From positions 2,159,405 through 2,223,404 of the forward strand of contig NZ_CP093397.1 of NCBI RefSeq assembly GCF_029027585.1: a DNA stretch of 64,000 bases. The letters run 5' to 3'. The notes beneath the pieces were generated by a model. It made no database searches. It was not told the DNA's origin and saw nothing but the letters and a program-made list of their open reading frames with translations. The position numbers were made by a program, and so were the translations under genes. Origin of the DNA: Sulfurimonas sp. (GTDB lineage: Bacteria > Campylobacterota > Campylobacteria > Campylobacterales > Sulfurimonadaceae). Below are positions 1-64,000 of the stretch, one piece after another (position 1 is the stretch's first letter; every line of letters starts with the position of its first letter).

Positions 1-259
1 AATGGTATTGATATTGATGAGATATTGATAAATGATAGAATATTTAACAATATTTCAACCGTTGGTGAACTAGAAAATAAAAGGTATAGAATAGTTCTTT
101 TAGGAATTTATAAAAAAGAAAAAGATAGATTTTTCTTTAACCCTATGGACAATATAGTTTTAGAAGTTGGAGATTATCTTTTAGTTATAGGAAATACTCA
201 GTTTTTTACATGAATTTAGCACATACTTAAATAAAAGAGGCTCTTCTAATGCAAAATAA
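1..259 (+). CDS. Potassium channel, C-terminal RCK (TrkA-C) end; 5' partial, frame broken near the end
   Basis: The reading frame is open from the first base, so the gene starts upstream of the window. The visible 85 or so residues look like the end of a regulatory RCK/TrkA-C domain: a beta-rich stretch ending in the family pattern GDYLLVIGNTQF. As written the frame stops at 213, inside a run of six T (about 202-208). With five T the frame runs on as LHEFSTYLNKRGSS and stops at 259, overlapping the next gene's ATG at 249. That overlap is normal for a tight operon, so an extra T is the likely explanation. The RCK-only protein that follows supports a K+ channel. The pore is not visible, so channel versus transporter is inferred. 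Confidence 0.6.
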
Positions 260-920
260 TGCTTTATTGTTTGGAGATAATGAATTTACTTCAGAGATAC
301 AAAATAATATAGCTGAGCATTATAAAAATATTCAAGTATTTAAACTAAACTCTGATGATGAATACAGTTTTGATTTAAGTGATAATTGGGATGATTTAAG
401 TAAAAAGTATAATATGAATGATTGTATAGTTTTTTGTAACCTAGAAAATATGGCTGAAAATATTTTTTTGACTATCTCTCTTCGTGATTCTTTTAAAGAT
501 TTAAACATAATCGCATTATCACGAGATAAAGAGAGTTCAGATAAACTTCTTTTAGCTGGAGCAACTAGAATTTTACCAACTACTCAAACAACAGCAAATA
601 CAATTGTTGAGATATTAGAAAAACCAATAGTTACTAAGATTTTTCATGATATTCTTTATGGAGATAGTGCTTTAAAAATTGCTGAGATAAAAGTACAAGA
701 ACATACTGTGCTTGATGGAAAGTACCCATCTGACATAGAGTGGAGTAGGGAGCATGGTATCATCGTTATTGCTATTGTGCAGGATGATATGAAAAGAAAG
801 TTTATATACTCTTCAAAAGCAAAACATCATATCATTAAAAGTGGAGATATTTTTGTTGTTATTGGGTATGAGCAAGATATAAAAGATTTTGAAAAACTTA
901 TAGGAAATAAAAGTGAATAA
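249..920 (+). CDS. RCK/TrkA-type potassium uptake or channel regulatory protein
   Basis: This 223-residue soluble protein has two parts. Residues about 1-115 form a Rossmann-like half without a clear GxGxxG motif. Residues about 140-220 are a TrkA-C domain, with the signature of a ligand gate near 'SGDIFVVIGYEQD'. Such proteins form the cytoplasmic ring that gates K+ channels or Trk/Ktr transporters in response to nucleotides. It overlaps the channel fragment before it and gpsA after it, so it is probably co-transcribed with both. The weak nucleotide-binding motif could mean a degenerate ligand site. The partner is inferred from position only. Confidence 0.75.
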   Translation: MQNNALLFGDNEFTSEIQNNIAEHYKNIQVFKLNSDDEYSFDLSDNWDDLSKKYNMNDCIVFCNLENMAENIFLTISLRDSFKDLNIIALSRDKESSDKLLLAGATRILPTTQTTANTIVEILEKPIVTKIFHDILYGDSALKIAEIKVQEHTVLDGKYPSDIEWSREHGIIVIAIVQDDMKRKFIYSSKAKHHIIKSGDIFVVIGYEQDIKDFEKLIGNKSE

Positions 921-1803
921 AATAGGCGTAATAGGGGCAGGTAAATGGGGCTCGGCATTGGCTTTTGCTTTAAGTGAGAAAAATGAAGTTCTCATAAGTT
1001 CAAGAACTCCAAGAAATCTTAAAAATTTTGTTTCAATGAAAGAGATTTTAAAGTGCGAGTATTTAGTGGTAACTGTTCCTGCTCAGCAAGTATCTTCTTG
1101 GTTGAAAGAAAACTTTGTATTTAACAACCAAAAAATATTAGTAGCATCTAAAGGTATAGAAGCAAGTAGTGGTAAATTTTTAAATGAGATATATGAAGAG
1201 TTCGTTCCTGATAAAAATATCGCTTTTTTATCTGGTCCATCTTTTGCATCTGAGGTTTTAAAATCTCTTCCAACAGCTTTAGTAGTAAACTCTAAAAATG
1301 AAGAGTTAAGTGAAAAATTTGCTTCTTTATTCCCCTCTTTTATAAAAGCCTATACTTCAACTGATGTTATGGGTGCAGAAGTTTGCGGAGCGTATAAAAA
1401 TGTTATAGCAATCGCGGCTGGGATATGTGAAGGTTTAGGACTTGGTAAAAATGCCGCTGCCTCATTAATCTCTCGAGGTTTAGTTGAGATGCAAAGGTTT
1501 GGGTATGAGTATGGAGCAAAAGATGAGAGCTTTGTTGGACTAAGTGGAGCGGGAGATTTGTTTCTTACCGCGTCTTCTATTATGAGTCGGAATTTTCGTG
1601 TCGGTTTGGGCTTGTCAAAGGACAAATCTCAACAAGAGATACTTGATGATTTAGGTGAAGTTGCTGAGGGTATAGGAACAAGTTATGCCTTAGAAAAAAT
1701 TGCAAATGAAAAAGGTTTATACCTTCCAATAGCTAAAGAAGTTTATAAGATGTTAGAGGGAAAAAATCCACAAGAATCTTTAAAAGATTTACTGTCAAGT
1801 TGA
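913..1803 (+). CDS. gpsA: Glycerol-3-phosphate dehydrogenase [NAD(P)+]
   Basis: It makes sn-glycerol-3-phosphate from dihydroxyacetone phosphate for phospholipid synthesis in the cytoplasm. The N-terminal dinucleotide fold shows GAGKWG at residues 8-13. The conserved SGPSFA segment is at 107-112, and the catalytic lysine region GAYKN puts the active Lys at 162. The C-terminal helical domain includes GLSGAGDLFLT. The start is GTG at 913, overlapping the previous stop by 8 nt. At 296 residues it is a little shorter than the enterobacterial enzyme, as is usual in Campylobacterota. Identification is secure. Confidence 0.95.
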   Translation: MNKIGVIGAGKWGSALAFALSEKNEVLISSRTPRNLKNFVSMKEILKCEYLVVTVPAQQVSSWLKENFVFNNQKILVASKGIEASSGKFLNEIYEEFVPDKNIAFLSGPSFASEVLKSLPTALVVNSKNEELSEKFASLFPSFIKAYTSTDVMGAEVCGAYKNVIAIAAGICEGLGLGKNAAASLISRGLVEMQRFGYEYGAKDESFVGLSGAGDLFLTASSIMSRNFRVGLGLSKDKSQQEILDDLGEVAEGIGTSYALEKIANEKGLYLPIAKEVYKMLEGKNPQESLKDLLSS

Positions 1804-1810
1804 ATTATAA

Positions 1811-3164
1811 ATGATTCAAAATAAAGAACAAATAAAAAAGATAGCCTTAGCTTTTTTTGTGGGAATTGTTACTTTTGCACTTTCTATGATTTTATTTAAC
1901 CAAACTCAAGCTTTTCTTTTGGGTCTTATAGCATTTTTAGTTGCACTTTGGACAAACGAGGGTTTACCTTTAGCTGTTGTTTCTTTACTTCCGATCGTTT
2001 TATTTCCAGCTTTTGGAGTTTTAAGTACAAAAGCAACCTCTGTAAATTATGCTCATCCAATAATATTTTTATTTTTAGGTGGATTTATGTTGGCTATCGC
2101 TGTTGAGAAAAGTAATCTTCACACTTATATAGCAGATAAGATGCTCTCTTTATTCCAAGTACTCCAAGAGGTATTATTTTTTCTCTTGCAATAACTTCTG
2201 GTCTTTTAAGCTCAATTCTTTCAAATACTACTACAACACTTTTACTTATCTCGATAGCTCTTTTTATTACAAACGATGTAAAATTAAAACTTAGATTTGC
2301 TTTAGCTATCGCCTATGGTGCTAGTGTTGGAGGGATTTTAACTCCTATTGGTACACCTCCAAATCTTATACTTTTGGGGATTATGAGTGAAAAAGGTATG
2401 GAGCCAATTGCATTTTTTCAGTGGATGTGGATGGTCTCTCCGCTTGTTATTTTAATGTTTATAGCAGTTGGGTTACTTCTTAGTTTTGGTGTTGATAATA
2501 CACCTATAAAAAGAGAAACAAATGCCAAGACTCTAGATGCTACTCAAAAAAAGATTTTGTATTTGATGGTGCTTTAATTCTTCTGCTTCTTGTAAATGCA
2601 CCGATGAAGCCTTTTTGGGGAGGTTTAGGACTTAGTGAAGCGGGAATACTTCTTAGTATGGGTTTACTTTTATTTATGCCACCTTTTAATGTTCTTGATT
2701 GGACTGATGATAAAGCTAAAATCCCATTTAGGATTATGTTTTTGTTTGGAGCAGGTTTTTCCATTGCAAAGGCTTTTAGCGGGACAGGTTTAGCAGATGA
2801 AGTTGCTTCTTACTTGATAGTTATGACCTCTTTACCTCCGATGCTACTACTTTTATCAGTTGCGATGCTAATCACATTTACAACAGAGATAACATCAAAT
2901 ACTGCACTGATATCTATTATGCTTCCAGTAATTTACTCTGTTGCTGAGCAAACTGGCATAAATTCCACTCTTTTTATGATGGTCGCAACTCTTTGTGCAA
3001 GTTATGCTTTTATGTTGCCTATTGCCACTCCTCCAAATGCGATTGCTATGAGTAGTGGAGCAGTTGATGTTAAAAGTATGGTTAGGTATGGCGTGGTTTT
3101 AAATTTTATAGGTATAATCCTAATCGTGTTAATCGCAGAATTTTTCTTCAAAGGTATTTTATGA
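1811..3164 (+). CDS. DASS-family (SLC13) sodium:dicarboxylate/sulfate symporter; two single-base frameshifts
   Basis: Three consecutive pieces in different frames together give one membrane protein of about 451 residues. Piece one is 1811 to about 2154, piece two runs to about 2550, and piece three ends at 3164. Restoring one T near 2152-2154 and one A in the A7 run at 2546-2552 makes one continuous frame. Family marks are the GxxxPIGTPPNL motif in the first half and EITSNTA and ATPPNAIAMS in the second, the paired substrate/Na+ loops of the inverted-repeat fold, plus about eleven hydrophobic segments. The substrate (dicarboxylate, sulfate or other anion) cannot be told. It starts 7 nt after gpsA. 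Confidence 0.8.
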
Positions 3165-3463
3165 TAGTTCATATAGTTATGTTTAAGTTTAAGAGTGAAA
3201 ATAAAGAGTCAAATATTGCTCAAGTTGTTAAAAAGCTAGAATCTTTAGTTGATTTAATCTCATTTTTAAAATCTATGGAAGTTGGAGTTGATTTTAGTAA
3301 AACGGATAGAGCTTTTGACTTGTCTTTGTATAGCACTTTTGATACAAAAGAAGATTTAAAAACTTACGCAGTCCACGGTGAACATTTAAAAGTAGTAGAG
3401 CTTATAAAAAGTGTAACGCTTGAGTCTAAAGTGGTTGATTATACTCTTGAATCAAAGGTTTAG
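3161..3463 (+). CDS. Dabb-family (stress-responsive alpha/beta barrel) protein
   Basis: A 100-residue protein with the dimeric alpha/beta-barrel pattern: the opening IVHIVMFKFK strand with its conserved His, the central helix, and the late HxEHLKVVE-like segment. Dabb domains occur in stress proteins and small cofactor-free enzymes; no specific reaction is assignable. The ATG overlaps the TGA of the transporter (ATGA), so it is probably the last gene of this plus-strand run. Its 3' end overlaps the convergent nosD copy by 38 nt. Confidence 0.75.
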   Translation: MIVHIVMFKFKSENKESNIAQVVKKLESLVDLISFLKSMEVGVDFSKTDRAFDLSLYSTFDTKEDLKTYAVHGEHLKVVELIKSVTLESKVVDYTLESKV

Positions 3464-4648
3464 AATCTTGTAAAAGTAAGATAGGCTCTATAAATGGAGC
3501 TAATTTACTCAAAAAATTAAGTAAGGACATAATGGGAGAAGCATAAAAAAACTTTACTTTATTATTGTAGTGCCAAAGTTGATCTGCATATTGATAAATA
3601 TAGTAAGGTTTATCACCGATATTATCTCCATTTTTATCAAATCCGCTATATCTATCCCAGTAGTTATACTCAACTATATTTGAATCAGATTTATAACCCC
3701 TTGTACTTTTAACAATATCATCAATATTTCCAATAAATTGATTATTTGAAATTGTATTATTTCTTATGACAAGATGAAAACGGATAGCTTCTTTATTAAA
3801 AGATATTTCATTATTTTGTATATCTCTTTTCATTCCTACTTCGGTTGCTTCAGAGTCTATGTATATACCTTTTGCATTAAACTTAATGATATTGTTTTTA
3901 AGTGTAAGATTAGATACACCTTTTATCATAACTCCTATTCCAGCAGCCCCTTTTGTACTTTTTATAGAATTATTTAAAATTTTTGTATCTTTTGCACCCA
4001 TTAACATTATTGAAACAGAATTATATATATAACTATTTTCTTCAATGGTGTTATTGTGAGAGTTAGTTAGATGAAGAGCAAATCTATTGTTTGTAAAAGT
4101 ATTGTTTGAAATGATATTATTATTTGAGTAACTAAAGGTTGCATCTCTTGATTTATCAATTATATTGTTTTGTATAAGATTATTGTTGGAGTAGTATATT
4201 TTTTAAAGCATCCCCTCTTTGGCTTATCTCTTTTTTTCTTTGAGGAAATATAGTTATTTGATATTATAGAATCTTCAACCATTAGCATATTTATTCCATA
4301 AAGAGAATTTAGAATTTTGCAGTTGCTTATTTCAGAATTTCTACTTTTATTTATAAAAATAGCAGAGTTTAGTTCATACATTTTATCACCACTATTTATA
4401 ATAGTTAAATTTTTAAGTATGACATTTGAACTTGTGATGGTAATAACATCTTTGTAACCATTTCCATCTATTACAGCATTTTTTTGTTTACCTATTATAG
4501 TGAGTGGTTTATTTATGATTATATTGCCCCTATAGATGCCATCTGGCAACTTAAGAGTTGAACCAGATGGAGCATTGTCTATAGCAACTTGGAGGATATT
4601 AGAATATAAAGATGTTACAATAAATAGCGTAAATAAAAATATCTTCAT
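3426..4648 (-). CDS. nosD: Second NosD-like periplasmic copper-processing protein; two frameshifts
   Basis: A signal peptide (about residues 1-16) leads into a right-handed beta-helix of carbohydrate-binding/CASH repeats rich in N-N-x-I steps. It resembles the nosD at 10396-11608 along its length: NAPSGSTLKLPDGIYRGNI at the start, RGDAL in the middle, and YWDRYSGFDKNGDNIGD then YQYADQLW near the end. NosD works with the NosFY ABC transporter in NosZ copper-centre assembly. The frame breaks at a T7 run (4231-4237) and a T6 run (4199-4204); dropping one base from each gives about 406 residues. It starts 2 nt after the PAS gene and ends the operon. Either assembly errors or early decay of a redundant copy would explain the breaks; I favour errors. 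Confidence 0.8.
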
Positions 4649-4650
4649 TT

Positions 4651-5190
4651 TTAGTAAAAGTGATGAATCTCTTCCATGATATTTGAGAATTCAATATCAT
4701 CGCCTTTTTCTTTTAAAAAATTTATTAAATATTTTTCACTAGATTCAATACTATCATTTTTTTCTATTTCTAAAAGTTTTTTATATAAATCAGCAATAAT
4801 CTCTATAACATGTTTAGAGATACTTTTTCTTGAAGCATGGTAACCGATAATTTTGCCTGTATCAGTATCTTTTCTAATTTCGAATTCTGTAAATATCCAG
4901 TAGTATCTTCCATCTTTAGCCAAGTTTTTTACAACAGCATTTATATTATTGCCAGATGATATTGTTTGCCAAAGAAGCTTAAAAACAACACTTGGCATGT
5001 CGGGATGTCTTACAATATTATGAGGTTTTCCAATAAGTTCTTCTTTAGAATAACCAGATACTTCAATGAAGTAATCATTGCAAAATGTAATTTTACCATT
5101 TTCATCTGTTTCACTAACAATATATCTTTTAGAATCTAAAAGAATTTCAATATCAAGTGGAGTTGGTTTATTCATCTTATATTCGTCCAT
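4651..5190 (-). CDS. PAS-domain sensory protein (Aer/CetB-like)
   Basis: Residues about 20-125 form a PAS domain with the hallmark order TDENGKITFCNDYF, GYSKEELIGKPHNIVRHPDMP and DGRYYW. The HNIVRHPDMP motif is typical of the PAS domains of Aer and of Campylobacter CetB, which bind FAD and report redox state to the chemotaxis machinery. The remaining about 50 residues are helical, with no kinase, GGDEF or MCP signalling domain. A second ATG at 5175, 1 nt past the previous stop, is an equally good start. It lies inside the nos operon between the second nosL-like gene and the second nosD. FAD binding and a taxis role are inferred from the family. Confidence 0.75.
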   Translation of the reverse strand: MDEYKMNKPTPLDIEILLDSKRYIVSETDENGKITFCNDYFIEVSGYSKEELIGKPHNIVRHPDMPSVVFKLLWQTISSGNNINAVVKNLAKDGRYYWIFTEFEIRKDTDTGKIIGYHASRKSISKHVIEIIADLYKKLLEIEKNDSIESSEKYLINFLKEKGDDIEFSNIMEEIHHFY

Positions 5191-5653
5191 TTAAAAGTCT
5201 TATAAGAGCATCAGATATATCTTTAAAGTTCATGATTCTTTTTCCGTTATGTTCTTTAGAATACTTCTGAGCAGATGCATAGGTTGAAAAAGCAGGTAAG
5301 TCATCTCCAGCCGGAGATATGATATTTGCTCCATAAACATAAAAAGCACCTTTTGCATTTATGGGTTTTAGTGTTATAAAGTCTGTAACTAAAATATTTT
5401 TAAAGTCAGCCTCACTCTTCACCCCAACATCAAACCATTTTCCAGGTTGATGATAAAACTCTATCATTGATTTAGGGCTAGAAAAAAATAGAACTTTTGA
5501 ATTAGTTAGTTCAATTTTTGATACCCATTTCGGGTCTTTATAGACTTCTATATGTCTTACTAAACATTTTGTTTCTTTTGTAAAATTCATCTCATAAGAG
5601 AGTAAAACACTAGATGCTAATACTATGGCTAATATAATTTTTATCATTTTCAT
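5177..5653 (-). CDS. NosL-family protein without the CxxCxM copper motif
   Basis: A 158-residue exported protein with a signal peptide (about residues 1-19). The NosL-type pattern is visible: a strand ending in FFSSPKSMIEFYHQPG, then a late segment with PAFSTYASAQKYSKEHNGKRIMNF, which matches the 'partial-organelle, A..F...HGG.v..f.ei' end of NosL proteins. Only one Cys is present near the usual metal site (KCLVRHIEVYK), where the neighbouring true NosL has CPKCNM. Cu(I) binding, if any, must therefore differ. It sits between nosY and the PAS gene in the same operon, separated from nosY by a hairpin-rich gap. Confidence 0.65.
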   Translation of the reverse strand: MKMIKIILAIVLASSVLLSYEMNFTKETKCLVRHIEVYKDPKWVSKIELTNSKVLFFSSPKSMIEFYHQPGKWFDVGVKSEADFKNILVTDFITLKPINAKGAFYVYGANIISPAGDDLPAFSTYASAQKYSKEHNGKRIMNFKDISDALIRLLNGRI

Positions 5654-5662
5654 TTCCTTTCT

Positions 5663-5706
5663 GGCACTAAATGCCGATACCCCCGTGGCTAAAGCCTAAG
5701 TGGGGT
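5663..5706. repeat. REP-like double palindrome between nosY and the second nosL-like gene
   Basis: The 54-bp gap is GC-rich compared with its surroundings and contains two hairpins. One is GGCA-loop-TGCC (5663-5675). The other is an ACCCC...GGGGT stem (5679-5683 with 5702-5706) enclosing GGC-TAAA-GCC. Neither is followed by a T run, so it is not a typical terminator. Position and shape recall intercistronic REP elements that protect or process mRNA. No second copy was seen in this window. Confidence 0.45.
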
Positions 5707-5707
5707 G

Positions 5708-6535
5708 TTAAACTAAATCTTTTTTCTCAAAAATTTTAAACCCAAAAAAGGCAAAAAATAGACCAATAAATAATGGATAAGCTATGGACAGAAGTACAAA
5801 AACTGTTTGACTCATAGAATCAAGTATATAAAAAGCAACTGGCCCCATAACTGTCAACTCAGGGTCAAATAGTGAGATTGCAGCAACCCTAAATATTTCC
5901 ATAGGGTTTGCTAATGCTATAAAAATAATAAGTTCTTCGTTAAATCTGTTTTGCATCATTAGTGAAATTAATGCTATATCTATAAATGCTAATAAAAATA
6001 TCCATATAAAAAAAGCAATACCAAGAGCAACTTCACTTGATTTTACAAAAGATGATATAAAAAATGCGATACCTAAAAATGCTCCACTCATAGCAAAAAG
6101 TAAGCCTGTATATAAAAAGAAAATATCCCAAGGAATAGAAGCACCTTTTATAGAACCATAAACAATAGCAATAACCATAGCAAAAATAACAGGAAGATAA
6201 ACAGTAATAAAACGACCTATGATTTTACCCCAATAATATTGCTTTAGTGAAATAGGGAAAGATAACATATACTCAAGTATATGATTATCTCTATCTCCTG
6301 ATATAGAACGAACAGTTGTGATGAGTATAAATATTGGTAGTATAACAATAGTGATTTGTATATACATTAATAAGAGTCTGCTTAATCCACTAAAGCCCAT
6401 GACTTGGGACTCTGTTACTCCTGCTATAAAAAACAGAGCAATCATGCCACCAAAAACCAGTGAGTAAACTACAAACCATTTAGCTCGTATAGACTCTTTT
6501 AAGTCTAAGTATGCGATTAAATATAAATTTTTCAT
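5708..6535 (-). CDS. nosY: Nos ABC transporter permease NosY
   Basis: A 275-residue inner-membrane protein with six predicted hydrophobic segments, of the ABC-2 permease type. It has the family stretch TTVRSISGDRDNHILEYMLSFPIS and the late IALANPMEIFRVAAI segment typical of NosY. With NosF (ATPase) and NosD (periplasmic) it forms the maturation machine that delivers a sulfur or copper species for the CuZ site of NosZ. Its ATG overlaps the end of nosL (ATGA-type overlap at 6532-6535), which indicates translational coupling. Confidence 0.9.
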   Translation of the reverse strand: MKNLYLIAYLDLKESIRAKWFVVYSLVFGGMIALFFIAGVTESQVMGFSGLSRLLLMYIQITIVILPIFILITTVRSISGDRDNHILEYMLSFPISLKQYYWGKIIGRFITVYLPVIFAMVIAIVYGSIKGASIPWDIFFLYTGLLFAMSGAFLGIAFFISSFVKSSEVALGIAFFIWIFLLAFIDIALISLMMQNRFNEELIIFIALANPMEIFRVAAISLFDPELTVMGPVAFYILDSMSQTVFVLLSIAYPLFIGLFFAFFGFKIFEKKDLV

Positions 6536-6984
6536 TTGCTTCCTAATATTTGTTTTCTAATTTTTGGGTTTGTCATATTTTCACCCCTTAACATTTTTAC
6601 GCTAACTTCTTTAAAATTGATTTGACTTTTTTGTTTATGCTCATAGGCACAAAATCCATAAGACATAGGAGTCTTTTCGCCTATTGTGTAGTGAGCACTT
6701 TTAGCATCTATATATTTTTGTGTATCTTTTGAGTAAACATCCATTTTTACTTTTTTAATTTTGTTTTCATTTGTCCATAAAATCATGCAACCAATATCAT
6801 CAAAGTAGTAGGTCTTTTTATTTTTTACTAAAGTTGAACTATACTCTTTTGATTTATCTATTTCCATATTGCATTTTGGGCAAATCTTTAGCTCATTTTG
6901 TACCTTATTTGATGAACTCTGAGTTGAGTTACAAGCAGTAAAAAATAGCAATAAAAAACTAAATAAAAAATTATACTTTTTCAT
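6532..6984 (-). CDS. nosL: Copper-binding lipoprotein NosL
   Basis: A 150-residue protein with a lipoprotein signal: hydrophobic N-terminus and lipobox FTAC with Cys at 18. The NosL metal motif CPKCNM follows at about residues 35-40. Later segments YYFDDIGCMILWT and PMSYGFCAYEH match the NosL fold. NosL is a Cu(I) chaperone for the CuZ centre in the periplasm. It overlaps nosF upstream by 14 nt and nosY downstream by 4 nt. The order F-L-Y differs slightly from the F-Y-L order I know from Wolinella. Confidence 0.9.
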   Translation of the reverse strand: MKKYNFLFSFLLLFFTACNSTQSSSNKVQNELKICPKCNMEIDKSKEYSSTLVKNKKTYYFDDIGCMILWTNENKIKKVKMDVYSKDTQKYIDAKSAHYTIGEKTPMSYGFCAYEHKQKSQINFKEVSVKMLRGENMTNPKIRKQILGSK

Positions 6985-7609
6985 CTGATACTATTTTACC
7001 AAGGTCCATATATATTTGTCTATTTACTAAGTCTTTTACTTCTTCTAATCTGTGAGTAACAAAAAGTAAAACTTTTTCATCTTCATTTTGTTTTAAAAGT
7101 CTGTAAAAATCATCTCTTGCAACAGGGTCTAAGTTGGCTGTTGGTTCATCATAAATGATAATATTACTTTTTTTTGCGATAGAAATTGCGATTAATAATT
7201 TTTGTTTCATTCCACCACTAAGTTTAAAAAATGATTTGTGCATATTTGATTTAATATCTAGTTTCATCTCATTTGCATAGTGTATAATTTTTTCTTTATC
7301 AACATTAGCACTTACTGAAATGTAGTGTATAAGTTCACTTATGCTAAGTTTTATCGGAGGTGGAAGTTGTGGAACAAAACTAATCTCTTTTAAAACTTCA
7401 ATTCTTTGTTTTATTGGGTTTAGTCCATTTATAAGAACTTCACCTGCATTTGGGTGATAATAACCTAAAATACAACGAATTAAAGTAGTTTTACCTGCCC
7501 CATTAGCACCCATCAAAGCGATAGACTCATTTTTATTAAATTCACAACTAATATTATCTAGAGAGATATGTGAAGCAAACTTTTTTGTTAAATTATTTAT
7601 TTTTATCAT
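6971..7609 (-). CDS. nosF: Nos ABC transporter ATP-binding protein NosF
   Basis: A 212-residue ABC ATPase. Walker A GANGAGKT is at 34-41, signature SGGMKQ at 131-136, Walker B with the catalytic pair DE at 154-155, and the switch His in VTHR at 186. It energises NosY in NosZ metal-centre assembly. It follows nosH after 2 nt and overlaps nosL by 14 nt. At 212 residues it is shorter than the roughly 300-residue NosF of Pseudomonas, as seen in clade II clusters. Confidence 0.92.
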   Translation of the reverse strand: MIKINNLTKKFASHISLDNISCEFNKNESIALMGANGAGKTTLIRCILGYYHPNAGEVLINGLNPIKQRIEVLKEISFVPQLPPPIKLSISELIHYISVSANVDKEKIIHYANEMKLDIKSNMHKSFFKLSGGMKQKLLIAISIAKKSNIIIYDEPTANLDPVARDDFYRLLKQNEDEKVLLFVTHRLEEVKDLVNRQIYMDLGKIVSDEKV

Positions 7610-7611
7610 AT

Positions 7612-8517
7612 TTATACCAAACTTTTTAATCTAAAATCAAATTTAAGTGCATCTTCGTGGCAAACATCAACACATCTTCCACATAGTGTACAGTCCGCAC
7701 CTGTTATATAGGCATTTGTTATATCTTTTTCATCTATTTGTTTTTTATACTTAGCTTTAGTTATTTCTAAGACTTGCGGTTCAAAACATACATCATGACA
7801 AACCATGCAACTATCGCAGCTGTCATTCCACTCTATTCTTAGAGCAGAAACCTTACCGATATATCCATAAGTAGTTCCAATAGGACAAATGTATGTACAC
7901 CAAGCACGACGAGAGAAGAAAACTTCCATTAAAAATACTACAAGAACCCAAATAAGTGCTAAACTCCAACCATAAGCCATCATTCTGCTCAAAATTCCAA
8001 CAACATTTATGGTTTCAAACACAATAAATCCACTTGTAAAAGATAAAATTAAAAATATTGCCCAAAAAATATGTCTAACCCGATTGTCAAATTTTCTACT
8101 TTTAATGATTTTTTTATTTACTAAAGTATTGTGCCATTTTTCACCAATTTCACTAAGTATGCCATAAGGACAAACCCAAGAACAGTAACTTCTACCACCA
8201 ACTAAAAGATAAACAATTACAATAGTTGTTGTTCCAATGATGATATTTATAGGCATATGAAAAGTTGCTAAAAATACTTCCATTGTCATATATGGGTCAA
8301 TCATGTGAAAACCTAAGAACCTAGAACCACTAAGTGTTCCCTCAAGAATTTGTAAATCGATAAAAAATGATAAGAAAAACAGAAGATGAATACCAATAAC
8401 AAGAATCCATCTTTTCATTCTGTAACTGAATTTTGATTTTCCATCTTTAGTTACATCAAAAAATGTAGACCAAAAAGAGGTATTTTTTATAGTTTCTTTA
8501 TTATTATACTTATCCAT
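7612..8517 (-). CDS. nosH: NosH/NapH-like membrane iron-sulfur protein
   Basis: A 301-residue protein with about four membrane helices. It has two Cys-rich loops of the NapH type (CSWVCPYG and CTYICPIG) and two C-terminal 4Fe-4S sites (CDSCMVCHDVC and CTLCGRCVDVC). In NapH/NosH systems such proteins oxidise menaquinol and pass electrons with NosG to the periplasmic cytochromes. It lies 3 nt after nosC2 and 2 nt before nosF, so it is part of the same transcript. The quinol-oxidase role is inferred from the family. Confidence 0.9.
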   Translation of the reverse strand: MDKYNNKETIKNTSFWSTFFDVTKDGKSKFSYRMKRWILVIGIHLLFFLSFFIDLQILEGTLSGSRFLGFHMIDPYMTMEVFLATFHMPINIIIGTTTIVIVYLLVGGRSYCSWVCPYGILSEIGEKWHNTLVNKKIIKSRKFDNRVRHIFWAIFLILSFTSGFIVFETINVVGILSRMMAYGWSLALIWVLVVFLMEVFFSRRAWCTYICPIGTTYGYIGKVSALRIEWNDSCDSCMVCHDVCFEPQVLEITKAKYKKQIDEKDITNAYITGADCTLCGRCVDVCHEDALKFDFRLKSLV

Positions 8518-8520
8518 TTT

Positions 8521-9012
8521 TTACTTCTTTAGCTCTTTGGCTCTTGCTGGAAATTCCCCGATTTCTTTTGCTAATATTCTTAAATCTTCATCTTGTAGTC
8601 TGATAAGAAGGCCTTTCATTATAATATTTTGTTTTCTTCCAGCTTTAAAATCTGATAAATCTTTATAAAGTTTTTCTTCACTTTGTCCAAAAAGTTTAGG
8701 TCCCATCATAGCTTTACCGTTTTGAAAACCTGAGCCATTTACCCCATGACAAGCAGAACATCTACTTTTATACTCTCTACTAACTTTAAATCCACCCACA
8801 TTTCCAGCCTTATCTCTAAGAGCACTTAATGCGTCATTTTCTTTTTCTCTATTAGATTTTTCTTCTACTTTAGTAAAACCATTATCTATATCTCCAAAAT
8901 CTTTAATAACTTTAGCATGATTTCCACCATGATAAACAGGGTCATCCATAGCAGTAAACACAGCCAGTGCAACGATGATAAGTGTTAAAAATCCTACAAT
9001 TATATTTTTCAT
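8521..9012 (-). CDS. nosC2: Monohaem c-type cytochrome NosC2
   Basis: A 163-residue protein with an uncleaved anchor or signal (residues 5-20) and one haem-binding CSACH at 85-89. A distal Met region (KAMMGPKLFGQS) follows, and the C-terminal helix is typical of class I cytochromes. In clade II nos clusters the paired cytochromes C1 and C2 are thought to carry electrons from NosGH to NosZ. It is followed 3 nt later by nosH. The symbol follows the gene order known from Wolinella succinogenes. Confidence 0.87.
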   Translation of the reverse strand: MKNIIVGFLTLIIVALAVFTAMDDPVYHGGNHAKVIKDFGDIDNGFTKVEEKSNREKENDALSALRDKAGNVGGFKVSREYKSRCSACHGVNGSGFQNGKAMMGPKLFGQSEEKLYKDLSDFKAGRKQNIIMKGLLIRLQDEDLRILAKEIGEFPARAKELKK

Positions 9013-9015
9013 AAT

Positions 9016-9627
9016 TTACTTCCCGCTATTTAGTTGTTTATTGAACTCATATATTTCATTTGCAATTTGACGAATCTCTTTTTCATCCATCATTTTTACC
9101 AAATCACTCATTAAAATATTTTTATCTTTATCTGTTTTAAATTCTATAATTTTTTTGTATATATATTCACTACTTTTGCCAAGAAGTGAAGGTCCAACTA
9201 CACCATTGGCATAGTCACTATGACAAGCAGAACATTTAACTCTAAAGTTTAAACTTAGGTTGCTTTTCACTTTAGATGCTTGTACACTTTGATAAGGACT
9301 TCTAATGTTCATATTTGCTTCAACGCTAGTTCTTGGTTTAACACGCACAGATGCATCTTTGTTTGCTGGTTGTGCATTTTCATCATAAGCACTTTTGATA
9401 TTATAATCATAGTAGTATGATTTATTTATAGATTTATCTACTTCTTTTTCTTCAACTTTTATAGCGTGCGCATTTTCATTTTTAACAACTTCAATTTTAG
9501 AAGTTTTAACAACATTTGATGAACTATTTTTGCTTTTGCTCTCATCACTATCACTACAACCTGAAATCATAAGTAATGTTGATAGACTAACTGCATATAT
9601 TAAAGTGTTTATTTTATTGTTTTTCAT
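9016..9627 (-). CDS. nosC1: Monohaem c-type cytochrome NosC1 (lipoprotein)
   Basis: A 203-residue protein with a lipoprotein signal (SGC, Cys 24). A long, low-complexity Lys/Ser/Val-rich linker runs to about residue 120. A compact cytochrome c domain follows with CSACH at 132-136 and the axial region GVVGPSLLGKSS. The flexible linker would let the haem domain reach a partner from a membrane anchor. It lies 8 nt after nosG and 3 nt before nosC2. The electron-carrier role is inferred from cluster position and from homologous clusters. Confidence 0.87.
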   Translation of the reverse strand: MKNNKINTLIYAVSLSTLLMISGCSDSDESKSKNSSSNVVKTSKIEVVKNENAHAIKVEEKEVDKSINKSYYYDYNIKSAYDENAQPANKDASVRVKPRTSVEANMNIRSPYQSVQASKVKSNLSLNFRVKCSACHSDYANGVVGPSLLGKSSEYIYKKIIEFKTDKDKNILMSDLVKMMDEKEIRQIANEIYEFNKQLNSGK

Positions 9628-9635
9628 TATTTTTC

Positions 9636-10373
9636 CTAAGTTCTTTTTTCGTAGTATTGTTCATATGTAACTCTTGGTTTTACAACAATTGAAGGTATGG
9701 TTGTTGGACATACTTCTTGACAAACTCCACAACCTATACAACCGTCATAAATTTCTGGGCGTTTTCCATTTCCATCGTTAATCATAGAAATAGCATTCAT
9801 TGGATTTGGAATGGGGCACATATCTGCACAAAGTGTACACTGTTTCCCTTCAAACTCATCAAACTTTTCAATCATTTTTTCTTCATACTCTGTTAGATTA
9901 TTTACAGAGTTATGAAACTTATGCATTTTATTATTATAGCCAGATGGAATAGGGGTGTTTGTCATTGCTATACAGGTATCTGGAAACTCTAAAACAGCTA
10001 TGCCCATATGTATATCTTCTGCTTTTTCACAATCATGGTTTAACGCTCCAGTTGGACAAGCTAGAACACATGGAACAGCTTCACAAGCATAACAACCTCT
10101 AACATTAGCATCTATAAATGGAGTCCCAACACCATGACCTTTACCAAAGTCCGCTAGTTCTATGGAATGGTAAGGACATACTTGAAGACATTGACCACAT
10201 TTAATACAAAGTGCTAAAAATTCTTTTTCACTTACAGCTCCAGGAGGTCGAAGTCTATTTTCTGCTTGAAGTGGATAAGGAGAAAACAACATCCCCCCAC
10301 CTAAAACAAGCCCCAATACTCCGAGCGTAGAATATTTAACAAACTTTCTTCTGTCTGTTTGTAGTTTTGCCAT
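9636..10373 (-). CDS. nosG: Tat-exported ferredoxin-type protein NosG (NapG-like)
   Basis: A 245-residue protein with a twin-arginine signal (DRRKF, residues 7-11, before a hydrophobic stretch). Four ferredoxin Cys clusters follow: CIKCGQCLQVCP, CYACEAVPCVLACP, CTLCADMCP and CIGCGVCQEVCP. The Tat signal means the FeS clusters are inserted before export to the periplasm. NapG/NosG pairs with NapH/NosH as a menaquinol dehydrogenase. The next gene starts 8 nt downstream. Secure by motif and context. Confidence 0.92.
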   Translation of the reverse strand: MAKLQTDRRKFVKYSTLGVLGLVLGGGMLFSPYPLQAENRLRPPGAVSEKEFLALCIKCGQCLQVCPYHSIELADFGKGHGVGTPFIDANVRGCYACEAVPCVLACPTGALNHDCEKAEDIHMGIAVLEFPDTCIAMTNTPIPSGYNNKMHKFHNSVNNLTEYEEKMIEKFDEFEGKQCTLCADMCPIPNPMNAISMINDGNGKRPEIYDGCIGCGVCQEVCPTTIPSIVVKPRVTYEQYYEKRT

Positions 10374-10395
10374 ATCTATCCTTTTCTCAATAGTT

Positions 10396-11608
10396 TTATT
10401 GTAAATTTACCAATGGTTTTTCATCTTCAAACAAAAAGATTGGTTTTGTAAATGGAGCTAATTTTGCTAAAAAATTTAATAAAGATATAACAGGACTTCC
10501 ATAAAAAAATTTTACATTAGGATTATAGACCCAAAGTTGGTCTGCATATTGATATACTCTATGAGGAGTATCTCCTATATTATCTCCATCTCTGTCAAAT
10601 CCAGCATAGTTGTCCCAATAATTCTCTGATATATCATTTTTATCAGTCTTCGCACCTCTGCTATCATTTACAACATCTTCAATATTTCCTAAAATAACAT
10701 TATTTTAAGAATATTATTTTCACTTAATGAATGAAAATGTATAGCTTCTGCATTGTATAAAAACTTGTTTCCAATTAACCAGTTTTTCGCATCTGGTTCA
10801 AAAGGTGATCTGTCTATGTAGATGCCTTGCGCACAGTAAATAATACTGTTGTCTTTTAGAGTAAAGTTTGAAACATCTTTTAAGCCTATGCCCATTCCTG
10901 TTGCACCAAGTGAACTTCTAACAGTATTTCCAGTTGCAATAGTGTCTTTTGAATACATAAAAAATATACCAACACTATTAAATTTATAATGATTATTTTT
11001 TACTATATTTTTTCCAGCGTGCATAAAATGTAGAGAGTATCTTCCATGTTCACCACTATTGTCAACTATTTCATTTCCATGAGAATACCAAACGACCATA
11101 TCTCTAGATTTCACTAAAGAGTTGTTTTTTATAATATTATCATTTGAATACCAAAGCCTTAGCCCATCTCCACGAAGCCCTAAATCCAAATCTTTTGAAG
11201 TTATTTTATTATTTGAAATGATGGAGTTACTTACCATTTGCATATCTATACCAAAAAGACAATCATCAATAACACAATTACTTATTTCACAATGTTTTCC
11301 TTCTGCTATAGATATTGCAGAATCCAAATTTTCATGTCTATCGCCACTATTAGTGATTCTTAAGTTTTTGATAGTCACATAAGAACTTTTAATGGTAATT
11401 ACAGTGCCTTTTCCTTCAGCATCTATAACCACACCGTCTTCTTTTCCTATAATTGTTAAAGGTTTTGTAATACTTATATTTCCTTTGTATATGCCAGCTG
11501 GAAGTCTTAAGATAGAACCTTCAGGAGCATTGTCTATTGCATCTTGGAGTATATTAGCATCTAAGAAGCTAGAAAAAATAAAATAAAAAAGACAAAGAAT
11601 TTAAGCAT
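10396..11608 (-). CDS. nosD: NosD, periplasmic beta-helix protein for NosZ maturation; two frameshifts
   Basis: The central open part (10689-11432) is a beta-helix of CASH repeats. The N-terminus continues upstream in the same frame to about 11572, where one T is missing from a six-T run (plus-strand A6 at 11573-11578). Restoring it joins the ATG at 11608 (MLKFFVFFIL signal peptide) to the body. At the other end a base is missing from the run at 10703-10706; beyond it the frame reads NYWDNYAGFDRDGDNIGD and YQYADQLW to a stop at 10396. The corrected protein has about 404 residues. NosD acts with NosFY in CuZ assembly. It is a paralogue of the gene at 3426-4648. Confidence 0.88.
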
Positions 11609-11613
11609 TTAAT

Positions 11614-12397
11614 TTATAGTCGCATCTCTTTGAATGCTTTTTGTTTTGCAAAGAATGCTAACAAACTAAGAAATCCAATAGCAACAATCATATAAAAACC
11701 AATAGATGGATATGAATGAGTTACAAACTGAGCGATTTTTCCATCGCCAAAAACAGTTGGCATAAAAGGTTTTATCTTAAATGCTCCCCAATCATGTAAG
11801 TTATGACCAAACCAATATAGCCAATATGAATAATCAGCCATAAAAAGTATAGGTAAAGAGGCTGGTATTAACATAAAATAATTTAAAAATCCTATTGTTA
11901 AAAGCAATAAAATATATCATACCCAAAGATAGTGAAAGTAATGCATAGATGCCAATTTCTCTTTCAAAAGTACCACCAACCCACATAGGGTCCATACCAA
12001 CATAGTGATTAATTGTGTTCATTTCATGAACTTCTCCACTATATCCGTCAAAGTGAAAATATACAGGAATGCCTTCAGGAAAAGCTTCTTTCGGATAGTT
12101 AGGTGCTTCTAATGATACTGCCCATATAGGTAGAGATGCTGGACCAATTTCTGATGAAGAGTTTATCATTTCTTTTAAATTGTTATGAGCTTCTTGTGGT
12201 GTGGAAACACTTTTGTATCTTCCATTACTATAAACATTCCAAACTTTAGCACTAAAAGAAGATATTTTATCATTCTCTTGTTTATCAATTTGAGTTAAAA
12301 CACCATTGAAAGCTAACATTGGAAAAGTGAAAGAGAAAGTTAAAATAAGTAGAGCTAAAGTAGCAAAGACTCTTGCTTTTATTATACTTGGATGCAT
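11614..12397 (-). CDS. nosB: NosB-type membrane protein of clade II nos clusters; one frameshift
   Basis: A membrane protein of about 260 residues with a periplasmic loop between the first helix and a cluster of helices near the C-terminus. Loop motifs are SLPIWAVSLEAPNYPKEAFP and NHYVGMDPMWVGGTFER; the end has YWLYWFGHNLHDWGAF. The frame breaks near 11909-11912 (an A4 run on the plus strand); removing one base joins the two parts. The gene between nosZ and nosD in Wolinella and Sulfurimonas clusters is called nosB; its role in N2O reduction is not well defined. It has its own upstream region with an FNR-type site. Confidence 0.8.
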
Positions 12398-12456
12398 ACA
12401 AAAAACCTTATAAAGATAAATTTAAATTATTATAATATTAATTATAGATAATATAG

Positions 12457-12470
12457 TTGATTTATATCAA
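12457..12470. promoter_or_regulatory. FNR-type box upstream of nosB
   Basis: TTGAT-TTAT-ATCAA matches the FNR consensus (TTGAT-N4-ATCAA) exactly. It lies 60-73 bp upstream of the nosB start, with TATAAT-like sequence between the site and the gene. It could drive nosBDGC1C2HFLY separately from nosZ. Which Crp/Fnr protein binds is unknown. Confidence 0.6.
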
Positions 12471-12522
12471 TTGATTAAGAAAATTATACTAAAAACTTAT
12501 AAATGTTGGGTTAACGAGAGGT

Positions 12523-12548
12523 AGTAAAGAGCTGAAAAGCTCTTTACT
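12523..12548 (-). terminator. Perfect hairpin after nosZ
   Basis: AGTAAAGAGCT, a GAAA loop, and AGCTCTTTACT form a perfect 11-bp stem 25 nt past the nosZ stop. No long T run follows on the minus strand. It may therefore act as a weak terminator or as a 3' stabiliser that lets nosZ mRNA accumulate above the downstream genes. Confidence 0.6.
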
Positions 12549-12573
12549 GTTTAAGAAAAAAGATACTTATTTT

Positions 12574-15171
12574 TTAAAATAAGTTTGCATTTACATCTAT
12601 CCATTTAAGGTATTCGATGATATCTTTAGTTTCTTTTTTATTCATATGTTGATTAGGCATTTTTAGATTATATACATCTATCATTGCTTTAACATATGGA
12701 TCGTGCATCATTTTTTCTGGATTCATAATAAAATTACTTACCCATTTTTCGCCATTTTCATGTCTTAAAAGTACACCTGTAAGGTCTGGACCTGAAGATA
12801 CTTTACCAATAACATGACAACCTGAACATCCGCCTTCGTCAAATGCTCTTTCGCCTCTAAGAGCTGAGTTGCTTTTTTTAGTAGCTATTAAACTAACTAG
12901 TGTATCTTTTGCTCTGATTCCAACATCTGCTGTTTTAACCATTAGTTGCCAAATCATATTTTCAAAAAGGATAGCTTTTTCAATATTACCTTTTTTGTAT
13001 TCAGCATCAGCTAGTTTTTTCTGTGCTGGGATTTGTCCATATTGGTCAAATGCATCAGTTACAAGGTCAGCAACAACTTTATGCTCACCAAATTTGTTTT
13101 CTTTTAAGAAAGCAACAACTGATTGGATTACAGCGTCAGTAGCATCATTAACTGCAATAGTTTTTTTGTATTCAGCTTTTAACTCAGCAGTAGTCATAGT
13201 TTTCATTTTAAGTTTTTTAGCAGAAACATATGTTTTCTTAGGGTCTTTAACCATTAGGTAACCCATCATTTCTAAGTGAAGCGCAGAACAAAATTCTGTA
13301 CAATAGTAAGGAAATACTCCCTCAATATCAGCGACAAACTTAATAGTTGCAGTTTCACCTGGCTCTAATGACATGTGTACATCAAAGTGGTCAACTGTAA
13401 AACCATGAGTTTCATCTTGAGCACGTTCAAGGTTTGTAAGGTGCATAATTACTGTATCACCTTTGTTAACTGTAATTCTTTCTGGATTGATGTGAGATCT
13501 AACCATAGTTCCATAAACAGTTACTACATTACCTTTTCTTACAATTTTTTCTTGACCAGCAAGAGTTTTTCCTTTATGAATCTTACCAGTTTTAGAGTTT
13601 GTACCCATTGGGTATCTTACAAGAGGATGTAACTTTTCAACTCTAATAGCTACCGCTTGGTGAGGTTCACCTAAAGGGATTGGCATATCATAAAGTAAAT
13701 CCATTGTTTTACCACTAATATCAATTAACTGATGATTTTGTGGGTGTAGAGGACCAACATTTTGGAATCTATCAATCGCAAGTTTATTAAGAGAGATAAT
13801 ATACTTACCTTGTGGGTCAGCAGATTTTCCTTCCATACCACAAAGGTGTCCAACATTATAATGAACATTTTCTTTGTCAAGAACTTTTAGAGTTAAATAG
13901 TTCCATTTAACAATTTGTGAATCAACATAAAGAGAGGTATAAATCTCACCTTTTACATTTGAATATTGATTATGTAAAGGCCCAAGTCCTAATTCTATTT
14001 GACCATGTAGAGATGATTTCATATCTAAGATAGGAATACCATACGGGTCTTTACCAACATATTTTTTGTTTTTGATAAGTTTTTTGATCTTACTCCATTT
14101 AAAAACAGAAGCGTGAGTGTCTAACTTACCACAAACTGTGATATATTCACCATCAGGAGAAACATCAACACCGTGAGGTGATTTAGGTTCTGGAATTAAG
14201 AATAGAGCATTATTCGCAACAGCAACACTCATAGGAATAATTTTCATTCCATTAACTTTTTTATAGTTTTTCTTGTTTTTAGCAAGTTTTGCTAATTTTT
14301 TCCAGTTATAAACATGTAAGAAGTCAGTATCATATCTACTCATACCAGCTTCATTTGGTGGCATACCAACTTCGATTCCACCAGTATACATTTCAGTGTT
14401 AAATGAGTTTGTAAAACCCCAACCATGACTAACACCTTTACCAGCGTCACTTAAATCTTGCATATATGGAGGCATTTCAATAGTGAATGAGTCTTTAGGA
14501 ATAATTCTACCCTTTTTATGGTTGAATTTCCACATTGTCACACCACCACGGTATGATTCTTTATACTCTTCTATTGGGTGATAGCTATTATCAAATGGAG
14601 CAGCATATTGTGCAGCTTCAATAATATACTCACTATTTTGAGTAAAGAAAGCACCACCGTGAGCTGATTTAAATACTGGATTAACAGTAATTTGTTTAGT
14701 TTCAAAATCTTCTAAATCAATAATAGCGATACGAGGGTTGGCTTTATCATTTATAGCTAACCATCTACCATCATATTTACCATCTATTTCAGATAGTGCA
14801 GGGTGATGAGTATCTCCCCAATTTATTTCACGACCACGAATATTACCTTCTCTTAACACTTTTAATGAATCTTCATCAAATCCATAACCTTGCCAAGGTT
14901 CAGGTGTAAATACAGCGATGTATTTTAATATTTTCATAGATGGAACACCGTAAACTATTATTTGTCCACTTTGTCCACCAGAACTAAATACTAAAAACTC
15001 ATCTCTTCCACCAGTAGGTAGATAAGTTTTAGCAGCTCGGATAACATCGTTTTCCGTTAAGCCTCTAGCCTTCATAACTTTTTGTAGTTCACCACCACCA
15101 GCAGATGCAACTGTTGCAGCTAATGCAGTTCCTACAAGAAGTGAAGTAAGCTTATTAAAAGTTTTGCTCAT
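12574..15171 (-). CDS. nosZ: Nitrous-oxide reductase, clade II, with C-terminal cytochrome c domain
   Basis: An 865-residue periplasmic enzyme that reduces N2O to N2. A Sec-type signal (residues 1-24, ending SAGGG) takes the place of the Tat signal of clade I. The beta-propeller carries the CuZ histidine segments DTHHPALSE, SAHGGAF, PHGVDVSPDGEY, GPLHNQY and GEPHQAV. The cupredoxin CuA domain has CTEFC at 624-628, His 632 and Met 635. Clade II enzymes of Wolinella and Sulfurimonas have an extra C-terminal haem domain, seen here as CSGCH at 782-786. It is the first gene of the locus, with a palindromic regulatory site 90 bp upstream. Identification is secure. Confidence 0.97.
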   Translation of the reverse strand: MSKTFNKLTSLLVGTALAATVASAGGGELQKVMKARGLTENDVIRAAKTYLPTGGRDEFLVFSSGGQSGQIIVYGVPSMKILKYIAVFTPEPWQGYGFDEDSLKVLREGNIRGREINWGDTHHPALSEIDGKYDGRWLAINDKANPRIAIIDLEDFETKQITVNPVFKSAHGGAFFTQNSEYIIEAAQYAAPFDNSYHPIEEYKESYRGGVTMWKFNHKKGRIIPKDSFTIEMPPYMQDLSDAGKGVSHGWGFTNSFNTEMYTGGIEVGMPPNEAGMSRYDTDFLHVYNWKKLAKLAKNKKNYKKVNGMKIIPMSVAVANNALFLIPEPKSPHGVDVSPDGEYITVCGKLDTHASVFKWSKIKKLIKNKKYVGKDPYGIPILDMKSSLHGQIELGLGPLHNQYSNVKGEIYTSLYVDSQIVKWNYLTLKVLDKENVHYNVGHLCGMEGKSADPQGKYIISLNKLAIDRFQNVGPLHPQNHQLIDISGKTMDLLYDMPIPLGEPHQAVAIRVEKLHPLVRYPMGTNSKTGKIHKGKTLAGQEKIVRKGNVVTVYGTMVRSHINPERITVNKGDTVIMHLTNLERAQDETHGFTVDHFDVHMSLEPGETATIKFVADIEGVFPYYCTEFCSALHLEMMGYLMVKDPKKTYVSAKKLKMKTMTTAELKAEYKKTIAVNDATDAVIQSVVAFLKENKFGEHKVVADLVTDAFDQYGQIPAQKKLADAEYKKGNIEKAILFENMIWQLMVKTADVGIRAKDTLVSLIATKKSNSALRGERAFDEGGCSGCHVIGKVSSGPDLTGVLLRHENGEKWVSNFIMNPEKMMHDPYVKAMIDVYNLKMPNQHMNKKETKDIIEYLKWIDVNANLF

Positions 15172-15253
15172 AATTCTTCTCCTTAAAATTCTTTTGAATA
15201 TAAAAATACACCCAAATGATATGTAATATTATTACATTCAAGAAGTAGATAAT

Positions 15254-15269
15254 TTGACTAAGGTCAAAA
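15254..15269. promoter_or_regulatory. Perfect Crp/Fnr-type palindrome upstream of nosZ
   Basis: TTTGACTAAGGTCAAA is a 16-bp perfect inverted repeat centred about 90 bp upstream of the nosZ ATG, in the gap after the sensor gene. The half site TTGAC differs by one base from the TTGAT half site upstream of nosB. It fits a binding site for a Crp/Fnr-family dimer, perhaps the one encoded at 16259-16915. Confidence 0.6.
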
Positions 15270-15276
15270 TATAAGA

Positions 15277-16266
15277 TTAATTTTGTTTTTTAAGTTTATG
15301 ATGAGAAATTAAATTATCTAAATTAATTTTTAGATTTTCTAATTTTTGTGTTGAAGTAGTTAATTCTTCTAAAGATTGGATAATTATATCTTCTTTCTTT
15401 GTCAGTTCTTTGTCTATTGAATCACTATTGTCCATTGCATAAAGTAAGGTGAGTATATCTTCAATATTATTTTCTACAAGTTCTAACGATTCATAAGAAT
15501 TTTTAATAGAGTCACTTGAATAATTAAGTGAACTATTTACTTTATCTACTAAAAAATTAAAGTTATCAGATGCCTCAGTTAGCTCTTGAGAACTATTCTT
15601 AATTTTAATAGGTTTAAGCTCTTTGATACTGGAATTGTTAATAATATTTTTTGAAGTTTTTCTAAACTGTTGAATAAACTCCATAGTACTTTGAAGTTGA
15701 GTAAAAAGATATAAAAGTAAAAACACTAAAAAAGCAAAAAGTGTATATTGCAAGTTTTTATAATTATTTATAGTTTTATTAAAATATAAATTATGTATAT
15801 GTATTAATTCATTGAATTTTATTACTAAATTTATATTTACTTTATATAGGTCATTTACACACTTTTCAAGTAATATACTAGAATATGGGGTAATTATTTT
15901 AGAATTATTTCTAAAATGTTGCACTTCAAGGTAAAATTGATTCCATAAAAGAACAATCTCTTCACTTTTATTTTTGATTGTTAAGGAATCAATCTCTTTT
16001 AATACTTCATTTTTGTTATGAAGGTTATTTAAAAATTTATTTATAGAGTCATCTAATTGTTTTATTGATATTTGATTGTTGTTCTTTTTATTTTTGTAAA
16101 TATAAAAAATATTTTTTGATATTTCCTGAGTAAAGGCTTTTTGATTGTTTATAACATCTAGAAGATTATTATTGATTTTATTTTCATGATAGATGTAATT
16201 TGATATAAATGTTAAAGCGATTGAAGATAAAAATATAAAAACTCCTACTATTTTAATCTTAGTCAT
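15277..16266 (-). CDS. Membrane protein with PilJ-type sensory domain, no output domain
   Basis: A 329-residue protein. A first membrane helix (about 6-24) precedes a periplasmic helical region to about 170, a second helix (about 172-192), and a cytoplasmic coiled-coil tail. The periplasmic start NNQKAFTQEISKNIFYIYKN matches the type IV pili methyl-accepting (PilJ/NarX-like) sensory bundle, which binds nitrate or nitrite in some members. There is no HAMP-kinase, MCP signalling or GGDEF module. The gene overlaps the Crp/Fnr regulator by 8 nt, so they are translated as a pair. The ligand and mode of signal output are unknown. Confidence 0.65.
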   Translation of the reverse strand: MTKIKIVGVFIFLSSIALTFISNYIYHENKINNNLLDVINNQKAFTQEISKNIFYIYKNKKNNNQISIKQLDDSINKFLNNLHNKNEVLKEIDSLTIKNKSEEIVLLWNQFYLEVQHFRNNSKIITPYSSILLEKCVNDLYKVNINLVIKFNELIHIHNLYFNKTINNYKNLQYTLFAFLVFLLLYLFTQLQSTMEFIQQFRKTSKNIINNSSIKELKPIKIKNSSQELTEASDNFNFLVDKVNSSLNYSSDSIKNSYESLELVENNIEDILTLLYAMDNSDSIDKELTKKEDIIIQSLEELTTSTQKLENLKINLDNLISHHKLKKQN

Positions 16267-16915
16267 TTCCTATCTCCTTAAGTTCATCTTTATTTAGTAT
16301 ATTTACTTTGCCTTGTATTATATCGATAATATTATTTCTCTTTAGTCTATTTAAAACACGAGATAGCGTTGCAGGTTGAATATGTAATATTAGTGAAATA
16401 TCATGTCGTTTTAGCTTATTGAACATTTCTAAGTCAGATTCAAGCATTTGTGCAACTTTTTGTACTGCATCAAAAATAAATTCACGATTAACTAAAGAGT
16501 CTAATTTTTGTGACTTGATAGCAACCTCTTGTAGTAGTTCTAGGCATAAAAGGTTTTTTTGTAAAAAAAGATTTTTAAATTGATTGTACTCAATACTTAG
16601 TATTGTAGAATTTTCAACAAGTTCGATATTTGAATAAGCAGTTATATCTTTGTTATTTATATCAGTTATATCAGAAAGAAGAGATTTCTCATAAATATAA
16701 TATAAAAATATTTCATTTGAATGTTTATCTATTTTATATGCTTTTGCAAGACCCTCTACTAAAAAGAGTAAGGAACTGCTTTTTTGTTTTTCATAATGAA
16801 GTATATAATTGGCATTTAATGACTGGATAGTAGAAATCGAGCATAATAAGTCAATATCTTTTTCATTAAGAGTTTTAAAAAATTCTAAAGAGTTTAGAGT
16901 ATTTTTAAGTGACAC
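16259..16915 (-). CDS. Crp/Fnr-family transcriptional regulator
   Basis: A 218-residue protein. The N-terminal cyclic-nucleotide-binding fold spans about 15-125, the dimer helix about 128-150, and the C-terminal winged helix about 155-210 with recognition helix HIQPATLSRVLNRLKRN. It lacks the N-terminal four-Cys cluster of oxygen-sensing FNR, so it is not an Fe-S oxygen sensor. DNR- or Nss-type regulators of denitrification share this property. It is upstream of nosZ on the same strand, and palindromes fitting this family flank nosZ and nosB. Control of the nos genes is inferred from position and sites. Confidence 0.85.
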   Translation of the reverse strand: MSLKNTLNSLEFFKTLNEKDIDLLCSISTIQSLNANYILHYEKQKSSSLLFLVEGLAKAYKIDKHSNEIFLYYIYEKSLLSDITDINNKDITAYSNIELVENSTILSIEYNQFKNLFLQKNLLCLELLQEVAIKSQKLDSLVNREFIFDAVQKVAQMLESDLEMFNKLKRHDISLILHIQPATLSRVLNRLKRNNIIDIIQGKVNILNKDELKEIGND

Positions 16916-16922
16916 AAGAATC

Positions 16923-17360
16923 CTACTTTTTACTTTTTATACAATCTTTTTGAGAAATTTCAAACTTAAATAATTGTGCAGATGTTTTTGCACTTATATA
17001 AATATAAGAGGTATTTATTCCAGCTTCTAAAAATTTACTTGATGATTGACATATGCCTATTGTTATAGCTTTTTTCATTCGGCTATGATCTTCTTTTCTG
17101 ATAGTTTCATCACTTTTTGAGCCAGTCTTAATTTCAAATTTATAAACAAGAGTTGAATTGTTTGCTTTTATAGATACTAATGTTGTATATTTATCAACAA
17201 CTTGTGGAAGAGTTGAAGAGATTTCTTCTGCAACTAATTTAGCTATTTTTTTGTTTTGTGATTTCATTTCTTTATCTGGAAAAGTACCTGTTCTTGTTGG
17301 TATATCAGATGCCAAAGTTAAAATAAAGATTGAGACTAGGCTTAGAAGTATTTTTTTCAT
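16923..17360 (-). CDS. Exported protein of unknown function
   Basis: A 145-residue protein with a signal peptide (about residues 1-18) and no family I recognise. The mature part is Lys/Ser-rich with a repeated pattern of short strands, and has two Cys: one in GICQSSSKF and one near the end in QKDC, which could form a disulfide. It ends 7 nt before the Crp/Fnr regulator and probably heads that operon. It could be a small periplasmic sensing or binding partner, but nothing in the sequence proves it. Confidence 0.6.
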   Translation of the reverse strand: MKKILLSLVSIFILTLASDIPTRTGTFPDKEMKSQNKKIAKLVAEEISSTLPQVVDKYTTLVSIKANNSTLVYKFEIKTGSKSDETIRKEDHSRMKKAITIGICQSSSKFLEAGINTSYIYISAKTSAQLFKFEISQKDCIKSKK

Positions 17361-17437
17361 TTATTGACTCTTTTTTAATGTATTATACACAAGTAAAGTT
17401 GATAAGTATTTAAATTGTTAGTATTTTAGCATAGGAG

Positions 17438-17456
17438 TGAGACCAAAAAGGTCTCA
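17438..17456 (-). terminator. Hairpin downstream of ftsZ
   Basis: TGAGACC, five A, GGTCTCA: a perfect 7-bp stem 8 nt beyond the ftsZ stop, in the gap before the upstream promoter of the exported protein gene. It is a likely terminator of the ftsA-ftsZ transcript. Confidence 0.55.
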
Positions 17457-17463
17457 AAGAGAT

Positions 17464-18583
17464 TTAGTCTTGTTGCTGTCGCATATAAGATGGAATATCT
17501 AGATAGTTATCATCAAAATTCCCACCAACAACTATTTTTGGACGAAGAATAGCTCTTGGTGCTGGAGTTTCTCCAACAAAGTCAGGGTCATTTGTTCCAG
17601 TGTTTAAGTCTTTTTCAAAACCTGTTGCTACTATGGTGATTTTTACATAGTTTGGTTCTATTGTTTCATCAGTTGAAGTTCCAAAAAGAACTTCTGCATC
17701 TTCATGTGCACTTTCATGTACAACATTCATAGCATCTGAAATTTCCATAAGTGGAAATTCAGGATGCATTTTAAAGTGAACTAAAACACCCATAGCACCA
17801 TTTATAGTCATATTGTCAAGTAAAGGAGATTCTATCGCTGCTTTTATAGCTTCATAAGCAGCATTTTCACCTTCAAATTCGCCAACACCCATAAGCGCCA
17901 TACCTTTATGACTCATTACTGTTTGTAAATCTGCGAAGTCAAGATTGATATCATTTTCTCCACTTGATAAAATAACACCAGATGTGCCACTCACAGCTTG
18001 GGCTAAAACACTATCTACAATTTTAAAGCTATCTTTTAGTCCAAGTCGTCTATCAATAATAGAAAGTAGTTTATCATTTGGAATAACAACTATAGAATCA
18101 CTTTCTTTTTTTAACTCATCAAGTCCAGCTTCAGCAATCTTAAGACGTTTTTTTTCCTTCAAAACCAAAAGGTTTAGTAACTATTGAGATAGTTAGAGCA
18201 CCAATTTCTTTTGCTATTTTGGCAACAATAGGAGCAGCCCCCGTTCCAGTTCCTCCACCAAGTCCAGCAGAGATGAAAACTATGTCAGCACCTTCAAGGG
18301 CACTTCTAATTTCATCATAATTTTCTAATGCTGAGTCTTTACCAATATTTGGCTTCATCCCAGCTCCAAGACCTTTGGTAAGTTTTGTTCCGATTTGAAT
18401 TTTAGAAGCACTTTCTGCTTCTTGTAATACTTGTGCATCAGTATTTATCATAATCATCTCAATGCCAGTAACACCTTCTTTAATCATGTGCCCAATCATA
18501 TTTCCGCCACCGCCACCAACGCCAACAGCAATAATTCTTGCACCGTTTAAATTTTTTGCTTCTTGTATATTAAATGGTTCCAT
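17464..18583 (-). CDS. ftsZ: Cell division GTPase FtsZ; one frameshift
   Basis: It polymerises at midcell into the division ring. The N-terminal part (18583 to about 18150) has the GTP-binding tubulin signature GGGTGTG at 109-115 and the VGGGGGNMI loop near residue 22. The C-terminal part has NDKLLS and the FADLQTVM and MGVGEFEG segments. The frame breaks at the T8 run 18148-18155: removing one base gives [16 protein letters not shown] and a continuous protein of about 372 residues. FtsZ is essential, so a real null mutation is very unlikely. ftsA lies 12 nt upstream, as in Helicobacter and Campylobacter. Confidence 0.95.
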
Positions 18584-18595
18584 TATCTCACTCCT

Positions 18596-19951
18596 TTAAA
18601 ATAACTGGGTAGCCCAGTTCCAAAACTTAGCTAAAGCTCCAGCTTCATCACTTTTTTTCTCTTTTTTAGATGGTAGAGTAACCATTTTATCTATTTTCTC
18701 ATCTTCTGAAGGAGCAACAGGAATCTCTGGCTCTTCTGAGAAGTTTATACTACTTTGTGCCATTGGTGTTTCGTTTGAATGTCGAACACGCTTATTTACA
18801 TCTATCTCATAAGGAGTAAATGAGTTTGAACTATACATGATGAGTCCAACTGCACTTGAATACTCAGCACTTCTTAGACTATCAAAAAGTCCGTCCATTT
18901 CTATGGGACGAGCAAGACGAACAGGTACTGAGCCAAAAGTAGCTATGGCTAAATCTCTGATTCCTTCCATTTTTGAAAATCCACCAGTTAGTACAATACC
19001 AGCACCAAGTTGATCTTTAAGACCACTATTTTCAATAAACTGAGCTAAAATCATAAGAGTTTCTTCAACTCTTGCATAAACAACATTATGTACTACTTCA
19101 AGAGATACTTCATGAGAAGTTGTTTCATCACCGATAATTGGAAGCTCTATAAGTTCATTGCTTGGTGTTAAAAGTGAGCCATAACTTAGTTTTACACTGT
19201 CTGCAATATTTAGTGGAGTATGAAGGGCCATTGATAAGTCACTTGTCACATGGTTTGAGCCAACTCCTAAGAAGTCATTATATCTTATGGAATTACCAGA
19301 ATGAATAGTAATATTACTTGTGTTTCCACCCATATCTATAACAGCTACTCCTAACTCTTTTTCATCTGTATTTAGAGTTGCGATAGAAGAAGCATAACCA
19401 TTCAAGACGATATTTTCTACTTCTACGCCAGCTCCACGAACAGCTTTTTTGAAATTGCTAAGATTTGATTTTTGAGTGGTAATAATGTGAGTTTCTACTT
19501 CAAGTCTAGATGCGTTCATTCCTAATGGGTCTTCTATATAGTCTTGATCATCTACTTTGAAGTTAAAAGGTAAAGCATGAAGAACATCATACTCATTTGG
19601 TATATTAGCGTTATACAAAGAAGTTTGCATAACTCTTTCTATTTCTTTAAAACTTATTTCTTTGTTTTGAATATTGACTATTCCATTTGAATTTAAACTT
19701 TTTGTGTATGCTCCAGAGATGGAAACGATAGCAGTTTTTACATCACTTCCAGAAACTCTTTTAGCATCTAAAAGAGCGACTTTTATAGATTTAGAAGCTA
19801 ACTCAATGTTAGTGATACTTCCTTTCTTTAAGCCTTGTGCTTTAGAAATTCCTGCACCTGTTATAGCTATGGAACCATCGTCAGCTATTTCGGCGATGAT
19901 TGCACATATCTTTGTAGAGCCAATATCTATGGCTAAAACAGTTCTACTCAA
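18596..19951 (-). CDS. ftsA: Cell division protein FtsA
   Basis: A 451-residue actin-like ATPase that tethers FtsZ to the membrane. The N-terminal phosphate loop VLAIDIGSTKICAII is at residues 4-18. The second nucleotide motif, AVIDMGGNTSNITI, is in the middle, and GIVLTGGFSKMEGI lies near residue 315. The C-terminal 75 residues are charged, ending in an amphipathic FWNWATQLF that would bind the membrane. It is followed by ftsZ after 12 nt and preceded by the ppiD-like gene after 1 nt, so the three are co-transcribed. Confidence 0.95.
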   Translation of the reverse strand: MSRTVLAIDIGSTKICAIIAEIADDGSIAITGAGISKAQGLKKGSITNIELASKSIKVALLDAKRVSGSDVKTAIVSISGAYTKSLNSNGIVNIQNKEISFKEIERVMQTSLYNANIPNEYDVLHALPFNFKVDDQDYIEDPLGMNASRLEVETHIITTQKSNLSNFKKAVRGAGVEVENIVLNGYASSIATLNTDEKELGVAVIDMGGNTSNITIHSGNSIRYNDFLGVGSNHVTSDLSMALHTPLNIADSVKLSYGSLLTPSNELIELPIIGDETTSHEVSLEVVHNVVYARVEETLMILAQFIENSGLKDQLGAGIVLTGGFSKMEGIRDLAIATFGSVPVRLARPIEMDGLFDSLRSAEYSSAVGLIMYSSNSFTPYEIDVNKRVRHSNETPMAQSSINFSEEPEIPVAPSEDEKIDKMVTLPSKKEKKSDEAGALAKFWNWATQLF

Positions 19952-19952
19952 C

Positions 19953-21419
19953 TTAGAGTCCTTCTATAAATATCTCTGTTTTGTACTTGTTTTGTAGGTT
20001 TTTAATTAAACCTTCATTAAACAAAGCACTCTTTAATCTAACAATAGAATTGTTTGGATTAGTGTTAGTATTACTAAGCAGTTTTTGTTCCAAAATATTA
20101 TATAAAACTACATTTCCATCTTTTAATGTAACAAAACCTCTTTTTTCTTTCGATGAGAATAAAGAGATAAGAAATTCATTTGCTTGTGCTGTTTTTAGTT
20201 GTGTTAATTTTATAGCATCTGAGTTAGTTATAAAGTCCGTTGTAGTCCCCTTAAATGTAGCAATAGAGCTTTTTGCTAACTCTATTAGTTTAACTCTTTT
20301 TTGCTCATTTATATAAATAGATAAGATGTCTTTTTTCGCTTCTTCGAATGACTTGATTTTTGAAGGATTTACTTTAATTAATTTGAATGTAAAATATTCA
20401 TCATTAACTATAACAGGTTTTAAATATGGAGAAGAAAGAGATAGTTTAGTGATTTTATCAAATGCCTCTAAACCAAAAGTATTATTAGATGCTGAGATAG
20501 TAGTACTTAATACTTCTACATCATCTCTAAGTTTGTCTTTTTTGTAAGCTATATATCCTCTTAGTGCAGCATCTTTTGTTGCTTTGTCATTTAACTCTAT
20601 GATAACAGAAGCTCTTGCCCCCTCGAGTGGAAGAAGTTTTGAATCAACATCTTTAAAATGAGTTTTATTTGCGTTGTAATGCTCAAGTATTTTACCCTCT
20701 TCGTACTTGCTTGATATGCGTTTTTGTTTTATATACGCAACTTCATATTCAACTTCACTCATAAAATTTTGTTGACTAGTTTCCCAATATGGTTTAAGTG
20801 CAGCATCTGAAGTGTCAATCTTTAGTTGTTTGTCATTTAAAACTTTATAGTCAATCTTATCGGCAATACTAACGATAGTATCTATTATTATTTCTTCATT
20901 TTTACTAACGCCAACAGGAAGTAGTTTGAGTGTTTTTTGTATTAGTAACTCTTTTCTTACATCTGTTTCGTATTCTTTAATGTTTCTATTGTTTCTTAGA
21001 AGAACTTCTTTATAGATTTCTTTGTTAAAAACTCCATCTTTATAAAAGAAGTCTTGACTTTTTATCTCGGCAAGTACCTCAGCATCACTGATTTCTAAGT
21101 CGTAAGATAAAGCGAGGTTTAAAACAAGTGCTTGATTTAGTAGCTGTTTTAGTGCTTGTTTTTGTAAACCAAAACTTTTTGCTTTTTCTTCATCAAAATT
21201 ACCTTGAAACATCTTGTTATATTGAGAATATAAATCTGAGTAAGTTTTTTGTAGTTCTCCCATTGTTATAGTTACATTACCAACTTTTGCTACTGAACCT
21301 GCTTTATCTCCATAGCTGTATTGTCCCCAGCCCACAAAACCTGCGCCAACGAAAGCGATAGTTGAAATCCAGATAGTAATTATGAGATATTTTTTATGTC
21401 TTTGCATCCATTGAATCAT
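19953..21419 (-). CDS. Membrane-anchored periplasmic PpiD/SurA-like chaperone
   Basis: A 488-residue protein with one N-terminal membrane helix (about residues 13-32) and a SurA_N-type region with the VAKVGNVTITMGELQ start. A long periplasmic part follows with parvulin-like segments (PPIC region about 230-380). It matches the PpiD layout: helix anchor, chaperone lobes and a weak parvulin domain. It helps fold outer-membrane proteins. In Helicobacter and relatives such a gene also lies between bioA and ftsA. Whether isomerase activity remains is unclear from sequence. Confidence 0.8.
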   Translation of the reverse strand: MIQWMQRHKKYLIITIWISTIAFVGAGFVGWGQYSYGDKAGSVAKVGNVTITMGELQKTYSDLYSQYNKMFQGNFDEEKAKSFGLQKQALKQLLNQALVLNLALSYDLEISDAEVLAEIKSQDFFYKDGVFNKEIYKEVLLRNNRNIKEYETDVRKELLIQKTLKLLPVGVSKNEEIIIDTIVSIADKIDYKVLNDKQLKIDTSDAALKPYWETSQQNFMSEVEYEVAYIKQKRISSKYEEGKILEHYNANKTHFKDVDSKLLPLEGARASVIIELNDKATKDAALRGYIAYKKDKLRDDVEVLSTTISASNNTFGLEAFDKITKLSLSSPYLKPVIVNDEYFTFKLIKVNPSKIKSFEEAKKDILSIYINEQKRVKLIELAKSSIATFKGTTTDFITNSDAIKLTQLKTAQANEFLISLFSSKEKRGFVTLKDGNVVLYNILEQKLLSNTNTNPNNSIVRLKSALFNEGLIKNLQNKYKTEIFIEGL

Positions 21420-21491
21420 TTAATATTACCTTATATGCGTTATTTTCGTAATTTTAGGTAAATTCGCATTAAAACTTGATAAAATCTCGAT

Positions 21492-22789
21492 ATGAAAAAT
21501 GAAGAACTTAAAAATAGGGATTTAAAAGTCCTTTGGCATCCATGTACCCAGATGAAAGACCATGAAACATTACCTCTTATTCCTATAAAAAAAGCTCATG
21601 GCGTTTGGCTTGAAGATTTTGAGGGAAATAAGTTTATAGATGCTGTTAGTAGCTGGTGGGTAAATATATTTGGACATACAAACAAATATATAAATGAGAA
21701 AATAAAAGAGCAGTTAGACACATTAGAACATGTGATATTAGCAGGTTTTACACATAAGGGTGTTGTTGAGTTGTCTGAGCGTTTAGTAAAACTAACACCA
21801 GAAGGACTTGAGAAATGTTTTTACTCAGATAATGGCTCAAGTGCGGTAGAAGTTGCTTTAAAGATGAGTTATCATGCGCATCTAAATGATGGCATCGATG
21901 GTAAAAATATTTTCGTTTCACTAACAAACTCTTATCACGGTGAAACTATCGGAGCACTTAGTGTTGGTGATGTTGAGTTATACAAACAAACTTATGAGCC
22001 ACTTTTGTTAAAAACAATACAAACGCCTGTTCCTTCTGACATGAGTATAGAGTCTGCAAAAATAGCTGCCCAAAAATTTGAAGAGTTATGTAAAAAAAGA
22101 TCAGATGAGCTAAGTGCAATAATCTTAGAACCTTTAGTTCAAGGGGCAGGGTATATGCATATGTATCATGAGGAGTTCTTAGTCTTAGTTCGCCAAATTT
22201 GTGATAAATACAATGTGCATTTAATCGCTGATGAAGTAATGGTTGGTTTTGGGAGAACAGGAGAACTTTTTGCTTGTCAAAAAGCAAACATAACACCTGA
22301 TTTTATAGTTCTCTCAAAAGGTTTAACGGGAGGTTATTTACCTCTTTCAGTCGTACTAACAACAAATGAAATTTATGCAAAATTTTACTGTGACTATGAT
22401 GAACATAAAGCATTCTTACATTCTCACTCATACACAGGCAACGCACTTGCTTGTGCTGCCGCAAACGCAACATTAGACATTTTTGAAAATGAAAATATTA
22501 TAGAAAAAAATAAAATTACTTCAAAATATATAGGTAAAAAATTAGAAAATTTTTAGAGTTACAAAATGTTGCATCTGTAAGACAAACAGGTATGATTTGT
22601 GCGATTGAGCTAAAAGGTTATGATTCATCACAGCGTATAGGTTTAAAGGTTTACCAGTATGCTCTTAAACATGAAGTTTTACTTAGACCACTTGGACATG
22701 TTATATACTTTATGCCACCTTATGTTATAACAAACAAAGAGATAGATAAAGTAATGGAAGTTGCTTATGAGGCTATCAAAACCTTATAA
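21492..22789 (+). CDS. bioA: Adenosylmethionine-8-amino-7-oxononanoate aminotransferase BioA; one frameshift
   Basis: It converts KAPA to DAPA in biotin synthesis using S-adenosylmethionine as amino donor. BioA hallmarks: LWHPCTQMKDHE near the start, SWWVNIFGH, the YSDNGSSAVEVALKMS loop, DEVMVGFGRTG, and the PLP lysine in FIVLSKGLTGGYLPLS. The frame breaks at the T5 run 22550-22554; one more T gives FLELQNVASVRQTG and continues into GHVIYFMPPYVI to a stop at 22789 (about 432 residues). It is divergent from ppiD and overlaps the convergent thioredoxin gene by 6 nt. Confidence 0.93.
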
Positions 22790-23113
22790 AGAAGGGTTTA
22801 TGATTTTTAATATATCATCGGAGAGTATAACTCCTTGACCCTCGTGTAAGATATGATTTTTATTTGTAAATATTATCATGGTTGGTAGTTGATATACATT
22901 GTAAGCTTCAGCAATCTCTGGTAAGTCATCTGTATTTACTAAGATTATTGAAATGTTTAACTCTTCTTCATCGACTTGTTCAAGCTCAGTGTCAAGCGCC
23001 ATACAAGCATCACAAAAATCAGAACCAAACTTTAAAATAACTATGTTGTTCTTTTGAAACTCGGCATCTAGTGTATCTTGAAAACTATTCTCATCTACTT
23101 CAAATATTGCCAT
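22784..23113 (-). CDS. Thioredoxin-like protein
   Basis: A 109-residue cytoplasmic protein with the thioredoxin fold. The active site is CDAC at 34-37 (instead of CGPC), the cis-proline is in QLPTM (Pro 77), and the C-terminal helix is short. It has no signal peptide. CDAC is unusual for a housekeeping thioredoxin and suggests a specialised reductase or isomerase. Its start is 17 nt after the end of the aldolase-like gene, so the two may be co-transcribed. Confidence 0.85.
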   Translation of the reverse strand: MAIFEVDENSFQDTLDAEFQKNNIVILKFGSDFCDACMALDTELEQVDEEELNISIILVNTDDLPEIAEAYNVYQLPTMIIFTNKNHILHEGQGVILSDDILKIINPSL

Positions 23114-23129
23114 TTATACCTTCCTTATT

Positions 23130-23720
23130 TTAATCAAAATTATAATCACTTCTAGAACTGTCAAGTAGTAAAAGTCTACAACTTTTTTCTAGTATTGCTA
23201 ACTGTTTTGCCATCTCATGTAAATCTCGGTTAAATGAGTAAACTCCATAACCGCGAATAACCATGATATTTATTTTTTTTGTTTGAAAATAGTAAGCGAT
23301 TTCACTTTGAGCTCTCTCATACCAATCTTCAAACTGTTTAGGGTCTATTATTTCTATGGAGCCTAACTCTTTAAATCCAAAGTAATCCTTAGGCGTTATA
23401 ATATTGTGTTCTAGAGAGTAAGCAGTTGTAAATGGAGGCATACTAAAGGAAACAAACTTAGCATCTGAGATTTGAGAGTAGATGCTAAAGTGAATACTTG
23501 AGTCAATACTTGCTCTATTCCATCTATAATCTTTTTTAAAATAAAGCTCAATCAAGGAGTTGTCATCTAAAGCATCAAAGATGGCTTCTTTAGTGTTAAT
23601 AATAAAACGGTTTGACTCTGTTTTAGCAGAAATAGAACCATGATAGATGCCAAAAAAATCTTTTCTAAACATAGATAATGCCAATATCGATAAGTTACTT
23701 TTTAAGTGCCCTCTATTCAT
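23130..23720 (-). CDS. Class II aldolase/adducin-domain protein, probably inactive as aldolase
   Basis: A 196-residue protein of the class II aldolase/adducin fold: GIYHGSISAKTESNRFIINTKEAI resembles the phosphate-binding start of FucA/AraD. Zinc-ligand positions look degraded: the HxH segment is SSIHFSIYS, and the usual HG metal site near the end is VIRGYGVYSFN with Tyr in place of His. An aldolase reaction is therefore doubtful; a structural or different enzymatic role is possible. It lies 15 nt after dnaJ on the same strand. Confidence 0.65.
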   Translation of the reverse strand: MNRGHLKSNLSILALSMFRKDFFGIYHGSISAKTESNRFIINTKEAIFDALDDNSLIELYFKKDYRWNRASIDSSIHFSIYSQISDAKFVSFSMPPFTTAYSLEHNIITPKDYFGFKELGSIEIIDPKQFEDWYERAQSEIAYYFQTKKINIMVIRGYGVYSFNRDLHEMAKQLAILEKSCRLLLLDSSRSDYNFD

Positions 23721-23735
23721 GTTTCAACCTTTATA

Positions 23736-24866
23736 CTATTTAAACCAACTTTTCATTTTATCGATGGCAGAGTCTAAAACACCTTCATGAGGTTTTGATT
23801 CTATGCCAAAAGAGTCTTGAAGTTTTGTCAAAAGTTCTTTTTGTTCATCATTTAGTTTTTTAGGATAAGTTATGTTTACTTGAGCGATTAAGTTTCCTTT
23901 ACCGTGTCCGTGAACATCTTCTATACCTTCATTTCTAAAAGTGAAATGTTGCTTGTCTTTTGTACCAACATCTAGTTTTAACGCTAACTCTCCTCTTAAA
24001 GATGGAATAGTTAAAGTTTCTCCAGCAACTGCTTGAGTGAAAAATACAGGTATAGCTATATAAACATCATTTCCTTCTCTTTGAAAGTGTTTATCAGGTT
24101 TTACCCCAAAGGTAACATATAAGTCCCCTCTTGAAGCGCGTTTACCAATATTTCCTTTGCCAGATACTCTTAAGCGATTACCCTCATCGATACCTTGGGG
24201 AATTTTTATAGTTACAGATTCTCTTGTTTCTTCATAACCATTCCCATGACAACTTGTACAAGCATCTGAAGGAGCATTTCCAGCACCATTACAAACTGGA
24301 CAAGTTTGAGAAAAAGTCATAAAACCTTGTTTTATAAAAACCTGACCTTGACCTTTACACTGTTTACAAGTTGAAAGTTTTGCGTTTTTAGCACCTGTAC
24401 CCTTACATGGTTTACAAGCTTTTTTATATGTAAATTCTACTTCTTTTTCACAGCCAAAAATAGCCTCATTAAAAGTTAAGTACATCTCTACTTCTAAATC
24501 TAGTTGATATTTTTCCATATCCTCTGGGTTTTGACGGCGACTTCTGCCTCCACCACCACCAAAACCATTAAACATATCTTCAAACATAGAGCCTAAATCA
24601 TCAAAACCACCAGATGAACGACGACCTCCGCCACCCATGCCTTGAAGTCCTTCTTTACCGTAACGGTCATAGATGCTTTTTTGTTTTTCATCACTTAAGC
24701 ATTGATAGGCTTCATTACATAGTTTAAACTTATGTTCAGCATCTTCATTACCTTGATTTTTATCAGGGTGATACATCTTAGCCATTTTTCTATACGCTTT
24801 TTTAATAGTTGTTTTATCAGCACTTTGTGTTACTTCTAATATCTCATAATAGCTTAGTTCTTGCAT
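23736..24866 (-). CDS. dnaJ: Chaperone DnaJ
   Basis: A 376-residue Hsp40 co-chaperone of DnaK. The J domain (about 1-70) has the HPD triad at 33-35. A Gly/Phe-rich linker with GGGGRRSSGGF follows. The zinc region has four CxxCxGxG modules (CKPCKGTG, CKQCKGQG, CPVCNGAG, CTSCHGNG). The C-terminal substrate-binding domains complete a full-length type I DnaJ. Its upstream side faces the island that separates it from mltA. Confidence 0.96.
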   Translation of the reverse strand: MQELSYYEILEVTQSADKTTIKKAYRKMAKMYHPDKNQGNEDAEHKFKLCNEAYQCLSDEKQKSIYDRYGKEGLQGMGGGGRRSSGGFDDLGSMFEDMFNGFGGGGGRSRRQNPEDMEKYQLDLEVEMYLTFNEAIFGCEKEVEFTYKKACKPCKGTGAKNAKLSTCKQCKGQGQVFIKQGFMTFSQTCPVCNGAGNAPSDACTSCHGNGYEETRESVTIKIPQGIDEGNRLRVSGKGNIGKRASRGDLYVTFGVKPDKHFQREGNDVYIAIPVFFTQAVAGETLTIPSLRGELALKLDVGTKDKQHFTFRNEGIEDVHGHGKGNLIAQVNITYPKKLNDEQKELLTKLQDSFGIESKPHEGVLDSAIDKMKSWFK

Positions 24867-24908
24867 ACTATATTAATATCCTACAAATAAATTTTTGCAA
24901 TTATATCG

Positions 24909-24931
24909 TTTTAAATTTAATATGAGTATAA
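24909..24931 (+). repeat. Left copy of 23-bp perfect direct repeat bounding the dnaJ-mltA island
   Basis: A 23-bp sequence starting TTTTAAATTT and ending GAGTATAA is repeated exactly at 26569-26591. The right copy lies just before the mltA start. Joining the left flank to the right flank would give a short ordinary dnaJ/mltA spacer, so the DNA between looks inserted. Confidence 0.7.
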
Positions 24932-24980
24932 GTGTTCTGCATAAGCTCTTTTCCTAGAATGAATTCGAGGCTGAGAGAAT

Positions 24981-24999
24981 AAAAAAACTCAATTTTTTT
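24981..24999 (-). terminator. Weak A7/T7 hairpin beyond the attC-like site
   Basis: Seven A, CTCAA, seven T form an A/T-only stem 8 nt from the attC-like element, with the T tract usable as a terminator in either direction. It is the only other structure between the left repeat and the attC-like site. Confidence 0.3.
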
Positions 25000-25006
25000 G
25001 AATACT

Positions 25007-25077
25007 TAATAACGGCTGTTTTGAGAAATACGAAGCCGCGCTTTGGTTTCTTATTTCTCTCCAAAATTTTGTTAGGT
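25007..25077 (-). other. Integron attC-like recombination site
   Basis: Read on the minus strand, the element starts with ACCTAAC (a perfect R'' box, RYYYAAC), 5 nt after the stop of the gene at 25083-25319. It ends with GTTATTA, keeping the invariant GTT of an R' box. Between them are two arms that pair almost fully: GAGAAATAAGAAACC against a complement matching 13 of 15 bases. Unpaired 5-nt spacers (AAAAT and GGCTG-type) and a TTTGG/TTTTG step with an extra G follow, as in the L boxes of attC. The length, 71 bp, is normal. A gene followed at once by attC is the cassette layout. No integrase is in the window. Confidence 0.5.
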
Positions 25078-25082
25078 TTGTG

Positions 25083-25319
25083 CTACCTAATAAGTACTAA
25101 ATCGCAAACATCTATCTCTGTATAACTATTTCTTGACACATGCCATTTTGAATCAAGTCGTAAAACAAATGTTCCTTCTCCAAATGGCTCATACTTAATT
25201 AATTTAACTTTTTCATCTCTATATTTCTTTTTCAATGGATTTAAAGGTTCAACTTTGTATATTTCATTTATAATGATTTCTACACTTCTGTTATATTTAC
25301 TATACTTACAATTTACCAA
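25083..25319 (-). CDS. Small protein of unknown function in the island
   Basis: A 78-residue protein with a TTG start preceded by AAGGA about 9 nt upstream. It is rich in Lys, Tyr and Val and has two Cys (residues 4 and 72). The pattern of short strands (KVKLIKYEPFGEGTFVLRLDSKWH) suggests a small beta-barrel such as an SH3-like fold, but I recognise no family. It lies 36 nt after the Sel1-repeat gene and directly before the attC-like element, as a cassette gene would. Confidence 0.6.
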   Translation of the reverse strand: MVNCKYSKYNRSVEIIINEIYKVEPLNPLKKKYRDEKVKLIKYEPFGEGTFVLRLDSKWHVSRNSYTEIDVCDLVLIR

Positions 25320-25355
25320 ATTATATCCTTAATTTATTACAATATTTTATTGTTT

Positions 25356-25802
25356 TTATTTCTTGTTTCTTATTTTTCTCATAAGCATTATTCTTTCTTT
25401 AAGCTCATTGTATGAATAGCATCCTATATCTAATCCATTATCACAAAGAGTTCCAAACATTTCAAATGCTCTTTTTCCATCTTTTTTCACTCCTCTTCCC
25501 TCTAAGTACATCATTGCTAAATTATGACAGGCTACCATATCTTCACCATCACAAGCTTTGCTATATAACTGTATTGCTTTTTGTAAATTTAGCCTTTTAC
25601 CTAAACCCTCATCGTAGCAGTATCCTGCTATTCGACAAGCATCCATATTGTTATCATCACAAGCTTTCTCATATAATTGTATTGCTTTATGAAAATCTCC
25701 ATTCTCATAGGCACTATTTGCTCTATTGTAATCGTTATAATAAAATTTAAAAAGTATTGTTCCAATAATTAAGATTACTACACCAATAAATATTTTATTC
25801 AC
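25356..25802 (-). CDS. Sel1-like repeat protein (Hcp type)
   Basis: A 148-residue protein with a GTG start preceded by AAAGG. An N-terminal hydrophobic segment (about residues 4-20) would anchor or export it. Then follow about three Sel1-like repeats of 36 residues with the KAIQLYEKACD...MDACRIAGYCY pattern. Each repeat carries paired Cys residues of the kind that form disulfides in the Helicobacter cysteine-rich proteins. It is probably periplasmic and involved in protein contacts; no enzyme activity is expected. Its location on a repeat-bounded island suggests horizontal gain. Confidence 0.8.
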   Translation of the reverse strand: MNKIFIGVVILIIGTILFKFYYNDYNRANSAYENGDFHKAIQLYEKACDDNNMDACRIAGYCYDEGLGKRLNLQKAIQLYSKACDGEDMVACHNLAMMYLEGRGVKKDGKRAFEMFGTLCDNGLDIGCYSYNELKERIMLMRKIRNKK

Positions 25803-26093
25803 ATTTCAACCTTTGATTTTTTTTATTGTATTTTTCATAATTTTTAGTGAAAATACAACTATTTATTTAAAGAACAGTATAGCACAAAGAACTATTAATT
25901 TTAATATTCAAGGAACACTTAAAAGATACCATAAAATTGAAAATATAGCTAATTTCATGACAAATCATCTTTTACATTTATTTTATGTCTTTATATGCTG
26001 AAACTAGTTGTTTTGATTTAAAAGTATGATTCCGACGGTGTAAAATATTGTGAGAATATAAAGTAATTTATTAGTTTAATTAAAAAGTATATA
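25803..26093. other. AT-rich gap without a convincing gene
   Basis: This roughly 290-bp stretch separates the minus-strand Sel1 gene from the plus-strand toxin-antitoxin pair. It is about 75-80% A+T. A 62-codon open frame at 25813-26001 lacks a ribosome binding site and has only poor, compositionally biased residues. I see no tRNA, second attC or transposon end here. It presumably holds promoters for both directions. Confidence 0.5.
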
Positions 26094-26110
26094 TCATTTT
26101 GATAAAATGA
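26094..26110. promoter_or_regulatory. Palindromic operator of the toxin-antitoxin operon
   Basis: TCATTTT-GAT-AAAATGA is a perfect 7-bp inverted repeat 27 bp before the antitoxin ATG at 26138, within the expected promoter. Type II antitoxins usually repress their own promoter through such sites. Confidence 0.55.
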
Positions 26111-26137
26111 CTTATATTTTAAATAGTGGAGATTAAA

Positions 26138-26326
26138 ATGCAAACATTAACAGTAAATATACAAAATGATACTTTAGTTGAAAAAGTTGTTTGGTTATTG
26201 GAACATTTCAAAAATGATGGATTAGAAATTACTTCAAGAGAAGATATTGAAGATTTAAAGCTTTTAAAATCTACAAAAAAAGAAGAAACTGTATCTTTTG
26301 AAAATTATTTAAAAAATGAAGATTGA
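26138..26326 (+). CDS. Antitoxin of a RelE/ParE-type toxin-antitoxin pair
   Basis: A 62-residue protein. The ATG at 26138 follows GGAG by 6 nt and is preferred over the in-frame GTG at 26126. The first half (QTLTVNIQNDTLVEKVVWLLEHF) looks like a dimerising DNA-binding part; the charged second half (EDIEDLKLLKSTKKEETVSFENYLKNED) would wrap the toxin. It overlaps the toxin gene by 11 nt, the usual coupling for type II pairs. It is not assignable to a named antitoxin family by eye. Confidence 0.75.
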   Translation: MQTLTVNIQNDTLVEKVVWLLEHFKNDGLEITSREDIEDLKLLKSTKKEETVSFENYLKNED

Positions 26327-26558
26327 AATTAGAAAAAGTGCTATAAAAGATTTAAAGCATATTTCCCAGCCTTTTAAAGATAATATACATAATAAAATTT
26401 TAGAGTTAAAAGATTTTCCAAATATACAAAATATTAAAAAATTAACAAATTTTGAACCAGCATACAGATTAAGAGTTGGAAATTATAGAGTTTTATTTGA
26501 TGTATTAGATGATATTATAACAATTGGTAGAGTTTTACATAGACAAAATAGTTATTGA
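26316..26558 (+). CDS. RelE/ParE-superfamily toxin
   Basis: An 80-residue protein with the RelE fold pattern: IEIRKSAIKDLKHI at the start, FPNIQNIKKLTNFEPAYRLRVGNYRVLFDV in the middle, and a GRVLHRQNSY end. The R-x-R-V-G-x-Y-R-V motif and the terminal Arg/Tyr fit the RelE mRNA-interferase type; ParE-like gyrase poisons share the fold, so the target is not fixed. It overlaps the antitoxin by 11 nt. It is the last gene before the right direct repeat, so the pair may stabilise the island. Confidence 0.85.
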   Translation: MKIEIRKSAIKDLKHISQPFKDNIHNKILELKDFPNIQNIKKLTNFEPAYRLRVGNYRVLFDVLDDIITIGRVLHRQNSY

Positions 26559-26568
26559 TTTGTACTTA

Positions 26569-26591
26569 TTTTAAATTTAATATGAGTATAA
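26569..26591 (+). repeat. Right copy of 23-bp perfect direct repeat bounding the island
   Basis: Identical to 24909-24931. It ends 8 bp before the mltA ATG at 26600, so it also forms the mltA promoter/leader (GAGTATAATTC contains a TATAAT -10). The spacing between the two copies is 1660 bp. Confidence 0.7.
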
Positions 26592-26599
26592 TTCTTTTT

Positions 26600-27667
26600 A
26601 TGAAAAATACATTGATGCTATTTGTTATAATTATACTTTTTTTAGGGTGTGCGAAAGAAGAAAAATCAATATTTTCAAGCAGTAGCTTTGAAGAACTTCC
26701 AAGATGGCAAGATGAAAATCATAAAAAAGCTCTTAACTCATTTATAAACAGTTGTAAAAGTAAAAAAACTCAAAAACTCTACTCGCATCTATGTCAAAAA
26801 GCAACTTTAAGTCAAAATCCAAAAACTTTTTTTGAAACAGAATTTGATGTTTTTAAAATCCAAAGTCTAGATGCCAACAAAAAAGGACTTTTGACAGGTT
26901 ATTATGAACCTACTATTAGAGGCTCTTTTATAAAAAAAGAACCATATATTTACCCACTTTATAATGAACCAAATGATTTGATAAGTGTTGATTTAACTAG
27001 CATCTATGCAGATTTAAAAAATTATAGACTTCGAGGAAGAGTTGTAGGTAATAAATTAGTTCCATATTACACAAGAGAACAAATTGAAAACCAAGAGATA
27101 GATGCTAAAGTTATTTGTTATACAGACTCAAAGATAGACCTTTTCTTTTTAGAAGTTCAAGGTTCTGGAATGGTAAGTTTTGAAAATGAAGAAAGTATTT
27201 TTGTAGGTTTTGCAAATCAAAATGGACATAAATATAGTTCTATTGGTAAATATTTGGTAGAAAAGGGTGAGATAGAGCAACAACTTATATCTTTACAAAG
27301 TATTAAAAAGTGGTTTAAAAAAAATCCTAGTAGAATTGATGAAGTTTTAAACTATAACAAATCAGTAGTCTTTTTTAAAGAAAAAAAGCACTCTGCATCT
27401 GGTTCCCTTGGTCTGGTTTTAACACCAGAGCGTTCTGTTGCAGTAGATAAAAATATCATAAAATTAGGAAGCATATTGTTCTTAGATGCTATGATAGATG
27501 GAAAGAAGGTAGATAAAATAGTGATGGCAGAAGATACAGGTGGGGCAATAAAAGGCGAAGTAAGAGTAGATATGTTTTTTGGTTCTTCAAAGAGAGCTAG
27601 TAGAGTTGCTGGAGAATTAAAATCAGATTTAAAATTATGGATATTACTACCAAAGGAAGATAATTGA
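26600..27667 (+). CDS. mltA: Membrane-bound lytic murein transglycosylase A
   Basis: It cuts peptidoglycan glycan strands, leaving 1,6-anhydromuramyl ends, from the inner face of the outer membrane. The ATG at 26600 is chosen because it yields a proper lipoprotein signal with lipobox FLGC (Cys 17); the frame is open further upstream to 26555. Domain marks are LTGYYEPTIRGS, the beta-barrel insert, QGSGMVSFEN, and the catalytic-Asp 3D segment VMAEDTGGAIKG near the C-terminus. Its stop overlaps the TTG start of recR. Confidence 0.93.
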   Translation: MKNTLMLFVIIILFLGCAKEEKSIFSSSSFEELPRWQDENHKKALNSFINSCKSKKTQKLYSHLCQKATLSQNPKTFFETEFDVFKIQSLDANKKGLLTGYYEPTIRGSFIKKEPYIYPLYNEPNDLISVDLTSIYADLKNYRLRGRVVGNKLVPYYTREQIENQEIDAKVICYTDSKIDLFFLEVQGSGMVSFENEESIFVGFANQNGHKYSSIGKYLVEKGEIEQQLISLQSIKKWFKKNPSRIDEVLNYNKSVVFFKEKKHSASGSLGLVLTPERSVAVDKNIIKLGSILFLDAMIDGKKVDKIVMAEDTGGAIKGEVRVDMFFGSSKRASRVAGELKSDLKLWILLPKEDN

Positions 27668-28233
27668 GAGGTTCATTAGATAAGTTTAACCGTTTAGTAG
27701 ATGCTCTGCAAGAACTTCCAACAATAGGAAAAAAGTCTGCAACAAGATTAGCATATCATATGGCAATAAATGATACCTTTGTTGGTATGAAAATATCTCA
27801 AGCAATAGAGGATGCATTAGGAAGTTTGAGAAAATGTAGAGTATGTGGTGGAATGAGTGAAGATGAACTTTGCTCGATTTGTAGTGATGAAAGGCGGGAC
27901 CAAACTCTACTATGTATAATAGAAAATGCAAAAGATGTACTTTTACTAGAAGAAAATGGTCTATTTGATGGTAAATATTTTGTACTAGATTCTCTAGAAG
28001 AGATAACTGTTTCACATCTTGTGAAAATGGTAGAAAATGGAGTTAAAGAAGTTGTTTTTGCTATTACTCCATCTATCTCAAACGATGCTGTGATTTTATA
28101 TATAGAAGAAAAACTAAATTCTTTTGATATAAATTTTTCAAGAATTGCACAAGGTGTTCCAACTGGAGTAAGTTTAGAAAATGTCGATATACTATCTCTT
28201 ACAAGAGCATTAGAAGATAGAGTAAAGGTTTAA
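27664..28233 (+). CDS. recR: Recombination protein RecR
   Basis: It loads RecA with RecF/RecO at gapped DNA. The 189-residue protein has an N-terminal helix-hairpin-helix (ELPTIGKKSATRLA), a zinc finger of four Cys (58, 61, 70, 73), and a Toprim domain from about residue 80 with LLCIIENAKDVLLLEENG and PTGVSLENVD. The start is TTG at 27664, overlapping the mltA stop by 4 nt; no ATG fits the conserved N-terminus. Confidence 0.94.
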   Translation: MRGSLDKFNRLVDALQELPTIGKKSATRLAYHMAINDTFVGMKISQAIEDALGSLRKCRVCGGMSEDELCSICSDERRDQTLLCIIENAKDVLLLEENGLFDGKYFVLDSLEEITVSHLVKMVENGVKEVVFAITPSISNDAVILYIEEKLNSFDINFSRIAQGVPTGVSLENVDILSLTRALEDRVKV

Positions 28234-28234
28234 A

Positions 28235-29117
28235 GTGCGATATATATATTTATTTTTTATTTTTTTTACTAGCATCTATGCTTTAGAAAATATACAAACG
28301 AAAGAGATAGAAGATAAAGATGCTAAAAATAGTATGAAAACATGGATAGATGGTGGTTTTGGTTTAAAGCCATATAGAACTAACTATCTCTTACCCTTTG
28401 GTTATAGAACAAATGGTACATATGATAATTATTCTCCTACGGGTGATTATAAAAAAATGGAAGCAGAGCTACAAATTAGTTTGAAATTGAATGTTGGAAG
28501 TGGACTTTTTGGATTAGATGAAAAATATTATTTATCTTATACTCACAAAGCCTTTTGGCAAATATATATGGAATCTTCTCCTTTTAGAGAAACAACATAT
28601 AATCCAGAAGCTTTTGTAGTTTTTTCCCGTTAAAGATAAAGATTCTTTTTTAAATATGAAGTCTATAAAAGTAGCCTTGGCTCATCGCTCAAATGGACAA
28701 GGAACAAATGAAGGTAAAGTTATAGTAACAAATCAAAACTATAACACAGGAAATCAATCTAGGAGTATGAATACCTTTTATACAGAATTTTCATTTCAAC
28801 ACGATACTTTAGTTACTGAATTTAAAATTTGGATACCATTTTATGAAACAATACATGGAACTGATAACCCTGATATAATGGAGTATATTGGATATACCTC
28901 ATTGAAATTCAACTATTTTTTACAAAAACATATGTTTACTTTAATGGGAAGAGGGAATATAGAAACAGGAAATGGTGCAGTTGAAGCCACTTACTCTTAT
29001 CCACTCATAAAAGATACCTATTTTTATACAAAAGCCTTTACAGGATATGGTGAGAGTTTGATTGATTACAATAACTATGTAACAAAATTTTCTATTGGAT
29101 TTAGTTTTTCAAGATAA
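28235..29117 (+). CDS. pldA: Outer-membrane phospholipase A; one frameshift
   Basis: A signal peptide (about 1-16) precedes a beta-barrel of alternating hydrophobic strands. The catalytic signature HRSNGQGTN gives the His and Ser of the OMPLA Asn-His-Ser triad. The first part (to 28633) and the second part are joined by removing one T from the T6 run 28620-28625, giving VFPVKDKDSFLNMKS and about 293 residues. The enzyme hydrolyses phospholipids that reach the outer leaflet. It starts 1 nt after recR. Campylobacter and Helicobacter carry homologues. Confidence 0.9.
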
Positions 29118-29127
29118 GAGGTAGTTA

Positions 29128-30519
29128 CTATTTTTTAGAATTATGAGGTTCGTTTCTTTTTTTTCGTTTGTTTTGAAGTCGTTCACGAAAGTTCTTTAGC
29201 CTATCTATTTCGGCAGTGTTCATTTTAACATCAGCATTACCTATGATTTCACCATGTTTTATATCTAGCATGTCTGATTTACTCATGGCTAAAATTTGAG
29301 ATGGAAAAACGCTTCTGTGTCCTGTCATAAAAAAGCTTATAACAACTGATATGGCGGCATAATGTGCAACTTCAATCCCAAAAAGTTCCATAGCCATAAT
29401 GGTCGCGGCAATTGGTGCATTTGTAGTTCCAGCAAGAACACTAACAAAACCAATGGCTGCGAAAAATGTTATATGGTCACCCATAAGTGTACCAAATAAA
29501 TTACCGCTTGTTGCTCCTATATAAAAGATTGGTGTAACTATTCCACCACTTCCTCCAGAACCTAGAGTAATAGCAGTAAAAATTGTTTTTAAAATAAAAG
29601 CGTACCAAGGTATATTTGCGTTAAGAGTAGCATCTGGTCGTAGGGCTTGATCAATCGTTTCAATACCTAATCCAAAATACTCATCTCCAAAAACAAATGA
29701 TAATCCAACAAGAAAAAGACCACCACCAAATGCTTTTATATAAACATTTAAAGGTATTTTAGTGATAGCTCTTTCTATTCGTTTTAAAAAAGTTATCGTT
29801 ATATCAGAAATCAAACCAAAAAATAATCCAGCAAGAATAACTTTAAGAATAAGCGGTAGATTTAAAGTAACTGTTTGATGAAAATTTATATCAAAATAAG
29901 TGTAGTCAATACCAAGGTATTGAGCAGTTGAAAAGGCTGCAAAACCTGCAATGAAAGATGGAAGAAGAACATCATAACGAATTAGTCCAACTATTAAAAC
30001 TTCAACTCCAAATATTGCACCTGCTATTGGTGTTCCAAATACAGAAGCAAAACCTGCCCCAATTCCACAAATAACAAGTTTTTTTCTATCTTCTTTTGAA
30101 AAGTGAAATAGGTCAGAAATAAAAGAAGCCATACCCGCACCAATTTGCGCACCTGGACCTTCCTTCCCAACAGAACCCCCAGTAAATATGGTTACAACAG
30201 TTGTTAGAAGCTTTATGGGAATAACGGCAATTTCAATTTTCCCACTTTTTTTATGTACTGCTTCTATAACTTTTTCAGTACCATGACCTTGCGCATCTGG
30301 AGCAAATGTTTTTACTAACCAAACAGTTGTAACTAAACCAAAGGGAAGAAGATAGTAGTGTGGAAAACCAACTACATGTTGATTGTTTTCAGAGAATTGC
30401 AAAATATTTAAAAAGAGGGTAACTGTTGCTCCAATAATTATACCAATAAAAGAGGAGAGAAGCAGCCATTTAGCGACACTAAAAAAAATAGTTGTTTGTT
30501 CAATTGTATGTTTTTTCAT
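29128..30519 (-). CDS. ClC-family chloride channel or Cl-/H+ antiporter
   Basis: A 463-residue membrane protein with about ten or more hydrophobic segments. The ClC selectivity motifs are present: GSVGKEGPGAQIGAG with the gating glutamate, GTPIAGAIFGVEVL, and GSGGSGGIVTPIFYIGA. The conserved gating Glu favours activity as channel or exchanger. The last about 45 residues form a cytoplasmic Lys/Arg-rich tail with no CBS pair. It is convergent with pldA. Confidence 0.93.
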   Translation of the reverse strand: MKKHTIEQTTIFFSVAKWLLLSSFIGIIIGATVTLFLNILQFSENNQHVVGFPHYYLLPFGLVTTVWLVKTFAPDAQGHGTEKVIEAVHKKSGKIEIAVIPIKLLTTVVTIFTGGSVGKEGPGAQIGAGMASFISDLFHFSKEDRKKLVICGIGAGFASVFGTPIAGAIFGVEVLIVGLIRYDVLLPSFIAGFAAFSTAQYLGIDYTYFDINFHQTVTLNLPLILKVILAGLFFGLISDITITFLKRIERAITKIPLNVYIKAFGGGLFLVGLSFVFGDEYFGLGIETIDQALRPDATLNANIPWYAFILKTIFTAITLGSGGSGGIVTPIFYIGATSGNLFGTLMGDHITFFAAIGFVSVLAGTTNAPIAATIMAMELFGIEVAHYAAISVVISFFMTGHRSVFPSQILAMSKSDMLDIKHGEIIGNADVKMNTAEIDRLKNFRERLQNKRKKRNEPHNSKK

Positions 30520-30555
30520 CTGTAAATATATTGTACTCTTATTTATTATTAATTA

Positions 30556-31350
30556 CTACAGATTAAAGCTCTTTTGCATAAAAAATTTTATTTTTTTGAG
30601 TTTTAGTTCTTTATTTACAAACAATTCGTTTGCTAAAACACCTTGACCCAAAAGCATATCTGCTCCATCTTTGTAGGTTATAGCCTTTTCATTCGCTTGT
30701 TTTAGGAATGGTGTTAGGTTACCATAGATAGCATCTGCTACAAACAAAGTATTGTCTAAAATATCATCAATCATATCTTTTGGAGCTGGTAATTCATCAT
30801 CTTTTAGTCCAGCACTTGTTGTATTTACTACTAGGTCATACTTTTCTAACTCAAAATTATCCCAAGTATAGCATCTATGTGCAATATCTTTAAAATATTC
30901 TAATCTTGAAGCACTTCTGTTTAAAACACTAACTTTTATATTGTTTTGAATAAGTCTAGATGCTAATGCTTTTGCAGTTCCGCCTGCGCCAATAACAAGA
31001 ACATTATTAATCTTTCCAAACTCTTCAATTGCAAACATAAATCCATCTGCATCTGTGTTATAACCGATGAGTTTACCATTTTCATTTATGAGTGTATTTA
31101 CAACACCAACTTTTTTCGCAAAACCTCTAACTTCATCACAAGCTTTAAAAGCTGCTTCTTTATGTGGAACTGTGACATTTGCACCAGATAGTTTTAAGTT
31201 GAAAAAGGTTTCTCTTAATTTTGTTCCATCTAGTAGATGCACACGAGTATAGCAAGCTTTATAGTTTAAGCCTTTAAAAACACTATTGTGCATAAGTGGA
31301 GAACGAGAATGTGATACGGGATTACCAAAGATAGCAAATAGTTTTTTCAT
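30556..31350 (-). CDS. aroE: Shikimate dehydrogenase
   Basis: It reduces 3-dehydroshikimate with NADPH in the chorismate pathway. The 264-residue protein has the shikimate-binding start FGNPVSHSRSPLMHN, the catalytic lysine in GANVTVPHKEAAF, and the NADP site VLVIGAGGTAKALASRL. The conserved KDGADMLLGQG lies near the end. It is directly downstream of trpE (10 nt), so two aromatic-pathway genes are co-transcribed. Confidence 0.95.
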   Translation of the reverse strand: MKKLFAIFGNPVSHSRSPLMHNSVFKGLNYKACYTRVHLLDGTKLRETFFNLKLSGANVTVPHKEAAFKACDEVRGFAKKVGVVNTLINENGKLIGYNTDADGFMFAIEEFGKINNVLVIGAGGTAKALASRLIQNNIKVSVLNRSASRLEYFKDIAHRCYTWDNFELEKYDLVVNTTSAGLKDDELPAPKDMIDDILDNTLFVADAIYGNLTPFLKQANEKAITYKDGADMLLGQGVLANELFVNKELKLKKIKFFMQKSFNL

Positions 31351-31360
31351 ATAATTTTTT

Positions 31361-32770
31361 TTAATCTTTGTCTAGGTCTTCTAGGGAATGAATGAGAGCA
31401 CCGAGCTTATTTTTAACTTCTAAATATTCTAACTCATTTTGACTATCTGCAACAATACCAGCTCCAGCTTGAAGAATTACTTTATCTTCTTTTACCATCG
31501 CTGTTCGTATAGTTATTGCACTGTCCATATTTCCATCAAAACCAAAATAACCGATGCTTCCACTGTAAAAACCTCTTTTAAGACCTTCATATTGAGCTAT
31601 TAATTCCATCGCTCTAATCTTTGGTGCTCCAGTCATTGTTCCTGCTGTAAAAGTTGCCATAAACAAATCAAACATATCTTTGCCTTCTTCAAGCTCGGCG
31701 GTAACATCTGAAACTATATGCATAACATGAGAAAATCGTTCAATATGCATCATATCTTGAACTTTTACACTTCCAGTTTTTGCAACACGACTTACATCAT
31801 TTCTACCTAAATCTATGAGCATTAGATGCTCTGCTAACTCTTTTGGATCTGCTAGAAGTTCATCTTCCATCTCTTTATCTTCAAGTTTTGTAGCACCTCT
31901 TTTTCTAGTTCCTGCGATAGGGCGAAGAAGAAGTTCTCCATTTGTTAGTCTAACCATGACTTCTGGTGAACTTCCTACTATATTGAACTCATCGTATTCT
32001 AGTAAAAACATATATGGAGAGGGATTTTTTGTTCTTAGAATTCTGTAAAAACTAAAAGGGTCAACTTTTATGTTTCTTGTAAAACGGTTAGTCATTAAAA
32101 TCTGAAAAACATCACCACTTCTAATCATCTTTTTAGAATCATCTATCATTTTGAAAAATTTATCTTTTGAGTGAGCAAATGTTCCTTTGTCATTTCCGAT
32201 ATTGTTTTTCATATGTACATATTCATAATTAGTTTTAAGTGATTTTTCTATGAACTCAAATTTATCATTCATCTCTTTTTCTATACTAACAAGAGTGATT
32301 TGATGGTTTTTATGTGAATAAACGAGTATAATTTTTGGAAGCATTAAATCTAAGTCTGGTGTATTTAACTCATCTTTTAAGTTCTCCATTGTAGAACTAA
32401 GTTTTGGCTCAAATACTTTAACCATGTCATAACCAATATATCCTATAAATCCATCAACGAAGCCAATATTTAACTTTGCTGTTGCCTCTTTATATATAGT
32501 AGCATCAATTTTTTTATAATACTCTTTTAAAAAGCTAAAAGGGTTTTGTGGTTTTATATGTTTTTTACCAGTTGCATCTGTATAGATTGTTTGGTTATTT
32601 ATGTATTGAAGTCGTTCTCTTGCACCTATGCAGATAAAACTATAGTTTCCATCACTTTGACCAGCACTTTCAAAAAGATAACTTATCTCATTTTTAAAAA
32701 GCTGTTTCATTTTAGAGTAAACAGCAATAGGTGCTAATTGGTCTAGTATAAATTGTTTAGAGTATATCAT
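31361..32770 (-). CDS. trpE: Anthranilate synthase component I
   Basis: It uses chorismate and ammonia to make anthranilate for tryptophan. A 469-residue protein with the chorismate-binding C-terminal domain: FQILMTNRFTRNI, PSPYMFLLE, VGSSPEVMVR, RPIAGTRKRG, HLMLIDLGRNDVSRV, and GTMTGAPKIRAMELI. The N-terminal half has the regulatory region. PabB is a possible alternative family, but the length and motif spacing favour TrpE. Its start overlaps the SPOR gene stop by 1 nt. No trpG lies adjacent. Confidence 0.88.
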   Translation of the reverse strand: MIYSKQFILDQLAPIAVYSKMKQLFKNEISYLFESAGQSDGNYSFICIGARERLQYINNQTIYTDATGKKHIKPQNPFSFLKEYYKKIDATIYKEATAKLNIGFVDGFIGYIGYDMVKVFEPKLSSTMENLKDELNTPDLDLMLPKIILVYSHKNHQITLVSIEKEMNDKFEFIEKSLKTNYEYVHMKNNIGNDKGTFAHSKDKFFKMIDDSKKMIRSGDVFQILMTNRFTRNIKVDPFSFYRILRTKNPSPYMFLLEYDEFNIVGSSPEVMVRLTNGELLLRPIAGTRKRGATKLEDKEMEDELLADPKELAEHLMLIDLGRNDVSRVAKTGSVKVQDMMHIERFSHVMHIVSDVTAELEEGKDMFDLFMATFTAGTMTGAPKIRAMELIAQYEGLKRGFYSGSIGYFGFDGNMDSAITIRTAMVKEDKVILQAGAGIVADSQNELEYLEVKNKLGALIHSLEDLDKD

Positions 32771-33420
32771 TAAAGTTTAACTAAAAAAGCACCTGCTTCT
32801 ATGTTACTTCTTAAAACTCTTAGGGCTGCACGAGCTTCTCTTTCTGTATAAAAAGGACCAACTAAAACTTTTGTTAAGTTTTTTACTTTATGAAACTTAT
32901 ATCTATAACCTTGACTTAAAATAGAGTCTAGGAATTTCTTATTTGGTTCGTATTTTGAAAATGAACCAACTTGAATAAAGTAAGCTTTAACGGTAGAAAC
33001 CTCTTTTGTAGGGGCTTTTATAACTTTTTTAGGTTTTATTTTTTTAACTTCTTTTTTTACAGGTGCTTTTGTTTTCACTTTTGCAATTTTTGTTTCTTTT
33101 AAAGATTCTTTTTTCAATCTCTTTGCTATTTCATCTAAAGAATCACTATTTTTAGACTCTTCTTCAATAATTATAACTTCTTCAAATAATGGTTCACTCT
33201 CTTGTTCAGGAGTTACTTTTGTTTGCTGAACAGGAAGAGGGATAGGTTGAGGAAGGTTTTCTTTAGCATCTGGGGTTAAAGTGCTCATTAACATAACAAC
33301 TATGATAAGAATTACACCAAGTGTAGCTACAGCCAAAACAATTTTTTTGTTTCCTCCGCTAGAGCCACCTCTATTTAAAATAATATCATTTAATTCATTT
33401 TTTTCATTCATAATTTTCAT
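32770..33420 (-). CDS. SPOR-domain membrane protein
   Basis: A 216-residue protein. A cytoplasmic N-terminus of about 25 residues precedes one membrane helix (about 27-46), then a Pro/Glu/Lys-rich spacer with KKEVKKIKPKK-type stretches. A C-terminal SPOR domain (about 147-216) shows YFIQVGSFSKYEPNKKFLDS and VLVGPFYTEREARAALRVL. SPOR domains bind denuded septal peptidoglycan, so a role at the division site is likely. It lies between trpE and the DUF1882 gene. Confidence 0.88.
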   Translation of the reverse strand: MKIMNEKNELNDIILNRGGSSGGNKKIVLAVATLGVILIIVVMLMSTLTPDAKENLPQPIPLPVQQTKVTPEQESEPLFEEVIIIEEESKNSDSLDEIAKRLKKESLKETKIAKVKTKAPVKKEVKKIKPKKVIKAPTKEVSTVKAYFIQVGSFSKYEPNKKFLDSILSQGYRYKFHKVKNLTKVLVGPFYTEREARAALRVLRSNIEAGAFLVKL

Positions 33421-33472
33421 TTCCCAAAATTTTATTTACTTTATCATATCAAAAAATATGTTTATATATGCT

Positions 33473-34015
33473 TTACATGTGTTTTGACCAAGAAGCACCA
33501 CGCTCTTTGGCATAAACTTCATATGGTAAGGTTAAAATATTATACTCATCAGGCATATCAGCATTTGGGAACATTCTCCACTGTTTTGGTTGTTTTGCAG
33601 ATAGTTTCATACTAATCATTTTCCCAAGTTGTATAGCTTCTTGCAGAGTTGTATGACCTTTATGAATATAAACATGAAGATGACCATCTGTCTTTGTTGA
33701 ATAAGCTGTGAAATTTATATAGCCTTCTTCACGAAGAAGAAGCTGAGTTTTATGATAAAATCGTTCAGGATCTCTACCATTATAATCAATCACAATATTT
33801 TCAACTTTTGTATGTTTGTTTACAATAGAATGGGCAATCGTAATATCACCTTTTAGGTGTTGGTTGATTAATGACTGCGTTAAAGGTGCATTTATTTTTT
33901 CAAATTTATTGTAAAAAGTACGACCTTTAAATGTAAGCTTTTCAACTACTGTATCTCTTTTTATCCAGTAGTGATCATTTACCATTTTAATAAGTTTTAA
34001 ATCCATCGCAGTCAT
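33473..34015 (-). CDS. DUF1882-type conserved Campylobacterota protein
   Basis: A 180-residue soluble protein without signal or membrane segment. It matches the conserved protein that sits next to glyA in Helicobacter and relatives (DUF1882 at the N-terminus: [35 protein letters not shown]). The rest contains [18 protein letters not shown] and [23 protein letters not shown], which resembles primase-like single-domain proteins. Function is unknown. It starts 9 nt after glyA. The conserved linkage suggests a shared transcript rather than a shared pathway. Confidence 0.8.
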
Positions 34016-34024
34016 TGTTTTACC

Positions 34025-35272
34025 TTAATATGTTGATTGATTATAAATTACAAAATTTTGAGCTAAGGCTTTAAGTTCTTCTTTAATAGTAGCTTGAAGC
34101 TGTGTGTTATTAATATCATCAAGAACATCAGCCATTTTGTTTGCGATTAGTTCAAACTCGGCTTCTTTCATACCACGAGAAGTTAAAGCAGCTGAACCAA
34201 CTCTTATACCAGAAGTTACAAATGGACTTCTAGTTTCACCTGGAACTGTATTTTTATTGATAGTTATACCAGCGTTACCAAGAGCTAAGTCAGCATCTTT
34301 TCCTGAAATCTCACTTCCAACAAAAGAAACAAGTATCAAGTGGTTATCAGTTCCGCCTGAAACTACATCATATCCGCGTTTAACCATTACTTCGCCAAGG
34401 ATTTTAGCATTTATTTTTACTTGCTTAGCGTACTCTTTCCATTCTGGAGATAAGTTGTATTTAAAACCAACAGCTTTAGCAGCAATAACATGAACAAGTG
34501 GACCACCTTGAAGAGCAGGGAAGATAGCAGAGTTTATTTTCTTTGCAATATCTTCATCATTTGTCATAATCATACCACCGCGAGGACCTGCTAAAGTTTT
34601 GTGCGTTGTAGTTGTAACAACATCCGCATAAGGAAAAGGACTAGGATGCTCATCAGCACATACAAGACCTGCTATATGAGCAATATCAGCAAATAAAATC
34701 GCACCAACAGCATCAGCTATTTCACGAAACTTTTTAAAGTCAATTTCACGAGCATAAGCAGACGCACCACAAACGATGATTTTAGGTTTTACAATTTGAG
34801 CAATGTCCATAACTCTTTCATAGTTAATACGACCATCAAGCTCAACACCATAAGTAAAACTAGAGTAGTTTTTACCTGAAAAAGAAGGTTTTGAACCATG
34901 TGTTAAATGACCACCATGACTTAAGTCCATACCAAGAAGTTTATCACCAGCTTTTAAAAGTGCTGCATAAACTGCACCATTTGCTTGGCTTCCTGAGTGT
35001 GGTTGAACATTTGCAAAGTTACATCCAAAAAGTTCACAAGCTCTGTCTATGGCTAGTTGCTCAACACCATCAGCATATTCACAACCACCGTAGTAGCGTT
35101 TAGCAGGGTAACCCTCAGCATATTTGTTAGTAAAAACTGAACCCATAGCTTCCATAACTGCAGGAAGTGTAAAGTTCTCAGATGCAATCATCTCTAAGTG
35201 GTCAGTTTGGCGCTCTAACTCTTTTTCGCATAAATTGTAAATTTCGCTATCGTACTCTTTTAAAAAACTCAT
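34025..35272 (-). CDS. glyA: Serine hydroxymethyltransferase
   Basis: It interconverts serine and glycine with tetrahydrofolate, supplying one-carbon units. A 415-residue PLP enzyme, full length: EIASENF near the start, [47 protein letters not shown], and the PLP lysine in [15 protein letters not shown]. The methyl-tetrahydrofolate user metE lies upstream on the same strand, 69 nt away. Confidence 0.96.
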
Positions 35273-35341
35273 GATATAAAATTCCTTATTATATTTGATT
35301 GGATTATACTCAATATTTAATAATAAATGACTGAATAAAAA

Positions 35342-37618
35342 CTATTTAAGATTAGCTCTAATTATTTTAACTGCCTCAACCATATTTTTTAAACTTGGTT
35401 TTACTTCACTCCATTTTCTAGTTTTTAAACCACAATCTGGATTAATCCAAAGTTGTTCTTTTGGTAAAACTTCAAGTAATAGTTTTATCTGATGGACAAT
35501 TGTATTTATACTTGGTATTCTTGGAGAGTGAATGTCATAAACTCCGGGACCAACTTCTTGCTTATAGCCAACTTTTTTGAATATTTTTAAGAGTTCATTT
35601 CCACTTCTTGCAGTTTCTATCGAGATAACATCTGCATCCATATTTTCTATAGTTTGGATGATATCATTAAACTCGCTATAACACATGTGAGTATGGATTT
35701 GAGTTTCTTTTTTTGCGCTACTTACAGATATTTTAAAGTCTCTGACAGCCCATGCTTCATAAATTTTTATCTTTTTATCTCTTAATGGATAACCCTCTTT
35801 AAATGCTGCCTCATCAACTTGTATGATTTTTATTCCTGCTTTTTGTAAATCATCTATCTCATCACTTAGAGCTACAGCTATTTGTTTTGAAACTTCATCT
35901 TTAGGCATGTCATCTCTTACAAATGACCAGTTTAAAATGGTTACCGGACCTGTTAGCATCCCTTTCATTATTCTTTTAGTTTTACTTTGTGCATAAGTTA
36001 TCCAATCAACGGTCATAGCCTTTGGACGACTGATATCTCCATATATAAATGGTGGTTTAACACATCTACTGCCATAGCTCTGTACCCAACCATTTTGAGA
36101 AAATCCATATCCCTTTAATTGTTCCCCAAAGTATTCAACCATATCATTTCTTTCAGGTTCACCATGGACTAAAACTTCTATACCACACTCTTCTTGAAAA
36201 GCTATACAATCATCTATGTAATCTTTCATTTGTTTTTCATAATTTTCATAAGAAATATCAGCATTTTTAAACTCTCTTCTAGCTTTTCTCACCTCAGGTG
36301 TTTGAGGGAATGAACCTATAGTTGTAGTAGCTAAATCTTTATATCCCAAAATCTCTTTTTGAAGTTTGATTCTATCTTCATATCTGCCATCTCTTTGAAG
36401 TTTAGTATAATATGTTACTCTCTCTTGTACAACTTTGTCATGAATAAGAGTAGAAGTTTTTCTACTTTTATTAGCTCTTATATTTAAATCTAATGCGTCT
36501 TTGTTTGTTGCATTTAAACTATCTAAACCATCAAAAAATAGTTTTGTGACAAGTGAAATTTCATCAAGTTTTTCTACTGCATAACTCAACCAGTTTTTAA
36601 TTTCTTTATCAAGTTTCTCTTCATACTTTAGTGTAAAAGGGGTATGCAAAAGGCTACAAGATGAACTAATTATAATATTTTTCTTCTCTACATTTTGAGC
36701 AATACTCTCTAAAAGCTTGTTTGTATTTTTAGTATCATTTTTCCAAATATTTCTACCATCAACTACACCCGCAATTAGCTTCTTGTTGCTATTAGAAATC
36801 AATTCAAGAGATTTTAGATTTTCATGCCCATGCAAAAAATCAAGTCCTAATGCCCAAATGGGGGTATTAACTAAAATTTTTGTGGCTTCATTTGAGTGTT
36901 CAAAATATGTAGTTACAACTATATTTATATTTTTATTAATATTTGCTAGTCTGTCATAAGTTGGTTTGATAAGACTTAATGTTTTTATTTCATTATCTCT
37001 TACAAATATTGGTTCATCCATTTGTATAGTAATATACTCATCAAGTTTTGAAATCTCCTTTAAGAGGTCTTCATAAACTGCTAAGATTTTGTTAAACAAC
37101 TCATAAGTGTCACCTCTATCAACTCTTTTAGAGAGACCTAAAAATGTTATAGGTCCAATTAGATTTATCTTGGTTTTTATACCTAATTCTTTTGCTTCGT
37201 AATACTCATTGATAATCTTTGAAGCATTTAGTTTATAAGTATCTTCAAGTGATAGTTCCGGCACTATATAATGATAGTTAGTATTAAACCACTTTGTCAT
37301 TTCCATAGCAACACAATCTTTATTCCCTCTAGCCATGGAAAAATACAGGTCTTCATTATTTAGATTTTTAAATCTTTTTGGAATTGCACCTAAGATAATT
37401 GCAGTATCTAGCATATTGTCATAAAGTGAAAAATCATTTGAACTGATAAAGTCTATACCAGCATCTTTTTGATAGTTCCAGTGTCTTTTTTTAAGTTTAC
37501 TTGCTACTTTTTGTACTTCAATAAATGAGCAATTTTTAGCCCAAAAATTCTCTAATACTCTTTTTAATTCTCTTTGTTCTCCAATTCTTGGAAATCCTAC
37601 GATGTAATTTTTTGACAT
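35342..37618 (-). CDS. metE: Cobalamin-independent methionine synthase
   Basis: It transfers the methyl group of 5-methyltetrahydrofolate (polyglutamate) to homocysteine. The 758-residue protein has both TIM-barrel halves: the N-terminal part with GFPRIGEQRELKRVLENFW, and the C-terminal catalytic half with TTIGSFPQTPEVRKARREF, VHGEPERNDMVEYFGEQ, and zinc ligands in HTHMCYSEF and NPDCGLKTRKW. It is inserted between glyA and lysS, which are adjacent in Helicobacter. Confidence 0.96.
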   Translation of the reverse strand: MSKNYIVGFPRIGEQRELKRVLENFWAKNCSFIEVQKVASKLKKRHWNYQKDAGIDFISSNDFSLYDNMLDTAIILGAIPKRFKNLNNEDLYFSMARGNKDCVAMEMTKWFNTNYHYIVPELSLEDTYKLNASKIINEYYEAKELGIKTKINLIGPITFLGLSKRVDRGDTYELFNKILAVYEDLLKEISKLDEYITIQMDEPIFVRDNEIKTLSLIKPTYDRLANINKNINIVVTTYFEHSNEATKILVNTPIWALGLDFLHGHENLKSLELISNSNKKLIAGVVDGRNIWKNDTKNTNKLLESIAQNVEKKNIIISSSCSLLHTPFTLKYEEKLDKEIKNWLSYAVEKLDEISLVTKLFFDGLDSLNATNKDALDLNIRANKSRKTSTLIHDKVVQERVTYYTKLQRDGRYEDRIKLQKEILGYKDLATTTIGSFPQTPEVRKARREFKNADISYENYEKQMKDYIDDCIAFQEECGIEVLVHGEPERNDMVEYFGEQLKGYGFSQNGWVQSYGSRCVKPPFIYGDISRPKAMTVDWITYAQSKTKRIMKGMLTGPVTILNWSFVRDDMPKDEVSKQIAVALSDEIDDLQKAGIKIIQVDEAAFKEGYPLRDKKIKIYEAWAVRDFKISVSSAKKETQIHTHMCYSEFNDIIQTIENMDADVISIETARSGNELLKIFKKVGYKQEVGPGVYDIHSPRIPSINTIVHQIKLLLEVLPKEQLWINPDCGLKTRKWSEVKPSLKNMVEAVKIIRANLK

Positions 37619-37661
37619 TATTTTATCCTTATATATATTTTTAGTTTAGTTTAATTGGTTT

Positions 37662-37904
37662 TTAGGATATAAAAGGAGGGTGCACACCGGTTCTACGGAA
37701 TGCAAAACAAACGGTATAAAAAGGACATCTTGGTATAAAATGGTTTATAAGAAGTATTACTTTAGTTTTTAGTTTATAGTAGCAGTTACACTGACAAGGT
37801 TTTGAGTTAAGTTTATAAATTAATTCTAATGCTTCATCAGGAGGAGATTCATCTAGTTCATCTTTTTCTGAGGATATTTTGCCAAAGCCACTAGGAGATT
37901 TCAT
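37662..37904 (-). CDS. Small cysteine-rich protein of unknown function
   Basis: An 80-residue protein with an ATG 5 nt after the lysS stop, suggesting translational coupling. The first half is acidic (SSEKDELDESPPDEALELIYKLN); the second has Cys in CQCNC and CPFYTVC, followed by FRRTGVHPPF. Six Cys could bind a metal or form an FeS or disulfide site. I recognise no family. Coding is supported by position and a sensible acidic/basic layout, not by homology. It ends 43 nt before metE. Confidence 0.5.
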   Translation of the reverse strand: MKSPSGFGKISSEKDELDESPPDEALELIYKLNSKPCQCNCYYKLKTKVILLINHFIPRCPFYTVCFAFRRTGVHPPFIS

Positions 37905-37909
37905 ATCTT

Positions 37910-39421
37910 TTATTTTTCTTCTTGTTTTTCTTCATTGTGTATTGGTTTCATTGCAGGGAACAATAAAACATCTCTTATAGAATGCTGGTTTGTTAAAAGC
38001 ATAACAAGTCTATCTATTCCGATGCCTTGTCCTGCTGTTGGTGCCATTCCATAGCTTAGTGCATCTATGAAATCTTCATCCATTTCATGTGCTTCATCAT
38101 CTCCAGCTTCTTTAGCATCTACTTGACCTTTAAATCTTTCATATTGGTCTATTGGGTCATTTAACTCAGAAAATGCATTTGCTATTTCGCGACCTGCTAT
38201 AAAAAGTTCAAATCTTTCAGTAATATCGGGGTTATCATCACTTCTTCTAGCAAGTGGAGAAATTTCAACAGGATACTCTGTTATAAAAGTAGGGTCTATT
38301 AGTTTTTCTTCTACAAACTCATCAAAAAGTTCACCTTGAAGTTGTCCTAAGTTTAGGTTTGGTTTGACATTTATGTTTTTAGATTTTAAAAAGTTAACTA
38401 TTTTTTCTTTGTCATTAGTGATTTCTTTAGGAACATCGCCAATAGTAGTAAGTGATTCTATCAGTGGAATCTCTCTAAAGTTTTCAAAGTTTACTTCCAT
38501 ATCTCCATAAGGAAGCATTGATGGAAGGTTTAGATGCTCAAAAAGGTATTGAAAATACTCTTTTGTTATTTCTATTAAATCTTTGTAAGTTTTATATGCC
38601 CAGTAAAACTCTATAGAAGTAAATTCAGGATTATGTGTAGCATCCATACCTTCATTTCTAAAGTTTCTATTTATCTCAAATACTGCTTCAAACCCACCAA
38701 CAATAAGTCGTTTTAAATAAAGTTCAGGTGCAATTCTTAAAAATCTATCGATTCCAAGTGCATTATGATGTGTTACAAAAGGTTTTGCGTTAGCTCCACC
38801 AGCTATTGGATGCATCATTGGAGTTTCAACTTCTAAAAAGCCTTTATCTTCAAAAAATCGTCTTGTAAGAGAGATGACGCGTGAACGCGTATGAAAAGTT
38901 TTACGAACTTCAGAGTTCATAATAAGATCTAAGTATCTTTTTCTGTATCTAATCTCTTTGTCTGTTACACCATGAAACTTTTCAGGAAGTGGAGCGATTG
39001 CTTTTGTTAAAAGTTTTAACTCAGTAGCATGAAGTGAAAGTTCCCCTTTACCAGTTATAAATGGGTAACCACTAACTTCAATAATATCTCCAACTTCAAT
39101 ATTTTTTTTAAAAATTGTGTTGTAAAAACCTTCAGGAAGGTTATCTCTTGCTACATAAATTTGAAGCATACCACTCTCATCTTCGATTTTAGCAAAACTA
39201 GCTTTCCCCATAATTCTTAACAATTTTATTCTTCCACTTACGATGTAGTGGCGATTTTCATCTCTTTTATTTTCTTTTTCTTCTATGTCAGAGTTTACAT
39301 TTAGATATTTTTCAACAGTTGTGTTTCTTTTAGAATCATTTGAATATGGGTTAAAACCAGCATCTCTAAGAAGCTGTGCTTTTTGGATTCTTTGTTGTAT
39401 AAATTTATTTTCAAAAGCCAA
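37910..39421 (-). CDS. lysS: Lysyl-tRNA synthetase (class II)
   Basis: It charges tRNA-Lys. The 503-residue protein has the N-terminal OB-fold anticodon domain (about 60-150) with [19 protein letters not shown]. The class II core shows motif 2 ([23 protein letters not shown]) and motif 3 ([20 protein letters not shown]). It ends with a short charged tail. It lies 17 nt downstream of fur. Confidence 0.97.
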
Positions 39422-39438
39422 TATATTTCCTTAGTTAA

Positions 39439-39927
39439 TTATTTGTTTATTTGTTTTTCTTGACATGATTTACAGTTACCATAAATTTGCATCGAGTGAT
39501 CTTTTATCTTAAAGCCAAGTTCACGGGCTATATGTTCTTGCCTACCTTCGATTTGCTCATCAACAAACTCAGTTATATCTCCACATTCCATACATATAAG
39601 ATGGTCATGATGATTTTTAGCCCCAAGTTCATACTTTTTCCCTTGAGCACCAAAAGATAAAGATGTGACCATATCTGAGTCTTCTAGTAGAGATAGAGTT
39701 CTATATACAGTTGCGATACCAGTTTTTAAGTCTGGAAATTTCTCTTGTATAAGCTTATGTAAAGATTCTGGTGTTAAATGTTCATCAGAATCATAAAGAG
39801 TTTCTAAAATTACTTCTCGCTGTATTGTAAACTTAAGAGAGTTTTTCTTTAGCAGTGCTTTAAAGTCAATTAAAAGCTGCTCATACTCAATAGTTCTTTG
39901 ATTAAAGTTAGTTATGACATTAGACAT
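39439..39927 (-). CDS. fur: Ferric uptake regulator Fur
   Basis: A 162-residue metalloregulator. The N-terminal winged helix has SLKFTIQREVILETLYDSDEHLTPESL and GIATVYRTLSLLEDSDMV. The metal-binding and dimer domain has NHHDHLICMECGDITEFVDEQIE and a second Cys pair CKSC near the end. The spacing fits Fur rather than Zur or PerR, but metal specificity cannot be proved. It represses iron uptake genes when Fe(II)-loaded. It is between cvpA and lysS. Confidence 0.88.
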   Translation of the reverse strand: MSNVITNFNQRTIEYEQLLIDFKALLKKNSLKFTIQREVILETLYDSDEHLTPESLHKLIQEKFPDLKTGIATVYRTLSLLEDSDMVTSLSFGAQGKKYELGAKNHHDHLICMECGDITEFVDEQIEGRQEHIARELGFKIKDHSMQIYGNCKSCQEKQINK

Positions 39928-39929
39928 AA

Positions 39930-40550
39930 TTACATTTTCTCCTTCATTTTTGATTTAATTTCTTTTTTTGTTTTTTCAACTATTTTTTGAGTTGATGTTT
40001 TTACGCTCTCTTGAACTTTATCACTTACTTTATCTATGGACTTGTTTATATCATCACTGATTTTAACAGGGTCTATTTTCATTACAAACTTTCCTGTACT
40101 AACAAGAACAGGAAACAAGAAGCTAGTTTCTATACTTGAGTCTATCGCATTTTTGACAGCTTTTATATTATATGCAGCATGAGCGATTACAGCAGCAATA
40201 AGAAAAAACTTACTTGCACCAAAAACAAAACCTAAAATTCTGTCAAATATGCCAAGACCACTTAGTAAACTTAACTTTTTAAAGATTAAACCAATGCCAA
40301 TCATAAAGAGCCAAAAAACTGCTAAAGTAAATAAAAAACCTGTAAAACTGATAGCACTATTGTTATCAAAATTAAAAATCATATCACTTAACGCTTTACC
40401 AACTGTATCGCCAACTCTAGATGCTACAAAGATACCACCAACGATACCAATTAATCCAAAGACCTCTTTAAAAAATCCATTAAGAATACCTTTTAGACCA
40501 AGTAATAAAATAATTACCGAGGCTACTAAGTCAAAATAATTTAATTCCAT
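39930..40550 (-). CDS. cvpA: CvpA-family membrane protein
   Basis: A 206-residue protein with four hydrophobic segments in the CvpA pattern: FDLVASVIILLLGLKGILNGFFKEVFGLIGIVGG at the start, then SFTGFLFTLAVFWLFMIGIGLIFKKL and RILGFVFGASKFFLIAAVIAHAA. A long charged C-terminal tail (about 150-206) is Lys-rich coiled coil. CvpA is tied to colicin V production and envelope integrity elsewhere; the role here is uncertain. It lies 2 nt before fur. Confidence 0.87.
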   Translation of the reverse strand: MELNYFDLVASVIILLLGLKGILNGFFKEVFGLIGIVGGIFVASRVGDTVGKALSDMIFNFDNNSAISFTGFLFTLAVFWLFMIGIGLIFKKLSLLSGLGIFDRILGFVFGASKFFLIAAVIAHAAYNIKAVKNAIDSSIETSFLFPVLVSTGKFVMKIDPVKISDDINKSIDKVSDKVQESVKTSTQKIVEKTKKEIKSKMKEKM

Positions 40551-40556
40551 ATTTGA

Positions 40557-41465
40557 TTATATCCCAAACATTTGATTTTTGCCATTTGATTTGGCTTTGT
40601 AAAGAGCCTTGTCTGCTCTAGCTATTAAACTATCAGGAGTGTCCCCATTTTTGTAGTTAGCAACTCCGATGCTTGTAGTAATGCCTAAACTGTCTTTTTT
40701 GTAAATAAGCTTATTTTTTCTGATTAAATAAAGAAGCCTATCTATAATCAACCTACAATGTTCATTATCTATGCGATTGAGTATTATGATAAATTCTTCT
40801 CCTCCATATCTAAAAACTTTGTCACCCTCTCTTAGTGTTTGTCTAAGAATATTTGCTATAAAGATTAAGACTTTATCTCCAGTAACATGTCCATATCTGT
40901 CATTTACTGTTTTAAAATCATCAATATCAAGCATCAACAAGTGAAATTCGTAAGATAGTTTTTTATTTGAACAAACTTTGTTTAAGTAAGTAGATAAAGC
41001 TCGTCTGTTGTAAATTTTAGTTAGTGAGTCTAAGTTTGATTTTTCTTCTAGTGTTTTAACTTTTGAGATTAACTCTGTAATGATTTCATTTGCTTTTTTA
41101 ACTTCATCACTCATATGAGTTTGAATTTCATCAAATTTACTTGTAAGTGAAGGTAAATCTATATGTTGTTCATGGCACTCAGAGAGAGTTTTTTCATGTA
41201 GTCTTGTTAGTTTTTGAATTTTTTCATTTGTATCAGCATATGAAGATAAACTTTGTGTAGCAATGTCTTTATAAGCATTTGAAAATAAAGATTGAGTAAA
41301 TCCTTCTTCGTTTATTTTTTCTTCTTTTAAATTCATTATTATTTGAGCTGATTCTAAAAGAAAATTTGCAACTTTTTCTTTGTTGCCTTCTTCTTCTTGG
41401 TTTATCAACAGTGATAACTCTTTGCACATTTCATTTGAAATAGAGATAAGTTCATTTTTTTGCAT
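40557..41465 (-). CDS. GGDEF-domain diguanylate cyclase
   Basis: A 302-residue cytoplasmic protein. The N-terminal about 140 residues are helical with coiled-coil character and no PAS domain. The GGDEF domain (about 141-302) has an intact active-site GGEEF at 221-225. An I-site RxxD (REGD, 212-215) lies five residues before it, so product inhibition is expected. It would make c-di-GMP. It is divergent from the aroF gene and 6 nt upstream of cvpA. Confidence 0.92.
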   Translation of the reverse strand: MQKNELISISNEMCKELSLLINQEEEGNKEKVANFLLESAQIIMNLKEEKINEEGFTQSLFSNAYKDIATQSLSSYADTNEKIQKLTRLHEKTLSECHEQHIDLPSLTSKFDEIQTHMSDEVKKANEIITELISKVKTLEEKSNLDSLTKIYNRRALSTYLNKVCSNKKLSYEFHLLMLDIDDFKTVNDRYGHVTGDKVLIFIANILRQTLREGDKVFRYGGEEFIIILNRIDNEHCRLIIDRLLYLIRKNKLIYKKDSLGITTSIGVANYKNGDTPDSLIARADKALYKAKSNGKNQMFGI

Positions 41466-41605
41466 GCTATATCCTGTGTAACTAATGGTGCCATTATACT
41501 ATTCTAAGCATAAAAAAAACTTTTATTAAAGGTAAAGGGTTGTATTTATAGCTATTTTAGGTGTTTTAATGTAGAATGTAAAAAATAATAATTTAAGGTA
41601 TAACT

Positions 41606-42955
41606 ATGAGTATTTGGAGTCCTACAAGTTGGAGAGAAAAACCGATTTTACAACAACCGACTTATCCAAACAAAGATGATTTAAATAAAGTTTTAAAAGA
41701 GTTAGAAAACTATCCTCCACTTGTTTTTGCGGGAGAAGCAAAAAGACTTAGAGAGCAGTTAGGTGACGCGGCCCAAGGAAAAGCTTTTTTACTTCAAGGT
41801 GGAGATTGTGCTGAGAGTTTTAGTGAATTTCACGCAGATAACATACGAGATACATTTAAAGCTTTAATGCAAATGGCTGTTGTTATGACTTATGCAGGTG
41901 GAGTTCCAGTGATAAAAGTTGGTCGTCTTGGTGGTCAGTTTGCAAAGCCTCGTTCATCAAACACAGAAATATTTGATGGTGTTGAACTTGACTCTTATCG
42001 TGGTGATATTATAAATGGTGTAGAGTTTACAAAAGAAGCTCGTGTTCCAGATCCAAAAAGAATGATAAGAGCTTACAACCAAGCATCTGCTACTCAAAAT
42101 TTACTTCGTGCTTTTGCAACAGGTGGAATGGCGGATTTACATCAAGTACATAGCTGGAACTTAGACTTTGCACATAAAAGTGAAGTAAGCGCTCAGTATG
42201 AAAAACTAGCTCAAGATATAGAAAACTCTTTGAAGTTTATGCAAGCTTGTGGAATTACATCTAAAACTTACAGAAACTTAAGAGAAACAGATTTTTATAC
42301 ATCACATGAAGCACTTTTGCTTCCATACGAAGAGGCTTTTACTAGAAGAGATTCTATTAGCGGGGACTGGTATGATACTTCTGCTCACATGTTATGGATA
42401 GGAGATAGAACTCGTCAATTAGATGGTGCTCATGTTGAGTATTTACGCGGTGTTCAAAATCCTATTGGTGTTAAAGCAGGACCTACTATGGACCCTGAAG
42501 ATTTGATTAAACTTTGTCAAACATTAAATCCAAATAATGAAGCTGGTCGTTTAAATGTTATAGTTAGAATGGGTGCAAATAAAGTTGGCGAAGGTATGCC
42601 AAAACTTATACGGGCAGTTGAAAAAGAAGGTATGAAAGTTGTTTGGTCTTGTGACCCAATGCATGGCAATACTATAAAATCTTCAAACAACTACAAAACT
42701 CGTCCAGTAGATGCAATACTAACAGAAATGAAACAGTTTTTTCAAGTTCATAAAGCTGAGGGAACTATCGCTGGTGGTGTGCATCTAGAGATGACAGGTA
42801 AAAATGTTACTGAGTGTATTGGTGGTTCATTTACTGTAACAGAAGAAGATTTAAGTTCTCGTTATCATACTCACTGTGACCCAAGACTAAATGCAGACCA
42901 GTCTTTAGAGTTGGCATTTTTAATAGCAGATACTTTAAAAGAATCAAAAAGATAG
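41606..42955 (+). CDS. aroG: Class II 3-deoxy-7-phosphoheptulonate (DAHP) synthase
   Basis: It is the first step of the shikimate pathway, joining PEP and erythrose-4-phosphate. The 449-residue protein is the plant/actinobacterial class II type, not the AroFGH class I type. Markers are [17 protein letters not shown] at the start, [33 protein letters not shown] at the end, and metal ligands in the GGDCAE and [10 protein letters not shown] segments. Its stop lies within a terminator hairpin and the gene overlaps the convergent ABC-F gene by 12 nt. Confidence 0.94.
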
Positions 42956-44902
42956 AGTTTTACAAAGCTCTATCTTTTCTTCTTTTTCCTCTATCGATAA
43001 AAGAGTTTCGATTTTTGATTCATAAGTTTCTTCAAGCTCTTTGAGTTCAAGTGCTAGTTGTGTTATCCCTTTGTCTTCATAACATTTTGGATTTGCTAAG
43101 CATTCATTCATTTTCTCTATTTTTTTTTCAAGAGCATCTATTTCTGCTGGTAAACTCTCAAGAGCCATTTTTTCTTTAAATGTTAGTTTTGCAGTTTTAG
43201 GTTTTTCTTTTATGATTTTAATTTCTTTAGTTTTACTGCTTTCACGCTCCATAATAGCTAGTTCTTGAACTTCTTTTTCAATCTCTAAGTACTCTGAATA
43301 CTGTTTATAAGACTCTTCTATATGTTTATCACTTTTAAAAATAAATAATTTTTTTGCAATTTTATCTACAAAATATCTATCATGACTTACAATGATTACC
43401 GCACCACTAAAGTTTGTTAATTGTTCTTCTAAAATATTTATAGTTGGAATATCTAAATCATTTGTAGGCTCATCAAGTATGAGAATATCTACATCTTTTG
43501 TAAAAAGAAGAGCTAAAGCAATACGATTTTTTTCACCACCACTTAAAATACCAACTTTTTTTTCTAAAAATTCTCTAGGAAATAAAAAGTTTTTAAGATA
43601 ACCATATACATGCATATCTTTTCCACGAACGCTTACTCTATCTCCACCATGAGGACAAAATGTTTCCATAAGATTTTTATCATCATCTAGCATCTCTCTA
43701 TGTTGGTCAAAGTAACCTATGTTAAACTCTCCTTGTTTTATCTTTCCACTTGTTGGCTCAAGCCGTCCAAGTATAGCTCTTAGTAGTGTAGATTTGCCAC
43801 TTCCATTTGGTCCAACTATGGCTATAACATCTTTTTGAAGTATGCGAGTTGTGAAGTCTTTTAAAAGTTCTTTGCTTCCTAGCGTTAGATATAAGTTTTC
43901 TACTTCAAAGAGCATTTTTTGCTTGTTTATGCTTTTGTCTCGGTTAAAATGTTTATCTTCTCGTTGAAGTTCAATAGACATTTTTCTTATTTTTGCAGGA
44001 TTAGTTTTAGCATCTTCTCTAAGACTCATAAGTCTGTCTTTTCTACCTTCATTTCTTTTAAGCCTTGCCCTCACTCCTCTTGCAAACCAAGCATTTTCTC
44101 TTTTTAAAATGTCAAGAAGATTATCATGTTGTTTTTGAAGAGTTCTTATATGTTCTGATTTTTGTGTTAGGTAATCACTATAACCACCTTTGTATTCTCG
44201 TAAAGTACAATCTTCAACTTCTATACTTTTAGTAGCAATTCTATCTATAAAATATCTATCATGTGAGATGAATATAAGGGTGAATTTTTCTTTTAAAATC
44301 AACTCTTCCAAAAATTCAACCATATATACATCTAAATGATTTGTAGGTTCATCAAGAAGTAGTATATCAGGTTTTTGTAAGAGTAAAGAAGCAAGAGCAA
44401 CTCGTCTTTGTTCTCCGCCACTCAGAAGGATTAAGGGTTTGTCTTCATACTGTTTTAAATCAAAATGATTAATAATTCTCTCTACTTTGTCATCTAAATT
44501 CCAAGCATTATGATGCTCAATGTAACGAGATAAATTTTCATGCTCATCAAGAAGTTTTTTATTGTCAAAATCATCGGCTAGTTTTAATGAGAGTTCATTG
44601 TATTTGTTCTTTGCATCGTTTAACTCTTTTAGTCCATCTTCAACAGCTTCCCGAACACTTTGTCCCTCTTTAAAGTTAGGTCTTTGGTCTAGCATTTTTA
44701 TTTCTAGATTATTTTTAGTGATTCTGTTCCCAGAATCTTGAGTTAATGTTCCATTTACAATTTTCATCAAGGTTGATTTGCCACTACCATTTTTACCAAT
44801 AATAACGATGCGTTCACCCTCATCAACATGAAAGTTAACCTCTGTGAGTATCTTTTGAGCGGAGTAATGTTTTGAGATATTTTGTAGGTCTATTAGTGCC
44901 AT
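42944..44902 (-). CDS. ABC-F ATPase, Uup type
   Basis: A 652-residue protein with two ABC domains and no membrane part. Domain one has Walker [13 protein letters not shown] near residue 34 and [17 protein letters not shown]. Domain two has [14 protein letters not shown] and [15 protein letters not shown]. The linker holds the [17 protein letters not shown] region. The C-terminal about 100 residues form a charged coiled coil, as in Uup, which acts on ribosomes and DNA stability. ABC-F proteins bind the ribosomal E-site region; the specific role here is inferred. Confidence 0.87.
42947..42978. terminator. Bidirectional hairpin at the aroG / ABC-F convergence
   Basis: AAAAGATAGAG, a 10-nt loop and CTCTATCTTTT form a perfect 11-bp stem with T/A flanks usable from both sides. 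The stem contains the aroG stop codon and borders the other gene's stop. Confidence 0.7.
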
Positions 44903-44985
44903 AAATAATCTTAAGTTTAATTTTCATAATTATAGCTTGATGAAGTTATAATAAACTTTGCTATAATTCAACCACAAGGAAAAGT

Positions 44986-45885
44986 ATGGAAAATTTTGCG
45001 TTAATTTTTGTAGCAATGTTGATAGGTTATATTATAAATAAACAAGATATTTTCCCTAAAGACACACCTATAATTTTAAATCAATTTATTTTATATATTT
45101 CTTTACCAGCTTTGGTTTTACTTAAAATTCCACAACTTACTTTTTCTTTTGAGATTATTATTCCTGTTATTATTGCGTGGATTGTTATGGGGATTAGTGC
45201 TGTTGCAGTTTTATCTTTATGTAAAATAATGAACTTTTCTAAAGAAGTTACAGGTGCTTTAATGCTTGTAGCAGTTTTAGGAAATACTTCTTTTGTTGGT
45301 ATTCCTGTCATTCAAGCATATCTTGGTGATAGTGCTCTTCCATATGTTGTTATGTATGATCAGTTAGGCTCATTTATTGCACTTGCAACCTATGGTACTT
45401 TTATTGCAGCTTATTATTCTAGTGAAGAGAGTGTAGATGTTAAAGTGATTGCTAAAAAAATTATTACCTTCCCTCCCTTTTTGTTTCTTATAATATCAAT
45501 GTTTTTTATAGGAAGAACATTTAACCCAGTTGTTATAAGTGTTTTAGAATCTTTAGCAAGTACAATTGTACCTTTAGCATTGGTTGCGGTTGGTTTACAG
45601 CTTAGATTTAAATTACCACCTCATGATATTAAACCATTTATTAGTGCTCTTAGTGTTAAGTTGATTTTATCTCCTCTTATAGCTATTGGAGTAGTTACGA
45701 TTTTTTCATGGCAAGGAAAAGCTGCTTTAGTTTCTATTATGGAAGCAGGTATGGGACCTATGATTACTGCAGGTGCAGTGGCATCTATGGCTGGTTTAGC
45801 TCCAAGACTTAGTTCTGCTATTGTTGGATATGGGATATTAATATCTTTTTTGACTACTTGGATTTTACATAATTATATAACTTAA
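44986..45885 (+). CDS. AEC-family (auxin efflux carrier type) transporter
   Basis: A 299-residue membrane protein with ten predicted helices in two halves. The opening (FALIFVAMLIGYIINKQDIFPKD) and the pair GNTSFVGIPVIQAYLG and EAGMGPMITAGAVASMAGL match the AEC fold with its broken helices. Substrates of bacterial members include malate and other organic acids; none can be named here. It is divergent from the ABC-F gene and convergent with the small membrane protein that follows. Confidence 0.85.
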   Translation: MENFALIFVAMLIGYIINKQDIFPKDTPIILNQFILYISLPALVLLKIPQLTFSFEIIIPVIIAWIVMGISAVAVLSLCKIMNFSKEVTGALMLVAVLGNTSFVGIPVIQAYLGDSALPYVVMYDQLGSFIALATYGTFIAAYYSSEESVDVKVIAKKIITFPPFLFLIISMFFIGRTFNPVVISVLESLASTIVPLALVAVGLQLRFKLPPHDIKPFISALSVKLILSPLIAIGVVTIFSWQGKAALVSIMEAGMGPMITAGAVASMAGLAPRLSSAIVGYGILISFLTTWILHNYIT

Positions 45886-45888
45886 AGA

Positions 45889-46215
45889 TTATATTTTTTC
45901 TATTTTACTCTCAAGAGGGTCATTACATATCTCTTTTGCAGTGTACCAATCTGCTATGCCTTTGTCATTGTATTGATATTCTCTTTGTTTAATCGGTATT
46001 ACACTATTTCTTATTTTTGAGCGAACTATTCCCATAATTATAAAACTCAAAAGAAAAGTAGAGATGCCAATAAAGTAGTCATATTTTAGCCAAACTAATA
46101 AACCTATTATATAGATGCCATATTGTAAAAAAATTCTTAATAGCATTGAAATAAGTTTACACTTTTTTGAGTGTAGTTTTGGAGTTGGCTCTATCATATC
46201 TATAAAATCATTCAT
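45889..46215 (-). CDS. Small membrane protein of unknown function
   Basis: About 108 residues from the ATG at 46215 (a TTG at 46230 is in frame). Two hydrophobic segments lie at about residues 25-45 and 50-65, with a cytoplasmic charged tail (RSKIRNSVIPIKQREYQYNDKGIADWY). No family is recognised. It is divergent from htpG across a repeat-bearing spacer and might share regulation with it. Confidence 0.55.
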   Translation of the reverse strand: MNDFIDMIEPTPKLHSKKCKLISMLLRIFLQYGIYIIGLLVWLKYDYFIGISTFLLSFIIMGIVRSKIRNSVIPIKQREYQYNDKGIADWYTAKEICNDPLESKIEKI

Positions 46216-46248
46216 ACGAAAGTATATCAAATTTATATAAATAGAAAC

Positions 46249-46288
46249 AAGACTAAAGTTTATTTAGTCTTAACGACTAAAGTTTATT
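46249..46288. promoter_or_regulatory. Inverted and direct repeat upstream of htpG
   Basis: AAGACTAAA, GTTTA, TTTAGTCTT is a perfect 9-bp inverted repeat (46249-46271). GACTAAAGTTTATT occurs twice (46251-46264 and 46275-46288), 24 bp apart. It lies about 70-108 bp before the htpG start, in a divergent promoter region. It looks like an operator for a heat-shock or other repressor, but matches neither the CIRCE nor the HAIR consensus. Confidence 0.45.
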
Positions 46289-46356
46289 GATAGAACTTGT
46301 ATCTATTAACTAATTTTCGCTAAACTTACGAAATATTATTAAATAGGATTACTAAA

Positions 46357-48249
46357 ATGGCAAAACATCAATTTCAAACAGAAGCAAATCAGATACTAAA
46401 CTTAATGATTCACTCACTATATTCAAATAAAGAAATTTTTCTTCGTGAGTTGGTTTCAAATGCTTCAGATGCACTAGATAAACTAAATTTGTTAGTTTTA
46501 ACAGATGATAAATACAAAGATGTGGTTTTCGCACCTCGCATAGACATAGTTGTAAACAAAGAAGCTAAAACTTTAACAATCAAAGATTCTGGTATTGGAA
46601 TGAATGAGCAAGATTTGATGGACAATCTTGGTACCATTGCAAAATCAGGTACAAAAGCATTTTTAGAAAACCTTACTGGTGATCAAAAAGAAGATTCAAA
46701 TCTTATTGGTCAGTTTGGTGTTGGTTTTTACGCTTGTTTTATGGTTGCTGATAAAGTAGAAGTGACAACTAAAAAAGCCGGTGAAGACCAAGCCTTTTTA
46801 TGGACAAGTACAGGGGATGGTTCTTTTGAGTTAGAAAATACAACTCAAGATGGGCATGGTACAACTATTGTAATGCATCTAAAAGATGATGAGAGTGAAT
46901 TTTTAGAAACTTATAGAGTTGAAAGTATTATTCAAAAATACTCAAATCATATTCCTTTTGCTATTTTTATGGATAAAGAAAATTTTGTTCCTGCTGTAAA
47001 AGATGATGATGACAAAGAACTTGAGCCAAGTAGAACAGATATAGTAAATGAGCAAATAAATAAAGCAAGTGCTCTTTGGACAATTCCTAAAAAAGATATT
47101 ACTAAAGATGAGTATAAAGATTTTTATAGTTCTATCGCACATTCATCTGAAGAGCCTTTGAGTTGGATACATAATAAAGCCGAGGGTGCAGTTGAATATA
47201 CTACACTATTTTATATCCCATCAAAAGCTCCTATGGACCTTTTTAGAGTTGATTATAAAACAGGGATTAAACTATATATTAACCGTGTATTTATTACTGA
47301 TGATGAAAAAGAATTGATGCCAACTTACTTAAGATTTTTAAGAGGTGTAATTGATTCTAAAGATTTACCACTTAATGTATCTCGTGAAATTTTACAGTCA
47401 AATCCAACAATGGACAAAATCAAAAAAACATCTGTTAAAAAAGTTCTTTCAGAATTAGCAAAAATGGCTAAAAAAGATAAAGAAAAATACAATACTTTTT
47501 ACGGAGAATTTGGTAATGTTTTAAAAGAGGGTCTTTATAATGATTATGACAATCGTGAAAAGATTTTAGAACTTATGCAGTTTAATACTATAAACTCTCA
47601 AGAAACTGTAATGATTGAAGATTTTGTAAAAAATATCGATGATGATAAAAAAGAAATTTACTATATTACTGGTAAAGCTTCTCTTTCAATGTTAAAATCT
47701 TCTCCAGCATTAGAGAGATTTAAAGCAAAAGGTCTTGATGTTTTAGTTTTAAATGAAGAAGTTGATACTATCATCTTTCCTATGGTTACTGAGTATAAAG
47801 ATTATAAATTAGTAGCAGTAGCAGATGCTAAGTTTGAAGAGAGTGAAGAAGAAAAAAAAGCTGAAGAAGAAGTAGCAAAAACTTATGAAGGTTTAGCAAA
47901 AGAGCTCAAAGATGCACTAGGTGATAGTGTTAAATCTGTTGAGACTACATCAGATTTAGTTGATTCTCCTGTAAAACTAAAAGAAGATAAAGAAGATCAA
48001 GCTTATATGATGGCTCAAATGATGAAGCAAATGGGACAAGATTCAGATATGCCAGAACCTGCTCCGATTTTACAAATAAATCCAAATCATGAGTTACTTA
48101 AAAAACTTAAAGATTCGGTTGACCAAAATTTAGTAAATGATGCTGCGCATGTACTTCTTGATCAAGCAAAACTGTTTGATGGAAAAGAACTTGATGATAC
48201 AGCAGATTTTATTTCAAGACTAAATAGAATTATTTCTAAAGCTTTATAA
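46357..48249 (+). CDS. htpG: Hsp90-type chaperone HtpG
   Basis: A 630-residue ATP-driven chaperone. The N-terminal ATPase has ELVSNASDALDKL, the nucleotide motif DSGIGMNEQDL, GTIAKSGTKAF and GQFGVGFYACFMVADKV. The middle domain has LPLNVSREILQSN. The C-terminal dimerisation domain ends with RLNRIISKAL. TAGGA precedes the ATG. Repeats in the upstream region suggest dedicated control. Confidence 0.97.
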   Translation: MAKHQFQTEANQILNLMIHSLYSNKEIFLRELVSNASDALDKLNLLVLTDDKYKDVVFAPRIDIVVNKEAKTLTIKDSGIGMNEQDLMDNLGTIAKSGTKAFLENLTGDQKEDSNLIGQFGVGFYACFMVADKVEVTTKKAGEDQAFLWTSTGDGSFELENTTQDGHGTTIVMHLKDDESEFLETYRVESIIQKYSNHIPFAIFMDKENFVPAVKDDDDKELEPSRTDIVNEQINKASALWTIPKKDITKDEYKDFYSSIAHSSEEPLSWIHNKAEGAVEYTTLFYIPSKAPMDLFRVDYKTGIKLYINRVFITDDEKELMPTYLRFLRGVIDSKDLPLNVSREILQSNPTMDKIKKTSVKKVLSELAKMAKKDKEKYNTFYGEFGNVLKEGLYNDYDNREKILELMQFNTINSQETVMIEDFVKNIDDDKKEIYYITGKASLSMLKSSPALERFKAKGLDVLVLNEEVDTIIFPMVTEYKDYKLVAVADAKFEESEEEKKAEEEVAKTYEGLAKELKDALGDSVKSVETTSDLVDSPVKLKEDKEDQAYMMAQMMKQMGQDSDMPEPAPILQINPNHELLKKLKDSVDQNLVNDAAHVLLDQAKLFDGKELDDTADFISRLNRIISKAL

Positions 48250-48255
48250 CTATTC

Positions 48256-48286
48256 TTTTATGAGTGCTTTTGTAGCACTTATAAAA
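48256..48286 (+). terminator. Hairpin terminator after htpG
   Basis: TTTTATGAGTGCT, TTTGT, AGCACTTATAAAA: a 13-bp stem with one G-T wobble, 6 nt after the htpG stop. Confidence 0.6.
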
Positions 48287-48347
48287 CTTATACACATTTG
48301 ATGGACACTTGTTGCATAAAACTTACTAAATATGATATCTTTAACAC

Positions 48348-48857
48348 ATGGATAAAACAACTACATTAGAAAGACGACAAGAACAAAATGCAAATGTTCG
48401 TATATTTATCGATAAATCGATAAAAAATACTACACTTTTTTTACAAAATCACTTTATAAATTTACAAATACAAAATTATAACTATAATCCCAATGAGGCT
48501 ATGCAAGAGTTAGGACTAGACTTTGATTTAGTAAATCAACTAGCCCAAGACTATGTTGCTCAAATAATTACATCAAAAATTATTTTTTTAAAATATTTAG
48601 AAAAATTAAAAGCCAATAGAGATATATCTAGAAAACTAGACTTTACACAATTTAGAGAATTGGCTCATAAAAATTTGGGTGTTGTTAAAAATTTGCGTAT
48701 TTTTGATGGACAAAAATTACTAGATGAAATGATGATAGAAACAGATTTGGATTATCTTACTTTATGTGTTGAAGCATTAGAGTTTTGTGCAATTAGGTTA
48801 AGACCAAAGTGTGCATACGAAACATTACGCTTGATTGAGATAAAAAGTTCTTTATAG
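48348..48857 (+). CDS. Conserved-looking protein of unknown function
   Basis: A 169-residue soluble, helix-rich protein with no signal peptide, membrane segment or motif I can name. The composition is ordinary for the genome, with blocks such as DFDLVNQLAQDYVAQIITSKIIFLKYLEKL and ETDLDYLTLCVEALEFCAIRLRPKCAYETLRLIEI. It is probably restricted to Campylobacterota. It follows the htpG terminator with its own likely promoter. Confidence 0.6.
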   Translation: MDKTTTLERRQEQNANVRIFIDKSIKNTTLFLQNHFINLQIQNYNYNPNEAMQELGLDFDLVNQLAQDYVAQIITSKIIFLKYLEKLKANRDISRKLDFTQFRELAHKNLGVVKNLRIFDGQKLLDEMMIETDLDYLTLCVEALEFCAIRLRPKCAYETLRLIEIKSSL

Positions 48858-48865
48858 TGTTTAAC

Positions 48866-49030
48866 TTACTTTCTTATAGAATAAGATACTTTTTCTAAAA
48901 CACTTTTTGGAGCTCTTTTAAATACTTTATGATTCTCTAAAGGTAGAGCAAATGCGAGGACTATAAATACAAATGAAAATACAACTCCACCTAGAAGGCT
49001 AAGAATCAATTTTAGTTTAAAATCATTCAA
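48866..49030 (-). CDS. Small single-pass membrane protein (54 aa)
   Basis: An open frame from a TTG start at 49030, with AAAAGGA about 9 nt upstream, to a stop at 48866. It has one membrane helix (about residues 8-29, LILSLLGGVVFSFVFIVLAF) followed by a basic tail (NHKVFKRAPKSVLEKVSYSIRK). The codon pattern and helix-plus-basic-tail design resemble a real small membrane protein. It fills a spacer between two plus-strand genes. No family is recognised; coding is inferred. Confidence 0.5.
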   Translation of the reverse strand: MNDFKLKLILSLLGGVVFSFVFIVLAFALPLENHKVFKRAPKSVLEKVSYSIRK

Positions 49031-49078
49031 AAATCTATATTCCTTTTATATTTGTTTGTAGCTTGGTATAATTATATC

Positions 49079-49579
49079 ATGTTAAAATTATTTCTTTGCT
49101 TTTTTATTGTTCTTAGTCTAGATGCTGATATTATATTGGCTAGGCTTGAAAATATCATCTCAAATGAAAAACAAAAATTTGGCTTGGATAACTATACTTT
49201 TAAGTGCAATCTGTATGGTGTTTTAGCTTTAGAAACTTTATATAATAAATCAAAAACCAACTCATTGTGTCAAAAAAGTATAGATGCTTTTTACAAAAAA
49301 TATCCAAAGAAAAAATATTTTACATATAATATTTTAAAATATAAGCAACTTTATCATATAGAAAATAAAAAGACAGGCTGTGTAATCTATGCAAAAGGAC
49401 AGGTTACTTTAGCTGAACTGCTTCTAAATGAAGGCTTGGCAATTAAAAAACCAATTTTTAAAGATGAAGAGTTTGAGTATTATTATACGGCAGCTCAAAA
49501 AAAAGCTAAGATGCAAAAAAAAGGTTTATGGAATGAAGATATATTTACAAGTTGTGTAGCAGAGTTATATGAAAAATAA
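49079..49579 (+). CDS. Exported protein with a degenerate SNase-like domain
   Basis: The ATG at 49079 gives a signal peptide (MLKLFLCFFIVLSLDA), so it is preferred over the upstream in-frame start at 49052. The C-terminal half (YAKGQVTLAELLLNEGLAIKKP...AQKKAKMQKKGLWNE) matches the end of staphylococcal-nuclease-like domains. The catalytic region is weak: NLYGVLALE stands where active enzymes have R-x-x-G-I-D-x-P-E, and the later Arg is not obvious. It is likely periplasmic and non-catalytic. It has two Cys pairs that may be disulfides. Confidence 0.65.
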   Translation: MLKLFLCFFIVLSLDADIILARLENIISNEKQKFGLDNYTFKCNLYGVLALETLYNKSKTNSLCQKSIDAFYKKYPKKKYFTYNILKYKQLYHIENKKTGCVIYAKGQVTLAELLLNEGLAIKKPIFKDEEFEYYYTAAQKKAKMQKKGLWNEDIFTSCVAELYEK

Positions 49580-49603
49580 TGAAAGCTTTTTAATTTTCAT
49601 TAT
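49576..49603. terminator. Hairpin at the convergence of the SNase-like and membrane protein genes
   Basis: ATAATGAAA, a 10-nt loop and TTTCATTAT form a perfect 9-bp stem, flanked by A and T tracts. It includes the SNase-like stop codon. Confidence 0.55.
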
Positions 49604-49886
49604 GAGTCATATAAACCCAAAATTCTTTATGAGAGAAGCCTTTATTTAAAAAATAAAGTTGAAGTATCGTTACTCTATATAGTGTTATTAACATTTTTGC
49701 AAAAGGAACAAAAAGGCTTAGACTAACTAAAAGTGATTGTTCTTTATCGCCTTTTGATTCTATCATCTCTTGCATACCTATGTTTTGACTAAGGTAAATT
49801 CCAAAAAGTATAGAAAAAAGAAAATTAAGGCTTATCCCAAAGATTATATATGCAACAAAGTCTTGTTCATTCATTCCAGCTATCAT
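49590..49886 (-). CDS. Small membrane protein of unknown function
   Basis: A 98-residue protein with two hydrophobic segments (about 12-30 and 50-75), separated by a short charged loop (SKGDKEQ). It ends YMTHNEN. No family is recognised. ATG codons at residues 1 and 5 are both possible. It precedes the DUF3817 gene in the transcript direction by 48 nt and may form an operon with it. Confidence 0.6.
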   Translation of the reverse strand: MIAGMNEQDFVAYIIFGISLNFLFSILFGIYLSQNIGMQEMIESKGDKEQSLLVSLSLFVPFAKMLITLYRVTILQLYFLNKGFSHKEFWVYMTHNEN

Positions 49887-49934
49887 AATTTCTCCGTTTA
49901 TATTATCTTGTATTCTATCGAAATAATTCTTTAT

Positions 49935-50240
49935 TTATGCTCTGTAACTTATTCGTAAGATTTTATTCTTTTTTTTGTAAAAAAATGTTCCAAAAGGGAT
50001 AAGTGAAGCTATAAAGAAAATAATATTTTCACTAAAAGACCATTTTGCATCTTTATATGCTTGTAATAGTAAAAGACAAAATAGTATAAATAAAATACCA
50101 TGAACCATGCCAGCTATTTTTACTGCTAAAGGGAAGCCTAGAAGGTACTTCATAGGCATTGCTATAAATAATAGAAATAGGTATGAATAGCCTTCTATGG
50201 AGTTGATTTGACCAAATTTTTTAACGCTGTTTTTTATCAT
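49935..50240 (-). CDS. DUF3817-family membrane protein
   Basis: A 101-residue protein with three hydrophobic segments. It carries the family pattern: the EGYSYLFLLFIAMPMKYLLGFP start, then AVKIAGMVHGILFILFCLLLLQA with its conserved His-Gly, and SLIPFGTFFY near the end. Function is unknown; the domain is also found in YdzA-type proteins. It ends in a basic tail (KKKNKILRISYRA). Confidence 0.8.
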   Translation of the reverse strand: MIKNSVKKFGQINSIEGYSYLFLLFIAMPMKYLLGFPLAVKIAGMVHGILFILFCLLLLQAYKDAKWSFSENIIFFIASLIPFGTFFYKKKNKILRISYRA

Positions 50241-50376
50241 TTTATTCTTTCTTTATTTTAGGATTTGTAACTTAAGTGAAAGTATATACTCAAAAGGTAA
50301 CAATTTTTAAACAAGACTAGAAAACTTTAAACATCTTTATACTATACTTTTGGCAAAATTTATAAAAGGTAATTTT

Positions 50377-50607
50377 ATGGAAACTAACCTCATACTAGAG
50401 GGCTTCAAGTTTATGGGTTTGGGAATGGGAACGGTATTACTTTTCCTTGTTGTTTTAATATTTTTGATGAATGCAATGTCAAAAATAGTAAACAAGTATT
50501 TTCCAGAGCCACAGGCAAGTTTGGATCCAGTAGTGGAGTCAAAATCAGATAATAAAAAGATAATTGCAGCTATAACAGCTGCAATTTCTCATCATAGACA
50601 AGGTTAA
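50377..50607 (+). CDS. oadG: Oxaloacetate decarboxylase gamma subunit
   Basis: A 76-residue subunit from the ATG at 50377 (AAAGGT upstream); an in-frame start at 50350 is less likely. One membrane helix (about 8-30) and a short tail ending in HHRQG. OadG binds zinc through such terminal histidines and stabilises the complex. It is followed by oadA and oadB, so the full Na+-pumping decarboxylase is present. Confidence 0.88.
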   Translation: METNLILEGFKFMGLGMGTVLLFLVVLIFLMNAMSKIVNKYFPEPQASLDPVVESKSDNKKIIAAITAAISHHRQG

Positions 50608-50615
50608 GGATTATA

Positions 50616-52412
50616 ATGGCTAAAAAGTTTATAGATATAATGGATACCACTTTTAGAGATGGTTTCCAGTCGGTTTTTGGTGGTCGTGTTTTAATGAACG
50701 ACTTCTTTCCAGCTGTTGAAGCTGCAAAGACAGCAGGAATAACTCACTATGAATTTGGTGGTGGTGCAAGATTTCAATCACTCTACTTTTATCTAAGAGA
50801 AGATGCGTTTGAAATGATGGATAAATTCCGTAAAATTGTTGGTCCAGAAGCAAACCTTCAAACACTTTCTCGTGGTGTAAATACAGTAATGCTTGAAACT
50901 GGTTCTAAAGAACTAATTGATTTGCATGCAAAACTATTTAAAAAACATGGTACTACAACGATTAGAAACTTCGATGCTTTAAATGATGTTGAAAACTTAA
51001 AGTATTCAGGTGAGAGAATCGCCCATCATGGTCTTAAACATGAAGTTGTTGTAACTATGATGGATTTACCTCCAGGATGTCATGGCGCTCATACTGTTGA
51101 TTTTTATGAAAAAACTCTTCGTGAGATTTTAGATAGTGGAGTTCCTTATAGTAGTATCTGTTTTAAAGATGCTTCTGGAACCTCAAATCCTCAAAAAGTT
51201 TTTGATACTATTAAAATGGCAAGAGCTTTAGTTCCCGAAGGAACACATCTTCGTCTTCATACTCATGAAACTGCTGGTGTAAGTGTTTCTGCTTATATGG
51301 CTGCTCTTGAAGCTGGTATAGATGGTATAGATATGGCTGCTGCTCCTGTGAGTGGTGGAACAAGTCAACCAGATATCTTAACGATGCTTCATGCAACTAA
51401 GGGAATGAACTATGACCTTGGTGGTTTAGAGATTGATAAAATTTTAACTTATGAAAAAGAGTTACAGCATTGTCTTTCCGATTATTTTATGCCTCCTGAA
51501 GCGACTATGGTTTCTCCAATAATTCCATTTTCTCCAATGCCAGGTGGTGCATTAACTGCAAATACTCAAATGATGCGTGATAACAACATTTTGGATAAGT
51601 TTCCAGAAGTTATAGCAGCGATGCAAGAAGTTGTTAAAAAAGGTGGTTACGGTACAAGCGTAACTCCAGTTTCTCAATTTTACTTCCAACAAGCACTTAA
51701 CAATGTAATGCAAGGTCCATGGAAAGCAATAGCTCCAGGATATGGAAGAATGGTTCTTGGTTATTTTGGAAAAACTCCAGTTGCTCCAGATCCAGAAATT
51801 GTAAAAATTGCTTCTGAGAAGTTGAATTTAGTTCCAACAACTGATAATGCTCTTGATTTAGCAAATGCTGATTATTCAAAATCATTAGAAAATTGGATAA
51901 ATAAACTTAAAGAAGAAGAGTTGGAAATTACAGAAGAGAATATATTTATCGCAGCTGCATGCCAAGAGAAGGGAATAGCTTTCTTAAAAGGCAAGGGTGA
52001 GTTAAATGTTCGTAAAATATCAGAAATGAAAAAAGATTGTGAAGGAAATTCAAATATGGGTAGTGGAAATTATACAGTAGTAGTAGATGGTCAAAAGTTT
52101 AGTGTTCAAGTTGCAGAAGGTGACGCAGATATTCAAGTTACAGCAGTAAATGGTGAAAGTACATCTGTACCAGCAGCTCCTGCAGCAACATCTGGAGATG
52201 AAGTTTCTATAAAAGCACTTCTTCCAGGTAGCGTTTGGAAACTTGTAGCAAATCCAGGTCAAAGTGTTCAAGAAGGTGATGTACTTCTAATCTTAGAATC
52301 TATGAAAATGGAAATTGATGTAGTTGCAACTCGTAGCGGTGTGGTTAAATCTATCAATGTTGCGACAAACGACAAGGTAGTGGAAGGTCAAGTCGTAGCA
52401 GTAATAGGATAG
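50616..52412 (+). CDS. oadA: Oxaloacetate decarboxylase alpha subunit (biotin)
   Basis: It transfers CO2 from oxaloacetate to biotin. The 598-residue protein has a carboxyltransferase TIM barrel: [15 protein letters not shown] start, [30 protein letters not shown] linker and C-terminal biotinyl domain follow, with the biotin lysine at 565 in ESMKMEID. Variants with this architecture also act as pyruvate carboxylase subunit B; the adjacent oadG and oadB decide for the decarboxylase. bioA elsewhere in the window supplies the cofactor pathway. Confidence 0.93.
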
Positions 52413-52416
52413 GCAT

Positions 52417-53742
52417 ATGAAATCTTTTGTTATAAAACTATTAACGCTACTAATGCTTTTTAGCTTTAGTAGTGTTTTTGCTAGTACTCAGGGTGCTTCT
52501 AGTGCTGAGAATTCAATGCATAAAGAAGAGACTTATAAATCACAATCGTTTACTGAAATGGTAGGCGGATTTTTAGAGTCAACAGGTATAAATGCATTAA
52601 TTAACCCAGATCCAAATGAGTTAAACTCTCATGGTGATAATATGAGTGATTTTCATAAGTCTTGGGGTAGAGTTATGATGATTCTTATTACTTTTGGTCT
52701 TTTTTATCTAGCGATTAAAAAAGGTTTTGAGCCTCTTTTACTATTGCCTATTGCATTTGGTGGTTTATTAGCCAATATCCCAGTTGCAAATATAGCAGGT
52801 GCTCATGGATTCTTAGGTGTAATATATGAGATGGGTCTAGCAAATGAGATGTTCCCCATAATTATATTTATGGGTGTTGGAGCGATGACAGATTTTGGTC
52901 CACTTCTATCAAACCCTAAAACTGCACTTCTTGGTGGAGCTGCACAGTTTGGTATATTTGGAACACTTGTCGGAGCAGTTGCTTTAACTCAGTATGGTAT
53001 AGTTGATTTTACTCTTCAACAAGCTTCGGCTATTTCAATTATTGGTGGGGCAGATGGTCCGACATCTATCTTTATAGCGTCTAAACTTGCACCTGAACTT
53101 CTTGGAGCTATAGCAGTTGCATCTTACTCCTACATGGCGATGGTTCCGATTATTCAACCTCCAATTATGAGAGCATTAACAACCGATGCAGAGAGAAAGA
53201 TAAAAATGACTACACTTCGTCATGTTTCTCGTTTAGAAAAGTTAGTATTCCCTATTATGGTTCTTGTTTTAGCTATTTTAGTTTTACCAGCTTCTACTCC
53301 TCTAATCGGTGCGTTTATGTTTGGTAACTTCTTAAAAGAATCAGGTGTTGTTGAGCGTCTTAGTGATACTCTTCAAAATTCACTTATAAATATTGTAACC
53401 ATTTTCTTAGGTCTTGGTGTTGGTTCAAAACTAGCAGCTGACCAGTTTTTAGTTCCAGATACTTTAGCTATTTTAGCTCTTGGTATTGTAGCGTTTTCTG
53501 TTGGTACAGCAGCGGGTGTTATTATGGCTAAAATTATGAATAAATTTCCAGGAAATAAGATTAATCCTCTTATTGGTTCAGCTGGTGTTTCAGCAGTTCC
53601 AATGGCAGCTCGTGTATCAAATAAAGTTGGTATGGAGTATGACCGGACTAACATGCTACTTATGCATGCTATGGGTCCAAATGTTGCAGGTGTAATCGGT
53701 TCAGCAGTTGCGGCTGGTGTTCTTATCTCACTATTTCAATAA
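52417..53742 (+). CDS. oadB: Oxaloacetate decarboxylase beta subunit (Na+ pump)
   Basis: A 441-residue membrane protein that decarboxylates carboxybiotin and exports Na+. Core motifs: [29 protein letters not shown], and [22 protein letters not shown] with about nine helices. It has a leader-like N-terminus ([23 protein letters not shown]) and then about 60 soluble, acidic residues before the first core helix at about 85, an extension absent in the Klebsiella protein. It lies 4 nt after oadA and ends at a strong terminator. Confidence 0.93.
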
Positions 53743-53747
53743 TATCC

Positions 53748-53777
53748 AATCAATAGGCTTCTTTAAGCCTATTGATT
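53748..53777. terminator. Bidirectional terminator between oadB and cheV
   Basis: AATCAATAGGCTT, CTTT, AAGCCTATTGATT: a perfect 13-bp stem. It lies 5 nt after the oadB stop and covers the cheV stop codon on the other strand. Confidence 0.8.
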
Positions 53778-54716
53778 AACTGCATTCATAGTTTCTACAA
53801 TAAGTGGAATTACATTATGACTTTTTGTTTTATCTATAAAGCCACTAGCACCTAAAACTTCAGCTTCTCTTTTATTGTTATGACCTGTCATTGAACTGTT
53901 CACTATTATTGGTGTAAGTTTAGTCCCTGCAAATTCTCTTAATATTTTTAATACCGTAAATCCAGACATCTCTGGCATCTCTATATCAGTTATGATTGCT
54001 GGAATGATAGAAGTGTCAGGCATTTCATGAATATAATCAACAAGTAACTTTCCATTATCAAAAATTTTAATATTTATATTTGCATGTTTGAAAATTTGTC
54101 GTAAGTGTCTTTGTGCAGTTTTTGAATCTTCTGCAATAAGAACTTCACCATTTTTTAACTTCAATGGTATATCAAGCTCATTTAAATTTGCAGGAGATTC
54201 AAGAACATTAACCATTGCTTGAGGTATTACATCTGAAAGTAATTTTTCATAATCGAGAATAAGACAAAGTGAACCATCATCAAGTCTTGTATCATTCATA
54301 ACTAAACCGTCATCTTTGAGTCTATAAGCATCTGGAGCATGCATTTCATTCCAGTTTTTCTTTATAACTCTAAAAGCTGACATAATTCTAAGTCCAATAA
54401 CTATACCATTAAAATCACAGATTAAGATATTGGATATTGCCAATTCTTTTTTATTAAGATCATTTCCTAGCCATGAAGGAAGATTTAATACAGGTATTTG
54501 TAATCCACGAAGGGTTATTGTACCTTCAAGAAGAGGATGTGCAGAGGGAATTTGTGTTAAAAAATGATTTCTTGATTCAACTACTTCTCTTGTTTTAAAA
54601 ACATTTATAGCATAATAAGCAGATTCTTCACTGTTACTAACTCTAAAAACTAAAAGTTGAAGCTCATTATTTTTTGCTAGGTTTGTGGCTGCGTCTACAT
54701 TATCTAAAATTGACAT
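53769..54716 (-). CDS. cheV: Chemotaxis coupling protein CheV
   Basis: A 315-residue protein joining a CheW-like domain (about 15-165) to a receiver domain (about 190-315). The receiver has the acidic pair Glu206-Asp207 and phosphoacceptor Asp244 in IITDIEMPEMSG. It couples chemoreceptors to CheA and can be tuned by phosphorylation. Several CheV copies are usual in Campylobacterota. It stands alone in its transcript here. Confidence 0.93.
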   Translation of the reverse strand: MSILDNVDAATNLAKNNELQLLVFRVSNSEESAYYAINVFKTREVVESRNHFLTQIPSAHPLLEGTITLRGLQIPVLNLPSWLGNDLNKKELAISNILICDFNGIVIGLRIMSAFRVIKKNWNEMHAPDAYRLKDDGLVMNDTRLDDGSLCLILDYEKLLSDVIPQAMVNVLESPANLNELDIPLKLKNGEVLIAEDSKTAQRHLRQIFKHANINIKIFDNGKLLVDYIHEMPDTSIIPAIITDIEMPEMSGFTVLKILREFAGTKLTPIIVNSSMTGHNNKREAEVLGASGFIDKTKSHNVIPLIVETMNAVNQ

Positions 54717-54792
54717 AAGTACCCTTTTATTAAATCTACTTTAATAGTACCAAAAATAAGTAGTATTAACAATTAAATGGTAAAATATTAAT

Positions 54793-55590
54793 ATGAAAAT
54801 ATTAATAACCCTTTTTTTTATGTTTACCCTATCTTTTGCTAAAGTTTATTACTCAAAAGTTGAGCCTTATGAACTTAGGGATATCTCTTCAAATGTTTCT
54901 GGTTTAGTTCTTTTTATCGATGAAGATAAAATAGGTAGAGAATTAACTTCAAAGTCATATATACGCATAGATGCTGAGCTTGATTCAAAAGAATTGAAAT
55001 TTATTGATGAAAAATTACAATATTTGGATGAAATTCTTAGAGTTAATCAAGATGTTTTACAAAATTTAGATAAATCTTTAAATAGAAAAAGAGAAAACTA
55101 TAAACGCATTGCAGAATTGAAGTTTAAATCAGTTGTTGAAAAAGATAGAGAGTACCATGAACTTGTTTCTAGCGAAAACGCATACTTAAATACACAAAAA
55201 GAGATACAAAATTTAAATGTACAAGTTGCAGACTTAAAACTTAGAAAAGCGCATTTAAAAAGAAGTGTAAAAGATAAGAATATTAGAAATAAAGGTTTTG
55301 TTTTGTATGAAATCTCAGTAAAAGTAGGACAGGTTGTTGGCATCTCTACTCCATTAGCAAAAGTTGCAGATACTTCAAAGGCAAAGTTGACTATATATTT
55401 AGATGAAGTAGATGTCGCAAGTGTAAAAAGTAAAGTAGTTTACATAAATGGCGAAAAAACTTCATATAAAGTATCAAGAACACTAAATATTGCAGATACA
55501 AAGAATATATCAAAATATATGGCGCAGATAATTATAAAAGCTCCTAAACTTTTTTCAAAACTTGCTACTGTTGAATTAAAAGATAAGTAG
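54793..55590 (+). CDS. Periplasmic adaptor (HlyD/membrane-fusion) protein
   Basis: A 265-residue exported protein with a cleavable signal (about residues 1-16). A barrel-type start (YYSKVEPYELRDISSNVSGLVLFI) precedes a long coiled-coil hairpin (about 65-160, ELKFIDEKLQYLDEILRVN and onward). A second lipoyl half follows (KVGQVVGISTPLAKVADT). This is the layout of adaptors that bridge inner-membrane pumps to TolC. No pump is in the same run; a TolC lies three genes downstream, and an RND permease lies convergent at 61375-64000. Partnership is inferred. Confidence 0.8.
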   Translation: MKILITLFFMFTLSFAKVYYSKVEPYELRDISSNVSGLVLFIDEDKIGRELTSKSYIRIDAELDSKELKFIDEKLQYLDEILRVNQDVLQNLDKSLNRKRENYKRIAELKFKSVVEKDREYHELVSSENAYLNTQKEIQNLNVQVADLKLRKAHLKRSVKDKNIRNKGFVLYEISVKVGQVVGISTPLAKVADTSKAKLTIYLDEVDVASVKSKVVYINGEKTSYKVSRTLNIADTKNISKYMAQIIIKAPKLFSKLATVELKDK

Positions 55591-57327
55591 ATGCTCCAAA
55601 ATATTACTGCCTGTCCACTTGATTGTTATGATGCTTGTGTAATTTCTTATGAAAATTCAAAAATAAAAGCTTATAAAAAAGGCGATACAAACGGTTTTTT
55701 ATGTCCACATATGAACCATTTTGAAAAAAATGAATTTATAATATCTCCTAGATATAAAGGTAAAGAGATTAGTATGCAAGAGGCTTTAAGTCAATTAAGT
55801 CTTATGTTAAAAGAGTCAGAGCCAAATGAAGTTTTACATTATAAAGGTCATGGTAATTTTGCTCTTATGCAAGATGTGACTGAACATTTTTTTAGCTCTT
55901 TTGGAGCAATACTTACTAATGGAAGTTTATGTGATGGAGCAGGTGAAGCAGGCATTATTGAAGGTAGAGGTAGTAATAAAAATATGCCTTTTAGTGAGAT
56001 AAAAAAGTCAGAAGTTATAATATTTTGGGGAAGAAACCCTCATGCAACATCTAGTCATCTTTTGCCATATATAAAAAATAAAACGATTATTGTTATAGAC
56101 CCTATAAAAACCAAAATAGCACAAACAGCCGACCTTCATATTCAAATAAAACCTCATAGAGATTTATTTTTAGCCATGATACTTAGTAGATTTTTATATA
56201 TTTACGACTCACATAAGGAAGAGTATTTAGAAAAATATGCAAGTGAATATGAAGAGTACCATGAACTTACTCAAAGTATGAGGATAGTTCCAACTTTAAA
56301 TGAAATGGATGTTGAACTTTCTCAGATTGAAAAAGTTTTAGAGTTAGTTGAGGGTAAAAAAGTAGCTATTGTTTGTGGTGTAGGCATCCAAAAATATATA
56401 GATGGGGCAGAGATTATGAGAGCCATAGACGCTTTTGGAGTTATGTTGGGTCTTTTTGGTAAAGAGGGAAGTGGAGTTGCTTATTTAGGCTCGTCAAAAG
56501 AGCATATAACTTCTCCTTTTATCACAGATGCCAAAAGAATCTCAAAGGTAGATACTGAATTTTCTAAGTTTAAAACTATTTTTATTCAAGGGGCAAACCC
56601 GCTTTCACAGATGCCAGATAGTTTAAGAGTTAAAGAGTCTATATCTAAAACTAAAAATGTTGTTTATTTCGGGCTTTATGAAAATGAAACAAGCGAAGTT
56701 GCAGACCTTATTATTCCAGCTAAAAGTTTTTTATATAAAGATGATGTAAGAGCTTCTTACTCGCAAAATTTAATAAACTTTATGCCAAAGCAAAAAGAAA
56801 CAAATGTTGGTATAAGTGAGTATGATTTAAGTTCTTATTTTTGTAAAATATATAATATAAAGTTAGAATCAGAAGAGTTTTATATAAATCATTTTAAAAG
56901 TTTTGCACAAGAAGATGAAAATGGACTTTTTGTAGTAAAAAGTAGAGAAAATACACCTTATAAAGAAGGTTTTGATACACAGAGCAAAGAGTTTTTATTT
57001 TTAGATGAAGTTGACTGTGATGTACAACAGAGTAATAAGTTACATCTCATAACTTCAAAAAGTCCAATTAGTTTAAACTCACAGTTTCATAAAGAACAAA
57101 GTGTTTATCTTCATAGTTCTTTGGGCTATGAAGAATATGAAAAAGTAGTAATTTCATCTGTAAATGGAAGTGTAGAATTAAGTGTTAAAATAGATGATAA
57201 TGTAAGAGAAGATTGTGTTCTTATCTTCAGCGGAACAAAAGGTGTTAATAACTTAACATCATCAAAGCATTCTTACGAAGGTAAAAATGCTATATATCAA
57301 GAAAATAGAGTAGAGGTAAATAGATGA
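55591..57327 (+). CDS. Molybdopterin-dependent oxidoreductase (short form)
   Basis: A 578-residue protein of the DMSO-reductase/formate dehydrogenase superfamily without Tat signal, so cytoplasmic. A 4Fe-4S site is formed by Cys 8, 12, 16 and 38 (CPLDCYDAC...LCPH). NGSLCDGAGEAG is the region of the metal-ligand residue, and GANPLSQMPDS and the C-terminal molybdopterin-binding domain follow. It is shorter than formate dehydrogenase (about 700-900). Its substrate is unknown. It starts immediately after the adaptor stop and overlaps argD by 4 nt. Confidence 0.82.
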   Translation: MLQNITACPLDCYDACVISYENSKIKAYKKGDTNGFLCPHMNHFEKNEFIISPRYKGKEISMQEALSQLSLMLKESEPNEVLHYKGHGNFALMQDVTEHFFSSFGAILTNGSLCDGAGEAGIIEGRGSNKNMPFSEIKKSEVIIFWGRNPHATSSHLLPYIKNKTIIVIDPIKTKIAQTADLHIQIKPHRDLFLAMILSRFLYIYDSHKEEYLEKYASEYEEYHELTQSMRIVPTLNEMDVELSQIEKVLELVEGKKVAIVCGVGIQKYIDGAEIMRAIDAFGVMLGLFGKEGSGVAYLGSSKEHITSPFITDAKRISKVDTEFSKFKTIFIQGANPLSQMPDSLRVKESISKTKNVVYFGLYENETSEVADLIIPAKSFLYKDDVRASYSQNLINFMPKQKETNVGISEYDLSSYFCKIYNIKLESEEFYINHFKSFAQEDENGLFVVKSRENTPYKEGFDTQSKEFLFLDEVDCDVQQSNKLHLITSKSPISLNSQFHKEQSVYLHSSLGYEEYEKVVISSVNGSVELSVKIDDNVREDCVLIFSGTKGVNNLTSSKHSYEGKNAIYQENRVEVNR

Positions 57328-58508
57328 GTAATACACAAGAGTTAGATAAAAAATATGTTTTACCTACATATGCCAGAGCGGATGTAGAGTTTGTAAGTGG
57401 TGAAAATGCAACTTTAGTAGATTCAAATGGAAAAAAATATATAGATTTCACATCTGGTATCGGTGTTGTTAGTGTTGGTCATGCAAATAAACTTGTAAAT
57501 GAGGCTATTTGTAAGCAAATATCAAATCTTACACATACTTCTAATCTTTATAATATTGCACCACAAGCTAAGGCTGCACAAAAAATCGTAGATACTAGTG
57601 GTTATGAGATGCAATGCTTTTTTGGAAATAGTGGAGCAGAAGCAAATGAAGGTGCAATTAAAATAGCTAGAAAATATGGTGAAATTAATGGTGAAGTAAA
57701 GAGATACAAAATTATAACTTTACAACATTCTTTCCATGGTAGAACAATTACAACAGTAAAAGCAACAGGTCAAGCAGAAATGCATAACTATTTTGGACCT
57801 TTTCCTGATGGTTTTGTATATGCAGATACTATAAGTGATATAGAAGGCTTGCTTGATAGTCATACAACGGCTGTAATGATAGAACTTGTACAAGGTGAGG
57901 GTGGAGTTCAACCACAAGATAAAAAAGAAGTTCAAGCTTTAGCAAAACTTTTAAAATCTAAAAATATACTTCTTATAGTTGATGAAGTTCAAACTGGAGT
58001 TTATAGAACAGGAAAGTTTTTGGCTTCACAAGTTTATGAGATAGAACCAGATATTATCACTCTTGCAAAAGGTCTTGGTGGAGGTGTTCCTATCGGTGTT
58101 GTTATGACTTCACTAAAAGATGTTTTAAGTGCTGGTGATCATGGTTCAACATTTGGTGGAAATTTTTTAAGTTCTACTGCAGCGTGTAGTGTTTTAGATA
58201 TATTAAATGAGCTAAAAAGAAATGGAGAACTTCAAAATACAATAGAATGTTTCAATGAAAAATTAGATATCTTTTTTAAAGAAAATAAAAAATTATTTAC
58301 TAAAAAAGTTGGTATTGGGTTAATGTGTGGTCTTCGTACAAAAGATGGAGATATATTAAATAAAATTATATCAAATGCAAAAGATGAAGGTGTAATGGTT
58401 TTAAAAGCAGGAAAAAATACTTTAAGATTTTTACCTCCACTTACAATAACAAAAGAGGAAATAGATGAAGGCTTTAACTCCATTAATCGTGCTGTTAGCT
58501 CTTTGTAG
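57324..58508 (+). CDS. argD: Acetylornithine aminotransferase
   Basis: It transaminates N-acetylglutamate semialdehyde in arginine synthesis; many also act as succinyldiaminopimelate aminotransferase. The 394-residue PLP enzyme shows FTSGIGVVSVGHA, FFGNSGAEANEGAIKIARKY, HGRTITTVKATGQ, VDEVQTGVYRTGKF and the PLP lysine in ITLAKGLGGGVPIG. Its last 44 nt overlap the tolC gene in another frame, an unusually long overlap. Confidence 0.93.
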   Translation: MSNTQELDKKYVLPTYARADVEFVSGENATLVDSNGKKYIDFTSGIGVVSVGHANKLVNEAICKQISNLTHTSNLYNIAPQAKAAQKIVDTSGYEMQCFFGNSGAEANEGAIKIARKYGEINGEVKRYKIITLQHSFHGRTITTVKATGQAEMHNYFGPFPDGFVYADTISDIEGLLDSHTTAVMIELVQGEGGVQPQDKKEVQALAKLLKSKNILLIVDEVQTGVYRTGKFLASQVYEIEPDIITLAKGLGGGVPIGVVMTSLKDVLSAGDHGSTFGGNFLSSTAACSVLDILNELKRNGELQNTIECFNEKLDIFFKENKKLFTKKVGIGLMCGLRTKDGDILNKIISNAKDEGVMVLKAGKNTLRFLPPLTITKEEIDEGFNSINRAVSSL

Positions 58509-59694
58509 TTTAACATACGGTGAAAATGAAAAAAATCAAACCCTAGATAGATATATATCTAAAAACAAAAAAGAGCAGTTTGCTTATGATTATGAAAAGA
58601 TAGAAGCACAGAGTTCTAAACTTCGTGATTCTTGGATTTCTCCAATTAATCTAAATTATAGTTACTCTCAGAGTAACCCTTATGAGAAGGAGCAAACCTC
58701 AGAGAAAACTTCTATAAAAATGGATCAAGCTATTTTCGCAAGTGGTGGAATTTACTATGGGATTAAGTTTGCTCAGGCTTCACAAAAGTATTCAAACTAT
58801 TCTGTTGATGTTGCAAAAAGAAGGCTTGTTAAAGATGCTATCTCTCTTTTAATGCAGATAAAACAGATGGATTTAAAAGTTAAAAGACAAAATCTTCAAA
58901 TAAAAAACTCTGAAATATCATTGGCACAAAAAAAAGAGCAATATTTAAATGGACAACTTTCTTCAGGTTTTTTGGATAATGCAGTAATAGAGAGAAATTT
59001 TGTCATTCAGGCTTTGTATGACATACAAACAAACAAACAAAGACTTATCTCAAAGTTTAATGCGATAAGTGATATGGACTTCACAAGTGCCTATATACCG
59101 TATCTAGACAAACTTACAAAAGAAGACTTTTTAAAATACAATATAGTTTTAAGTATGTCACAAAGTGATATTGAAAGAAATAGATACAACAAAAATGTAA
59201 CTATCTCAAAGTACTTGCCACGAGTTAATTTTGTTGCTGGATACAATTTTGATAAAACAGAGAATCAACAGTTTGGAAATACAGGTGCTGGTTTTTCTGG
59301 AAATACAGATTATTATAACTATGGTCTTAGAGCAACAATGCCACTTGATATAAATACTTTTAATGACATTGAGGTATCAAAAGTTGAGTATCTAAAGTCA
59401 AAAGTTATGATTGAAGATAAAAAACGAGAACTTATAGCCATATTTGAACAAGTGATGCAAAATATACAAAATTTTCAAAAGAAAAAAACTTTAAGTAGAG
59501 AAAATGCAGATATTTATAAAAAGTTGCTTTTAGAAACAAAAGATATGTATAGTGCAGGTTATAAAACTCACTATGATGTTTCTTTACTTGAAAATTCTGT
59601 AAATATTCAAAGTATTGATGTGAAAATTTTTGAAATAGACAAACAACTTGAACTTCTAACACTTTACGAAATGTATAAAAATGAAAAAAACTAA
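58465..59694 (+). CDS. TolC-like outer-membrane efflux protein
   Basis: A 409-residue protein with a signal peptide (about 1-19, MKALTPLIVLLALCSLTYG). Two repeats of helical hairpins with OEP patterns follow, such as SLAQKKEQYLNGQLSSGFLDNAVIERN and ETKDMYSAGYKTHYDVSLLENSVN, with barrel-type strands between them (NFVAGYNFDKTENQQFG). It forms a trimeric duct for efflux or export. The start overlaps argD by 44 nt and the stop overlaps the methyltransferase by 14 nt. Confidence 0.88.
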   Translation: MKALTPLIVLLALCSLTYGENEKNQTLDRYISKNKKEQFAYDYEKIEAQSSKLRDSWISPINLNYSYSQSNPYEKEQTSEKTSIKMDQAIFASGGIYYGIKFAQASQKYSNYSVDVAKRRLVKDAISLLMQIKQMDLKVKRQNLQIKNSEISLAQKKEQYLNGQLSSGFLDNAVIERNFVIQALYDIQTNKQRLISKFNAISDMDFTSAYIPYLDKLTKEDFLKYNIVLSMSQSDIERNRYNKNVTISKYLPRVNFVAGYNFDKTENQQFGNTGAGFSGNTDYYNYGLRATMPLDINTFNDIEVSKVEYLKSKVMIEDKKRELIAIFEQVMQNIQNFQKKKTLSRENADIYKKLLLETKDMYSAGYKTHYDVSLLENSVNIQSIDVKIFEIDKQLELLTLYEMYKNEKN

Positions 59695-60688
59695 CACTTC
59701 TTTTAGTGAGTATATGAATGATTGGCTATATGGCAGTGATGGATATTATGCTACATATAAAAATATTGGTAAAGAGGGTGACTTTTATACAGCAGTAAGC
59801 ACAAGTAAATTTTTTGGTGGAACTATTGCAAAACATATTATATCTTTAGTCGATGAAGGTTTTTTAAAAAAGGATGGTGTTGTTTGTGAGATAGGTGCTC
59901 ATCATGGGTACTTTTTAGCAGATGTTATAGAATTTATATATACACTTAGACCAGAATTACTAAAAACATTAAAATTTGTGATTATTGAAAGGTTTGATGA
60001 TTTACAGATTCAACAAAAAGAGTATTTTAAAGATTCTTTTGGAGATGTTATTACTCTAACTCATTATAAATCCTTGTATGAGTTAAAATGTAAGAATGCT
60101 TTTTTTATAGCAAATGAGATATTTGATGCCTTTGCTTGTGAACTCTTTTTCAAAGGTAAAACTGCGAGAGTAGATGGACATGAAATAGAATTTGATGTTG
60201 ATAATGAATGGGTAAAACAAAAGGCACAAAAATATCATAAATCAAGAGGAGAAATAGCTGTTGGTTATGAAGAGTTTGCTCTAAGCATGGCTAAATCTTG
60301 TGAAAAATTTGAGTTTATGAGTTTTGACTATGGAGAGATGCAAGCCCGTCCTGATTTTTCTTTGAGAGTTTATGAAAACCATAAAGTCATACCATTTTTT
60401 GATGAAGATATAAAAAGAGAAGAATTGTTTAAAAAGTCAGATATTACATATGATGTAACCTTTGAGCATGTAAAAGATGCCTACAAAGAAGCTGGAATAG
60501 AGTTTATAGAGTTAAAAGCTCAAATGGTAGCTCTTATTGACATGGGAATTTTAAACCTTTTAGAGATGCTAAAAGAGAATGTTGATGAAAAAATTTATGA
60601 ACAAGAACTTCAAAAAGCAAAGATGCTCATAATGCCGAATTTTCTTGGTGAAAGATTTAAGATGATAAGGTTTAGAAAAATATTTTAA
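59681..60688 (+). CDS. MidA/COG1565-type SAM-dependent methyltransferase
   Basis: A 335-residue protein of the SAM-dependent methyltransferase family to which mitochondrial MidA/NDUFAF7 (an arginine methyltransferase for complex I assembly) belongs. Marks are GREGDFYTAVS-like GKEGDFYTAVSTSKFFG near the start, VVCEIGAHHGYFLADVIEF as the SAM site, IANEIFDAFACELFF, and FEFMSFDYGEMQ. The target in bacteria is not settled. It ends a run of five overlapping genes. Confidence 0.82.
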   Translation: MKKTNTSFSEYMNDWLYGSDGYYATYKNIGKEGDFYTAVSTSKFFGGTIAKHIISLVDEGFLKKDGVVCEIGAHHGYFLADVIEFIYTLRPELLKTLKFVIIERFDDLQIQQKEYFKDSFGDVITLTHYKSLYELKCKNAFFIANEIFDAFACELFFKGKTARVDGHEIEFDVDNEWVKQKAQKYHKSRGEIAVGYEEFALSMAKSCEKFEFMSFDYGEMQARPDFSLRVYENHKVIPFFDEDIKREELFKKSDITYDVTFEHVKDAYKEAGIEFIELKAQMVALIDMGILNLLEMLKENVDEKIYEQELQKAKMLIMPNFLGERFKMIRFRKIF

Positions 60689-60720
60689 GGCTACAAGAGG
60701 TTTTATTAGATTTAAGCTTG

Positions 60721-61378
60721 TTATTTTAAAATATATGAAATATTTATTTTGAATTCTCTTGGAAAATCAAATAATGAATCTTTCACGATAACAGGAAAAC
60801 TTCTAGAAATTGCCTCTATTGTTGATTTTTTGAAGATACTTTTTTCCTGAAACTATTTTAATATTTTCTACATTACCATCTGACAATATCTTGAACTTAA
60901 CATTTACAAGACCCTCTACTCCTCTTCTTCTAGCCATATTTGGGTAGGACTTATTACTATTTATTTTATGGATTAAATGACTAATAAACAGATCTTGTTT
61001 TGCCTGAACAACTTCATGACTGATTTTATTTTGAGTCTCTGTAATAGTTTCTACAGGTTCAATAACTTCTTTAGTTTCTTTTTCAACTACTTCTGTTTCT
61101 TCTACTATAGATTCCGATATTGATTCAGGAATAGGCTCTTCTTTAACCGGTACAGGCTTTGGCTTAGGTTTAGGTTTTTTCTTAAACTTAGGACTTTTTT
61201 CTATTTTAGGCTTAGAAGTTTCTGCTTGTGTTACTACTGAGAAACAAATTTTTTTTGTTGCCTTTATGTTGACATCTGCTTTGCAACTGTCGTTAATACT
61301 TACAAAATATACTAGTCCTATAATTATGACTAAATAAAAAATAGAACTGATTATAAATGATGAGATATATCTGTTCAT
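60721..61378 (-). CDS. tonB: TonB-type energy-transducing protein; one frameshift
   Basis: An N-terminal membrane helix (about 6-28) is followed by a Lys/Pro-rich periplasmic spacer (KFKKKPKPKPKPVPVKEEP) and a C-terminal TonB domain (YPNMARRRGVEGLVNVKFKIL). As written it stops at 60803. Removing one base from the T6 run 60826-60831 continues it as KSTIEAISRSFPVIV and onward to a stop at 60721 (about 218 residues), completing the usual TonB fold. It overlaps the RND permease by 4 nt. TonB normally energises outer-membrane receptors; the receptor is not in the window. Confidence 0.82.
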
Positions 61379-64000
61379 GAATCTGCCCTGTACTTATGAA
61401 AAAAGTTATACATTGTCGGAAGATAAAAAAGATTTAGTATAGTCCCCCACAAAAGTCCAAAACCTATGGTAACTGCTAAAGGCTGAAATGTTACAGCTTG
61501 TGCTGTTGCAAAAAATATTAGTGAGGATAGACCTATAATAGTTGTTATAGATGTTAGTATAATAGGTCTAAACCTTCTAGGAGCAAGGTCAAATATATCC
61601 TCTTTTGTCTTTGCCTTTTTTATGGTTGCCATCATAAGAATACCGTCATTAACAATAACTCCGGCTAATCCTAATGCACCGATTAGAGATGGTAGTGAAA
61701 TATTTAAACCCATAATAAAATGTCCTGCATAGACACCAAGAAGAGAAAAAGGAATAACAGACATAACTATAATAGTCTCTCTTATAGAGTTAAAAAGGTA
61801 GAGTATAGATATAAATATAAGTATAACAGCAAGTCCAGATGCTAAAACCATTTCAGTCTGCATAGCTCTTTGTTGCTCTCTCTCACCTTTAAATTTTAGC
61901 TTTATACCTTTTACTTCTTTTAGCCTTTGGATAGTTGGAGTAATTTTTTCTAGAACCTCTGTCGCTGTTATTATGGAAGGATTTACATTAGCAAAGACAT
62001 AAAAATTAGTTTCGCCATCATCTTTAACAAGTCTCTCCAGAGACTCAACTTTTTCAAACTCACATATATCTTTTAACTTTACAAAGACGCCATCTTTAAG
62101 AGGAATTTCCAGTCTTTTAAAACTCTCCAAGTCATCTTCAATATTTAATGATTTTACTTTTACATCTACAAGTTCGTTCCCGTCAAAGATAGTACCTACT
62201 TTTCTTGTGAGGTATAGACCGGATATATATTTACCAAGAGAACTCTCTGTAATACCTAAATCTTCACCATAAGAATTTAGTTTTATCTTTATCTCATCAA
62301 GTCCTGTTTTAACATTGTCACCAAAGTACTTTATGCCGTCTATTTTAGAGAAGCTGTCTTCTATCTCTCGTATGGTCTTTATAGCTTTTTGATAATCTTC
62401 ACTGATGATACCGATGCGAATATCAGCTTTTGTATGTCCCATTTTTTTCTCAACAACCATGAGGTTACTTAAGTTAAAGCTTTTTTTGTATTTTTGCTCT
62501 TTTAGCCAAGTTCTAAGGTCTTTAGATATTGCTTGTGAAGATTTATCTCTTACTCTACCAGCAGGGTCATAATAGAAACTAAGGTAAGGAGTAATATACT
62601 TGTCTACAAAGTTTGAAGGTTTCATCTTATGCAGTTCAAGAGAGAGATACCCTACATAAGGGTACATCTCGGCAGAACCTGTTGCACTTCTTCTATATCC
62701 GGCAGTAGAACTCACATGTTTTACAAAAAATCTGTCTTTCTCTTTTAAAATACTTTTTTCTAAAGTCTGAACAATCTCCAGTGATTCTTCTAAAGTAGTT
62801 GTAGGTTTTGCCTTAAATGTAATGTTTATTGATGAAGAATCAAATGGCTGAAACATTTGAAATTTTGAACTTTTCACACCGTAGTAAATTAGGGCAGGTA
62901 CGATTATTACAAATGTAAGCAAGAAAGTCTTTTGGTACTTTACAAGTTGTTTGAGAACTCTTAGGTAGAGTGCCTTTACTCTATCCCAGGAGAGTGTTCT
63001 TGATTTACAAGAGAGAGTATGTGAAGCGTGAATAGGTAAAAATATAAACGATTCTATAAGTGAAGCGACAACAAGGGCAGAGAATGCTATAGGTATAAGC
63101 TGTATGATTTCTCCAAGTTTTCCACTTAGCATCAGTAGAGGGATAAAAGAAAACAGTGTAGTTATAGATGCAATGGTTACAGGTTTTGCAACCTCTTTTG
63201 TCCCCAAAAAGGCAGCCTCTCTTGGAGAGTAGTCTTTTTCTATGTACTGTTGTATATTTTCACTCACAACGATAGCATCATCTACGATAATACCAATAGC
63301 AATAAGTACACCGACAAGAGAGTTGACATTGATACTGTGCCCTGTAAAGTAGAAAAAAATAGCACCCATGACAAAAGATGTTGGAATACCCAAAGCGATA
63401 ATAAATGCAATACGGACATTTATAAGTATTGCAGTTAGTACAGTTATCAAAATAACGCCAAGTAGGATGTTAGAGATAACAATGTTTAGTCTGTCTTTTA
63501 TTACAGTTGATTTATCCATTCTGACATCGAAGTTAATATTTTTTACTTTCATCTTGGATATGAGTTTTTTGATATCTTCGGCTATCTTAACTGCATCACC
63601 TTTTGGGTTTTGTGAAACAGCAAGTGTTATAGAGTTATTTCCATTCATACTTGCAAGGGTAGAAGCATCTTCATATCTTTTAGTTATCATAGCTATGTCT
63701 TTTAGCTCGATGCGTTGATTATCTATGTTTAAGATAGTATTTTCAAGCTCATGAGATTCTCTTTTGTCATTATGAGTAGAGATGTAGTACTGCTGTTTGA
63801 GATTTTCTATTTTACCAAGAGGAAATATATATGATACTTCTGAAAATACACGAATTACTTCATTTAGAGAAATACCGTAGGCATTAACTTTTTTCTCATC
63901 TATTAAGACTTCATAAAAAAGTTCAGAGTCTCCAAATATAGTTACATCTGATACATCTTTTATGGAGAGAAGTCTGCTTTTGAATTTTTTAGAGAGTGCT
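61375..64000 (-). CDS. RND-superfamily efflux permease, 5' partial
   Basis: The frame is open to the window edge, so the N-terminus is outside. At least 870 residues are visible: periplasmic porter loops, large hydrophobic blocks with DDAIVVSENIQQYI and, in the second half, SLPSLIGALGLAGVIVNDGILMMATIKKAKTKEDI. The hydrophilic segment FVKHVSSTAGYRRSATGSAEMYP is a porter loop. It is an AcrB-like proton-driven pump. It is translationally coupled to tonB (4-nt overlap). It is probably supplied by an adaptor upstream, outside the window, or by the one at 54793. The substrate is unknown. Confidence 0.9.
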   Translation of the reverse strand, partial: ALSKKFKSRLLSIKDVSDVTIFGDSELFYEVLIDEKKVNAYGISLNEVIRVFSEVSYIFPLGKIENLKQQYYISTHNDKRESHELENTILNIDNQRIELKDIAMITKRYEDASTLASMNGNNSITLAVSQNPKGDAVKIAEDIKKLISKMKVKNINFDVRMDKSTVIKDRLNIVISNILLGVILITVLTAILINVRIAFIIALGIPTSFVMGAIFFYFTGHSINVNSLVGVLIAIGIIVDDAIVVSENIQQYIEKDYSPREAAFLGTKEVAKPVTIASITTLFSFIPLLMLSGKLGEIIQLIPIAFSALVVASLIESFIFLPIHASHTLSCKSRTLSWDRVKALYLRVLKQLVKYQKTFLLTFVIIVPALIYYGVKSSKFQMFQPFDSSSINITFKAKPTTTLEESLEIVQTLEKSILKEKDRFFVKHVSSTAGYRRSATGSAEMYPYVGYLSLELHKMKPSNFVDKYITPYLSFYYDPAGRVRDKSSQAISKDLRTWLKEQKYKKSFNLSNLMVVEKKMGHTKADIRIGIISEDYQKAIKTIREIEDSFSKIDGIKYFGDNVKTGLDEIKIKLNSYGEDLGITESSLGKYISGLYLTRKVGTIFDGNELVDVKVKSLNIEDDLESFKRLEIPLKDGVFVKLKDICEFEKVESLERLVKDDGETNFYVFANVNPSIITATEVLEKITPTIQRLKEVKGIKLKFKGEREQQRAMQTEMVLASGLAVILIFISILYLFNSIRETIIVMSVIPFSLLGVYAGHFIMGLNISLPSLIGALGLAGVIVNDGILMMATIKKAKTKEDIFDLAPRRFRPIILTSITTIIGLSSLIFFATAQAVTFQPLAVTIGFGLLWGTILNLFYLPTMYNFFHKYRADS

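What the first reader, a model, noticed from the sequence alone, without database searches (positions are those of the whole stretch)
24909..26591. Island between dnaJ and mltA bounded by 23-bp perfect direct repeats
The repeats are exact and the right copy overlaps the mltA leader. Removing one copy and the 1.64 kb between restores a short spacer with a normal -10 for mltA. This points to a discrete insertion event, yet no transposase or integrase is inside. The mechanism (site-specific integration, cassette capture or repeat-mediated gain) is unexplained.
Basis: partly seen in the sequence, partly recalled or inferred. Interest (0 to 1): 0.62.

Follow-up and report, generated by a model that had tools for sequence, protein, structure and literature searches.

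The report
Integrase-less integron remnant beside mltA
The 1.6-kb island between dnaJ and mltA in this Sulfurimonas genome is a leftover piece of a gene-capture element (an integron that lacks its own recombinase) plus a toxin-antitoxin pair, and its 23-bp direct repeats are two copies of the promoter that dnaJ and mltA normally share.

Summary
Two identical 23-mers (24909-24931, 26569-26591) flank 1,637 bp. They are by far the longest direct repeat in the window, and no related genome with both genes carries the island; relatives hold one diverged copy in a 70-125-bp dnaJ-mltA spacer. The repeat is the overlapping divergent dnaJ/mltA promoter, so both genes keep promoter sequence.

The interior is explained. 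On the minus strand it reads as a truncated chromosomal integron: an attI-like site (25852-25917), a two-gene cassette (Sel1-repeat protein and a 78-aa orphan), and a structured attC (25007-25077). Where intI would lie there is a ParE-type toxin-antitoxin pair. Homologues of that pair are integron cassettes in two congeners. The genome has a full IntI and a seven-attC array about 850 kb away.

The island belongs to a genus-wide set. In ten near-complete genomes, 23 of 27 attC clusters are headed by this attI, never in another geometry, usually without an intact intI. Standard tools do not report single-attC units and cannot see these attI sites.

How the 23-bp duplication arose is not shown. 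None of 34 other attI sites examined has such flanking repeats, so it is not a hallmark of the family.

The parts
23736..24866 (-). dnaJ (flanking gene)
   Evidence: Pfam DnaJ, DnaJ_C, DnaJ_CXXCXGXG
24909..24931 (.). left 23-bp direct repeat; on the dnaJ side it is the upstream part of the shared divergent promoter
   Evidence: aligns with the single copy in empty sites
24932..25006 (.). 75-bp tail between the repeat and the attC, origin unknown
   Evidence: no match in relatives
25007..25077 (-). attC site: R'' ACCTAAC, R' GTTATTA, 71 nt; expected IntI crossover between 25012 and 25013
   Evidence: BLAST to attC sites of congeners, best E 8.5e-17; model R1 70.0 bits (this site was in the training set); covariation
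25013..25858 (-). gene cassette, 846 bp, from the attI crossover to the attC crossover; no attC between its two genes
   Evidence: sequence
25083..25319 (-). 78-aa orphan ORF (TTG start)
   Evidence: no Pfam or NCBIfam match; found in 1 of 299 genomes, its own; none in plasmids or viral contigs
25356..25802 (-). Sel1-repeat protein, 148 aa (GTG start)
   Evidence: Pfam Sel1 E 1.4e-18
25852..25917 (+). attI-like site (written in the direction of the absent intI); crossover expected between 25858 and 25859; TATACT on the minus strand is a possible cassette promoter
   Evidence: model R2, built without the window, 28.6 bits; nhmmer 21.4 bits against at most 11.0 in 40 shuffles; alignment with 15 intI leaders
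25918..25975 (+). remnant of the attI-intI leader, fading to the right
   Evidence: alignment; 79% identity to another attI copy, G025 C251, over 25852-25964
26060..26137 (+). probable toxin-antitoxin promoter region
   Evidence: similar to the region upstream of another ORF in L002
26138..26326 (+). antitoxin-like ORF, 62 aa
   Evidence: overlaps the toxin ORF; 77% identical to the cassette-borne homologue in G107
26316..26558 (+). ParE-family toxin ORF, 80 aa
   Evidence: Pfam ParE_toxin E 2.2e-12; homologue is an attC-flanked cassette in G107
26569..26591 (.). right 23-bp direct repeat; carries the -10 of mltA
26600..27667 (+). mltA (flanking gene)
   Evidence: Pfam MltA and 3D

Best explanation
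The island is an integrase-less remnant of a Sulfurimonas chromosomal integron. Read on the minus strand, an attI-like platform is followed by one two-gene cassette closed by an attC. A ParE-type toxin-antitoxin pair occupies the place of intI. It entered the shared dnaJ/mltA promoter region, and the 23-bp promoter core now exists on both sides, so dnaJ and mltA each keep promoter sequence. Cassette exchange at this platform would need the IntI encoded about 850 kb away, acting in trans. SHOWN by sequence: insertion relative to relatives, one repeat copy at empty sites, attI, attC, the toxin-antitoxin family, the intact intI gene elsewhere, and the genus-wide set of attI-headed units. INFERRED: that the unit arose by loss of intI, as in the many graded remnants; that the duplication was kept because it preserves both promoters; that the toxin-antitoxin pair stabilises the unit. 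NOT KNOWN: how the DNA arrived and made the 23-bp duplication (for example fill-in of a staggered break, or recombination with a fragment carrying the promoter core).
For: attC: homologous sites in many congeners and clustered arrays, with paired changes that keep the hairpin. attI: same core as 15 intI leaders, well above shuffles. Full IntI with 400 bits to TIGR02249 (cut-off 265) and array G000:1324507-1330624. In ten genomes 23 of 27 attC clusters are attI-headed and none is in another geometry. Graded intI loss at sister sites. The toxin-antitoxin homologue lies between two attC sites in G107. Empty sites with one repeat copy.
Against: No intI fragment is recognisable in the island. The toxin-antitoxin pair lacks the attC of its cassette relatives, and its upstream region differs from theirs. 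The 75-bp tail matches nothing. The repeat ends are not at an IntI crossover (G^TT). The window attI scores lower than most platforms that still have intI (28.6 bits against 30.5-53.5). No functional data.
Confidence: 0.78

Rival explanations
1. Site-specific integrative element: a circular DNA carrying the 23-mer as att core was integrated by a tyrosine recombinase encoded elsewhere, leaving the core on both sides.
For: Perfect repeats with one copy at the empty site are the expected geometry; no recombinase is needed inside if it acts in trans.
Against: No other exact 23-mer in the genome. None of 34 other attI sites has comparable flanking repeats. The 23-mer is a diverging promoter core, not a conserved att site.
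Confidence: 0.15
2. Off-target IntI insertion: a cassette was put straight into the dnaJ-mltA promoter by the resident IntI (attG-type event).
For: IntI and an attC are present; off-target activity of IntI is reported (title and abstract of PMC10127599; attG cited in PMC12901181).
Against: The attC crossover (25012/25013) is 81 bp from the repeat, the unit includes an attI and a toxin-antitoxin pair without an attC, and such a reaction should not duplicate 23 bp of target (own knowledge). It may still explain entry of the cassette at the attI.
Confidence: 0.07
3. Ordinary transposition with a 23-bp target-site duplication by an element whose transposase was lost or acted in trans.
For: Clean single-copy empty sites.
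Against: No terminal inverted repeats at the island ends; 23 bp is longer than usual for known transposons (own knowledge); the content is explained by integron parts.
Confidence: 0.07
4. Stepwise build-up: the promoter core was tandemly duplicated, or the toxin-antitoxin pair arrived first, and the integron remnant came later.
For: Other species have unrelated inserts in the same spacer: a nucleotidyltransferase/HepT-like pair in L353, hairpin-rich inserts in L303 and L335.
Against: Those inserts have no long flanking repeats; no intermediate was found.
Confidence: 0.25

Closest known systems
Sedentary chromosomal integron (intI-attI-attC arrays)
   Same: attI-like site, cassette and folded attC in the standard order and orientation; cognate IntI in the same genome
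   Different: no intI in cis, only one attC, a toxin-antitoxin pair in the intI position, flanked by a duplicated host promoter
CALIN / single-attC remnants as defined by IntegronFinder
   Same: attC without a neighbouring intI
   Different: headed by a recognisable attI-like platform; a single attC is below the default reporting threshold of two, and attI sites outside class 1 are not detected (PMC9024848)
attI-ORF-deltaattI cassettes of mobile integrons (PMC12901181)
   Same: attI sequence associated with a cassette away from the usual arrangement
   Different: there attI replaces the downstream attC; here attI lies upstream and the attC is normal
Toxin-antitoxin cassettes of chromosomal integrons
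   Same: ParE-type pair whose homologues are cassettes with attC in two congeners
   Different: this copy has no attC of its own

Membership tests
Integron (complete) | intI next to attI | tested here: not met
   no intI or fragment in the island; intact intI about 850 kb away
Integron (complete) | attI recombination site | tested here: met
   sequence test only: R2 28.6 bits; nhmmer 21.4 against at most 11.0 in shuffles; activity not tested
Integron (complete) | attC with R''/R' boxes and folded arms | tested here: met
   RYYYAAC = ACCTAAC; GTTA kept in R', outer three bases not complementary; hairpin covariation; DNA fold z -2.2
Integron (complete) | cassette promoter Pc at attI | tested here: inconclusive
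   TATACT in the attI points into the cassette by eye; no transcription data
CALIN | attC site(s) without integrase within reach | tested here: met
   one attC, no intI nearby; below IntegronFinder's default of two
Gene cassette | ORF bounded by crossover points attI/attC | tested here: met
   25013-25858 with two ORFs and no internal attC
Gene cassette | mobilised by IntI | not testable with these tools
   needs a recombination assay
Transposon with target-site duplication | transposase and terminal inverted repeats | tested here: not met
   neither found
Integrative element of a tyrosine recombinase | recombinase in the element | tested here: not met
   none inside
ParDE-type toxin-antitoxin | ParE toxin paired with an adjacent antitoxin gene | tested here: met
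   PF05016 E 2.2e-12, overlapping upstream ORF without a family match
ParDE-type toxin-antitoxin | toxicity and neutralisation | not testable with these tools
   expression assay needed

The most novel reading that the evidence does not exclude
In Sulfurimonas the integron platform itself (attI, with or without intI) moves between chromosomal sites, leaving several attI-headed, integrase-less platforms per genome that a single IntI could serve in trans; the dnaJ-mltA island is a recent arrival whose entry duplicated its target promoter.
Probability: 0.25. Interest if true: 0.75.

Novelty: new variant of a known kind. Interest (0 to 1): 0.5.

Why it matters
Integrons are usually treated as one platform per chromosome, and their attI sites outside class 1 are poorly described. 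A conserved attI that marks many scattered, integrase-less units in a genus outside the well-studied gamma-proteobacteria makes it testable whether one integrase serves several platforms, whether platforms move, and how many single-attC remnants current tools miss. The duplicated promoter shows how an insertion can land in a shared promoter of two conserved genes without cutting either off from it.

Tried and rejected
Rfam found nothing in the island. No tRNA in the window. The 78-aa ORF has no relatives in 299 genomes, plasmids or viral contigs, so the cassette origin could not be traced. The flanking-repeat idea was tested as a hallmark on 35 attI sites and rejected: only the window passes. 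The def-comM site was examined for a clean junction of a whole integron; the left junction of the own copy is obscured by an IS3-type insertion, so no insertion mechanism could be read. A genome-wide promoter-motif explanation of the repeat was rejected.

Full report
OBSERVATION. Two identical 23-mers lie at 24909-24931 and 26569-26591. They are the longest direct repeat of the window within 5 kb; the next is 16 bp, no local shuffle of 300 exceeds 17, and the best of 30 whole-window shuffles is 20. In its own genome the 23-mer has no third exact copy.

EMPTY SITE. The organism is a Sulfurimonas by inference: its nearest MltA loci carry that name. In the relatives searched, dnaJ and mltA are divergent neighbours with a short spacer holding one diverged copy (1-4 mismatches in the closer species). 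None of 76 named loci with both genes has the island. Distances of 150-245 in that table are mostly partial mltA matches. L281, L303, L335 and L353 have other inserts. The copy overlaps the -10 of mltA and the region upstream of the -10 of dnaJ, so a duplication keeps both promoters; this is read from sequence, not measured. Joining the flanks gives 73 bp, a typical spacer.

INSIDE: attC. Minus strand 25007-25077 is an attC. BLAST finds it in many congeners, clustered in G011, G063 and G005. Twenty sites, 68-71 nt, share R''/R' boxes and arms. The structure I wrote for them has 87.8% paired cells and strong covariation. The window site was one of the twenty, so its 70-bit score is not independent; the BLAST match is.

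INSIDE: attI. The stretch 25852-25917 matches the conserved site about 215-285 bp upstream of intI in 15 genomes, nearly all of the same genus. A model built without the window finds it at 28.6 bits, the only hit in the window. With nhmmer it scores 21.4 bits against at most 11.0 in 40 shuffles. The leader similarity runs on to about 25975.

INSIDE: genes. Between attI and attC lie a Sel1-repeat protein and a 78-aa orphan without an intervening attC, i.e. one two-gene cassette. Beyond the leader, where intI would be, is a ParE-type toxin-antitoxin pair. Its 80%-identical homologues in G107 and G018 are followed by an attC, in G107 also preceded by one; in G021 the homologue lies beside what reads as a tyrosine recombinase (by eye). 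Here the pair has no attC.

INTEGRASE. The genome encodes a full IntI (TIGR02249, 400 bits, cut-off 265) at 1331790-1332734 next to comM, with an array of seven attC sites. The island is about 850 kb away.

A FAMILY. attC sites occur in 60 of 80 and attI-like sites in 65 of 80 genomes of the genus. In ten near-complete genomes 23 of 27 attC clusters are headed by an attI-like site and none stands in another geometry; 17 further attI-like sites, some of them weak matches, have no attC. To the right of these sites one finds intact intI, truncated or frame-broken intI, leader only, or a host gene directly. The intI side abuts a recN-like gene in many genomes, comM or gltD in others, and several further contexts. 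So the platform has occupied many places; whether it moved or was inherited and lost cannot be decided here.

THE REPEATS. Of 35 attI sites tested, only the window has a long direct repeat between left and right flank; among mismatched pairs of flanks the longest is 20 bp, once. The duplication is therefore a feature of this event, not of the family. IntI chemistry (own knowledge) joins at G^TT and gives no such duplication, and the repeat ends do not coincide with the crossover. Promoter preservation explains why such an event survived, not how it happened.

KNOWN. Integrons and CALINs in Sulfurimonas and Sulfurovum have been reported (PMC10295459). IntegronFinder does not detect attI outside class 1 and by default drops single-attC units (PMC9024848). 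I found no paper describing dispersed attI-headed, integrase-less units in this genus; the library searched is open-access only.

VERDICT. The island's content is an integron remnant with a toxin-antitoxin pair (high confidence). The origin of the 23-bp duplication is open. Interest is moderate, mostly for the genus-wide pattern.

Noticed in passing
L151:6856-7738 (G000:C1:2062855-2063737): A second solitary attI-cassette-attC unit in the same genome carries a class D beta-lactamase gene (NF012161, 276 bits, cut-off 250); next to it are a LeuA C-terminal fragment and gltD.
   Followed up: partly
intI leaders (L097-L116) and comM upstream regions (L246-L274): A 17-bp palindrome TATGACA-N3-TGTCATA lies about 168 bp before the intI match in most leaders and about 60 bp before comM in most genomes, suggesting that integrase and a competence gene share a regulator. 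The region before recN in L115 shows a similar sequence by eye.
   Followed up: partly
L353, between dnaJ and mltA (Sulfurimonas sp. S147 MAG): A nucleotidyltransferase/HepT-like gene pair is inserted in the same spacer in another species; L303 and L335 have inserts with long inverted repeats there.
   Followed up: partly
L127:7085-9244 (G000): Two partly duplicated ORFs that read as IS3-type transposases lie between def and the end of the integron array.
   Followed up: no
G000:C1:32565, 2082879, 2481530: Further attI-like sites without a detected attC in the same genome; at 32565 the leader runs into a broken intI start.
   Followed up: partly
window 21492-22789: The aminotransferase-like ORF 21492-22556 appears to continue in another frame at 22592-22789, a possible frameshift.
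   Followed up: no
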